Positions 1 through 36,869 of a stretch of DNA of 36,869 nt are shown here, one piece after another; the first letter of the stretch is position 1, and the number at the start of each line of letters is the position of its first letter. The notes under the pieces were generated by a model. The model searched no databases. It had not been told where the DNA came from and saw only the letters and a program-made list of their open reading frames with translations. The translations under genes were made by a program, and so were the position numbers. The stretch is from Candidatus Zymogenus saltonus (GTDB lineage Bacteria > Desulfobacterota > Zymogenia > Zymogenales > Zymogenaceae): contig JAFGIX010000082.1 of the NCBI GenBank assembly GCA_016929395.1, positions 1-36,869 on the forward strand, given 5' to 3'.

Positions 1-542
1 CCCTCCACAAAGCCGTAGTCTATCGTATTGTACCCGCTGGCGATGACGGTTGCAACAGTTACGTTCGGCGCGACCTTGTTCTGTTTTTTGGTCTCCTTGG
101 CCCAAAGACCGCGTCCAGTCTCCCTGGCGTCCCTCTCGTATTGCCGGAACTCCTCCATGTATTTGAACGGGTACTTTGTATACGCAAAGCCATAACCTCG
201 CCTGATGATCTCTGCGTTGACCATCGTCCCGTTTTCGAGATAGACGTAGGCGAGAGTCCGGCCGTATTTGTCTTTGCGATCCTGGTCGTATTCGAGCGTG
301 ACCCGCTTCCCCTCCACGAGCCATTTCGTGAAGTCGCTGGCCTCGACCCCGAACTTCTGGACGGGTTTCGTTGGGTGAACCGTCTCCGGCGTGTCGACTC
401 CGATGAGGCGCACCCTCTCGCCCCCGTCGAGCACGATCGTGTCGCCGTCGATGACACGTGTGCATGTGCGGATTGCTTCGGCCTGGTAGACCGATACCGG
501 AGATAAAAAGATGATCAAGATCGGGATAATCAATCTTCTCAT
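1..542 (-). CDS. Secreted thermonuclease (SNase family), 3' end cut off
   Basis: The minus-strand frame starts at the ATG complementary to 540-542, with GGAGGTG just upstream as ribosome binding site, and runs off the left edge, so the C-terminus is missing. The protein opens with a signal peptide (MRRLIIPILIIFLSP, then VYQAEA). It then shows the staphylococcal-nuclease core: VIDGDT near residues 30-35, VRLIGVDTPE near 44-53 and KYGRTLAYVYL near 92-102. These supply the family's Arg/Asp/Glu catalytic set and second Arg. Members cleave DNA and RNA with calcium, usually outside the cytoplasm. It is transcribed away from the repressor gene, so it could be a prophage cargo gene expressed in the lysogen or a neighbouring host gene; the window cannot decide. 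The family call is firm. Confidence 0.88.
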   Translation of the reverse strand, partial: MRRLIIPILIIFLSPVSVYQAEAIRTCTRVIDGDTIVLDGGERVRLIGVDTPETVHPTKPVQKFGVEASDFTKWLVEGKRVTLEYDQDRKDKYGRTLAYVYLENGTMVNAEIIRRGYGFAYTKYPFKYMEEFRQYERDARETGRGLWAKETKKQNKVAPNVTVATVIASGYNTIDYGFVE

Positions 543-650
543 TTTTCACCTCCTCGAAATAACGCGTTACGATGATGTGACTATATGATATTTAATTATT
601 CACCGCATTTATCATTACAAAGATGCTCAACAAAAAATTTCTATGGTTTA

Positions 651-672
651 AATAATAATTATTGTTATTATT
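651..672. repeat. AT-rich perfect inverted repeat between nuclease and repressor genes
   Basis: AATAATAA at 651-658 is matched by TTATTATT at 665-672 around a 6-base centre. It lies just after the repressor stop codon (minus strand) and about 110 bases upstream of the nuclease start. With only A-T pairs it is a weak terminator stem; it might be a protein site or a weak transcription end for the repressor gene. The rest of 543-677 is AT-rich, could hold the nuclease promoter, and shows no gene. Confidence 0.4.
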
Positions 673-677
673 ACATG

Positions 678-1253
678 TCATTTTTTTTCCCGCGACTTCC
701 CCTCGGCGATCTCCCGTGCCTTTTCAAGTATTGCCACGATCTGTCTCTTCTCGTCGTCCGTCAGATCGTTCAGGGGCTTGTATCCGTCAAACATCTGCAC
801 GTATTCGTCTGTGAGGTATCTGTCGGGTATTATCATGGACGGGTCGATTGTGTAAGTGCTCTTGTCCATGACCGCGTCAATTCTGTCCTCGCGCCTCTCG
901 TAGACCCCCGGCTCCTTTTCTTCTTCGACAGGGAGGTCCAAAACGTCTTTTACGATCCTCTTCTGTCTCTCGTTTGCGATCCTCAGTCTCTCTACGATCT
1001 CCCGCTCCTCGTCGCTCAAAGTCTCCTCGATCTTCTCGACCATCATCGGGCCTTCGCCCGTCTTGATCCAGTGGGCGGAGAAACCGGTTTTGGATTCTAT
1101 GAGATTTGCCAACGCAGAGGATAGCTTGATTACCTCATTCTCAATTCTCGATATACGAGAAGGCTCTACTCCTAAAAATAGTGCAAATTTCGTTTGGTTA
1201 TCAAAGCCGCTTTGTGTCCTTGCATGAATTAATCTGTCTTTTATATTGTTCAT
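678..1253 (-). CDS. CI-like phage repressor, HTH N-terminus, no peptidase domain
   Basis: This 191-aa protein has an N-terminal helix-turn-helix of the phage CI/XRE type (residues about 18-70: TKFALFLGVEPSRISRIEN), followed by HWIKTGEGPM, a hallmark just after the HTH in CI-type repressors. The C-terminal 110 residues are charged and helical (DEEREIVERLRIANERQKR) and show no LexA/S24 Ser-Lys peptidase motif, so RecA-triggered self-cleavage is not expected. It is divergent from the Cro-like gene. No Shine-Dalgarno precedes its ATG, and a plausible promoter starts transcription only about six bases upstream, as for lambda cI from PRM. The role as lysogeny repressor is inferred from domain and position. 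Confidence 0.85.
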   Translation of the reverse strand: MNNIKDRLIHARTQSGFDNQTKFALFLGVEPSRISRIENEVIKLSSALANLIESKTGFSAHWIKTGEGPMMVEKIEETLSDEEREIVERLRIANERQKRIVKDVLDLPVEEEKEPGVYERREDRIDAVMDKSTYTIDPSMIIPDRYLTDEYVQMFDGYKPLNDLTDDEKRQIVAILEKAREIAEGKSREKK

Positions 1254-1342
1254 TATGAATATCTAAAATCTACATCTTGTGGCTATTTACCGCAAAAACA
1301 CAAGATACGGGACTATGCCAAAATAAAATGTTCATTATGAAT
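1247..1342. promoter_or_regulatory. Repressor/Cro operator region with repeated palindromes
   Basis: The 14-mer TGTTCATTATGAAT occurs twice, at 1247-1260 (covering the repressor start codon) and 1329-1342 (just upstream of the rightward -35 box). Its core TTCATTATGAA is an 11-bp palindrome. A degenerate third copy, TTCACTGTGCA at 1362-1372, lies inside the rightward promoter spacer. Centres of the second and third copies are 31 bp apart, about three helical turns. A separate inverted repeat, ATCTTGTG at 1274-1281 and CACAAGAT at 1299-1306, overlaps the likely repressor promoter. These are good operator candidates for the CI-like and Cro-like proteins. Confidence 0.7.
1267..1295 (-). promoter_or_regulatory. 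Possible leftward repressor promoter (PRM-like)
   Basis: On the minus strand TTGCGG (complement of 1290-1295) and TAGATT (complement of 1267-1272) are 17 bases apart. Each is a partial match to the sigma-70 boxes. Transcription would begin near 1260, giving an almost leaderless repressor mRNA, which fits the lack of a ribosome binding site before the ATG at 1253. The boxes are weak, as expected for an activated promoter. Confidence 0.4.
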
Positions 1343-1350
1343 TAATTTTC

Positions 1351-1379
1351 TTGACAAACTATTCACTGTGCACTATCAT
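1351..1379 (+). promoter_or_regulatory. Rightward early promoter (PR-like)
   Basis: A perfect -35 box TTGACA (1351-1356) and a -10 box TATCAT (1374-1379, five of six matches) are separated by 17 bases. The start would be near 1386, upstream of the Cro-like gene. One palindromic operator lies ten bases upstream and a degenerate copy sits in the spacer, so repressor bound there would block polymerase. It rules out any coding start at 1368, which is inside the promoter. Confidence 0.75.
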
Positions 1380-1430
1380 ATAACCAAGATTAAGGATTTA
1401 ACTAAAACAATTAAGAGGATTATACACATA

Positions 1431-1676
1431 ATGTTCAAGTGGTTCAAGAGAAAAAGCAGGTTTTTGATCAGCCATGAGTATATGTCCCGCGCCGAACTTA
1501 TCCGCTACCTCCTTAAAAGGAGCGGGAAAAACCAGTCCGACATAGCCCGCGAGTTGAAAGTATCCCCCGCTGCCGTAACGCTTACCATAGACGGCAAGCT
1601 GTATTCCGAAAAAATACAAAAATGCATTGCTAAAAATATTGGCTTTAAGGCCGAAGACCTTTTCGGCTCGAATTAA
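1431..1676 (+). CDS. Cro-like small HTH DNA-binding protein
   Basis: The 81-aa protein begins at the ATG at 1431, preceded by AGAGGA about 11 bases upstream and lying downstream of the inferred transcription start near 1386. A longer frame reaching 1368 would begin inside the promoter; ATG 1482 is a second option without a binding site. The core, LLKRSGKNQSDIARELKVSP followed by AAVTLTIDGK, is a helix-turn-helix with a recognition helix after KVSPAA, and it ends AEDLFG as many small phage regulators do. As first gene of the rightward operon, opposite the CI-like repressor, it probably acts as Cro. Confidence 0.75.
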   Translation: MFKWFKRKSRFLISHEYMSRAELIRYLLKRSGKNQSDIARELKVSPAAVTLTIDGKLYSEKIQKCIAKNIGFKAEDLFGSN

Positions 1677-1691
1677 TATCAGGAGGTTTAA

Positions 1692-1901
1692 ATGTCTGTC
1701 CATCCGCAAGGAGTATTCTGCAAGGTATCTCGCAATAAGGACGCCGTAGCCTACAACCAGTTCGGGGGCTTAGGCTGGATCGTCCCTTTTAAGCCCGTCA
1801 ATGCCGAACACGACCCCGGAGGCGGAGGCGCGGGCGTCGATCAGCCCCACCTGCCGCCGAAACAACTCCAGCTCCTCGGGGCGGGAGATCCGAGACCATG
1901 A
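1692..1901 (+). CDS. Doubtful short ORF with strong ribosome binding site
   Basis: A 69-aa frame starts at ATG 1692 behind AGGAGGTTTAA, nearly the same initiation signal used by four other genes here. The first 35 residues (MSVHPQGVFCKVSRNKDAVA and on) look protein-like. The second half is rich in Gly, Pro and Gln and overlaps an opposing gene at 1770-1988 that has its own promoter and binding site. It may be the head of a gene replaced by insertion of the opposing gene, or a short leader peptide. No family recognised. Confidence 0.35.
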   Translation: MSVHPQGVFCKVSRNKDAVAYNQFGGLGWIVPFKPVNAEHDPGGGGAGVDQPHLPPKQLQLLGAGDPRP

Positions 1902-1988
1902 CTTGCCGTCGTATTTCAGGACGATCTCCTCATCGCCCACAGCGATCCACAACATGCCGGAGGGGTAAAGCCGTAATGTCAGGTTCAT
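1770..1988 (-). CDS. Small minus-strand protein of unknown function
   Basis: This 72-aa protein (MNLTLRLYPSGMLWIAVGDE at the N-terminus) begins at the ATG complementary to 1986-1988, with AAAGGAG eight bases upstream. A good promoter lies just before it. Its composition is that of a small folded protein, beta-rich at first (LRLYPSGMLWIAV, EEIVLKYDGKSW) and then helical (RPEELELFRRQVG). It is the only minus-strand gene within the early operon, so it could be expressed in the lysogen and its mRNA would be antisense to the 3' part of the ORF at 1692. No family recognised. Confidence 0.55.
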   Translation of the reverse strand: MNLTLRLYPSGMLWIAVGDEEIVLKYDGKSWSRISRPEELELFRRQVGLIDARASASGVVFGIDGLKRDDPA

Positions 1989-2009
1989 TGAGCGTCTCCT
2001 TTATATGCG

Positions 2010-2037
2010 ATTCTATCGAAAACGGAATGATTGTAAA
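2010..2037 (-). promoter_or_regulatory. Promoter for the minus-strand small gene
   Basis: Reading the minus strand, TTTACA (complement of 2032-2037) and TAGAAT (complement of 2010-2015) are 16 bases apart, each matching the sigma-70 consensus at five of six positions. The start would fall near 2003, directly ahead of the AAAGGAG site of the gene at 1770-1988. The region lies against the direction of the early operon, so collision between the two transcripts is possible. Confidence 0.5.
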
Positions 2038-2046
2038 TTATAAAAA

Positions 2047-2550
2047 ATGAGAATTATTATGATAAGCCGCAGGGAAGAAGAGAAAATATTGAATGCCTTT
2101 CGCGACGCCATTGACGACTACGGCAGAGATCGGGTCGCCTACGAGATCAGTCGGGAGGGCAGGGAGAAGGCTTACAGCACACTCAGCCAGGAACTCGATG
2201 CCAATTACTCCGCCAAGTTCGGCCTCGTGGATGCCATCAGGAGCACCCTGATCATTAAAAACCTGGGGCCTTGGCATGAGGTCGCCCTAGCGCTCGGCTG
2301 TATCTTCGTTCGGATGCCGGAGGTCACCGACGGGAGCGAGAACATGAAAATCGTCTACGACGAGATCAAAGAGTCAGCGGCGTGGATTAAGCTCGCGGCG
2401 GAGTCCCTCGAGGACGGAAACCTGGACGACAGGGAGTTTGAGGAACTGATAAGGCAAGGGGTCAAGATGCAGGCGAATATCGAGAGATTGAAACAGATCA
2501 GGGCCGAGAGTGAAAAGGATAAGAAATCCAAAAAGAGGGAGGCGGTGTGA
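2047..2550 (+). CDS. Possible CII-type phage regulatory protein
   Basis: The 167-aa product has a central block (VAYEISREGREKAYSTLSQE, then DAIRSTLIIKNLG and HEVALALGCIFVRMP) that resembles the phage regulatory CII (CP76-like) family, in which an HTH-like region is followed by a conserved LALGCIFV-type stretch. The last 60 residues are highly charged and helical. Neither ATG 2047 nor ATG 2059 has a clear Shine-Dalgarno; the longer form is given. Its place after Cro and before the replication genes fits a lysis-lysogeny regulator. Function is inferred; the family match is by eye and moderate. Confidence 0.6.
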   Translation: MRIIMISRREEEKILNAFRDAIDDYGRDRVAYEISREGREKAYSTLSQELDANYSAKFGLVDAIRSTLIIKNLGPWHEVALALGCIFVRMPEVTDGSENMKIVYDEIKESAAWIKLAAESLEDGNLDDREFEELIRQGVKMQANIERLKQIRAESEKDKKSKKREAV

Positions 2551-2870
2551 TGGGCGAAGTCGAAAAAATAGAGGTGGTCGAAATCGAGGGGGAAGTGGTT
2601 GAAACGGCGCCGAAGGAGAAGAGGCAGAGAACCAAGGGCGGGCTGCTGGTTTTCCACAACGAAAGGATACTCCTGGAGCGTGGGAAGCATAAGGGAAAGT
2701 CCTTGAAGGATTTATGTGAAGATCGCAGGATCGAACGCCACACTTTTGGGAAGGGTTTAAATGGGAGAAATGTATCTCCCGTAAAAGCCGTCGAAATGCT
2801 GGAGGCGTTGGGTATCCCGGAAGATAAATGGCTGGATTACTGCGGGAGGGCGGGCAATGACACAGCGTGA
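2550..2870 (+). CDS. Hypothetical early protein
   Basis: The start is taken at ATG 2550, which overlaps the upstream stop (TGATG) and has GAGGGAGG seven bases before it; a GTG at 2547 is in frame but less well placed. The 106-aa protein has an acidic Val/Glu-rich N-terminus (VEKIEVVEIEGEVVETAP), a basic linker and a C-terminal half (SLKDLCEDRRIERHTFGKGL, then SPVKAVEMLEALGI) that could be a small helix-turn-helix. It is translationally coupled to both neighbours. No family recognised. Confidence 0.65.
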   Translation: MGEVEKIEVVEIEGEVVETAPKEKRQRTKGGLLVFHNERILLERGKHKGKSLKDLCEDRRIERHTFGKGLNGRNVSPVKAVEMLEALGIPEDKWLDYCGRAGNDTA

Positions 2871-3045
2871 ATTCATAGATCCCAAAAGAGAAGAGACGGT
2901 TATGGAATTCTTAGAATTCGATATTGGTCTCCTCGAATTATTCTGCGGCGAAGAACTGAGCGAAAAGGATATCGAGAGATTAGAGGCCCTGGAAAAGGAA
3001 GAGGACTATTTTGAAGAAGAAGGTCGAAGTCAAAAAGAGCGGTAA
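2857..3045 (+). CDS. Small acidic hypothetical protein
   Basis: A 62-aa protein starting at ATG 2857 inside the end of the previous gene, with GGGAGGGCGGG upstream. It is dominated by Glu and Asp (LSEKDIERLEALEKEEDYFE), so strongly acidic and probably helical. Strongly acidic small early phage proteins are sometimes DNA mimics or inhibitors, but nothing here shows that. It overlaps the next gene by 35 bases, indicating a tightly packed operon. Confidence 0.55.
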   Translation: MTQREFIDPKREETVMEFLEFDIGLLELFCGEELSEKDIERLEALEKEEDYFEEEGRSQKER

Positions 3046-3217
3046 AGACCTCAAGGGCTGGATCTGGCACGTGAAGATGATCGAGCCTCAAAACGGGGGG
3101 CCGGTTCAGTTCGTGGCTACTTATTTCATTAGGGGCAAATCATACAGCTATACAGATCATTGTCCCGCGAAGGCGATGCGGGCCGTTGAAGATTATCTTG
3201 ATAAGAATGGGGTGTAA
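3011..3217 (+). CDS. Small hypothetical protein, TTG start
   Basis: The 68-aa product starts at TTG 3011 with GGAAGAGG upstream and overlaps the end of the preceding gene. The sequence (GWIWHVKMIEPQNGGPVQFV, then RGKSYSYTDHCPAKAMRAVE) suggests a small alpha/beta domain, with beta strands ending in a helix. No family recognised. It sits in the coupled early gene cluster ahead of the ATPase. Confidence 0.6.
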   Translation: MKKKVEVKKSGKDLKGWIWHVKMIEPQNGGPVQFVATYFIRGKSYSYTDHCPAKAMRAVEDYLDKNGV

Positions 3218-3219
3218 TT

Positions 3220-3486
3220 ATGAACAAGGCGAGAAAAGTCTTTGCAGAAACAATATGGGAGTTTTTAGGATTCGATAAATCCTTAATGCCATTCTACGAA
3301 ATTGTTGTAAGGAAATACAATGATGTGATGGAAGTACTCCGGGCGGACGACACCAGCATTTGGAATCATCACTATACCGGATACGATCAAGAGACCATAG
3401 CGGCGATTTTCGACATGAGTCTCGCCGAGGTCGATCACTCGATCATGGCAACGACACAAAGAATCAAAGAAGCTTTAACGACATAA
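3220..3486 (+). CDS. Hypothetical protein with possible HTH tail
   Basis: An 88-aa protein starting at ATG 3220, two bases after the previous stop. The last third (DQETIAAIFDMSLAEVDHSI) has the spacing of a helix-turn-helix, like the sigma-factor-type segments in many small phage regulators. The N-terminal part (ARKVFAETIWEFLGFDKSLM) is helical. Function is not known; a DNA-binding role is only a possibility. Confidence 0.6.
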   Translation: MNKARKVFAETIWEFLGFDKSLMPFYEIVVRKYNDVMEVLRADDTSIWNHHYTGYDQETIAAIFDMSLAEVDHSIMATTQRIKEALTT

Positions 3487-3508
3487 ATAAAGCAAGGGAG
3501 GTTTGGAT

Positions 3509-4765
3509 ATGGGAAATTTACTGAAGCCTGCGCAGAACAGGCAGGCATACGCGAAGGTCGGCATCTTCGGCTTTCAGGGATCCGGAAAGACATTCACGTC
3601 CGCCCTTATAGCGATCGGGCTCTTGAGGCTCCACGAGAAGATGACCGGCCGGAAGAAGAAGTGCGCCTTCTTCGACACGGAGACCGGCTCCGACTTTTTG
3701 ACGGAGACCTTCAAAAAGGAGGGATACGAACTCCTCGTCGTCAAGTCGAGGGCCTTCGTGGACCTCAAGGCGGTGTTCGGGGAGGCGGTCGAGAGCGACT
3801 GCCTCGTCCTGATCATAGACTCGATCACCCACGTCTGGCGGGAGCTCACCGAAAGCTATCTCCGAAAGAAGAAACAGGACAGGCTCTATTTTCCGGACTG
3901 GAATGTCCTGAAGCCGGAATGGGGCGAATATACCGACATCTTTTTGAACTCGCCCATCCATACGATCGTCTGCGGCCGCGCCGGCTGGGAGTACGAGACG
4001 GAGATAAACGACAAGGGGAAGAAGGAGTCGTTTAAGACCGGGACGAAGATGAAGGCCGAGGGGGAGTTCGGCTTCGAGCCGTCTTTGGTACTTGAGATGA
4101 TCCGTAGACCGAAGGACGAGGCGACAACTAAAAGTCCCGGGAAAAAAGGGACGATTCACGACAACGTTGCGATTGTTCTCAAGGACAGGGCGGACAGGAT
4201 CGACGGTATGGAGTTCGTCAACCCGACCTTCGAGGACTTCGAGCCCCACTGGAGGTCGCTGAACCTGGGCGGGGAGCACGTGGGGGTCGAGACCGAGAGG
4301 AGCTCGGAGAACCTGTTCAAAAAGGACGGCGAGAGCTACCAGAGGAAGAAGATCAGGAGGGAGAAGGCGATCGAGGATATCAAGAACGCCTTCACAAAGC
4401 AGGAACTCGGCACCAGCAAGGAGGCGAAGGCCTTCTGTCTCACCGTCCTGGAGGCGTGCTTCGGGACCGACAACAGCGTCGAGATAAGGGACAACCTCCC
4501 CCTCGAGAAGCTGGAGGAGGGCGCGAGGCTGATGAGGGAGTCGATCGGGGAGATGGCCGGCGTGTTCAAGAGCAAGGGCCCCAACGAGAAGGTCGACTAC
4601 AGGAAGATGATCGAGGTCCACAGGGATCGTATCAGGAAGGAGGATCTGGCGGCTGACGGAATCCTGGACGACCCCGAGGACATCCCGGACGATCACGTGG
4701 GCGGGTCCGTCGAGGACGCCGGAGAGGAAGCTCCCGGCTCCTCTGACACGTTATTCGAATTCTAA
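3509..4765 (+). CDS. P-loop ATPase, Sak4-like recombination protein
   Basis: Starts at ATG 3509 behind GGAGGTTTGGAT; the in-frame TTG at 3503 lies too close to the binding site. The 418-aa protein has Walker A GFQGSGKT at residues 21-28 and a Walker B strand LVLIIDS near 99-105, followed by a RecA-like core ([18 protein letters not shown], then [19 protein letters not shown]). The last 150 residues are charged helices with an acidic tail. Phage ATPases of this AAA_24/Sak4 type act as RecA/Rad51-like annealing proteins and are typically encoded beside an SSB, as here (14 bases downstream). The general ATPase call is firm; the Sak4 assignment is probable. Confidence 0.8.
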
Positions 4766-4779
4766 CAAAGGGGGGTGCC

Positions 4780-5184
4780 GTGAGCGTAAACAAGGCAATC
4801 ATTGTCGGGAATTTGGGAGCCGACCCCGAGGTGCGGTTCACGCCCAAGGGCACCCCCGTCGCCACCTTCCAGGTCGCCACCAACGAGAAATGGACGGATA
4901 AAGGCACCGGGGAGAAGCAGGAGCGGACAGAGTGGCATAGGATAGTGGCGTGGGGGAAGCTGGGTGAGATATGCGGGGAGTACCTGGTCAAGGGGAAGCA
5001 GGTCTACATCGAGGGGAGTATCCGGACCCGCCCCTGGGAGGACAGGGACGGCAACAAGCGCTACACCACCGAGATAGTCGCACAGGTAATGCAGATGCTC
5101 GGACGTCAGGGCGAACAGGGCGAGCTCCCGGTCCAGGAGCCGGAGCCCCGGAATGGAGGAGAAGATGATCTCATACCCTTTTAA
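4780..5184 (+). CDS. ssb: Single-stranded DNA-binding protein
   Basis: The 134-aa protein starts at GTG 4780 after AAAGGGGGG. It has the classic SSB opening ([20 protein letters not shown]), the OB-fold strands through residue 105 ([20 protein letters not shown], then [20 protein letters not shown]) and the acidic tip DDLIPF at 129-134 that recruits partner proteins in bacterial SSBs. It coats single-stranded DNA during phage replication and recombination and follows the Sak4-like ATPase, its probable partner. Full length with an intact tail. Confidence 0.97.
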
Positions 5185-5211
5185 CATCCGCCGCCATGGA
5201 GGAGAGGAGTA

Positions 5212-5367
5212 ATGTCAGGCAGTGAAATTCAGGCCCTTATTTATGTTGCGATATTTCTGCTCGGGGTGTTTGTGGGCTGTTTGGGCGAGACGCCTGAAAA
5301 ACCTAAGCCAGAAAATTGGTACGACATTGAAAAATCATTGATGAAAACGCCGAGAAAGGAAACATAA
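5212..5367 (+). CDS. Small single-pass membrane protein
   Basis: A 51-aa protein starting at ATG 5212 behind GGAGAGGAG, with its stop overlapping the next start (TAATG at 5365-5369). Residues 6-24 (IQALIYVAIFLLGVFVGCL) form one hydrophobic helix, followed by a polar tail (ETPEKPKPENWYDIEKS). The FVGC stretch loosely resembles a lipobox but lacks the preferred residues and a basic N-terminus. Coupling and a strong binding site support it as real; function unknown. Confidence 0.65.
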   Translation: MSGSEIQALIYVAIFLLGVFVGCLGETPEKPKPENWYDIEKSLMKTPRKET

Positions 5368-5852
5368 TGAGCACCTCCAAAACAACTGCAGACCGCATCA
5401 CGGAGACCCTGAAATTCGAGCGGGAGGAGGACGGGATCGTTCACGTCTCCTTTGCTATGCCGGATATCGAATTACCCGCCACCGATGATGACTGGAACGA
5501 TCTTCTCCACAACCTGCCCCCGAAGGTTTATGACAGGATAATCGACGAGGTGCAGGTCGCCGCCGAGATACATCACGATATCGGTCTCTGTTGGGTGGAC
5601 GACCTGTATCAATATCTCGACTGGAAGACGGCCCACTTTAACCCTCTCAACGGTGATGTTTATATCAACTTCAAACTTTATTTCAAGTTTGACGATAAGT
5701 TCTGGGAGATGATTTGCGACCGGTGTGACAGGCATTTCAACGACGACCCCCGGTTTCTTTGTGAGGAAGATCCCCGCCATGTTCGATGTGGGGGCCCTTA
5801 TGTATTCGAGGAGCCGTGCGAGCCGGAGGACATGCCGGGATATCCTTATTGA
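5367..5852 (+). CDS. Hypothetical acidic protein, Cys-rich C-terminus
   Basis: The 161-aa product starts at ATG 5367, overlapping the previous stop. It is acidic and beta/alpha mixed. The C-terminal part carries several cysteines (ICDRCDRHF, FLCEE, VRCGG, EEPCEPE) that could bind a metal as a loose zinc finger. No known family recognised. It is followed directly by a tiny hydrophobic ORF and a structured leader. Confidence 0.7.
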   Translation: MSTSKTTADRITETLKFEREEDGIVHVSFAMPDIELPATDDDWNDLLHNLPPKVYDRIIDEVQVAAEIHHDIGLCWVDDLYQYLDWKTAHFNPLNGDVYINFKLYFKFDDKFWEMICDRCDRHFNDDPRFLCEEDPRHVRCGGPYVFEEPCEPEDMPGYPY

Positions 5853-5863
5853 AGGAGGAGAGG

Positions 5864-5953
5864 ATGAAATATCTCAAATACTACATTTTCCTATTCGCAA
5901 TGGCACTCTTAGGAGATTGTATCTTATTCACACATATTCTTTTGGTTCTTTAA
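5864..5953 (+). CDS. Candidate 29-aa hydrophobic peptide
   Basis: ATG 5864 follows an excellent site (GAAGGAGGAGAGG) and gives 29 residues, nearly all hydrophobic or aromatic (MKYLKYYIFLFAMALLGDCI then LFTHILLVL). It would be a membrane-inserted micropeptide or a translated leader for the structured region downstream. Its length makes it hard to prove, but the binding site is among the best in the window. Confidence 0.4.
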   Translation: MKYLKYYIFLFAMALLGDCILFTHILLVL

Positions 5954-5959
5954 GATTTT

Positions 5960-6034
5960 GCCGTGTCCAGGGTGGGGAAAACTTCCGGTCGATTCGTTCG
6001 CCGGTTGCCACTGCGGGGGACGCCCCGCCACGGC
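5960..6034 (+). promoter_or_regulatory. Structured leader upstream of the gene at 6055
   Basis: GCCGTG at 5960-5965 pairs with CACGGC at 6029-6034. Inside it are a CCGG/CCGG hairpin (5985-5988 with 6001-6004, extended by CGA/TCG with one bulge) and a perfect GCGGGG/CCCCGC hairpin (6013-6018 with 6023-6028, four-base loop) that abuts the outer helix. The next ribosome binding site, AAGGAGGT, begins nine bases after the element. There is no T-run, so it is not a simple terminator. A cis-acting RNA controlling translation or mRNA ends is plausible. Confidence 0.45.
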
Positions 6035-6054
6035 GATTTAAAAAGGAGGTAACA

Positions 6055-6453
6055 ATGCCGGAATATGAAATCATCCCGGTGAAGCACGAGCTTACCGGGG
6101 AGGAGAAGAAGGCGATCGCCGACTCCATCGTCAAGAAGGTTCTCAAGGTAAAGGAGCTCGAGGAAGAGAAGAAGGAGTTTGACAAGGCCCGGGGCGAGGA
6201 GATCAAGGGAGAGCAGGCCGTCATAAGATCGCTGTCCGCTCAATACGACCAAGGCTTCGTGACCGACAAAAAGCGGTGCGAGGTCAGGCGGAACTTCGAG
6301 ACGAAAAACATCGAGTATGTCGACACAGAAACCGGCGAGGTCGTGAAGGAGCGCACCATGACGCCCGAGGAGTGCCAGATGAGCTTTACGGTCGTTAGGG
6401 ACAAGGAGAGCTCTCCGGTCGCTCACATCGGGCCGGGAACCGGGGAACGTTAA
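6055..6453 (+). CDS. Hypothetical protein ahead of RecF-like ATPase
   Basis: Start chosen at ATG 6055 behind AAGGAGGT; the frame is open further upstream but that part is the structured leader. The 132-aa protein begins with a charged helical region with coiled-coil character (SIVKKVLKVKELEEEKKEFD, residues about 24-43) and ends with short strands (FETKNIEYVDTETGEVVKER). It is 22 bases from the RecF/SbcC-like gene, and small helical partners often precede that gene in phages. Function unknown. Confidence 0.72.
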   Translation: MPEYEIIPVKHELTGEEKKAIADSIVKKVLKVKELEEEKKEFDKARGEEIKGEQAVIRSLSAQYDQGFVTDKKRCEVRRNFETKNIEYVDTETGEVVKERTMTPEECQMSFTVVRDKESSPVAHIGPGTGER

Positions 6454-6475
6454 AATACCTGGAGGAGGTTTGGAT

Positions 6476-7768
6476 ATGAAAATAATCGAATTGAAGGCCG
6501 AGAACATCAAGAATCTCAAGGCCGTCGAGATAAGGCCGGACGGCAACGCCGTCGTCCTGACCGGGAAGAACGGCGCCGGCAAGTCGGCGGTGCTCGATTC
6601 CATCTTCATGGCGCTCACCGGGAAGAAGGTCGAGGAGCCGATCCGGAGGGGGGAGAAGCGGGCCGAGGTCTCGGTGGATCTCGGGAAGTATGTCGTCAGG
6701 AAGGTCTGGACCGAGAAGGGCGACAGGCTCGAGGTGAGGAGCAAGGACGGCGCCCTTTACCAGGGCCCCCAGTCGCTCCTTAACGCGGTGATCGGGGCGC
6801 TCTCCTTCGATCCCCTCGAGTTCATCGAGATGAAGGAGGAGAGTCAGAGGGACCTTATCCTCGAGCTCGCGGGGGTGAACCTGGAGAAGTTCAGGACGAA
6901 GCGCCAGGAGGTGTTCGATGAGAGAACCGACGCCAATCGGGAAGTGAGACGACTCAAAGGCGTGCTGAGTTCACTCACAGAGCCCAGCGGCGATGTTCCG
7001 TTAGACGAGATTGATGTCGCGGCCCAGGTGAAAAAGGTAAATGGCCTGAAAGATCAGAACCGAATCTACAACGAACAGAGACAAGATATCGAAGAACATA
7101 AAGCGAGACTCGAAGAGATTGCAAAAGAGATTTCTGTTCTTGAAGAAGAGGCGCATGAACTCAGAGGTTTGCTCTCTTTCGAGGGTGATATGGTTGATCC
7201 TGTAAGCAACGAAGAAATCAAGGCCGAAGAGGAAAGACTCCACAAAATCTCCGAAATCAACCAGACAATAAGGGATGCCAGGCAATGGCGCGAAACAAGA
7301 ACCGCCCACGAAGCGGCAATTTCGGTGTCCGACGTTCTCACTGAGAAATTGGAGGCTATCGATTTGGCGAAGGACGAGAAGATAAGGTCGGTCAAATTCC
7401 CGATCGACGGCCTCGGGGTTACGGACGAAGCGGTGACCTACAGGGGAATCCCGATCGAGCAGCTCTCCACAGGCGAGAAGATCAGGGTCTCCACCGCGAT
7501 CGCGATGGCGATGAACCCCGAGCTCAGGGTGATATTCGTGAAGGAGGGGAGCCTCCTCGACGGCGACGGCATGAGCGAGATCGTGAGGCTGACGAAGGAC
7601 GGCGACTACCAGGTATGGATAGAGCGGGTGGACTCCTCGGGCGAGGTCGGGATATTCATCGAGGACGGGGTGATCACCGCCGAGAACGGCGTAAGAAAAC
7701 CGGAAGGAGCGAACAATGACTCAGAGTCGATCGCAGAAAACGAAGATCATCAGTTACCTGGCATATAA
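6476..7768 (+). CDS. RecF/SbcC-like AAA ATPase
   Basis: Starts at ATG 6476 behind GGAGGTTTGGAT. The 430-aa protein has an SMC-type N-terminal half-site (IIELKAENIKNLKAVEI) with Walker A GKNGAGKS at 30-37, a central coiled coil (about 150-300) and the C-terminal signature LSTGEKIRVS. The Walker B region reads LRVIFVKEGSLLD, a form seen in phage RecF-like proteins. Such proteins act on DNA ends or single-strand gaps during recombination and replication. The coiled-coil part (about 6915-7370) uses more GAA, AAA, CGA and TCT codons than the GC-rich, AGG-using ATPase halves, as if exchanged separately. Confidence 0.88.
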   Translation: MKIIELKAENIKNLKAVEIRPDGNAVVLTGKNGAGKSAVLDSIFMALTGKKVEEPIRRGEKRAEVSVDLGKYVVRKVWTEKGDRLEVRSKDGALYQGPQSLLNAVIGALSFDPLEFIEMKEESQRDLILELAGVNLEKFRTKRQEVFDERTDANREVRRLKGVLSSLTEPSGDVPLDEIDVAAQVKKVNGLKDQNRIYNEQRQDIEEHKARLEEIAKEISVLEEEAHELRGLLSFEGDMVDPVSNEEIKAEEERLHKISEINQTIRDARQWRETRTAHEAAISVSDVLTEKLEAIDLAKDEKIRSVKFPIDGLGVTDEAVTYRGIPIEQLSTGEKIRVSTAIAMAMNPELRVIFVKEGSLLDGDGMSEIVRLTKDGDYQVWIERVDSSGEVGIFIEDGVITAENGVRKPEGANNDSESIAENEDHQLPGI

Positions 7769-7985
7769 GCGCGGGGAAGGCGCCACGGCAATGGAGCTCA
7801 TCAAGGAATCCGGCTCCACCAACATCAGGGCGAGGATATCGGAGCTCAGAGATGAACACGTGAATATTGTAAACATGAAGCCGAAGAAGCTCAAGGAGTG
7901 CGGGATAGAGAGCAAGTACAATCTATACTTCATCGGAGAGTTCGCCCCGAAGCCGAAGGAAAAAGATGCCGAGGACGCGGCGTAA
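7716..7985 (+). CDS. Small winged-helix/HTH protein
   Basis: The 89-aa protein starts at ATG 7716 inside the end of the ATPase gene, with GGAAGGAG upstream. KIISYLAYKRGEGATAMELI then SGSTNIRARISELRD is a typical HTH_39-like winged helix, in which the second helix reads N-I-R-A-R-I-S-E-L. The remainder forms a wing (YNLYFIGEFAPK). It probably binds DNA, but its target is unknown. It is followed by the structured RNA at 8001-8120. Confidence 0.75.
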   Translation: MTQSRSQKTKIISYLAYKRGEGATAMELIKESGSTNIRARISELRDEHVNIVNMKPKKLKECGIESKYNLYFIGEFAPKPKEKDAEDAA

Positions 7986-8000
7986 ACGTAAAGAATAAAA

Positions 8001-8120
8001 AACGGCGGGGGTGTCAAGGCGTAAGGGGACTAAGGAAACGCCACGGGGGTATACATCCGGCGGGAATCACTCATCCCACCCATAGGAATGCAGACCCCGG
8101 CCCCCGTTACCCCCGCCGTT
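8001..8120 (+). ncRNA. Structured RNA element with three-way junction
   Basis: AACGGCGGGGGT (8001-8012) and ACCCCCGCCGTT (8109-8120) form a perfect 12-bp closing helix around 96 bases. Inside, GGCGT/ACGCC (8018-8022 with 8038-8042) and ACGGGGG/CCCCCGT (8043-8049 with 8101-8107) sit directly against each other, leaving junction strands of five, zero and one bases. The second arm is topped by GGCGGGA/TCCCACC (8059-8065 with 8074-8080, one mismatch). No ORF is credible here. It ends five bases before the GGAGG of the next gene, so a cis-regulatory leader is likely; a separate small RNA is possible. Matches no family I can name. Confidence 0.6.
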
Positions 8121-8137
8121 GATAAGGAGGTTTGGAC

Positions 8138-8668
8138 ATGGAAAAGGTCGATATTTTAAGGACGTTCAGGATACTTAGTATCCTTTATAAAGGCCGAGAT
8201 GCTCACGACGCCCTTTCGGTGGCATATCCAGATTTGCCATGCGATAACCTATATCTCGATTCTCCGACAAGGATTGACAAGGACCCCTTAAACGATGAGA
8301 TGATCAGTGCTCGTGAGAGGCTGGCGGAGATATTAGAGGATTTGGCCAAACAGATTCGCAAATCGGTAGAGCTTACCGAAAAGTATGTGATTGAGGTTCG
8401 CCCTGATTACGGATGTGCGTGGTTGAATATTTTCGTGTTCGGCAGTGAGAAAACCGATATACGTGAGTTTTTCCTGAAAGACCAGCCAAAGAAAATGGCC
8501 AAGAAGATAATTGATACAGCGAGGCGCTTTAACCATGCGGAGGTCTTGATCGAAAAGATCGGCATCGGCGAGGAGCTGTACGAGCACGTTTCAAAGGAAA
8601 ATGATGATAATAATCCGAGACAGATAAAGGTCAGCCTTGTCGAGGTGCCGGAGGAGAAGTACGAGTAG
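8138..8668 (+). CDS. Hypothetical protein downstream of structured RNA
   Basis: Starts at ATG 8138 behind GGAGGTTTGGAC, immediately after the three-way-junction element. The 176-aa protein is mixed alpha/beta: helices at about 45-75 (ARERLAEILEDLAKQIRKSV), strands (YVIEVRPDYGCAWLNIFVFG) and a C-terminal acidic strand (IKVSLVEVPEEKYE). Base composition is more AT-rich than its neighbours. No family recognised. If the upstream RNA is a regulatory leader, this gene is its first target. Confidence 0.7.
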   Translation: MEKVDILRTFRILSILYKGRDAHDALSVAYPDLPCDNLYLDSPTRIDKDPLNDEMISARERLAEILEDLAKQIRKSVELTEKYVIEVRPDYGCAWLNIFVFGSEKTDIREFFLKDQPKKMAKKIIDTARRFNHAEVLIEKIGIGEELYEHVSKENDDNNPRQIKVSLVEVPEEKYE

Positions 8669-8682
8669 GCGGAGGAGCAATC

Positions 8683-9516
8683 TTGAAAATTATCTACAAA
8701 CCCAAAGGCAGGGCGGCCGAGTACGCGCCCTTTGCCGTTAACCCCTACCTCGGCAAGTGCGAGGGAGGATGCAAGTACTGCTACGTGCCGAGGATACCGG
8801 ACGGCGGGAACTTCAAGGGGGAGCCGAGGTCGAAAGAGGATTACCTCGAGAGGCTGGCCCATGACATTAAGAGGCTCCCCGACCATGTCCCGCCGATCCT
8901 GTTCAGCTTCACGCATGACCCATACCAGCCGATCGAGGAGGAGCTGAGGCTCGTGCGACAGAGCATCAGGATGCTCCACGCCGCCGGCGTTCCCGTGATG
9001 ATCCTGACCAAATTCCCGCACCTCGCCATGCGGGACTTCGACCTCCTCACCCCCCACGACTGGTTCGGCGTAACGCTGACGTTCAACGACCCGGAAAAGT
9101 CGAAGGAGTGGGAGCCGGGGGCCGACCTCCCCGCGGAGCGTATCAGGGCGCTCCGGGAAGCCAGGAGAAGGGGTATACAGACCTGGGCCAGCCTTGAGCC
9201 GGTGATAGACTTGACCGAGACACGGGAACTCATCAGGCGCACACATGAATACGTAGACCTTTATCGTGTCGGGATGCTGAATTATCACAAGACTCCCAGG
9301 CCTGTAAATTGGCCGATGGCCGGAATCATAATCATAAGGACGCTGAACTTTTACAACGCGAACTACAAATTTAAGAAGGATTTGAAAGAACTGGTTTATA
9401 AGGAAAGGGCGTCGGTTATCGAGATAGAGTACTCCTCCGGCGCCTCTGAATTTCCCGAGATTCTGGATCCGCCGTTGAGGGACCCGGGGAGGTTTAAGCA
9501 GGAGGGACTGAGATGA
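8683..9516 (+). CDS. Radical SAM protein, SPL/photolyase-like family
   Basis: The 277-aa protein starts at TTG 8683 (GGAGGAG nine bases before). It carries the cluster motif KCEGGCKYCY, Cys26-x3-Cys30-x2-Cys33, which binds the 4Fe-4S cluster that cleaves S-adenosylmethionine. The rest (FSFTHDPYQPIEEELRLVRQ, VPVMILTKFPHLAMRDFDLL, QTWASLEPVIDLTETRELI) matches the COG1533/SPL-like radical SAM group. No cysteine occurs after Cys33, so the hydrogen-donor cysteine of true spore photoproduct lyase is missing; DNA repair is therefore uncertain. Similar genes occur in phages with unknown substrates. It is coupled to the next gene through ATGA. Confidence 0.9.
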   Translation: MKIIYKPKGRAAEYAPFAVNPYLGKCEGGCKYCYVPRIPDGGNFKGEPRSKEDYLERLAHDIKRLPDHVPPILFSFTHDPYQPIEEELRLVRQSIRMLHAAGVPVMILTKFPHLAMRDFDLLTPHDWFGVTLTFNDPEKSKEWEPGADLPAERIRALREARRRGIQTWASLEPVIDLTETRELIRRTHEYVDLYRVGMLNYHKTPRPVNWPMAGIIIIRTLNFYNANYKFKKDLKELVYKERASVIEIEYSSGASEFPEILDPPLRDPGRFKQEGLR

Positions 9517-10184
9517 CTAAACAAATGAACCCTCTCAAGTACATGGTGGAAAAATATCACCGCAGTGATATTTTCAAACGCCTGAAATCATTCAGGAAAA
9601 AAGACGATAAGCTTACACAGGCCGAATACGTTCACCGCATCAATAAGCGGCTTGAGCGGCTTCCCGAAGGGAAAACCATCTCTCAAAACCAGCTCTCAGA
9701 ATACGTAAACAGCGTCAAGTCGCCCTCCCCGGAGGTCCGGGAGCTGATGATCGAGATCATGGGGGAGGAGGCCGGCGCCGTCTATCCCTGGTACGAGCGG
9801 GTCGTCGTCCCCCTCCGCAAACAGGTTAAGGAGCTCCAGGACACGATACTACACCTCTCCCCGGACGTTTTCAAGTTCTCGTGGCGGAGGATGCTCTGCA
9901 GGGCGGTCAGTCATCTAATTATTTGCGCTTCGATTCTGGCGGGTGGTTTTATCTATTGCTACCGGGGGGCAGTCGTCGAAAGCGTGGCGGACAGGCTGTT
10001 CAAATCTTACGAGGAGCGGATAGAAGAGAGGGACGCCGTAATTCTCGAACTCAGGGACCTCAGCGAGTCACAGGGCAAAAGGATCGAGTCCCTCGATAAA
10101 AAGCTTAAAAAGACGAGGAAGGGCCTCGTCGAGAAGGGGGAGCTCGTCATGGAGCTCGAAGAGAAGAAGAGGAAGGCGGAATAA
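9513..10184 (+). CDS. HTH-like, single-TM, coiled-coil protein
   Basis: The 223-aa protein starts at ATG 9513 overlapping the radical SAM stop. Residues 1-70 look like an XRE-type DNA-binding domain (KLTQAEYVHRINKRLERLPE, then TISQNQLSEYVNSVKSPSPE). One membrane segment follows near 130-150 (AVSHLIICASILAGGFIYCY), and residues 160-223 form a charged coiled coil (RDLSESQGKRIESLDKKLKK). A DNA-binding head tethered to the membrane with a coiled coil on the other side is unusual. The next gene is a secreted peptidase, so a trans-envelope role is conceivable. Confidence 0.75.
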   Translation: MTKQMNPLKYMVEKYHRSDIFKRLKSFRKKDDKLTQAEYVHRINKRLERLPEGKTISQNQLSEYVNSVKSPSPEVRELMIEIMGEEAGAVYPWYERVVVPLRKQVKELQDTILHLSPDVFKFSWRRMLCRAVSHLIICASILAGGFIYCYRGAVVESVADRLFKSYEERIEERDAVILELRDLSESQGKRIESLDKKLKKTRKGLVEKGELVMELEEKKRKAE

Positions 10185-10193
10185 GGGTCAACC

Positions 10194-10763
10194 TTGAGGC
10201 GGAGACTTTTCATACAGCTCTTTTTCATAACGATACCGGAAGTTCTCTACGCCCAGGACTGGGGTTTTCTCGGCGAATGGAGCGAGGCGGTCGACCGGGA
10301 CGCTGAGGTTCGGGAGATAATCAACGCCAACATCGCCAGCATCCGGTCCTTGGCCGAGGATGAATTCATCGACCGTGTCCCGTCGATATGGCCATGTCCG
10401 GGAAGGATCACCTCCGGGTTCGGGTACAGAATACACCCCAGGCACGGCTGTTTGAAGTTTCACGCCGGCGTCGACATCGCCAACAGGATCGGGACGCCGG
10501 TGGTGGCCACGGGAGGCGGGAGGGTCATGTACACCGGCTGGCACGACGACCTGGGCCTGTACGTGAAGGTCAGGCACACCGACCGTCTCGTGACGAAGTA
10601 CGGCCACCTCGACAAAATCCTCGTGAAGATCGGCGATGAGGTGGTGAGGGGGGACAGGATCGGGACCGTCGGCACGACCGGCTGGGTGACGGGGCCGCAC
10701 ACACATTACGAGATTCTCATCGACGGGGTCAACGTAAACCCCGTCGAGTGGATGGAGAGATGA
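10194..10763 (+). CDS. Secreted M23 (LytM-type) peptidase
   Basis: The 189-aa product starts at TTG 10194 and opens with a signal peptide (MRRRLFIQLFFITIPEVLYA, likely cut after LYA). Residues 66-175 are the lysostaphin-like fold: SGFGYRIHP, FHAGVDI with the zinc His and Asp, YGHLDKI and GPHTHYEI with the His-x-His pair. All metal ligands and the catalytic His appear present, so it should cut peptidoglycan cross-bridges in the periplasm. It lies in the early region, far from the M15 endolysin, and is exported by signal peptide, so it is unlikely to be the main lysis enzyme; envelope remodelling or superinfection functions are alternatives. Confidence 0.88.
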   Translation: MRRRLFIQLFFITIPEVLYAQDWGFLGEWSEAVDRDAEVREIINANIASIRSLAEDEFIDRVPSIWPCPGRITSGFGYRIHPRHGCLKFHAGVDIANRIGTPVVATGGGRVMYTGWHDDLGLYVKVRHTDRLVTKYGHLDKILVKIGDEVVRGDRIGTVGTTGWVTGPHTHYEILIDGVNVNPVEWMER

Positions 10764-10772
10764 GGAGGAAAT

Positions 10773-11102
10773 ATGAAAGTAAAGGTAATAGCGGTTTTGG
10801 TGGTTGCCATGGTCTTTATCACGGCAAGCGGTTTAATGTCGTTTCCCGATGAAAATGATCATTTTGCCAAACCCCTTGATGTGGATCCGTTCAGATTCAC
10901 CAAGTCTATTATATGGGATTTTGAAAAGGCAAAGAGTGAATACAACGAGATGTTTTGCATGATCATCATACTTCCAAAATCTACATGGATGGACGATTCA
11001 ATTAAGCTGGTAAAAGAGGGCTGGAAAATATGTTTTGTCATTTATGACGACATCGAGGGCATAGCATACCTGATCATAACGAGGAAAATCGAAGAAGAGT
11101 AA
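10773..11102 (+). CDS. Small secreted or membrane-anchored protein
   Basis: A 109-aa protein starting at ATG 10773 behind GAGGAGG. The N-terminus (MKVKVIAVLVVAMVFITASG) is a signal peptide or anchor; the mature part ends with strands typical of a small alpha/beta fold (KICFVIYDDIEGIAYLIITR). It lies ten bases after the M23 peptidase and may be exported with it. No family recognised. Confidence 0.7.
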   Translation: MKVKVIAVLVVAMVFITASGLMSFPDENDHFAKPLDVDPFRFTKSIIWDFEKAKSEYNEMFCMIIILPKSTWMDDSIKLVKEGWKICFVIYDDIEGIAYLIITRKIEEE

Positions 11103-11110
11103 GGGGGGGC

Positions 11111-11500
11111 ATGGAGGTGGCCGAACCAGAGCTCAAATACCACTGCGAGAGATACAACATAAAGATGAGCCGTAGTTGTTTCCAGTACAGTAAGGCAAAT
11201 CCCGATCTGTGCAGGTGTTGCAAGCACGCTGCCCCGCCGGACGAATGGGACGGCAAGAGGTTTAATCCCGGAAGGGTTTTTATTATAAGGAGGAACAATA
11301 TGGACGGAGTGAAAAGGCTTTTTGAAAAGCCGGAGAGGATCGAGTTGTCAAAAGTCGCCGGAAACGTGAGCGTCGACATCAAGGACAAGATGGACAAGAT
11401 CGCCGAGGCAACGGGATGGGACAAGTCCACCGTTCTTGAGTCGTTGCTCGAAGAGGGGCTCCGGGTCTACGAAGAGGCGAAGAAAACCAAAAACCAATAA
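11111..11500 (+). CDS. Cys-rich plus ribbon-helix-helix protein, dual start
   Basis: Full frame: 129 aa from ATG 11111. The first 50 residues hold six cysteines (YHCERYN, RSCFQYS, LCRCCKH), probably a small metal-binding module. The second half (IELSKVAGNVSVDIKDKMDK, then STVLESLLEEGLRVYEE) is a ribbon-helix-helix DNA-binding domain of the CopG/Arc type. AAGGAGGAACAAT directly precedes an in-frame ATG at 11300, so the RHH domain alone (66 aa) can be made from an internal start. It is probably a transcription regulator with long and short forms. Confidence 0.75.
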   Translation: MEVAEPELKYHCERYNIKMSRSCFQYSKANPDLCRCCKHAAPPDEWDGKRFNPGRVFIIRRNNMDGVKRLFEKPERIELSKVAGNVSVDIKDKMDKIAEATGWDKSTVLESLLEEGLRVYEEAKKTKNQ

Positions 11501-11512
11501 CCAGGAGGGCCT

Positions 11513-11821
11513 ATGTTGAAAAAAGTTAAAAAGTTCATCTCGAGAGTATGGGCGAAGATCAAGGCGGATCTCCAGAAGAACCTGCAGGCGACAAAGGCGT
11601 TCATCTGGGCCAACGAGGCCATCTCGAAGGCGGCCGAGCGGATTTACGACATAATGACCAGCATCAGGATTTGGACCGAAAAGCGCACCAATGAGTGGCA
11701 ATCGACCGAGAGGACGCTTCTGGAAGAGCAGGAAAAGAAAAGAGTCGAAGACCTGAAAAGCCTTCGGGATAAGCTTCAATCCGAACTTGATCTAGTAAAT
11801 ACCCAGCTCTCGGGAAAATAA
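11513..11821 (+). CDS. Hypothetical basic coiled-coil protein
   Basis: Starts at ATG 11513 behind CAGGAGGGCC. The 102-aa protein is basic at its N-terminus (MLKKVKKFISRVWAKIKADL) and forms a coiled coil at the C-terminus (RVEDLKSLRDKLQSELDLVN). No membrane segment. Its stop codon overlaps the first arm of the terminator/attenuator-like structure that follows. Function unknown. Confidence 0.65.
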   Translation: MLKKVKKFISRVWAKIKADLQKNLQATKAFIWANEAISKAAERIYDIMTSIRIWTEKRTNEWQSTERTLLEEQEKKRVEDLKSLRDKLQSELDLVNTQLSGK

Positions 11822-11867
11822 CCCCGGCCAACGCCCGGCGGGGGTAACTCCCCGTCGGGTGATTTTT
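11821..11867 (+). terminator. Rho-independent terminator with competing upstream pairing
   Basis: CCCGGCGGGG (11834-11843) pairs with CCCCGTCGGG (11850-11859), ten pairs with one G-U, loop of six, then TGA and five Ts to 11867. The preceding ACCCCGGCC (11821-11829) can instead pair with GGCGGGGGT (11837-11845, one mismatch), which would break the terminator. The first arm starts at the stop codon of the upstream gene, so translation there could decide between the two folds. This makes it an attenuator candidate; a plain terminator is the simpler reading. Confidence 0.65.
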
Positions 11868-11885
11868 AAGGAGATGGAGATAATT

Positions 11886-12086
11886 ATGATTGCCAAAGTA
11901 AAGTTTATAGACGGCGAGACAAGAACCTATGTAAAAGCATGGAAAATAAAAATTAAGGGCGATTTTGTTCTTATAAAAAGGATAGGCCGAAGAGGAGTGG
12001 CTGTATCTGCAAGAGAAATCAGGTGGGTACAACTCGGAAAGGCCAAAGATAGTTGTAGCGATCATATTACAATCGTTACGCTTTGA
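11886..12086 (+). CDS. Small basic hypothetical protein
   Basis: Start at ATG 11886 (GGAGA six bases upstream), giving 66 aa; in-frame ATG 11874 and GTG 11859 are less likely because they overlap the terminator hairpin or its tail. The sequence (IAKVKFIDGETRTYVKAWKI, then GDFVLIKRIGRRGVAVSARE) reads as a small all-beta domain, SH3-like in strand spacing. It is AT-rich relative to neighbours. No family recognised. Confidence 0.6.
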   Translation: MIAKVKFIDGETRTYVKAWKIKIKGDFVLIKRIGRRGVAVSAREIRWVQLGKAKDSCSDHITIVTL

Positions 12087-12109
12087 AAAATACTATTACA
12101 TAGAAACAA

Positions 12110-13291
12110 ATGGCGAAACCGAACATTGAAGACGGGTATCTACCCATCGCGCGGGAGCTCTACGATGCGATAATACAGACGAACTTCTCGAAGCGCCAGA
12201 GGGCGATCATCGATTTCATCATCAGGCTGTCATACGGGTGCGGGAGGAAAGACTGCATCATACCCAGGCAGAGGGACTTCGGGATAGTGGGGATCGGGGA
12301 GGGACATATCAAGAGAGAGCTCGACTATCTCGTTAAAGCGAAGGTGATCGGGCGGGACGGGTCAAAGTTTTGGTTTAACAAAGATTACGAGGAGTGGAAG
12401 ATATCAATCTGTTTCTGGACCGAAAATAAGAGGTTTGGCAAGTTGATACACATTAATTTGAGCGATAAAAAAACTTACCAAAACGGTAAGATTGAGGGCG
12501 ATTCCGAGGAGGACACCTTACCAAAACAGGAAGATGGAGCTTACCAAAACGGTAAGGGAAACAGCGAAAAACTTACCGAAAAGGGAAGTCGGGACTTACC
12601 GAAAAGGGAAGTCGAAGGGGAGATAAATATCTGGAATCTTTTAGAAAAGCACCCTCCTATAACAGTGTTTATAACAAGTTTTATAACAGAATTAAAGATA
12701 GTGGAGGAGCTCCAGGCTAAAACCGTGAACGGGGAAAAGGTCGATGAAATCACGGAGTGTGTTTTTAATTTTTACAAAGCGATAATGAAGAAGCCAGGAG
12801 CGACCCTCTCATATCCGAGACCGACGATGCTTCGTGAGCGGCTCAGGGAGACCGACAACCCCGAGGACTTCATCGTTCAATCCGTAAAGGCGATCTTAGG
12901 GTGTCGGTGGAGCGAGTTTCACCAGGAAGGGATTTACAACATGCCGGAGAACATCTTCGGAAACAGGCAAAAGTTCGAGCGGTTCATCGGTATCTATGAG
13001 AAAGAGAAGCAGGGGAAATATGACGACATCATGTCTCGGGAGAAGCTGAGGAGAATTGAGGAAGAGGAGCCTCGTCCGCTGGACTTGGAAAATATGAATG
13101 ATGAAATAAAAAGATTCTACGAAATGCCGAGCCTGCCGGAAGAAGAGCGGGAAAGGCTGAGGGAAAAGATGGGCGGGATAGGGGGAGGCGCCGAAAAAGA
13201 TACGAGCTTAACGCCAGAGGAGTTGGAAGAGCGAAAAAAGCTTCTCAGGGACCAGGGTCAATTATTGAATGAGCGATCTAAAGAGAAATAG
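12110..13291 (+). CDS. Phage replication initiator, lambda O-like
   Basis: The 393-aa protein has the replication-O N-terminal domain: NIEDGYLPIARELYDAIIQT, then SKRQRAIIDFIIRLSYG and a winged helix ending in HIKRELDYLVKAKVIGR (residues 5-85). This part binds origin iterons in lambda-type phages. A hydrophilic linker (about 120-170) is encoded by the DNA iterons described separately. The C-terminal half is helical with a charged tail, where lambda O contacts the helicase loader. No Shine-Dalgarno is seen before ATG 12110. There is no separate helicase or loader gene next to it, so host DnaB recruitment may be direct or use an unrecognised small protein. Confidence 0.82.
   Translation: MAKPNIEDGYLPIARELYDAIIQTNFSKRQRAIIDFIIRLSYGCGRKDCIIPRQRDFGIVGIGEGHIKRELDYLVKAKVIGRDGSKFWFNKDYEEWKISICFWTENKRFGKLIHINLSDKKTYQNGKIEGDSEEDTLPKQEDGAYQNGKGNSEKLTEKGSRDLPKREVEGEINIWNLLEKHPPITVFITSFITELKIVEELQAKTVNGEKVDEITECVFNFYKAIMKKPGATLSYPRPTMLRERLRETDNPEDFIVQSVKAILGCRWSEFHQEGIYNMPENIFGNRQKFERFIGIYEKEKQGKYDDIMSREKLRRIEEEEPRPLDLENMNDEIKRFYEMPSLPEEERERLREKMGGIGGGAEKDTSLTPEELEERKKLLRDQGQLLNERSKEK
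12473..12611 (+). repeat. Five origin iterons inside the replication gene
   Basis: Five copies of an 18-bp word close to nCTTACCrAAAmrGkAAG start at 12473, 12516, 12539, 12571 and 12594. Examples are ACTTACCAAAACGGTAAG (first) and ACTTACCGAAAAGGGAAG (fourth and fifth, identical). The start spacings are 43, 23, 32 and 23, so the word is read in all three frames (as TYQNGK, TLPKQE, LTEKGS). The conservation is therefore at DNA level, not protein level. In lambdoid phages the origin lies in the same position within gene O. Confidence 0.8.
12612..12720 (+). other. Origin AT-rich unwinding region with 12-bp tandem repeats
   Basis: Directly after the last iteron the sequence becomes AT-rich. It contains three tandem 12-mers of the form TATAACAnnnTT at 12658-12669, 12670-12681 and 12682-12693, spelling ITVF/ITSF/ITEL in the protein. 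Iterons followed by an AT-rich repeat block are the layout of the lambda origin. I infer this as the duplex unwinding element. Confidence 0.65.
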
Positions 13292-13305
13292 ATGGAGGTT
13301 TGGAT

Positions 13306-13767
13306 ATGCCGGGGAAATACGCGAAAAGGACGGAGGTCCCGATCAGCAAGACCAAGGGGGAGATCGAGGGACTGCTTGAAAAGTACGGCGCCGCCGGCGT
13401 CAACATGGGGCAGTTGACAAAGGACGGCAAGACGATGGCCCTGATACAGTTCGTAATGAACAACTTGATGGTGAGGATCGCCTTCAGGCTGCCCGAGGAG
13501 AGCGAATTCTCGAAAACCAGAACCGGACAGAGGAGAAACAAGAGACTCGTGGAGGCGGAGTGCAAGCGGGAGCGCAAGAGGATCTGGCGGGCCGTCCTGC
13601 TGGTTATCAAGGCGAAGCTCGAAGCGGTCGAGTCGAACATCACGACGTTCGAGGAGGAGTTCCTGTCGTTTCTCGTACTGCCGGACGGACAGCGGGTCGG
13701 CGACCTGGTAATCCCGAGACTCGCATCGGGCGAGCTGCCGATGTTGACGGAGGGCCCCGGTCAATGA
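13306..13767 (+). CDS. Hypothetical protein upstream of RusA
   Basis: Start at ATG 13306 behind GGAGGTTTGGAT; 153 aa. The sequence has a basic start (KYAKRTEVPISKTKGEIEGL), a strand-rich middle (NNLMVRIAFRLPEE), a basic helix (RRNKRLVEAECKRERKRIWR) and a helical tail. It looks like a nucleic-acid-associated protein often found next to RusA in phages, but I do not know its function. It overlaps the RusA start by four bases. Confidence 0.72.
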   Translation: MPGKYAKRTEVPISKTKGEIEGLLEKYGAAGVNMGQLTKDGKTMALIQFVMNNLMVRIAFRLPEESEFSKTRTGQRRNKRLVEAECKRERKRIWRAVLLVIKAKLEAVESNITTFEEEFLSFLVLPDGQRVGDLVIPRLASGELPMLTEGPGQ

Positions 13768-14189
13768 TCCAATTCACGGTCTACGGCGAGCCGGCCGCGA
13801 AGGGGAGGCCGAGGGCGGCGATGGGAGCTGACGGCAGGATCAGGGGCGCCTACACGCCGGGAAAGACGCGGGTCGAGGAGACCAACTTCCGGGCGCAGGC
13901 GGTGAGGGTCAAACCGGAAAGGCCGTTCGAGGGTCCGGTCGTCCTCGAGGTGGTCTTCTTCAGGGGCGTACCGAGGTCGTGGTCGGAGAGGAAGAAGGAG
14001 AGGGCCCTGAGCGGCGGGATCCTCCCCGCGGTGAGGCCGGATACCGACAACCTCGTGAAATTGGTCAAGGACGCACTCAACGGCGTGTTCTGGCGCGACG
14101 ACGCCCAGGTGGTGAAGCTTACCGCCGAAAAGAGATACTCCGACACTCCGAGGACGGAGGTAAAGATTGAGGAGGTGGAAAATGCTTGA
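13764..14189 (+). CDS. rusA: RusA-family Holliday junction resolvase
   Basis: The start is ATG 13764, overlapping the previous stop; the frame is open further upstream but that stretch is shadow of the preceding gene. The 141-aa protein matches RusA: FTVYGEPAAKGRPRAAMG at the N-terminus and the active-site block RPDTDNLVKLVKDALNGVFW then RDDAQV. Asp93, Asp95, Lys99 and an Asp at 112-113 correspond to the metal-binding and catalytic set of E. coli RusA. It cuts four-way junctions formed in phage recombination or replication, resolving branches before packaging. Normal family length. Confidence 0.93.
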   Translation: MIQFTVYGEPAAKGRPRAAMGADGRIRGAYTPGKTRVEETNFRAQAVRVKPERPFEGPVVLEVVFFRGVPRSWSERKKERALSGGILPAVRPDTDNLVKLVKDALNGVFWRDDAQVVKLTAEKRYSDTPRTEVKIEEVENA

Positions 14190-14613
14190 ACTACTCAAGT
14201 TCACCAAGAAAAATCAGGAGCTGATCGCCCGGGGCCGGAAAATCTGCACGGCGAGGCGGAAGATCCACGGCGACCCGAGGGTGGCGTGGGTAACCATGAT
14301 GAGGCTCCGGGAAGTCAAAGAGCATTTCTACGGGATGGAGGGATACGACTCGCCGGAGGAGTTCGAGAAGGTATGGCGGGGGATTCACCGGGGGCGTTTT
14401 AATCCTAACCAGATCGTCTATGTGCATTTCGGGTGGTTCGGGGAAGTTCCTCCACAGCCTTGTTCTTTGAGCGGCTGGATCGAGTCCTATTATGATGGAC
14501 TTGGCTATGCCCATCAAAGGGTCGTTTACACAGAATGCTCACCCCTACCAATGGAAATCGAAATCCAAGATTTTGAAATAGAGGAATGGGAGGAGAATAA
14601 CAATGGAACCTGA
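14182..14613 (+). CDS. ASCH/PUA-like domain protein
   Basis: Start at ATG 14182 (GAGGAGGTGG just upstream), overlapping the end of rusA; 143 aa. The N-terminus LLKFTKKNQELIARGRKICT then ARRKIHGDPR has the ASCH-type pattern of a hydrophobic strand, a helix, G-x-K and T-x-R, followed by MMRLREVKEHFYG. ASCH domains have a PUA-like fold and bind RNA or nucleotides. The C-terminal 40 residues are acidic. Domain call is probable, function unknown. Confidence 0.65.
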   Translation: MLELLKFTKKNQELIARGRKICTARRKIHGDPRVAWVTMMRLREVKEHFYGMEGYDSPEEFEKVWRGIHRGRFNPNQIVYVHFGWFGEVPPQPCSLSGWIESYYDGLGYAHQRVVYTECSPLPMEIEIQDFEIEEWEENNNGT

Positions 14614-14830
14614 CATTAAGTTCAAAGTTGAGACAGGCTATAAGAGGGCGAGGTGTTGCTATAACTGTGAGCATGGAAAAATGCCCGATAGCAATAAGAT
14701 CGTGATTTATTGTGAGCATCCGAAAAATGACAGCCCCTTTCTTGTTGAATTCAATATGGCTTGCAATCAATTTAAAGACTTGGAAATACCGGCTTGTTTA
14801 AAGCCGGAATTAGAGGAGGATAAACAATGA
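14603..14830 (+). CDS. Small putative zinc-binding protein
   Basis: A 75-aa protein starting at ATG 14603 with GGAGGAG upstream. Cysteines in ARCCYNCEHG, IYCEHP and NMACNQF suggest a zinc-ribbon-like site. Near its 3' end a perfect 7-bp hairpin (CCGGCTT 14789-14795 with AAGCCGG 14801-14807) lies within the coding sequence, shortly before the next binding site. No specific family. Confidence 0.65.
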   Translation: MEPDIKFKVETGYKRARCCYNCEHGKMPDSNKIVIYCEHPKNDSPFLVEFNMACNQFKDLEIPACLKPELEEDKQ

Positions 14831-15141
14831 CCGAAATAAGAATTGACGCCGCGCGCGCATCGAATAAGCAGCTCCGCAGGGAGGTCGAGAGGCTACAGCA
14901 GGAGAACGCTAACTTGAGAGGACAGATCAGTTACATCAACGCCAGGCTGTTGCAGAAATTCTCCAAGAAGAAGATCGAGAAGATTTTCGCGCCGCCGAAG
15001 GTGAAGAAGGAGAAGGCGCTAAAGAAGGTGGGTAAGGCCGAGAAAGAGCTGAAGGAGCTTAAGGCCGAGGTCGTGGAAAGACAAGGCAGGCGGGAGCCCT
15101 CTATAGCTGGCGAAAAAAGAGAGGGGGGGGTGCTGAAATGA
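14827..15141 (+). CDS. Coiled-coil hypothetical protein
   Basis: 104 aa from ATG 14827, overlapping the previous stop (ATGA). Residues 12-45 form a leucine-zipper-like coiled coil (LRREVERLQQENANLRGQIS). The middle is very Lys-rich (KKIEKIFAPPKVKKEKALKK) and a second helical part follows (KAEKELKELKAEVVERQ). Possibly a small DNA- or protein-binding accessory protein; no family recognised. Confidence 0.65.
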   Translation: MTEIRIDAARASNKQLRREVERLQQENANLRGQISYINARLLQKFSKKKIEKIFAPPKVKKEKALKKVGKAEKELKELKAEVVERQGRREPSIAGEKREGGVLK

Positions 15142-15500
15142 GTGACAGACTTAATGAGATAAAAGAGAGGTGGGCAAAGGCGACTCCGGGGCCGTGGAGT
15201 TGGGAAAAAGAAGAGTCGCCAGTTTCTGATAAAACCGTCGATTATTTGAAGATAAAAGACTCGCGTGGAAGGTCGGTTCTTTACTCCAACGATAATGATG
15301 AAGAAATTCAGATAAAAGATGAAGATGCTGAACTCATCGCCAATGCCCACGCAGACATCGAGTATCTATGGGATCACATCAAGGTACTGGAGGCGAGAAT
15401 AGAAGAACTGAAGTATGATAAGTGGAAGGAGATTATCGGTGAGGCCGAGGGGGGTACGTATCCAATAATAATAAAATCTCCACCGGAGAATGATAAATGA
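15138..15500 (+). CDS. Ea22-like phage protein
   Basis: 120 aa from ATG 15138, coupled to both neighbours by ATGA overlaps. It has the common phage pattern IKERWAKATPGPWSWEKE near residues 8-25 and DEDAELIANAHADIEYLWDH near 61-80. This pairing recurs in many phage proteins called Ea22-like or hypothetical, usually in early regions. The biochemical role is unknown. Confidence 0.72.
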   Translation: MSDRLNEIKERWAKATPGPWSWEKEESPVSDKTVDYLKIKDSRGRSVLYSNDNDEEIQIKDEDAELIANAHADIEYLWDHIKVLEARIEELKYDKWKEIIGEAEGGTYPIIIKSPPENDK

Positions 15501-15721
15501 ATGAATACCCTGACTGGCTGGACAAGAAGTACCGCAAGCCCTTATTGAAGGAGGCGACCGCGGCGGAGCTGCTGTCGATACACGTCAGGACTCTTAAATC
15601 CTACCGACAGGGGAGAAAGCCAGAGGGGTTTCCCGATCCCGTGTTTATCGGGGTTTATCCGAGGTATAAAACGCTCGAGCTCATAAAATATTTGGAAAAA
15701 GGGGGGTATAGGGGGGTATAG
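15497..15721 (+). CDS. Small MerR/AlpA-like HTH protein
   Basis: 74 aa from ATG 15497. LLKEATAAELLSIHVRTLKS then YRQGRKPEGFPDPVFIG and PRYKTLELIKYLEK form the winged-helix pattern of excisionase/AlpA-like proteins (helix, turn, helix with R-T-L, a loop, then a wing). It is the last gene of the early block, so it might be an excisionase or a late regulator. The 3' end is a run of G6 repeats (GGGGGGTATA twice). Confidence 0.65.
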   Translation: MNEYPDWLDKKYRKPLLKEATAAELLSIHVRTLKSYRQGRKPEGFPDPVFIGVYPRYKTLELIKYLEKGGYRGV

Positions 15722-15794
15722 GGGAGTAGACACGTGAAGTAATAAACCTTAAAATCGGAGGCATGGATAGACCCATATCCAATAATCTCCTGAC

Positions 15795-15831
15795 AGGCCG
15801 GGGAAATGGTTCTCTGGCCTTTTGTTTTTTT
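15795..15831 (+). terminator. Strong rho-independent terminator at end of early block
   Basis: AGGCCGGGGA (15795-15804) pairs with TCTCTGGCCT (15811-15820) over ten positions, including two G-U pairs, with a six-base loop. It is followed by TTTGTTTTTTT (15821-15831). It separates the early operon, ending at 15721, from the late genes starting at 15910. Late transcription must therefore start downstream of it or read through it by antitermination. The rest of 15722-15909 shows no credible gene. Confidence 0.88.
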
Positions 15832-15909
15832 GGGGGCCCATTGAAAAAGAGGAGGAGAAGATGAAACGGGAGATTGAAGAGGGCTGAAAAGGTTCAACGG
15901 GATTCATAA

Positions 15910-16371
15910 ATGGCGGAATTTGGACTTACAGGAAAGCAGTTTAAGGTGCTGGAACTATTGATTAACCCTGAAAACAGGAACCTCATAAACAGGGAGATCG
16001 CTGAACTGGCGGGGGTTACCGAGCGCTACATCTACGCTTTAAGAAACAGCGAAAAATACCGGAATTTTCAGGAGGTCCTTCTTAACGAAAGGCGGAGATT
16101 GTGGAAAGAGGTCTTTGCGGAAGCTATGCCGGACATCATCAGGGCAACGATTACAGCCGCAACGACAGCCGGAAAGGAGGGATCCCCCCAGGACAGGAAG
16201 CTCGCATTTGACATCTTGGGCCTTATCTCTGCTTCGAGAATGGAGCACACCGGAAAGGACGGCGAGCCGATAGAGCATAACATCAACGTGATATACACGG
16301 CCGTACCGAGGCCAAACGAAGCGAAAGAGGAGGCTCCCGAAGAGGAGGGAGAAGAGCCGGAAAGTGAATGA
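15910..16371 (+). CDS. terS: Terminase small subunit
   Basis: The 153-aa protein starts at ATG 15910 (poor binding site). It begins with FGLTGKQFKVLELLIN, then REIAELAGVTERYIYALRNS, a phage-type HTH like those in small terminases that recognise packaging DNA. A helical oligomerisation region follows (KEVFAEAMPDIIRATITAAT, then QDRKLAFDILGLIS), and the C-terminus is very acidic. It overlaps the large terminase gene by four bases. Assignment rests on domain pattern plus position. Confidence 0.85.
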   Translation: MAEFGLTGKQFKVLELLINPENRNLINREIAELAGVTERYIYALRNSEKYRNFQEVLLNERRRLWKEVFAEAMPDIIRATITAATTAGKEGSPQDRKLAFDILGLISASRMEHTGKDGEPIEHNINVIYTAVPRPNEAKEEAPEEEGEEPESE

Positions 16372-17666
16372 CGGCAAGGGAGATACATCTTGAAGAGAGA
16401 TACGTTCCCCATTCTAAACAGATTGAGGCGCATACCGCAAAAGAGCGTTACGTCCTCTACGGCGGGGCGATGGGAGGGGGCAAGTCGGTCTTTCTCGTCA
16501 ACGAGGCGATACAGCTTTCCCTGGATCACCCCGGCAACGTCGGTCTCCTGTGCCGGTGGGAGCTTGAAAGCCTGAGACGCACGACCTTAATGACCCTTGA
16601 GGAGTATCTTCCTGAGGAGCTGATAAGGAGGCATCACAAGACGGAGAAGTACTACGAGCTGATAAACGGGTCGATCATCTTCTACGGCGGGCTGAAGCCC
16701 TCCAGCGAGTCGATAGGGGAGCAGAGGATCAGGTCGATGAAGCTCGGATGGTTCGCCATAGACGAAGCGACGGAGATACCAAAGAAATACTTTCATACAT
16801 TGCAGACGAGGCTAAGACATAAGGTGAATGGAGAACCGGTCAGATACAAGGGGCTTCTGGCATCGAACCCGGAGCCGGGCTGGGTGAGGGAGGATTTCAT
16901 AGAGAAGAAGCTATCCGACAACATATTTATTCCGGCTCTACCTATTGACAACCCGTATCTCCCGGACGACTACGTGGAAAGCCTCAGGCGCAACCTCCCG
17001 GAGGAGCTGGTAAAGAAGTACCTGGACGGCGACTGGAACGTGATGGAGGGGGAGAACTACATCTTCCCGTACAAGTACATCAGGGCGGCCGTGGAGAGGA
17101 CGCGGGAGAGAGGGAAGCCGGTACAGGCGGGTCTCGATGTGGCAAGGATGGGGGGCGATTACAACGTATTGGCCGTGAGGTTTGGATTTAAGGTGGAGAT
17201 TCTTTACACGGCGAGGTTCCAGAAGGAGACGAGGACGGCGGGGGAGGTGGCGCTCCTGCTCGACCACATCGAGGAGAGGGGCCACGGGAGGATCCCGGTG
17301 AATGTCGACATCCCGGGAGTGGGGGGCGGGGTTCACGATCCCCTCGAGGAGATGGGCTACGACGTCCACGAATTCCAGCCGGGGGGATCCGCGAGGGAGC
17401 CGGAGAGGTACATCAACAGGAAGGCGGAGGCGGCGTTCAGCTTCAGGACCCTGCTCGTCGAGGAGGAGATCGACATACCGGACGACCCGGAGCTGGTCTC
17501 ACAGCTGGCGGGCATAAAGTACGATATCAGGAGCGACAAGAGATTGAAGGTGGAGAGTAAGGAGGAGATGAAGAAAAGGGGGATGAAATCCCCCGACAAG
17601 GCAGACGCCGTGATCATGGCGTTCTATGACGTGAAAAAAAGCACGTTCAGGATTGAGGTCGTATGA
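16368..17666 (+). CDS. terL: Terminase large subunit
   Basis: The 432-aa packaging motor has Walker A GGAMGGGKS at 32-40 and Walker B WFAIDEA at 128-134 in the ATPase half, with a coupling-like stretch LLASNPEPGW near 163-172. The RNase H-like nuclease half has metal Asp residues at 257 (GLDVARMGGD), 314 (VNVDIPG) and 413 (SPDKADAV). It drives DNA into the prohead and cuts the concatemer. Length and motif order are normal. The start ATG overlaps the terS stop. Confidence 0.96.
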   Translation: MTAREIHLEERYVPHSKQIEAHTAKERYVLYGGAMGGGKSVFLVNEAIQLSLDHPGNVGLLCRWELESLRRTTLMTLEEYLPEELIRRHHKTEKYYELINGSIIFYGGLKPSSESIGEQRIRSMKLGWFAIDEATEIPKKYFHTLQTRLRHKVNGEPVRYKGLLASNPEPGWVREDFIEKKLSDNIFIPALPIDNPYLPDDYVESLRRNLPEELVKKYLDGDWNVMEGENYIFPYKYIRAAVERTRERGKPVQAGLDVARMGGDYNVLAVRFGFKVEILYTARFQKETRTAGEVALLLDHIEERGHGRIPVNVDIPGVGGGVHDPLEEMGYDVHEFQPGGSAREPERYINRKAEAAFSFRTLLVEEEIDIPDDPELVSQLAGIKYDIRSDKRLKVESKEEMKKRGMKSPDKADAVIMAFYDVKKSTFRIEVV

Positions 17667-19801
17667 GCTTGAGAAAGAGATTGCGCAGGGCATACAGGGC
17701 CCTTACCGTAGATGACGACCGGGTTTGGACCACCGTCGGGGGCCAGCTCCCCGGACAGCCGATGTTCATCCCAGGTGCGGAGTCGTTCCTCAATGCGGAT
17801 GTCCAGTGGGTGGCCACCTGCATTGACCTGATCGCCCTCTACTGCTCCGCGATCGAACTGAGGCTGGTTGCCAGGACGAGCGGCAGGGGGAAAAAGCTCA
17901 ACTTTCCGAGCAGAAGGCTCGAAACAAACAGGAAGGAATACATTGCCGCCGAATACAAGGCGTGGGCCGCCGGGGCGGAGGACATCGTGGAGATAGTGGA
18001 GCACCCGGTGCTGACGCTCCTCGAGGAGGTAAACGAGAACGACAACCAGGATGACCTTACTTATCGGATTGTAAAACAGAAGTTGCTCGCCGGAAATAAC
18101 TTCACCCAGATCGAGAGCAAGGGCGGTCTCCCGGTCGCTCTCTGGTCCTCGTCCCCGGCGAGATGGAGCATTGTATCTGACGAGAAGAAAAAGAACAGGG
18201 TCGCCAGGTACGAGTACAGGGATGGTGCGGCTACGAAGAAGTATCGCCCGGAGGAGGTCCTTCACTTCAAAATACCGGATGTGAGGGGCGGGCTCATGGG
18301 GAAATCTCCACTGCAAGCGGCGATCGATTCAGTCAACACCGACTACCAGATCAGAAGGCATGAGGAGTCGGTATTCAGGCACGCGGCCGTTCTTGGGGGC
18401 ATCTTCAAGTTTTCGGATAACTTGAGCGCAACGGAATTTAAGGTCGCAACTGAAAAAGTACGCCAGTTATATGGAGGGGCGACGAGGGCGGGCAAAAACC
18501 TTACGGTTCAGGGCGATGTTGATTTTACACCGATACAGCAGGGGCTGAAGGATCTGGCGCACATCAAGGGGCGGGAGCTGACGTTTCAGGAGATCCTCGG
18601 GATCTACCACGTGCCGGAGGCACTCTGCAAGCTGAACAGGGCGAACCTCGCGTCCGCTACAACCGCCCTCGAGATGTTCTCCCGGCTGGCTATTCTCCCG
18701 ATGCTCCGGCGGATAGAGGCGGTCTGGAATCATGGCCTCGTACCCTGGTATGACTCCACCAATATCCGCTTGATCTATGACAACCCGGTACCCAAGGACA
18801 GGGCGCAGGACCGGGAGGACAGAAGGATTTACGCCGAGTACGGCATTCGCACGGTGAACGAGATGCGCATCGACGACGGCCTGCCCCCCCTTAAAGACAT
18901 CCCGGACGGCTGGGCGGGGACGGTGCCCGGGCTGAGGGCGGCGTCCGCTCCTCCCGTGAACCCGAACACCGGCGACGAAGCCGACGAGGACGAGAACGAC
19001 GACACCGAGCCTGAGAAAAGGCTGAAGAGCGAGAACGACCGGAAGGCGGTCAGGGAGGCCCACTGGAAGGCGTTCGATAAAGCGGTCACCGAGCACGAGA
19101 AGAAGATCGAGGCGAAGGCCAGGGATCTGTTGAACGAGATGTGGGGCGAGGTCCTCGCAAATATGGATAGCGGAAAGACGGTCAAGGTTAAGAGGGACGA
19201 AGAGCAACAGGTGCAGCAGGTCGCCCAACAATGGCTATTTGATGATGAGAAATGGCAGAAGCGTTTTGAAAAAGACCTGTACCCCCTCGTCGAGCAGACA
19301 TTCGTGGCCGGCGGCGAGAGTCTGGGCCGGATCACCTTCGATATCAATTCGTCGCGGGCGCTCAATGTGCTCAGCATGGCGAAGAACCGGATCAAAACAA
19401 TCCCGGCCGATCGTTGGAAGGATATCCTGTGGGAGCTGATCAGGGGGCTGATGCGGGGGGAGACGATCACCGAGCTCCGAGACCGGGTCAGGAAGTACCA
19501 GGAGCATGACGACAAGTACGGGGCGGGGGTTATCGCTCGGACGGAGGCGGCCGGGGCATATAACGGCGGCCTCTACGAGGCGATCATGCAGGACCCGGAC
19601 AGCTGGGGGTCGGAGTGGGTGACGACGCTGGACGGGAGGGAGCGGGAATCGCATCACGAAGTGGACGGCGAGAAGCGGGCGAAGGGAGAGCGGTTCAGCA
19701 ACGGCCTTCTCCACCCAGGGGAGCACGGGGCGGCGGCGAAGGAAGTTATTCAGTGCAGGTGCACGATTCTTATCATACTCGTAGCGGAGATATCGCAATG
19801 A
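17663..19801 (+). CDS. Portal protein fused to MuF-type head protein
   Basis: The 712-aa protein carries an HK97-family portal over about residues 1-430: a core with HEESVFRHAAVLGGIFKFSD, then RELTFQEILGIYHVPEALCK and NLASATTALEMFSRLAILP. A Glu/Asp-rich linker (about 435-460) leads to a C-terminal Mu-F/SPP1-gp7-like domain that includes VIARTEAAGAYNGGLYEAI, WVTTLDGRERESHHEVDGE and ends CRCTIL (Cys698, Cys700). In most phages these are separate genes; fusion to the portal is known but less common. The portal forms the DNA gate; the MuF part may be ejected with DNA or help assembly. No frameshift or stop separates the two parts. Confidence 0.92.
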   Translation: MSLRKRLRRAYRALTVDDDRVWTTVGGQLPGQPMFIPGAESFLNADVQWVATCIDLIALYCSAIELRLVARTSGRGKKLNFPSRRLETNRKEYIAAEYKAWAAGAEDIVEIVEHPVLTLLEEVNENDNQDDLTYRIVKQKLLAGNNFTQIESKGGLPVALWSSSPARWSIVSDEKKKNRVARYEYRDGAATKKYRPEEVLHFKIPDVRGGLMGKSPLQAAIDSVNTDYQIRRHEESVFRHAAVLGGIFKFSDNLSATEFKVATEKVRQLYGGATRAGKNLTVQGDVDFTPIQQGLKDLAHIKGRELTFQEILGIYHVPEALCKLNRANLASATTALEMFSRLAILPMLRRIEAVWNHGLVPWYDSTNIRLIYDNPVPKDRAQDREDRRIYAEYGIRTVNEMRIDDGLPPLKDIPDGWAGTVPGLRAASAPPVNPNTGDEADEDENDDTEPEKRLKSENDRKAVREAHWKAFDKAVTEHEKKIEAKARDLLNEMWGEVLANMDSGKTVKVKRDEEQQVQQVAQQWLFDDEKWQKRFEKDLYPLVEQTFVAGGESLGRITFDINSSRALNVLSMAKNRIKTIPADRWKDILWELIRGLMRGETITELRDRVRKYQEHDDKYGAGVIARTEAAGAYNGGLYEAIMQDPDSWGSEWVTTLDGRERESHHEVDGEKRAKGERFSNGLLHPGEHGAAAKEVIQCRCTILIILVAEISQ

Positions 19802-19977
19802 AAGACGGTTACCGAAACAAGATGGTGACAAGGAGCGAGAATAAGAGGCCCAGCACGCTTATCTGCCGGAAATGCGGAAGGACGAGCATTCACAACAATT
19901 TCGATTCAAATAAAGGAGTTTTGATCGATCTGTGCGGCCGTTGCCGTAGAGAGGAGGATAAATCATGCCGGAATTAA
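19798..19977 (+). CDS. Small two-CxxC zinc-ribbon protein
   Basis: 59 aa from ATG 19798, overlapping the portal stop by ATGA. Two cysteine pairs, ICRKCGR and LCGRCRR, about 25 residues apart, form a zinc-ribbon candidate flanked by basic residues. It lies between portal and protease, where small zinc-ribbon (Com-like or structural) peptides are common. The frame extends upstream within the portal gene, but the coupled ATG is the natural start. Confidence 0.65.
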   Translation: MKDGYRNKMVTRSENKRPSTLICRKCGRTSIHNNFDSNKGVLIDLCGRCRREEDKSCRN

Positions 19978-20843
19978 TAACCAAAAGGCTGAGGCTTAAA
20001 GACGCCAACTTTGCCGATATCGAGTCGATCAAGGCGAAATACGGGCTGACCGATGAAGCCGAGGTTGTCCGTAAAGGTTACGCGACAAAGCAGGGAGATA
20101 AGGTCGTTGATGATGATGAAAGGATCATAGAATCCTACATTACCACGCTGGCTCTGGACAGGGACGGAGAGGTCGTTCTTCCGGGTGGAGGTATTCTCTC
20201 TGATTACCGTGATCACCCGGTCGTTCTTTTCGCGCATAATTCGAGGGAGCTCCCGATAGGTAAAAACATCTGGATAAAGGCTGATAAGAAGGGACTTATA
20301 GGCGCAACGCAGTACGCAAAGACGCCCGAGGCCGAGAGGGTATACCAGTACCGCAGGGACGGGTTTCCCCTCGCCGAGTCCATCGGGTTCATAGTCCTTG
20401 ATTACGTAAGACAGGATGACGACGAGTGGGTGAAAACCCTTGACCAATGGCGGAAGGACGCGGCCAAGGCATTCGGGAAAAAGCCGGAAAGGGAACCCCA
20501 TACGATAATCACAAAATGGCTGTTACTCGAATACTCCGATGTTTCCGTTCCCTCAAATCCCGCGGCGCTGGAATTCGTCAAGGCGAAGGGGCTTATAAAG
20601 CCTCTGGCTGACTCGGGGATATTGAAGATGGACGAGGATCCCCCGGAGGAGCCGGAGGTGGAGGAGGAAGAGCAGGAAGAGGACGAATCTATCGAGATAG
20701 ACGAGACAATCGAGATCCCGGAGGAACCTGAGGAGATCGAGGTGGACGCCGACGATCTCAAGGCATTGATAAAGAAGCACTCCACCAAGATGGCGGAGAT
20801 AGTGATCGCCACCCGCAAGGGAAAGGTGATCGAAATAAACTGA
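19965..20843 (+). CDS. Prohead protease with acidic tail
   Basis: 292 aa from ATG 19965. The HK97-type caudovirus prohead protease fold is visible: ESYITTLALDRDGEVVLPGG, HPVVLFAHNSRELPIGK with catalytic His91, FPLAESIGFIVLDY with Ser139 and LLLEYSDVSVPSNPAALEF. It matures the capsid by removing scaffold segments. The C-terminal 80 residues are an extended Glu/Asp tract (EEPEVEEEEQEEDESIEIDE) that may act as scaffold or interact with the basic capsid interior. Directly upstream of the capsid gene, as expected. Confidence 0.9.
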   Translation: MPELITKRLRLKDANFADIESIKAKYGLTDEAEVVRKGYATKQGDKVVDDDERIIESYITTLALDRDGEVVLPGGGILSDYRDHPVVLFAHNSRELPIGKNIWIKADKKGLIGATQYAKTPEAERVYQYRRDGFPLAESIGFIVLDYVRQDDDEWVKTLDQWRKDAAKAFGKKPEREPHTIITKWLLLEYSDVSVPSNPAALEFVKAKGLIKPLADSGILKMDEDPPEEPEVEEEEQEEDESIEIDETIEIPEEPEEIEVDADDLKALIKKHSTKMAEIVIATRKGKVIEIN

Positions 20844-20938
20844 CCGGAGACGTCAGGCTCGCGGAACTGGAGATATCAGGCTTAAGGCTGGAGATATCAG
20901 GGGAAGTGGCTGGAGGCGTTAGGTTGCCAACACCTAAC
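20840..20938 (+). repeat. Four degenerate 22-bp repeats forming GGA-loop hairpins
   Basis: In the gap before the capsid gene, a 12-mer close to GGAGAyATCAGG recurs at 20846, 20869, 20890 and 20912 (steps 23, 21 and 22 bp). CTGGAGATATCAGG is repeated exactly at 20867-20880 and 20888-20901. Each copy can form a short hairpin exposing GGA in its loop; the first is CTGAC/GTCAG at 20840-20844 and 20852-20856. The last overlaps a perfect 7-bp hairpin, GTTAGGT/ACCTAAC (20918-20924 with 20932-20938), adjoining the capsid binding site. Steps not divisible by three argue against a coding remnant. Confidence 0.55.
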
Positions 20939-20951
20939 AAGGAGCTTGACA

Positions 20952-22205
20952 ATGAAGTTTGAAAACAAAGAGGCTCTTGACAAGTACATCAAGGAAGAGG
21001 CCGAGAAGCAGGCTCAGGAGCTTATCGAAAAGGAAAGGAAGGCAGCGGAGGAGAAGGCCAAGGCCGAGGAGAAGGCGGATCCTCCCGCACCGGAGCCTTC
21101 GGACATCGAGGTGGGCGTGGACAGGTTGTCACTTGACACCAAGGGCGGATTCGTCAACGTTGCCGAATTCGCACGGGACGTGGCGATCGCCTGCAAGAAG
21201 GAAAACATGGCTGCGAACTACATCCCTCCGAAGCTATTGAAGTGGAACCGCGCCATAGCCACCAACAAGACTCTCTCAACTGATGTCGGGGAGTCCGGCG
21301 GACATCTGATTCCGACGGCATTCTCGATGGGTGCGTTCAATGTCGCTGTGGAGACCAACCCCATCATGCCGCTGGTGACGGAGTGGCCGATGACCACCAA
21401 CTCTCTTGACCTGACCTACGTCGAGGGATTCGACCAGAGCGGCAACCTGATAGGCGGCGGGATCATTTGGTACTGGAAGGGCGAGGGAAAGCAGGGCACG
21501 TTCAGCGATCCGAAATTCGGGGTGCTCACTCTGAAGCTCAAGGATTGTATCGCCCTCTGCCGCGCAACCAACGACATGCTCGAAGACAACCCCGGCACGC
21601 TTGAAACTGTCCTCAACACCCTTTTCGTGAACGGCCTGAACTTCCAGCTGACCAAGGTGCTGATCGAGGGAAGCGGCGTGGGCCAGCCTCTCGGAGTTAT
21701 GAATTCGGGAAAGGCTCTCGTAACCATCCCCAAGGAGACCAGCCAGCCGGCGGACACTATGGAGTACATGAACGTCTTGAAGATGTTCGCCCAGCTCTAC
21801 GAGGATGAGGCCGCGACATCGGCGACCCGCTGGCATTTCAACAGGGATTGTATCCCACAGATCGCCACGATGAAGGTCGACGTAGGTCTCGGCGGCGCTC
21901 CCGTATGGACGCCTCCTGGTGTGGCTCCCGCGAGCATACTCGGATATCCGATCGCCTGGAGCAAGCACTGCGCCACATTGGGCGACCTTGGAGATGGCAT
22001 GCTCGTGAACTGGAGACACTACTACGTCGGGATGAAGGGCGGAATCCGCAGTGCGCAGTCCATGCATTTGTACTTCGACTACAATGACATGGCATTCAGG
22101 TGGACCTTCCGTATAGACGGCAAGCCTTCGTGGCCGCAAGCGTTCAAGGGGCCGAAGTCGGCGAAGCCGCTGTCACCATTCATTACCCTGGCTGAAAGGG
22201 CATAG
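20952..22205 (+). CDS. Major capsid protein, HK97 fold
   Basis: Start at ATG 20952 (AAGGAG seven bases before; TTG 20946 also in frame). The 417-aa protein has an N-terminal helical delta region (about 1-45, KEEAEKQAQELIEKERKAAE), cut off during maturation in relatives, and then the HK97 core: FNVAVETNPIMPLVTEWPMT, KLKDCIALCRATNDMLEDNP, LTKVLIEGSGVGQPLGVM and SILGYPIAWSKHCATLGDL. It builds the icosahedral shell. The preceding protease, the size and the order are typical. The gap upstream holds a repeat array that may control its translation. Confidence 0.93.
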   Translation: MKFENKEALDKYIKEEAEKQAQELIEKERKAAEEKAKAEEKADPPAPEPSDIEVGVDRLSLDTKGGFVNVAEFARDVAIACKKENMAANYIPPKLLKWNRAIATNKTLSTDVGESGGHLIPTAFSMGAFNVAVETNPIMPLVTEWPMTTNSLDLTYVEGFDQSGNLIGGGIIWYWKGEGKQGTFSDPKFGVLTLKLKDCIALCRATNDMLEDNPGTLETVLNTLFVNGLNFQLTKVLIEGSGVGQPLGVMNSGKALVTIPKETSQPADTMEYMNVLKMFAQLYEDEAATSATRWHFNRDCIPQIATMKVDVGLGGAPVWTPPGVAPASILGYPIAWSKHCATLGDLGDGMLVNWRHYYVGMKGGIRSAQSMHLYFDYNDMAFRWTFRIDGKPSWPQAFKGPKSAKPLSPFITLAERA

Positions 22206-22217
22206 GAGGACAAAAAA

Positions 22218-22907
22218 ATGAGTTCGATTTTTGCAGAGCTGGTTAAAAACACCGGATTTGTCCCCGTGGTATGGCCCGTGAATCTTCGCACAGGGGCGAA
22301 TAACGGGGGTGTAATCTCCATGAAGGGATACGGTCGATGCTGCTTTTACATCGTGGTGGGCACCGTTGACGGCACTGTCGCGGTAACTCTCTACGAGGCA
22401 ACAAGCGTCGCCGGAGCCGGAGTGCAACAGCTCAGCCTTGACAAGATGTACACGACAGGCCAGAGGCTCCTGATCACGTCTCCGACCGGCGTATTTACGG
22501 TAGGCGAGACCGTCACAGGCGACGGTGGGGCGACTGGCGTGGTCGTTAAGGCGTCCCGTGACGATGTGCTCCTGCACACCAGGAATGCCACCGCATTCGT
22601 GGATGCAGAGACCATAACGGGCGGGACATCACTCTATACGGCCACCGCTAACGGGGCCGGACAGGACGAGGATATCTTGCTCGAAAAGGCAGTCGACTCC
22701 GATACCTTCACGATACCGGCGGTAAGCAACAGGACGTATGCCATCGAGGTGAGGGGTGAAGACCTGTCTGATGGATACGACTGTGTTCAGCTGAGACTCG
22801 CACAGGCCGGTGCAGGTTCATCGAGCATAGGTGTGGCGATCGCGATCCTGTACGAGCCGAACTTCCACCGCATCCCGATGGGTACGGGGATCTACGACGC
22901 GCCTTAA
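22218..22907 (+). CDS. Probable head decoration or minor capsid protein
   Basis: 229 aa from ATG 22218 (AGGAGG upstream), 12 bases after the capsid gene. The protein is beta-rich: CCFYIVVGTVDGTVAVTLYE, then FTVGETVTGDGGATGVVVKA and AVSNRTYAIEVRGEDLSDGY. Its position right after the major capsid gene and strand-rich make-up suggest a capsid surface or cement protein, inferred from context. No specific family is recognised. Confidence 0.7.
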   Translation: MSSIFAELVKNTGFVPVVWPVNLRTGANNGGVISMKGYGRCCFYIVVGTVDGTVAVTLYEATSVAGAGVQQLSLDKMYTTGQRLLITSPTGVFTVGETVTGDGGATGVVVKASRDDVLLHTRNATAFVDAETITGGTSLYTATANGAGQDEDILLEKAVDSDTFTIPAVSNRTYAIEVRGEDLSDGYDCVQLRLAQAGAGSSSIGVAIAILYEPNFHRIPMGTGIYDAP

Positions 22908-22919
22908 AAGCTAACGGAT

Positions 22920-22941
22920 GGGGCCGGGTTCGCTCGGCCCC
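22920..22941 (+). other. Intercistronic hairpin with TTCG loop
   Basis: GGGGCCG (22920-22926) pairs with CGGCCCC (22935-22941); a G-T and a G-C pair inside extend it to nine pairs closed by TTCG. No T-run follows, so it is not an intrinsic terminator. It could protect a 3' end or mark a processing site between the two head genes. Confidence 0.6.
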
Positions 22942-22959
22942 TGATTAAAGGAGAATAAA

Positions 22960-23817
22960 ATGGGAGGATCACCTGGATTCAAAGGAGAATGGGCGAATGA
23001 CGGCGATGCTCTTGTCGTGGACCTTCTGACCAATCAGTACGGAATACACATCAGGACAGCGGCCAATGCGATTTCCGACGGTGAGCATATATGGGTATCT
23101 CCGCTCGGAGACGATACTTATGGCATCGGGACGATCCTGTCGCCGGTGGCATCGCTGACTAAGGCCATGACTCTCGTTACGGCAACGCGAAAAACGATCA
23201 TCATGCTCCCCGGAGAGTACGATGAGGCCGATGCTGTCACGTGGCCCGATACCGACGATGTAGTCCTGATGGGTATCGGGAATGTTGTTATTTCATCGAC
23301 CGACAGCACGACTCATGTGATCGGCATCGACCCCGCGGCCGCATCCGGGACCTGGACGGCAACCCTAAAGAACATTACCCTGGATCATGCCGACGGACAG
23401 GTTGGCCTTCAGGTCGATAACGCGACGGTCGGGAAGAGGATAAACCTGATTCTTGAGGATTTCGCTACGAACGCCGATACGGAAACGGACGCCTCGATCG
23501 ATATCAATCGGAGTGGAGAGGCTACTGACGCGATCAGGGTATATGCGGATGGCCACGGACAGCAGATCGAGGGTCTTGTTACGGCAATTACGGAGAGTAC
23601 GGACGATAGGTTCAGATTCAAGGGATACCGTATGACCGGAGGCATGACTGTTGTAGGGGCCGTGGCGTGCGAGGTTACGCTAATTTCGGTAGGAATGTTG
23701 ACAAGCGGGTTGACGGTGGATGGAGCGAATAAGTTGACCAACATCCACTGCTGGTATGAGACCGATGCGAATCCGAATGTCTACACCCAGTTCGCCGACG
23801 CTTACGCAACCTATTAA
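22960..23817 (+). CDS. Beta-helix-like structural protein
   Basis: 285 aa from ATG 22960 behind AAAGGAG. Repeated strand units (KTIIMLPGEYDEADAVTWPD, VVLMGIGNVVISSTDSTTHV, TATLKNITLDHADGQVGLQV) with Gly/Asn turns suggest a right-handed parallel beta-helix like that of pectate lyases. SPLGDDTYGIGTILSPVASL near the start is typical of DUF1565-type beta-helix proteins. It lies among head genes, so a head-surface decoration or adhesive fibre is likely. Function inferred. Confidence 0.65.
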   Translation: MGGSPGFKGEWANDGDALVVDLLTNQYGIHIRTAANAISDGEHIWVSPLGDDTYGIGTILSPVASLTKAMTLVTATRKTIIMLPGEYDEADAVTWPDTDDVVLMGIGNVVISSTDSTTHVIGIDPAAASGTWTATLKNITLDHADGQVGLQVDNATVGKRINLILEDFATNADTETDASIDINRSGEATDAIRVYADGHGQQIEGLVTAITESTDDRFRFKGYRMTGGMTVVGAVACEVTLISVGMLTSGLTVDGANKLTNIHCWYETDANPNVYTQFADAYATY

Positions 23818-23823
23818 GGCTCA

Positions 23824-23843
23824 GGGGGCGGCCTAAAGCCCCC
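23824..23843 (+). other. Intercistronic hairpin before head-tail adaptor gene
   Basis: GGGGGC at 23824-23829 pairs with GCCCCC at 23838-23843 around an eight-base loop, a few bases after the previous stop. No T-run follows. Together with the hairpin at 22920 it brackets the beta-helix gene, perhaps stabilising or separating its mRNA segment. Confidence 0.5.
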
Positions 23844-23861
23844 ATGTAAATTGGAGGACAA

Positions 23862-25061
23862 ATGTCCCTCGTAACCCTCGAAGAAGCCCTATCATGGCTG
23901 GGCGTGCCGTCGCTCTACTTCACCATCACGGCGGATAACGACGGCCTGAAGTTCACCTCCGACCAGGGATCGGCAACAATCGACGTGCCGGACGGGACGT
24001 ACGAGGCAAGCGACCTCGCCATGGCGTTGCAGGCGGCCATGAATGCCGACGATACGCTGACAGGTACGGGGACGATCACCTTCGCCATCTCGTATTCGAC
24101 CACGACCGGGAAGTTCACTATCGACGCGGGATCGGGCCACACCATCGCTTACACCGCCACCGGGAGCGACGGCGGGCTGACCTTCGGGCTCAACCAGGCC
24201 CACGGCGCGGCGCAGACTATCGCCTCGGACATTGCGGCGGGTGATCCTTCGGCGAATGTTGAGCAAATCGTGAACGGTCTGGACTTATGGATAAAGCAGG
24301 TCTACTGCAAACAGAATATAGAGGCTGACGACTACATCGAGTACCACGACGGGGGAAATCCCTCGATATGGACCTACCAGGGCCCCATCATCACGGTGGA
24401 GAGGGTAACGGTGGGGACGATGAACGGCATATCGATCGAGAACTCGTCCTCGGACATGGCGTATGCGCGGGTCTCCATCGACGACACGCAGGTCACGCTG
24501 AAGGTTGTCGGCGGGGCGAACGCCGGGACATTGACCGTGGCCTTCGAGACATACGACGACCTGGGCGAAATCGTGGACGCGATAAACGGCATCGGCTCCG
24601 GGTGGAGCGCGGACCTGGCGGATTCGGGCTTCACCGACTACCCGTACACCGAACTGGTCAGGATACCCGGCCTCCGGGTGGGAAAGAACTCCTCATATTA
24701 TCTCCAGATCCCCGACGATACAGAATACGACTTCGAGGTGAATCCGGAGACGGGGGAGATCAGGTGTAGGTCACTGTCGCGTTGGCCGTCGGGATACCGT
24801 AACGTCAGGCCGGAGTACCGGGGCGGTTACGAGACAGTGCCCCAGGATGCGAAGGACGGCACCCTGATACTCGTAAAGTATCTCTACGACAAGAAGATCG
24901 AGGAGTCGAGCGGGCTATTGTCTTACAGGATCGACGATATAACAAAGACCTTTGAGCAGGAGATTTCGTCTCCGTACGGCAAAGGATACACCGCGGGAAG
25001 AATAGCGATTCCCTCGGACGCGGCCAGCTACCTCAACAGATACCGGAGGCTGTTGATATGA
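23862..25061 (+). CDS. Head-tail adaptor (gp6-like) with two inserted domains
   Basis: 399 aa from ATG 23862 (TTGGAGG upstream). The ends look like an HK97-gp6-type adaptor: MSLVTLEEALSWLGVP, then NVEQIVNGLDLWIKQVYCKQ and YIEYHDGG, and finally NVRPEYRGGYETVPQDAKDG. Normal relatives are about 100-200 aa. Two beta-rich inserts account for the excess. One spans about 18-137 (TADNDGLKFTSDQGSATIDV, SYSTTTGKFTIDAGSG). The other spans about 188-285 (VTLKVVGGANAGTLTVAFET, GEIVDAINGIGSGWSADL). Both resemble hook/FliD-like modules in which a strand pair precedes an x-A-I-N-x helix. The adaptor ring joins portal and tail. Confidence 0.75.
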   Translation: MSLVTLEEALSWLGVPSLYFTITADNDGLKFTSDQGSATIDVPDGTYEASDLAMALQAAMNADDTLTGTGTITFAISYSTTTGKFTIDAGSGHTIAYTATGSDGGLTFGLNQAHGAAQTIASDIAAGDPSANVEQIVNGLDLWIKQVYCKQNIEADDYIEYHDGGNPSIWTYQGPIITVERVTVGTMNGISIENSSSDMAYARVSIDDTQVTLKVVGGANAGTLTVAFETYDDLGEIVDAINGIGSGWSADLADSGFTDYPYTELVRIPGLRVGKNSSYYLQIPDDTEYDFEVNPETGEIRCRSLSRWPSGYRNVRPEYRGGYETVPQDAKDGTLILVKYLYDKKIEESSGLLSYRIDDITKTFEQEISSPYGKGYTAGRIAIPSDAASYLNRYRRLLI

Positions 25062-25381
25062 TCGGACCGAAGACAAAGCTGGTCCTCCAGAGAAAGACCT
25101 CCACATCAGATAGCAAAGGAGGATCCGTAGTAACATGGGAGGACAAACGGGAGATAAGCGGGGTGCTATCCACGGTCTCCGGATACAAACAGATGATTTA
25201 CGACCAGCTGGGCATCGTGGCGACACATCAGTTTTTATGCGATCTCCAGAAGGGCCTGACCGTATCGGTACACGACCGCTTCAGGAAGGGGTCGGAATAT
25301 TACCAGATAAGGCGTGTTGATAATAAACGGACGTGTTTAAGGGTTCTTCTCGAATCCGGCAAGGGGGTGGAGCAGACATGA
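25058..25381 (+). CDS. Head closure / head-tail joining protein
   Basis: 107 aa from ATG 25058, overlapping the previous stop. The protein (LVLQRKTSTSDSKGGSVVTW, then DKREISGVLSTVSGYK and RFRKGSEYYQIRRVDNK) matches the SPP1 gp16 / phage head-tail joining pattern: small beta-barrel, strands separated by a G-x-V-W-E-type turn and a final strand before a short tail. It plugs the connector below the adaptor. Position between adaptor and tail completion protein supports it. Confidence 0.82.
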   Translation: MIGPKTKLVLQRKTSTSDSKGGSVVTWEDKREISGVLSTVSGYKQMIYDQLGIVATHQFLCDLQKGLTVSVHDRFRKGSEYYQIRRVDNKRTCLRVLLESGKGVEQT

Positions 25382-25860
25382 CGCTATATTACAAGGACGA
25401 GGACTTTGAGCTGACCATCTACGACGACAGGGTGTTGGCGGTCGTCGAGGAGAACGGCCTGAAAAACATGAAGAAGGCGTGCATATTATTGAGAAACAAA
25501 ACGGTCAGGCTTGTTAAGACAAGCCCAGCGTCAGGGCGAATATATTTCAGGAGGAGGGGTAGGCCGGAGAAGAGGGGCGAGGTTAAGGGAATTGGGGATT
25601 ATATCGTGCACCGGGCGTCCGCCCCGGGCGAACCCCCCGCGACAGACAGGGGTCTCTTGATCATGTCGTGCGACTGGAGGGTAAGCAAGGACGAGGAGGG
25701 GATACTGGGGGAGGCGGGGTCAAACGTGAAATACGACGACGCCTTAGAATTCGGCTCGGTAAACATGGCCCCGCGCCCTCACTGGCGACCGGCCCTAAAC
25801 AACAACAGGGAAAAGCTGGTCGAAACCATAGTAAAAGGATTGATACCGGACTATGAGTGA
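25378..25860 (+). CDS. Tail completion protein, HK97 gp10-like
   Basis: Start at coupled ATG 25378; an upstream in-frame ATG (25333) lies within the previous gene. 160 aa. Features of the gp10/neck family: an N-terminal helix (DRVLAVVEENGLKNMKKACI), a central basic loop (RLVKTSPASGRIYFRRRG), HRASAPGEPPATDRGLL near the middle and EFGSVNMAPRPHWRPALNNN near the end. APGEPP...G-L and M-x-P-R-P are hallmarks of this family. It joins tail tube to head. Confidence 0.85.
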   Translation: MTLYYKDEDFELTIYDDRVLAVVEENGLKNMKKACILLRNKTVRLVKTSPASGRIYFRRRGRPEKRGEVKGIGDYIVHRASAPGEPPATDRGLLIMSCDWRVSKDEEGILGEAGSNVKYDDALEFGSVNMAPRPHWRPALNNNREKLVETIVKGLIPDYE

Positions 25861-26251
25861 TAGCTTTCTGGAGACATTTCTTGACAAGATTTACGAGAGG
25901 TGGGTGGCCGACGGGGAGCTGTCGGCGGCCGCAACCCTGTACTATGACTCGGCGGAGGACCCGACATTTCCCTTTGTCACGTATCACCTCGTAAGCGGAG
26001 ACCAGACGGCCATATTCTCCGGGGCGATGGAGAGGCCGACGATACAGTTCTCGGTGTGGAGCAAGGAGAACGCGAAAGATGAGGCACTGGGCATCGTGAA
26101 TGGAATATGCAGGGTCTTCGATCACTGCGGTCTCGATTTCGGTGCCGGCTACGACACCCGGAAGTTTGAAAGGGTGAGGTTCGATATTAAGAGAGAAGAT
26201 TACGTTTGGCACGCACAGGTCGACTACGACATAGAGGTGGTCGCCGCATAG
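25853..26251 (+). CDS. Tail terminator / DUF3168-like protein
   Basis: 132 aa from ATG 25853, overlapping the gp10-like gene. TFPFVTYHLVSGDQTAIFSG, then RPTIQFSVWSKENAKDEALG and YVWHAQVDYDIEVVAA match the DUF3168/gp17-like tail completion pattern: beta strands with F-P-x-V, an I-Q-F-S-V-W strand, an alpha helix and a final Y-x-I-x-V strand. It caps the tail tube. Confidence 0.8.
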   Translation: MSDSFLETFLDKIYERWVADGELSAAATLYYDSAEDPTFPFVTYHLVSGDQTAIFSGAMERPTIQFSVWSKENAKDEALGIVNGICRVFDHCGLDFGAGYDTRKFERVRFDIKREDYVWHAQVDYDIEVVAA

Positions 26252-26260
26252 GAGGATAAC

Positions 26261-27058
26261 ATGAGCCTTGAAGACTTGGGACTTACCGGATTGCTGGAGG
26301 TGGATGTCGGCTCCGGCTGGGAGGAGCTGGGGAGAATATCCGCCCTCTCGCCGAAGATTAACGGAGAGGAGGTCGTTCTGGACACCACGACCAGCTACCC
26401 GATTGTGCCGGAAAAGGTGCTGCTCGGCAAGCTCGATTTCACCATCGAGTTCACATGGGAGTGGATCGACGACATCGACATCTGGAAGATCATCATCAAC
26501 GGTGGGACGATGACAACGACCACTGCCGGAACCCAGGCGGTCAGCGACGAGGCGGTGGTCATGTCGGGGCGGTACGACTCCGGCGGAGTCAAGGGACAGG
26601 GGACGTGGCACTCCCTGATCTACTCCGACGATTTTGTCCCCGGCTGCACGGTGACAGTGACCACGCTGGCGGGCGGTGGGGACACCCGAGTCGAGAATAC
26701 CGACTACATCGTTGACAGGAGAAAGGGCCATATTGCAAGGATCCACGGCGGGGCAATCAGCGACGGCGACACCGTCTACGTCGACTACACTTACAACACC
26801 TTTGACGGGAAGTACTTCACCCCGCAGAGCAGCATCGAGCTCACCACCTTTAAGGTCAGGCTTTCCAAACCCCTTACCAACGGCGATTATCTTCGGATCC
26901 AGCACGGCAAGGCCTGCCTCATGCCGGATATGGAACTGCCGTTGAAGGTCGGGGAAAAGGGGAGTGTGGTCGGGGTCAAGTCGACGATTCGCTTCCTGAA
27001 GGATCCTTACTCGCTTTACGGCGACAATCTGGGGCGGTGGGAGATTTACACGCCATAA
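26261..27058 (+). CDS. Major tail tube protein
   Basis: 265 aa from ATG 26261 (AGGAGG upstream). Beta-rich, with an N-terminal WEELGRISALSPKINGEEVV and a strand pattern through KLDFTIEFTWEWIDDIDIWK typical of siphovirus tube subunits. A central insert (TLAGGGDTRVENTDYIVDRR, then IARIHGGAISDGDTVYVDYT) looks like an extra beta domain, often exposed on the tube surface. Position immediately before the chaperone pair is diagnostic. Confidence 0.82.
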   Translation: MSLEDLGLTGLLEVDVGSGWEELGRISALSPKINGEEVVLDTTTSYPIVPEKVLLGKLDFTIEFTWEWIDDIDIWKIIINGGTMTTTTAGTQAVSDEAVVMSGRYDSGGVKGQGTWHSLIYSDDFVPGCTVTVTTLAGGGDTRVENTDYIVDRRKGHIARIHGGAISDGDTVYVDYTYNTFDGKYFTPQSSIELTTFKVRLSKPLTNGDYLRIQHGKACLMPDMELPLKVGEKGSVVGVKSTIRFLKDPYSLYGDNLGRWEIYTP

Positions 27059-27070
27059 GAGGAGTTATCA

Positions 27071-27610
27071 ATGGATATGGACATGCAGTGTCTTGACGGC
27101 GATTATGTCATTGACGTGTTCGACCAGCGCAGGAGCCGGCATTACAAGATCAGGGAGATGGGAATCGACCAGATCGGGCGGTGCGGGAACCACATCGGGA
27201 AGATATTTCACCGGGTGCTGGAGAGCATCCCCGATGGAGTAGAGCTGACGATCGAGTCTTTCACCACGCAACTGGCGATGAGCCTCCCCTTCCTCGCCCA
27301 GGAGATGAGCGAGAGCATTGCCCAGATCATCGTGATCTCGACGGAGCGGGAGGACGGCACGCCCGAGATCCCCTACCTCGAGGCAAAGAAGCTCAAGGGG
27401 AGCGTTATGATGAAGCTCGCCTTCGCGATCATCAAGGTGAACGAGGAGCAGATCTACGATGCCGTTGAGGTTTGGGCCGAGAACAAGCTCCTGATGGAGG
27501 AGATAAAAAAAAAGACGCAGGAAATTATCGACAAAGCAGAAGCAAAAGCGGGAGTCAAGAAACAGGCAACAGAGAGATTCCCGGCGCAAGAACCGCCGGT
27601 AACGGAATAG
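27071..27610 (+). CDS. Tail assembly chaperone G
   Basis: 179 aa from ATG 27071 (GAGGAG before it; ATG 27077 also possible). The protein is helical after a short beta start (QCLDGDYVIDVFDQRRSRHY) and is of G-chaperone size. It sits between tube and tape measure, where lambda G and GT lie. Near the end, A AAA AAG at 27508-27514 permits a -1 shift into a second frame that continues to 27843, giving a longer GT form. It would bind the tape measure and prevent aggregation. Function follows from position and the frameshift. Confidence 0.82.
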   Translation: MDMDMQCLDGDYVIDVFDQRRSRHYKIREMGIDQIGRCGNHIGKIFHRVLESIPDGVELTIESFTTQLAMSLPFLAQEMSESIAQIIVISTEREDGTPEIPYLEAKKLKGSVMMKLAFAIIKVNEEQIYDAVEVWAENKLLMEEIKKKTQEIIDKAEAKAGVKKQATERFPAQEPPVTE

Positions 27611-27843
27611 ATATAGACACATATATCGTCTTCAAGCAGTACCTCAAATTCAGCGACGCCGAAATCAGAAGGCTTTCCCCCCGCCGAATCAAGCTGATTT
27701 ACAAGGCTTGGGACCGCACCACGGCAACGTTCCTGTCGCTGATACTGGGCAAAGCGCCGCCCCGGGGCATCGAAACGAGGGACGAAGCGGAAAAGATGAT
27801 GGCGACCGTAGACGGGATAAGGAGTTCTTATGCTCGCAGGTGA
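27071..27843 (+). CDS. Tail chaperone GT, -1 frameshift product
   Basis: Joined frame 27071-27514 then 27514-27843, about 257 aa. After the slip the chain reads KDAGNYRQSRSKSGSQETGN and on through IDTYIVFKQYLKFSDAEIRR, KLIYKAWDRTTATFLSLIL and EAEKMMATVDGIRSSYARR, a helical T domain with no credible start codon of its own. Lambda gpGT has the same layout: shared G part, shifted T part that recruits tube subunits to the tape measure. The end overlaps the tape measure start by 14 bases. Confidence 0.8.
27496..27514 (+). promoter_or_regulatory. Programmed -1 ribosomal frameshift site
   Basis: In the G frame the codons run ATA AAA AAA AAG, giving the heptamer A AAA AAG at 27508-27514, the same slip sequence as E. 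coli dnaX. An internal GGAGGAG (27496-27502) lies a few bases upstream, in the position of the stimulating Shine-Dalgarno of dnaX. The downstream frame stays open for 330 bases. I did not find a convincing stem immediately 3' of the slip. Confidence 0.82.
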
Positions 27844-28657
27844 AGCAAAAATTAGGATGCGCCTTGCCTCCGCCGAGACAAAGGCGGAACTCGCAAAGAC
27901 CCAGGGGATTTTCAAGGGCTGGGTTGGGGGGCTAAAGGGGACCTTTTCCAAGATCGGCGGGTTTATCAAGACCGCCTTTGTCGTGGGGTCGGTCGCGGCC
28001 CTCGCCGGTGTCGGGATCATTATCCTCGCTATCGGGGCGATTATGCGCCTGATAAAAAGGCTCAAGGGCGTTTGGGAAACGATATTCGCCGGGCAGTCGG
28101 AGGAGAAGCAGAAGCGCTTCACGACCGCCATAAACGGCATCAAGGAGGCTTTCAAGGGGTTCGTGCGGGAGGTGGGAAAGTCGGGGCTGTTTGACGCGGT
28201 GCTAAACGCCGTGGAGACCATCTGGGGGATCATCCAGAAGTGGTCGGCGGAGGGCAAACTGAAGTCGTGGGCGGAAACAATCGGAAACGCCCTCGGCAAG
28301 GCGGTGAATTTTATGACCGACATGCTGGTTAAAATAGAGAGCGGCAATTGGGAGGGGCTGGGGAAACAGATCGGGGACGCCATCTCCAGTGGGCTTGAAA
28401 AACTCCTTATGTCGGAGGGGCTGATAAGCAAGATGGCCAGCTTCGGCATGAAGCTCGGAACGGCGCTGATTAAGGCATTCTTCGCAGGGCTCAAGTCCCT
28501 CGTGGTGAATCCCAAAGACTTCGACAAGAAGAAGAACCCCCTGCTCTGGCTTTTGTTCTCCGGCGGCTGGGGCGAAACGCTGGGTCAGGACTGGCAGGAT
28601 ATAAAGGTCGGGGCGAGTGATCTGAAAAGCAATCTTTTTAGTGGTGAGCGCCCATGA
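27830..28657 (+). CDS. Tape measure protein, unusually short
   Basis: 275 aa from ATG 27830 behind AGGAG, after the G/GT chaperones. Helical and Ala/Gly/Lys-rich with one strong hydrophobic segment (TAFVVGSVAALAGVGIIILA near 49-68), typical of a tape measure. Amphipathic helices follow (FDAVLNAVETIWGIIQKWSA, then GDAISSGLEKLLMSEGL). At roughly 1.5 angstrom per residue the tail would be near 40 nm. Most siphovirus tape measures are 600-1500 aa. No other gene in the tail block fits the role. Confidence 0.75.
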   Translation: MLAGEAKIRMRLASAETKAELAKTQGIFKGWVGGLKGTFSKIGGFIKTAFVVGSVAALAGVGIIILAIGAIMRLIKRLKGVWETIFAGQSEEKQKRFTTAINGIKEAFKGFVREVGKSGLFDAVLNAVETIWGIIQKWSAEGKLKSWAETIGNALGKAVNFMTDMLVKIESGNWEGLGKQIGDAISSGLEKLLMSEGLISKMASFGMKLGTALIKAFFAGLKSLVVNPKDFDKKKNPLLWLLFSGGWGETLGQDWQDIKVGASDLKSNLFSGERP

Positions 28658-29043
28658 CGACATCAATAGACTCGGTAACATTAGATCACGATCCTATATA
28701 TGTAAACATCCTTCAGGAGCCTGACCTTAATATGAGGGTTTACAGGGCCGTAAACGGTGCCCTTATCATCTCGCAGGCCACGAGGGGGGCCGACTTCCCT
28801 ATTGTCCTCAGGGGCGACCCCCGTACCGGCTGGCTCTCGAAGACGACGATTGACGCACTGAAGGCATTGTCCGCCGTTTCCGGAGCGAAATACACGCTCA
28901 CGTTTAATAGCACAGAATTTGAGGTTTATTTCGATAATTCCAGCGGTGCGGCGATCAAGATGGATTACCTGATTCCGTTTTCCGCTCCGGACGGGGACAC
29001 TCTCTTTTATGGAGAAATAAAACTAATCTGCACGGGGGTATGA
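28654..29043 (+). CDS. Tail protein, possibly distal tail component
   Basis: 129 aa from ATG 28654, overlapping the tape measure stop. Beta-rich: PIYVNILQEPDLNMRVYRAV then FPIVLRGDPRTGWLSKTTID and EIKLICTGV. Position directly after the tape measure is where distal-tail (Dit-like) or minor tail proteins sit, but the sequence does not prove it. No recognised family. Confidence 0.6.
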   Translation: MTTSIDSVTLDHDPIYVNILQEPDLNMRVYRAVNGALIISQATRGADFPIVLRGDPRTGWLSKTTIDALKALSAVSGAKYTLTFNSTEFEVYFDNSSGAAIKMDYLIPFSAPDGDTLFYGEIKLICTGV

Positions 29044-29044
29044 G

Positions 29045-30301
29045 ATGGCGAATAAATTGAAAAAGTCAAAGGTTATAAACGACTCCTCGGCAAACGGTGG
29101 GACGATGGACGTCGTGGACGTCAAGAACAACGCCATCGAAAACCTATTCCCCCACGTGACCGAGGAAGAGCGGACGACGGGCCTTCTGAGATACCGGAAG
29201 TTCTTCATCAAGAAAGAGACCGGGGATTTGGTTTATGCGAAGCTCTTCCTTGCCTATCTGTCGGTGGGGCCTGACTACTACCGCATAAAAGAGGGCACGG
29301 ACACCGACACCCAGGCGGACGCCGTGGGCTATACCGACTGGGCCGGGGCGGGAGAGCCTGTCGCCGCGCTAACATCCACATCCGGCAACACGACCCCTTT
29401 CGAGGTTACGTACGACAATCCCGACGGCGTCTATATCGGATCGAAAATCATCGTGCTTGACCGCGACACCGGCTCCGAGAAATATCTTAATGTGACCAAC
29501 GTGTCATGGGTCGATAACGTCGCCACGATAACAACGGATGAGGACTGCGGGGAGGCCCACGACATCAAGACCCAGGGCGCCGTAGAGGGAACGGTGGCCG
29601 AAAACTTTGACGTGGACGGCCTGACGCTCGTGATCTCAATCAACGGCGGGGCCGACCAGATAATAGACCTCGAAGATGACGGGCGGACGGCGGCCCAGGT
29701 GGTCGACCAGATCAACGCCCAGCTCGTCGGCGGGACGGCTTACGTCCACGACACCAACAAAGTGGGGATCGAGACGGATTACTACTACAGCGACAACTCG
29801 GTAAAGGTACAGTCCGACTCCACCGCCGACACGGTGCTCGGTCTGGACAACTCCATCCACTACGGCACAGACGGGACGGTGATCTCCACGGTCCTCGAGC
29901 TCGGGACGATTGCCGCCGCACACACGGCGCCCGTCAAGTCCTCGGCTCTGGGGACGATCGACGAGTCGGGCAATCCCATTCAGGATGATGATGTGGGGGC
30001 GGTCGTCGACGACTGGACGATAACGTTTACCGATGATTACGGAGCCTTCAGTTGTGTCGGCACGCTCAGCGGGACCCTGCCCCCCGGAGACATCAGCGCC
30101 GATTACTCTCCGGCAAATGAGGGAGGTAGCTATTTTACAATCCCAAGCGCTTTCTGGGGCGGGACCTGGGTCACCGGGGATACCCTGACATTCAGCACGA
30201 CCCCCTCATCAAAGGGCATCTGGATCGAGGAGATTGTCCTCGCTTTAAGCCCTGCGTATCCCAACAACCGGGTTGCAATCGCCCTGAGGGGAGGGAGTTA
30301 A
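29045..30301 (+). CDS. Tail structural protein with FliD/hook-like module
   Basis: 418 aa from ATG 29045, three bases after the previous stop codon. The N-terminus (NLFPHVTEEERTTGLLRYRK then FFIKKETGDLVYAKLFLAYL) is followed by beta modules. One of them (LTLVISINGGADQIIDLEDD, then TAAQVVDQINAQLVGGTAYV and SDSTADTVLGLDNS) matches a domain seen in flagellar hook-associated and phage tail-sheath/tube surface proteins. It is similar in layout to the inserts in the head-tail adaptor at 23862. Exact role unknown; no sheath-type C-terminus is visible. Confidence 0.62.
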   Translation: MANKLKKSKVINDSSANGGTMDVVDVKNNAIENLFPHVTEEERTTGLLRYRKFFIKKETGDLVYAKLFLAYLSVGPDYYRIKEGTDTDTQADAVGYTDWAGAGEPVAALTSTSGNTTPFEVTYDNPDGVYIGSKIIVLDRDTGSEKYLNVTNVSWVDNVATITTDEDCGEAHDIKTQGAVEGTVAENFDVDGLTLVISINGGADQIIDLEDDGRTAAQVVDQINAQLVGGTAYVHDTNKVGIETDYYYSDNSVKVQSDSTADTVLGLDNSIHYGTDGTVISTVLELGTIAAAHTAPVKSSALGTIDESGNPIQDDDVGAVVDDWTITFTDDYGAFSCVGTLSGTLPPGDISADYSPANEGGSYFTIPSAFWGGTWVTGDTLTFSTTPSSKGIWIEEIVLALSPAYPNNRVAIALRGGS

Positions 30302-30805
30302 TTGGCCGATGAGCTGGAAGCGCTTAAATTTAATCTGTCGAGCGGTAATAAAGAGCTTGAGCCGCTGGAGTTTCGGATCGGGGCGGGGGCCTCGCTCAAT
30401 GGACTGGAATTTCGGATCGGGGAGGAAGGGGGAGTCAGCGAATGGGATCTGTATATTTCGGCGAATGAACATGTCCTGACTTACGGCAGCGCTTTTGAGA
30501 AAACACTTCCCGCCGGGACGTATGAGCTGACCCCGACTGGCGGGGCGTGTGATGACAACGTTCCCGGCCCCCATTATTGGAGCTGGTACCTTCGGACATT
30601 AAGGGGGAGTTTGGGGGGTATTTATTCGATGGCCAACCCCTTTTCCGAGCAGGCCGATTCAGAGGAGACCGCTTACAATTCGGTGAAGGGACAGAAGCTT
30701 ATCTTTTCGTGGCCCGGCGGAGTATTCAAGATGTGGATACCCGCCGACGATCAAACCGATAACAATAGCGGCGGGTTAAACATCAATTTGAAGAAAGTGG
30801 CATGA
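30302..30805 (+). CDS. Tail-tip associated protein with LEFRIG repeats
   Basis: 167 aa from TTG 30302, directly after the previous stop, with GAGGGAG upstream. The N-terminus holds near repeats (LEALKFNLSSGNKELEPLEF and LNGLEFRIGEEG). The rest is beta-rich with aromatic residues (VPGPHYWSWYLRTLRGSLGG), possibly a jelly-roll or carbohydrate-binding fold. It overlaps the large hub gene by four bases. Role inferred from position: baseplate or fibre subunit. Confidence 0.58.
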   Translation: MADELEALKFNLSSGNKELEPLEFRIGAGASLNGLEFRIGEEGGVSEWDLYISANEHVLTYGSAFEKTLPAGTYELTPTGGACDDNVPGPHYWSWYLRTLRGSLGGIYSMANPFSEQADSEETAYNSVKGQKLIFSWPGGVFKMWIPADDQTDNNSGGLNINLKKVA

Positions 30806-33800
30806 GCTTTTTTTTAAAAGAGGGCTTCCATCTGGACGGCGCCTTCCAGGCTGGCATTGACACCGAAACGGCCGGAAATGGAGTCGTCTATCAGGAAAAT
30901 AATTACTGCTACCTTGAAACCGGCAATGACGCCGGCGGCGCGGTAATAAAGTCCGCCGAGTCCCTCACCGCCGCTGAATTTCTCAAAACCCCGTTAAAAA
31001 TCACATACGGCTACGAACTGCTCTCGCTTAACGACGGCGACTCTTTGCATTTCATGTTTTCTTTTGCCGAAAATCAAACCGGAATTGACAATTATAATAC
31101 GCGCATATTGCAGTTGTGGGTAACCAGAAGTGGAGCCAATTACTACGAGAGGTGGGTTTTTTGGAATTCGGGGGGAACGGCCTATTATTGGGAGGGAGGG
31201 GTTGGCTGGAACGCCGCAATAAAAAGCGTCAGGAGTATAAGCCTTGCCACTCCATACACGCTTGAAATCGTTTGGCATCCCGACACGCAAACGTTTACCT
31301 TCACAAACGACAACGGAGATACCGCCACCACCACCGCTATTCTTTCACCGACCGACAACGTCTGGTGGATGATTGGGGACGTCTTAACGGGCAACTATTA
31401 TGGTCAGCTGAAGTTAGACTATATCGAAGTCATCGACAGATCCGTCAGCGACGAGTGGATTCTGCGGAACTCCCTCGTGACGGATACAGCCTTCGTCAAC
31501 AACTTCGACGGGTCGTTTTCCATCTTCAGAAACTCGCTCCTTGAGGGGGTCTCCGAAGAATGGACGTTCAAAAACGACCTCCTTGAGTATGGCCCGGTAA
31601 AGCAGGAATGGACGTTACGAAACAACATAGGAAGCCAGCCCCCGACCTGTTTCACCCCCGAAACCAACATTTACCTCGACGGAAAGGACATCACGGGCAA
31701 GGTCGAAAGCTGGGAGATTGCCTACGAGAGCTACACGAAGACGCTGAAGATCGAGCTCCGGGAGAAGGACTTCCTCAAGGACAAGGGACCGTTGAGACCC
31801 GGGGAGGACGGCTTTGACGAGACGAGGATAGAGGTTGTCGTCAACGGGGATTCCCTCGGCAATTTCTACTGGGAGTCGGCCGGGGAGCAGGTGTCGGACG
31901 GGTACGGGGCGGACATCGAGGGGAGAAGCTACACCGCCTACCTCGACAGGCCTTACACGGAGAATATCAACACCCTCTACACCGAGGATGTTCTGAAGAA
32001 AACACTCATCGAATCCCTCGCCTCGCCCATCAACGTAATATACAACATCATCGATACGACCATTCCGGGAAACACCTACTCGGTGAAGGACAAGAGCCGG
32101 ATCGCAATCGTCAAGGAGATCGCGGAGGCGGGCGGGGGGGACGTTTTCACGGACGCGGACGACAACCTGATAATCGGCTACAAAAAGGAGACTGACCCTG
32201 TACTGTCTCTGGATTCCGGCATGATTATCGACCCCACCAACTCGATGATTATACCCACGAGGGAAAATGAGGTGGAGGTCACCGGATACTCCGACGAGGA
32301 GGACTCCGGGCTGTGGCCGTATATAATGCTCACGGCGTCAAAGTACCTTCTGGAGTCGAACGGCGTCGACAGCCTTTTACTTACCGCATATTGTTACCGG
32401 CCGGGGAGAATACCGGAGGACACGGAGGTTGTCGAGCACGAATCGGCCAATCCATCCGACCCGCACAAGATCAGCGTCTCGAAGACGATTAAAAAGGTGA
32501 CGGGCGTACGGAAGGATGAGGGGGGATCTCCGGGAAACAAGATCGCGGGGCCGTATACCTTCGAGGGGAGCCAGATCACCACCACGGGCGAGATGCTGGA
32601 TCTTCCGCACCTTGTGAGCTACGAGGGGGGCGAGACCTGCTCGTTTTCCGCGGAGGGCGGGGGGAGCCTCGATGATAGCGAGGTTCTGATCGAAAACGCC
32701 AGGGCCGTAAACACGTTAAGGGCCTCGGCGGGAGGGGGAGGCGAGATCACCGTAACGGCGACCTACAGGGGCATGGAGGCTATCTGCGTGATAACCCTCG
32801 ACGACCCGATGATCGACGGGATTTCCGCCTCGGCCAAGGATTCCGATCTCGCAACTGGGGATAAAACTACGATCACCGCCAGGGCGTGGGACCCGCACGG
32901 CAGCTCCGTCCCGGACGGAACGATAATCTACTTCGAGGTCTTCGAGGGAACGGGAGCCCTGTCCGCATCTTCGGCTCCGACCACCACCTCCGAGATAACC
33001 GAAGAGGTCACCTCCCAAAATCAGGTGACGCTATCGGTGAATCACGAGATCGATTCCCTGACCTCCATTTATCGGCTTGTCGACGGCGAGCCTTACACCG
33101 GGGTGAATTACGCCGACTACGTGAAGGAGATAAGCGGGAACACCATAACCCTGAACCAGGTTTTGAGCGATAAAGTCCAGAGCAAGTGCCAGGTGATTTA
33201 CGAGTCGGGCGGGACGGCTCAGGTTGAATTTACCGCCCCGGCCACGGGCTCCGAGGTGAACTGCATAAGGTGCTCTGTCGGCGCCGAGGACTGTATCGTA
33301 GAGATAAACGTCAACATCGAAAGCTCCGGGTCAACGGCCTCGACAACCGGCACCGGGATGACAGGGCCGTGGCAACCTCTGACGTTCAGCGGGTCGTTTA
33401 CAGGGAGAGAGGGGCACGAAACCTACGAGGACATAAAAAGAATCGTCAAAAAGGACGGCTACTCGATAGAGGTCAAGACGGACGAGGCGGTTATCTCCGA
33501 TGGGGCCGAGTATATCCAGGGGATAAGGGTCGTCAACAGCCTGGCGTCGCTGTATACGCTCGTGATATGCACCGTCGTGGCGAAAAAGGACGATATAGCT
33601 ATTCTCAGATACAACCCCCTCACGGGTGAAACGCAGGGTTACGGAGACGTGTACGACAAGGACACCGGGGAGAAAATACCGGGCCTTACCGTCTACATCA
33701 ACTGGGCGGGGGACGGAAATTTTACCCTCGGAAATTACGACTTTGCAAAGGCGGGATACGAGAAGTGCGTTACGGGTCAAAAAGATAGTAAAGAAAATAT

Positions 33801-34038
33801 GGGCAAGTTTTTCTTTTACAAGGGCATATTGGACCAGGACGTGGTTTTCTATTTCAAGGGGAGCGCCCGGGTGGGGGGGGCGCTGAAGAGCTACGACGAG
33901 AAGGCGATAAAGAGGCTCACCATGCCTGCGGCCGGGGCCGTCGACGGGTCGGTCTACCGCTATTACGAGGTCGCCTATAACGCCACCGTCAAGTACCGTT
34001 ACAAAAGCAATAAGTTAAGGACGACATCCGCAATATGA
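30802..34038 (+). CDS. Large tail-tip / baseplate hub protein with lectin and Ig-like parts
   Basis: 1078 aa from ATG 30802. Residues 1-205 resemble a LamG/concanavalin fold (TPYTLEIVWHPDTQTFTFTN, DYIEVIDRS). Three EWxxxN repeats follow (DEWILRNSL, EEWTFKNDL, QEWTLRNNI). A hub-like part starts near 285 (TNIYLDGKDITGKVESWEIA, then KTLKIELREKDFL). Around 640-740 an invasin-type Big_1-like segment appears (ISASAKDSDLATGDKTTITA then VPDGTIIYFEVFEGTGALSA). A C-terminal segment (ETQGYGDVYDKDTGEKIPGL) reads as a carboxypeptidase-regulatory-like beta domain. Probably the central receptor-binding or hub protein; boundaries are by eye. Confidence 0.7.
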   Translation: MSFFLKEGFHLDGAFQAGIDTETAGNGVVYQENNYCYLETGNDAGGAVIKSAESLTAAEFLKTPLKITYGYELLSLNDGDSLHFMFSFAENQTGIDNYNTRILQLWVTRSGANYYERWVFWNSGGTAYYWEGGVGWNAAIKSVRSISLATPYTLEIVWHPDTQTFTFTNDNGDTATTTAILSPTDNVWWMIGDVLTGNYYGQLKLDYIEVIDRSVSDEWILRNSLVTDTAFVNNFDGSFSIFRNSLLEGVSEEWTFKNDLLEYGPVKQEWTLRNNIGSQPPTCFTPETNIYLDGKDITGKVESWEIAYESYTKTLKIELREKDFLKDKGPLRPGEDGFDETRIEVVVNGDSLGNFYWESAGEQVSDGYGADIEGRSYTAYLDRPYTENINTLYTEDVLKKTLIESLASPINVIYNIIDTTIPGNTYSVKDKSRIAIVKEIAEAGGGDVFTDADDNLIIGYKKETDPVLSLDSGMIIDPTNSMIIPTRENEVEVTGYSDEEDSGLWPYIMLTASKYLLESNGVDSLLLTAYCYRPGRIPEDTEVVEHESANPSDPHKISVSKTIKKVTGVRKDEGGSPGNKIAGPYTFEGSQITTTGEMLDLPHLVSYEGGETCSFSAEGGGSLDDSEVLIENARAVNTLRASAGGGGEITVTATYRGMEAICVITLDDPMIDGISASAKDSDLATGDKTTITARAWDPHGSSVPDGTIIYFEVFEGTGALSASSAPTTTSEITEEVTSQNQVTLSVNHEIDSLTSIYRLVDGEPYTGVNYADYVKEISGNTITLNQVLSDKVQSKCQVIYESGGTAQVEFTAPATGSEVNCIRCSVGAEDCIVEINVNIESSGSTASTTGTGMTGPWQPLTFSGSFTGREGHETYEDIKRIVKKDGYSIEVKTDEAVISDGAEYIQGIRVVNSLASLYTLVICTVVAKKDDIAILRYNPLTGETQGYGDVYDKDTGEKIPGLTVYINWAGDGNFTLGNYDFAKAGYEKCVTGQKDSKENMGKFFFYKGILDQDVVFYFKGSARVGGALKSYDEKAIKRLTMPAAGAVDGSVYRYYEVAYNATVKYRYKSNKLRTTSAI

Positions 34039-34370
34039 GCGTTTATGTTATATGTAGTTACGGGGAGGGGGGTAGGCCGATGTCCCCGGTCAGCGGCTCC
34101 CTGATACTCAGCGAGGCGGAGGCCATCGAGAGGGGATATTACGAGCTCAACGAGGTTTGGAAGATACAGCGCCAGCACAGATTTAAGATTCACTATCCTG
34201 CCGACGGCTATAGACTGATAAGGGGGGTGTGGGTCAACGTAAGGTGTCCCGAGATCAGCCTTGACCGCGAGAACGTGTACGTGGACGACGTGAGTTTCGG
34301 AAGCGACGGTCCGGCGGTGCTGGTTGACCTGACGTGCATAAAATTTGAGGACGGAGAAATTGAAGCCTAA
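34035..34370 (+). CDS. Hypothetical tail-associated protein
   Basis: 111 aa from ATG 34035, overlapping the hub stop by ATGA. Beta/alpha sequence (SGSLILSEAEAIERGYYELN, then RLIRGVWVNVRCPEISLDRE and PAVLVDLTCIKFEDGEIEA). It is part of the late tail cluster and is followed by a small overlapping gene. No family recognised. Confidence 0.62.
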   Translation: MSVYVICSYGEGGRPMSPVSGSLILSEAEAIERGYYELNEVWKIQRQHRFKIHYPADGYRLIRGVWVNVRCPEISLDRENVYVDDVSFGSDGPAVLVDLTCIKFEDGEIEA

Positions 34371-34626
34371 TCAATTCTTAAAGGGCGTCTTGAAGCGCGC
34401 CGTTATAAACAACGATGAAACCGGGGAGATTATCGGGAGCAACGACTACGGGAAGTACCTGGTGCGTCTTGACAGCGGGACGACGAAGTGGGTGTATTCG
34501 CAGGTCGCCGTCTCGGTGGGGGACAGGGTGAGGCTGGGCCTGAAGGACGGCGACATCAACAAGTCGGAGATCACGGGGAAAACGTTCGGGATAAAGAGCG
34601 ATGACCCTCTTGTCGTGAGGAGGTGA
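34360..34626 (+). CDS. Small beta-barrel-like tail protein
   Basis: Start chosen at TTG 34360 (GAGG nine bases before), 88 aa; TTG 34345 would add five residues. GEIIGSNDYGKYLVRLDSGT, then YSQVAVSVGDRVRLGLKDGD reads as an OB- or SH3-like barrel. Overlaps the previous gene by 11 bases. Such small barrels occur near baseplate spike or hub proteins; role unproven. Confidence 0.6.
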   Translation: MKPNQFLKGVLKRAVINNDETGEIIGSNDYGKYLVRLDSGTTKWVYSQVAVSVGDRVRLGLKDGDINKSEITGKTFGIKSDDPLVVRR

Positions 34627-34634
34627 GGTGAGCC

Positions 34635-34859
34635 ATGACAAAGAACCAAAACGGCAACGGCAGCATAAAATCGGCGGAGTTTCGGGGGATGATGCTGGAG
34701 AGAACCGAGATCATCTTAAAGGATATCGAGTCGCTCCGCGAGACGGTTACCGACCACACAAAAACCATCGAACAGCTGAAGATCAAGGCGTCCCTCTGGG
34801 GCTTTCTGGCCGGATCGATACCCTCATTGGTAACGGCGTTAATACTTCTTTTTAGGTGA
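34635..34859 (+). CDS. XhlA-like holin or holin partner
   Basis: 74 aa from ATG 34635 (GGAGGTGAGGTGAGCC upstream). A coiled-coil N-terminus (LKDIESLRETVTDHTKTIEQ) is followed by one C-terminal membrane segment (LWGFLAGSIPSLVTALILLF). This layout matches XhlA-type haemolysin/holin proteins that act with an endolysin, which is encoded next. It probably times membrane permeabilisation. Confidence 0.75.
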   Translation: MTKNQNGNGSIKSAEFRGMMLERTEIILKDIESLRETVTDHTKTIEQLKIKASLWGFLAGSIPSLVTALILLFR

Positions 34860-34863
34860 TACC

Positions 34864-35349
34864 ATGGAATTGATGACAGCTAAAGATTGGGAAAATATCA
34901 AATATTTTTCTCCTGAAGAAAGGTGGGGCGATCCTCACAAGATGGAGCGGGAACTGATATTTCTCCTCGATGACCTTCGGGACATTTTTGAGTGTCCTTT
35001 CGTGATTCACTGCGGACTCGACCTTTACGGCCACAGTAAGGATTCCCGACATCACGTTCCGGTTAAAGACAGCGATGGCAATATTCTTTACCATTATGCG
35101 GATGCGGCGGATTTCCATATCGTTGGTATCGATTACAAAGACGCTGTGGATTTGATGACCGCTTTTATCGGCCCGCCACCCGGAGGGCTTGCGGTTGCAA
35201 ATAAAATTGGTCTCGGAATCTACCCTCACTGGTATGGCCCTGGATTTCATCTTGATACAAGAGGATCGAGGGCGAGATGGGGAGCGGTGGACAGAGGCGG
35301 TAAACAGGTATATGTGAGTTTCAAAGAGGCGTATGAGGCAATAAAGTAA
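34864..35349 (+). CDS. Endolysin, peptidase M15 family
   Basis: 161 aa from ATG 34864. The zinc site is seen in YHYADAADFHIVGID (His77, Asp83) and GPGFHLDTRGSRARW (His129), with SRHHVPVKDSDGN at 61-73, as in M15 (DD- or LD-endopeptidase) endolysins of the M15_3 type. There is no signal peptide, so it should need a holin to cross the membrane. It cuts peptide bonds in peptidoglycan. The flanking holin-like and small membrane genes fit a lysis cassette. Confidence 0.9.
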   Translation: MELMTAKDWENIKYFSPEERWGDPHKMERELIFLLDDLRDIFECPFVIHCGLDLYGHSKDSRHHVPVKDSDGNILYHYADAADFHIVGIDYKDAVDLMTAFIGPPPGGLAVANKIGLGIYPHWYGPGFHLDTRGSRARWGAVDRGGKQVYVSFKEAYEAIK

Positions 35350-35370
35350 ACCCGAACAAAGGAGTAAATT

Positions 35371-35541
35371 ATGACTTTAGCGAAATCAATTTTAATCACC
35401 CTGGCCGGAGTGGCGCCCGTAACTATATCCTCGCTGGCGTTTGGCGGATGGGGAACCTTTATAGTTGGGTTTCTTGTCTCGTGTTTTATAGGGGCGGGTT
35501 GTTATTTCCTGCCTATTTGGTGGCAAAAGATTTTTGGATAA
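35371..35541 (+). CDS. Small two-TM membrane protein, holin-like
   Basis: 56 aa from ATG 35371 behind AAAGGAG. Two hydrophobic segments (LAKSILITLAGVAPVTISSL and GTFIVGFLVSCFIGAGCYFL) are joined by a short Gly-rich turn. A tiny two-TM protein right after the endolysin is a good candidate for a pinholin or antiholin, but no family is recognised. Confidence 0.62.
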   Translation: MTLAKSILITLAGVAPVTISSLAFGGWGTFIVGFLVSCFIGAGCYFLPIWWQKIFG

Positions 35542-35545
35542 GAAT

Positions 35546-35608
35546 ATGGACAAGTGGGACATTAGGGTTAATCCCCGAACTTCGGAGGGGCGGGGCCGGA
35601 GAAAATAG
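35546..35608 (+). CDS. Possible 20-aa peptide
   Basis: ATG 35546 opens 20 residues (MDKWDIRVNPRTSEGRGRRK) ending TAG. There is no strong binding site (GGATAAGA only). It is recorded because it fills the start of a gene-free gap between lysis genes; likely not functional as a protein on its own. Confidence 0.2.
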   Translation: MDKWDIRVNPRTSEGRGRRK

Positions 35609-35610
35609 AT

Positions 35611-35679
35611 ATGTATACAGAAAAGCAAAAAAAAGATAAAAAAAAGAGTACAAAGAAAAATAAGAAAATTAAGGAGTAA
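35611..35679 (+). CDS. Possible 22-aa lysine-rich peptide
   Basis: ATG 35611, with GGAG nine bases upstream, opens a 22-residue frame that is mostly lysine (MYTEKQKKDKKKSTKKNKKI). It lies just before the structured RNA at 35691. The A-rich DNA could equally be an unpaired spacer or a protein-binding stretch. Confidence 0.25.
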   Translation: MYTEKQKKDKKKSTKKNKKIKE

Positions 35680-35690
35680 AGAAATAGGGG

Positions 35691-35853
35691 ACGCTGTTAG
35701 CAAATACCAAAATTATGGGTAAGAACAAGTGGGTGCGGCCAGCGGGTGCTGGACACTGTTAGAGCGGTATTTAACCGCCACTTGTGGATTAACAGCGTAT
35801 GACGTGTTTGGTGCATGGGACACGTCAAACAGTCGCAAGGGACGGGAGGCGAC
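35691..35853 (+). ncRNA. Multi-helix structured RNA in lysis region
   Basis: The largest gene-free gap (35542-35872) holds several perfect helices. ACGCTGTTA 35691-35699 pairs with TAACAGCGT 35790-35798 (9 bp). Nested inside are ACAAGTGG 35725-35732 with CCACTTGT 35778-35785 (8 bp), CCAGC/GCTGG 35739-35743 and 35748-35752 (loop GGGT), and GCGGT/ACCGC 35764-35768 and 35774-35778. Next come TGACGTGT/ACACGTCA 35800-35807 and 35820-35827 (8 bp) and GTCGC/GCGAC 35832-35836 and 35849-35853. CTGTTA also occurs at 35756-35761 and could compete for TAACAG. The RNA ends just before the AAGGAG of the next gene. No ORF is credible. Family unknown. Confidence 0.6.
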
Positions 35854-35872
35854 AAAGTAAAGGAGTAAATTA

Positions 35873-36139
35873 ATGTGGTCTAATGTAGGTGGTCGGAAGT
35901 TTACGGCATTTATCATTGTAGTAGCAGTTTACGTATTCTTTGGGATTCGGTCTATGAATTTTGCTATTGAGTCGTTTCCCTATCTTATATTTCTTTGCGT
36001 TGCTTTTTTCACAGCCAATGCTGGCAAAGACCTGATCATGGAGAAATTGAAAAATGGCAAAGCTGAAACGTATCGGCCTGATAGGGTGGGTAATCCTGAC
36101 AGGATTTCTCCTCCTGATGGTGTGGGTGAGGGGGAATAA
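35873..36139 (+). CDS. Two-TM membrane protein, holin-like
   Basis: 88 aa from ATG 35873 (AAAGGAG upstream), just after the structured RNA. Two membrane segments (FTAFIIVVAVYVFFGI and FPYLIFLCVAFFTAN) are followed by a charged tail (GKDLIMEKLKNGKAETYRPD). A GGRKF start and an N-A-G-K after the second helix occur in several phage holin-like proteins. Its end overlaps the next gene by 86 bases. Confidence 0.65.
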   Translation: MWSNVGGRKFTAFIIVVAVYVFFGIRSMNFAIESFPYLIFLCVAFFTANAGKDLIMEKLKNGKAETYRPDRVGNPDRISPPDGVGEGE

Positions 36140-36293
36140 AATCAACAGGCTGGAAAATGAACTTCTGCTCGAAAAAGTCAACGAGGGACAGAAGCAGATA
36201 ATTATCGAGTATATCCCCACAAAGATTAAGGAGATTGCCCCCGATGCGCCCGCAAAGGCTGAACTCGGAGACAAACTGTATGGAGGGAAGTAA
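36054..36293 (+). CDS. Inner-membrane spanin-like protein (i-spanin candidate)
   Basis: 79 aa from ATG 36054, nested in the end of the previous gene. An N-terminal membrane anchor (IGLIGWVILTGFLLLMVWV) with basic residues before it is followed by a periplasmic coiled coil (NKINRLENELLLEKVNEGQK). This is the layout of Rz-type i-spanins. The next gene, touching its stop, encodes a lipoprotein, as in Rz/Rz1 pairs. Function inferred from layout and position. Confidence 0.68.
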   Translation: MAKLKRIGLIGWVILTGFLLLMVWVRGNKINRLENELLLEKVNEGQKQIIIEYIPTKIKEIAPDAPAKAELGDKLYGGK

Positions 36294-36682
36294 TGAAAAA
36301 AATCATACTTTTAATTGTGGTCGTACTCGCGCTCGGTGGATGCGCCACCACCTCCCGACTTGTACATCTAAAGGCCCAGCCCCCCGTGGCTTCGCTCTTC
36401 CCAAATGAAGAGGACATCGCAAAGGTAATAGAGGAGATCAAAGCGAAACCGGCTACCTCCACTGGCGCCGTGAAGTGGAATCAGAAAACAGGAAAGTACG
36501 AAGTCACCCCCGAAGCGTGGGAGAAGGTGCTGAACGATAAGATTTATCTCATGGCGCTGAAGAAGAAGATAGAGGCGTTCGCAGAGAAATATGATCCTGA
36601 GACGTTGGGCGACGCATGGCGAAAAGACCTCGGGACATCGGTCATAACGATACTGTTGATGCTGGGAATTATGGTGTATTGA
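36293..36682 (+). CDS. Lipoprotein spanin with C-terminal hydrophobic segment
   Basis: 129 aa from ATG 36293, start touching the previous stop. The lipobox LALGGC (Cys17) follows a basic-hydrophobic signal, so the mature protein is a lipoprotein, probably in the outer membrane. The chain is helical through the middle (PNEEDIAKVIEEIKAKPATS, then KKKIEAFAEKYDP) and ends in VITILLMLGIMVY, a second hydrophobic stretch. N-terminal lipid and C-terminal membrane segment in about 130 residues is the layout of the single-protein (u-)spanin of phage T1. The i-spanin-like gene before it argues for a normal two-part spanin, so the C-terminal segment needs explaining. Confidence 0.72.
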   Translation: MKKIILLIVVVLALGGCATTSRLVHLKAQPPVASLFPNEEDIAKVIEEIKAKPATSTGAVKWNQKTGKYEVTPEAWEKVLNDKIYLMALKKKIEAFAEKYDPETLGDAWRKDLGTSVITILLMLGIMVY

Positions 36683-36687
36683 AAAAC

Positions 36688-36708
36688 GTGGAATAAGCTG
36701 TGGAATAA
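36688..36708 (+). repeat. Direct repeat GTGGAATAA next to the attachment site
   Basis: GTGGAATAA occurs at 36688-36696 and again at 36700-36708, 12 bp apart, about 110 bp from the tRNA-derived core. Paired short direct repeats flanking a phage core are typical integrase arm-type binding sites. Assignment is by position only. Confidence 0.4.
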
Positions 36709-36709
36709 A

Positions 36710-36745
36710 GGGGGGTAAAACGGGGTATTTTGGGGGTTTTTCGGG
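36710..36745 (+). repeat. Four G-runs with equal 6-base loops (G-quadruplex motif)
   Basis: Runs of 6, 4, 5 and 3 G at 36710-36715, 36722-36725, 36732-36736 and 36743-36745 are separated by loops of exactly six bases (TAAAAC, TATTTT, TTTTTC). This meets the usual pattern for a four-strand G-quadruplex on the + strand, in DNA or RNA. It sits between the last gene and the attachment core. The rest of 36683-36814 shows no gene. Confidence 0.55.
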
Positions 36746-36814
36746 TAGTTTTCTATCAATGAAATCGGGCATTTAGCTAATGATTGCGGGGGGTTGGATG
36801 TTTTGATTTCTCAT

Positions 36815-36859
36815 TTCGTAATCATCAGGTCGGGGGTTCAACTCCCCCCTCCGGCTCCA
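36815..36859 (+). other. Right attachment site: 3' part of tRNA-Thr (CGT)
   Basis: From the anticodon loop TTCGTAA (36815-36821, anticodon CGT) the sequence runs through the 3' anticodon strand TCATC, variable loop AGGTC, T arm GGGGG-TTCAACT-CCCCC and acceptor strand CTCCGGC-T-CCA, ending at 36859. The matching 5' strand GATGA is not in front (CTCAT instead) and no GCCGGAG acceptor start lies upstream. It is therefore a 3' fragment, not a whole tRNA gene. This is the footprint of a phage integrating at a tRNA 3' half: the core stays at both ends. 36860-36869 would be host flank. Confidence 0.82.
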
Positions 36860-36869
36860 GTGATTTCAA

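Follow-up and report, generated by a model that had tools for sequence, protein, structure and literature searches.

Positions 35691-35853 of the prophage sequence analysed here form a real, non-random folding element that carries no coding signal and lies in the lysis cassette. Our tentative explanation is that it may act in cis, as an intercistronic structured RNA in the polycistronic lysis mRNA of the prophage that would protect or insulate the holin-like gene. Of the explanations weighed below it is the best supported, followed in order by a functionless insertion, a trans-acting RNA and a DNA element, with a switch in last place. As a single sequence, the element is for now inseparable from a chance inverted-repeat-rich insertion, and we regard it as a candidate and not as a discovery.

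The lysis cassette of a tRNA-Thr-integrated prophage

The window, by which we mean the whole stretch of 36,869 nucleotides, is the entire contig C82 of a genome of 92 contigs and 3.76 Mb. It is a prophage integrated at tRNA-Thr in a relative of Ca. Zymogenaceae, and carries genes for a CII-like regulator, a Sak4-like protein and a DnaD-like helicase loader, together with terminase, portal, major head and tail proteins, after which comes the lysis cassette. The last 55 bases (36815-36869) recur exactly on contig C47, as the 3′ part of an intact tRNA-Thr(CGT) with the bases downstream of it, and the final 87 are found again at the start of contig C88, which identifies the right end of the window as an attachment site. 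A second, partial prophage is present in the same genome (L019, G000:C29, 3528-9218); it has related tail protein, endolysin, holin-like and spanin-like genes and is without the element. The parts of the cassette are as follows.

34864 to 35349, + strand: endolysin (PHROG 894, E 9e-6)
35371 to 35541, + strand: gene for a small membrane protein of 56 aa, before the element, unlike its positional counterpart in the sister prophage C29
35542 to 35690, + strand: unstructured, A-rich part of the gap (z -0.08)
35671 to 35680, + strand: AAGGAGTAAA, the second of three exact copies of a Shine-Dalgarno string, followed by ATA and no start codon
35873 to 36139, + strand: holin-like gene of 88 aa, after the element, with a WSNVGGRKF motif common to the related cassettes
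36054 to 36682, + strand: spanin-like pair of overlapping inner-membrane (36054-36293) and lipoprotein (36293-36682) genes

The lipoprotein signal of the spanin-like pair is weak and falls under the family cut-off. The element is flanked on both sides by lysis genes of the same strand, within the longest + strand stretch (233 bp) that has no ORF reaching 45 codons. Two tiny and very basic reading frames lie in the A-rich part, at 35546-35608 (20 aa, MDKWDIRVNPRTSEGRGRRK, beginning five bases past the stop of the 56-aa gene) and at 35611-35679 (22 aa, MYTEKQKKDKKKSTKKNKKIKE); neither has a PHROG match, and they are candidates only. The other two copies of AAGGAGTAAA stand before the membrane gene (35359-35368) and before the holin-like gene (35860-35869), so that the window has exactly three, all in the lysis cassette, and no other even when one mismatch is allowed. 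Both GC and GC3 are reduced from the endolysin to the holin-like gene (34864-36139), with GC3 at 0.40-0.47 vs 0.73 in the tail gene, which suggests that this stretch is an exchanged block.

Fold, chance and the two strands

All of the arms named in the sequence-only reading are present at their positions, and on the + strand they assemble into an overall fold of the form P1[P2 P3[P4 P5]] P6 P7, with a minimum free energy (MFE) of -57.0 kcal/mol. The fold of 35691-35853 is unaltered by adding flanks and was the same in all the contexts tried.

35691 to 35798, + strand: Domain I, in which P1 closes P2 and P3, and P3 encloses P4 and P5 (-37.7 kcal/mol; z -2.60 on the + strand, -4.99 on the - strand)
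35691-35699 with 35790-35798, + strand: P1, 9 bp
35705-35708 with 35718-35721, + strand: P2, weak
35725-35731 with 35779-35785, + strand: P3 as folded, 7-8 bp; as arms, 35725-35732 with 35778-35785 (8 bp)
35739-35743 with 35748-35752, + strand: P4, loop GGGU
35756 to 35761, + strand: second CTGTTA, proposed partner of TAACAG (35790-35795)
35764-35768 with 35774-35778, + strand: P5, loop AUUUA
35800 to 35827, + strand: P6 hairpin, 8 Watson-Crick pairs, 10 with G-U; arms in this region, 35797-35807 with 35820-35830, pair at 10 of 11 positions
35832 to 35853, + strand: P7 hairpin, 5 bp, with a purine-rich loop of 12 bases, AAGGGACGGGAG; the AAGGAG of the holin-like gene follows 6 bases downstream

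The suggestion that such a density of perfect arms is unlikely to arise by chance is borne out by counting. There are 3 exact inverted repeats of at least 8 bp vs 0.12 expected (reached in 0 of 2000 shuffles), and 8 of at least 6 bp vs 2.1 expected (p = 0.0005). None of 200 shuffles folds as well as the element on the + strand (z = -3.45), nor on the - strand (MFE -53.3, z = -5.02; again 0 of 200). In a scan of the whole window (668 folds, 25 shuffles each) no sampled stretch has a lower z than the element's -7.7 on the - strand, and on the + strand its -4.16 is about the minimum, the only comparable value there being at 22551, inside a coding gene. That segment, 22551-22713 within the gene at 22218-22907, folds strongly on both strands (z about -4.2); because it comes so close, a z near -4 is by itself no proof of function. 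The structure has a sharp edge, the 149 bases preceding the element being unremarkable at the z of -0.08 given above.

A conserved reading frame through the element had been named beforehand as evidence that would speak against a structured RNA, and no sign of coding was found. Codon usage in its six frames gives z of -1.15 to 0.42, like shuffled sequence; the neighbouring short genes score 2.1 to 6.0 on the same measure, and no convincing homologs turned up for a frame of 43 codons at 35729-35860. We also considered a decayed gene running from ATA at 35684 to TAA at 35860, a frame whose beginning is spaced from AAGGAG as a start codon would be and whose end falls on the next Shine-Dalgarno site. 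It was rejected on an in-frame stop and the lack of codon signal.

The pairing is nearly equal on the two strands, with 39 pairs common to both and very few G-U pairs (4 of 51 on the + strand, 1 of 45 on the - strand). Such near symmetry would suit a DNA element as well as an RNA, and it counts against a cis-acting RNA in that the + strand is not singled out as the molecule that acts. A DNA-level role, in which hairpins or protein-binding inverted repeats, some 1 kb away from the right attachment site, take part in packaging, replication or recombination, would fit these almost wholly Watson-Crick helices that fold on both strands, the z of -4.73 obtained when the element is folded with DNA parameters, and a - strand z that is the lowest in the window. 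We nevertheless consider it quite improbable: multi-branched nesting is atypical for a double-stranded binding site, and the element occurs once in the genome with no duplication of flanking bases around P1. The same single copy disposes of a dispersed repeat such as a MITE and, together with the flanks of P1, of a transposon-like element. An integron attC site was set aside by eye (wrong box order, no integrase seen). A retron was set aside too, no reverse transcriptase having been noticed among the part of the ORFs that was searched.

The alternative pairing and the ribosome-binding site of the holin-like gene

The sequence-only reading had proposed two exclusive folds, as in a switch, with TAACAG pairing with either of two copies of CTGTTA. 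The words themselves are where they were said to be (CTGTTA at 35694 and 35756, TAACAG at 35790), and there is a further partial partner, AACAG, at 35829. The energies, however, do not support a riboswitch-like or translational switch in which TAACAG swaps its partner. A fold forced to use the second CTGTTA reaches -44.7 vs -57.0 kcal/mol, which is 12.3 kcal/mol worse and leaves it with a probability of 0, and the main P1 pairs have ensemble probabilities of 0.96-1.0. When transcript prefixes are folded, P3-P5 have formed before TAACAG appears, and the alternative pairing is used in 0 of 8. Of the features expected of a riboswitch, then, the competing folds are far from similar in energy, and nothing resembles an expression platform, with no terminator-like site and a Shine-Dalgarno site that is mostly open and not sequestered. 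A switch is very improbable. A pseudoknot between 35755-35760 and 35828-35833, for which six pairs are possible, was likewise rejected; it competes with P4 and P7, and a nested fold made to include it is 13.3 kcal/mol worse.

The Shine-Dalgarno site of the holin-like gene is predicted to be unpaired with a probability of 0.86-0.91 in five of the six contexts that retain the element, vs 0.45 when the element is deleted. In the remaining context (35691-35975) accessibility is only 0.46, so that the insulating effect varies with the stretch that is folded. Pairing over a distance between 35558-35571 and the start region of the holin-like gene was rejected, 17.5% of shuffles being as good (p 0.175), as was a CsrA-controlled leader; ANGGA motifs lie at 35838 and 35860, but no CsrA was found in the genome.

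A consensus scan of the + strand, a weak test in this phylum, where host promoters may differ, found no sigma-70-like promoter at the ends of the element, and no terminator-like site at its ends or downstream. This slightly favours a part of the operon mRNA over an independent small RNA. A phage small RNA acting in trans, with its own promoter or cut from the lysis mRNA as an orphan structured RNA of the kind found in other prophages, would agree with the compact, self-contained fold that is identical in every context, and prophages do carry such RNAs, among them GOLLD, whose expression rises during phage lysis (PMC12286853). Besides the missing signals, its length of about 160 bases, far below the size of GOLLD, and the lack of an Rfam match argue against it, and we consider this explanation improbable.

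Homologs, related cassettes and the preferred explanation

It had been said that the element could not be matched to a named family, and this holds. No Rfam 15 covariance model matches in the window at gathering score, and at an E-value limit of 10 there is only a chance lncRNA match outside the element. A single-sequence covariance model of the element, R1, which misses distant relatives, matched nothing but the window itself when run on 395 genomes of the phylum; the host's own class has only four genomes in the collection. Another 63 genomes, from one further class, gave no match, nor did the related prophage loci or the IMG/VR loci fetched by DNA pattern or endolysin, a coverage of IMG/VR targeted by patterns and not a search of the whole collection with R1. 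Nucleotide searches of its own genome, the family, phages and plasmids gave no meaningful match, and the element occurs once in the 3.76 Mb. Queries with the endolysin, tail protein and holin-like protein in viral_contigs and genome_contigs yielded no homolog of the element. Neither did the P1 arms as a DNA pattern in viral_contigs, a result that counts exact P1 arms only and excludes the pattern with CTAACAGC for TTAACAGC.

Related prophages were located through the endolysin and the holin-like protein. In three of them (C29 of the same genome, G001 C72 and G002 C6) the start of the holin-like gene coincides with the end of the gene before it or is no more than a few bases away, and a fourth (G002 C27) has a gap of 116 bases whose folding is ordinary (z -1.13). 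Because the related cassettes either join the genes or fold ordinarily, the segment of about 330 bp is particular to this prophage among those seen.

These observations also bear on the possibility that the element is a functionless, inverted-repeat-rich insertion in a variable part of the lysis cassette, perhaps brought in by exchange at AAGGAGTAAA strings, with no role as RNA. It is a single copy without homologs, it is absent from the related cassettes, three exact AAGGAGTAAA copies bracket the gene slots, the neighbouring 56-aa membrane protein is likewise unrelated to its C29 counterpart, and codon scores and GC there are below those elsewhere. A duplicated end of the upstream membrane gene was rejected as a source (alignment p 0.36; only the AAGGAGTAAA string repeats). 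Perfect arms of 8-9 bp are, on the other hand, far denser than in shuffles, and their pairing should decay unless the insertion is young. We judge a functionless insertion unlikely.

What leads us to prefer a cis-acting element, tentatively, is the combination of a fold that is non-random and clearly bounded, the lack of coding signal, the lysis genes on the same strand, the lack of promoter-like or terminator-like sites at its + strand ends, the more open Shine-Dalgarno site in most contexts that retain it, and the gene-to-gene junctions of three relatives, an arrangement of coupled translation. The lack of any homolog in the searches above weighs against it. We infer that the element would be transcribed as part of the operon and would work as follows. 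The segment that includes it separates two small membrane genes that are adjacent in related cassettes, and the RNA of the element would form a stable domain, followed by a pair of hairpins, directly 5′ of the holin-like ribosome-binding site. Translation of the holin-like gene could thereby be uncoupled from that of the upstream genes while its Shine-Dalgarno site is kept free, and the mRNA might be protected or processed at the element, for example as an RNase III substrate or as an exonuclease barrier. The outcome would be a holin-like protein that is dosed separately.

Should the element prove to be transcribed and functional, lysis timing in phages of an almost unstudied group of bacteria would gain a layer at the RNA level, and a new RNA family could grow from it. 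That it represents an undescribed class of phage RNA of about 160 nt, to date seen in one prophage and involved in lysis as either a structured intercistronic element or a trans-acting RNA, is doubtful.

Several known systems offer comparisons. In the lambda S holin gene the sdi hairpin occupies the start region and decides which of two start codons is used. Both place RNA structure shortly ahead of the start codon of a holin; the element differs in that its predicted structure leaves the Shine-Dalgarno site free and only one start codon is evident. Long-distance pairing couples translation in MS2, which we compare since 35558-35571 can pair with the holin-like start; here, in contrast, the pairing is no better than in shuffles. 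Hammerhead ribozymes that flank prophage genes have been proposed to cleave long transcripts of the phage and so yield shorter mRNAs (PMC3088659). They too are structured RNAs between phage genes, but the element matches no Rfam family, hammerheads included, and has no hammerhead core by eye. GOLLD and ROOL differ in size, many GOLLD members exceeding 800 bases, and the element has no Rfam match and stands inside the lysis cassette; like it, they are structured RNAs of unknown function found in prophages and phages, often, in the case of GOLLD and ROOL, near tRNAs (PMC12286853).
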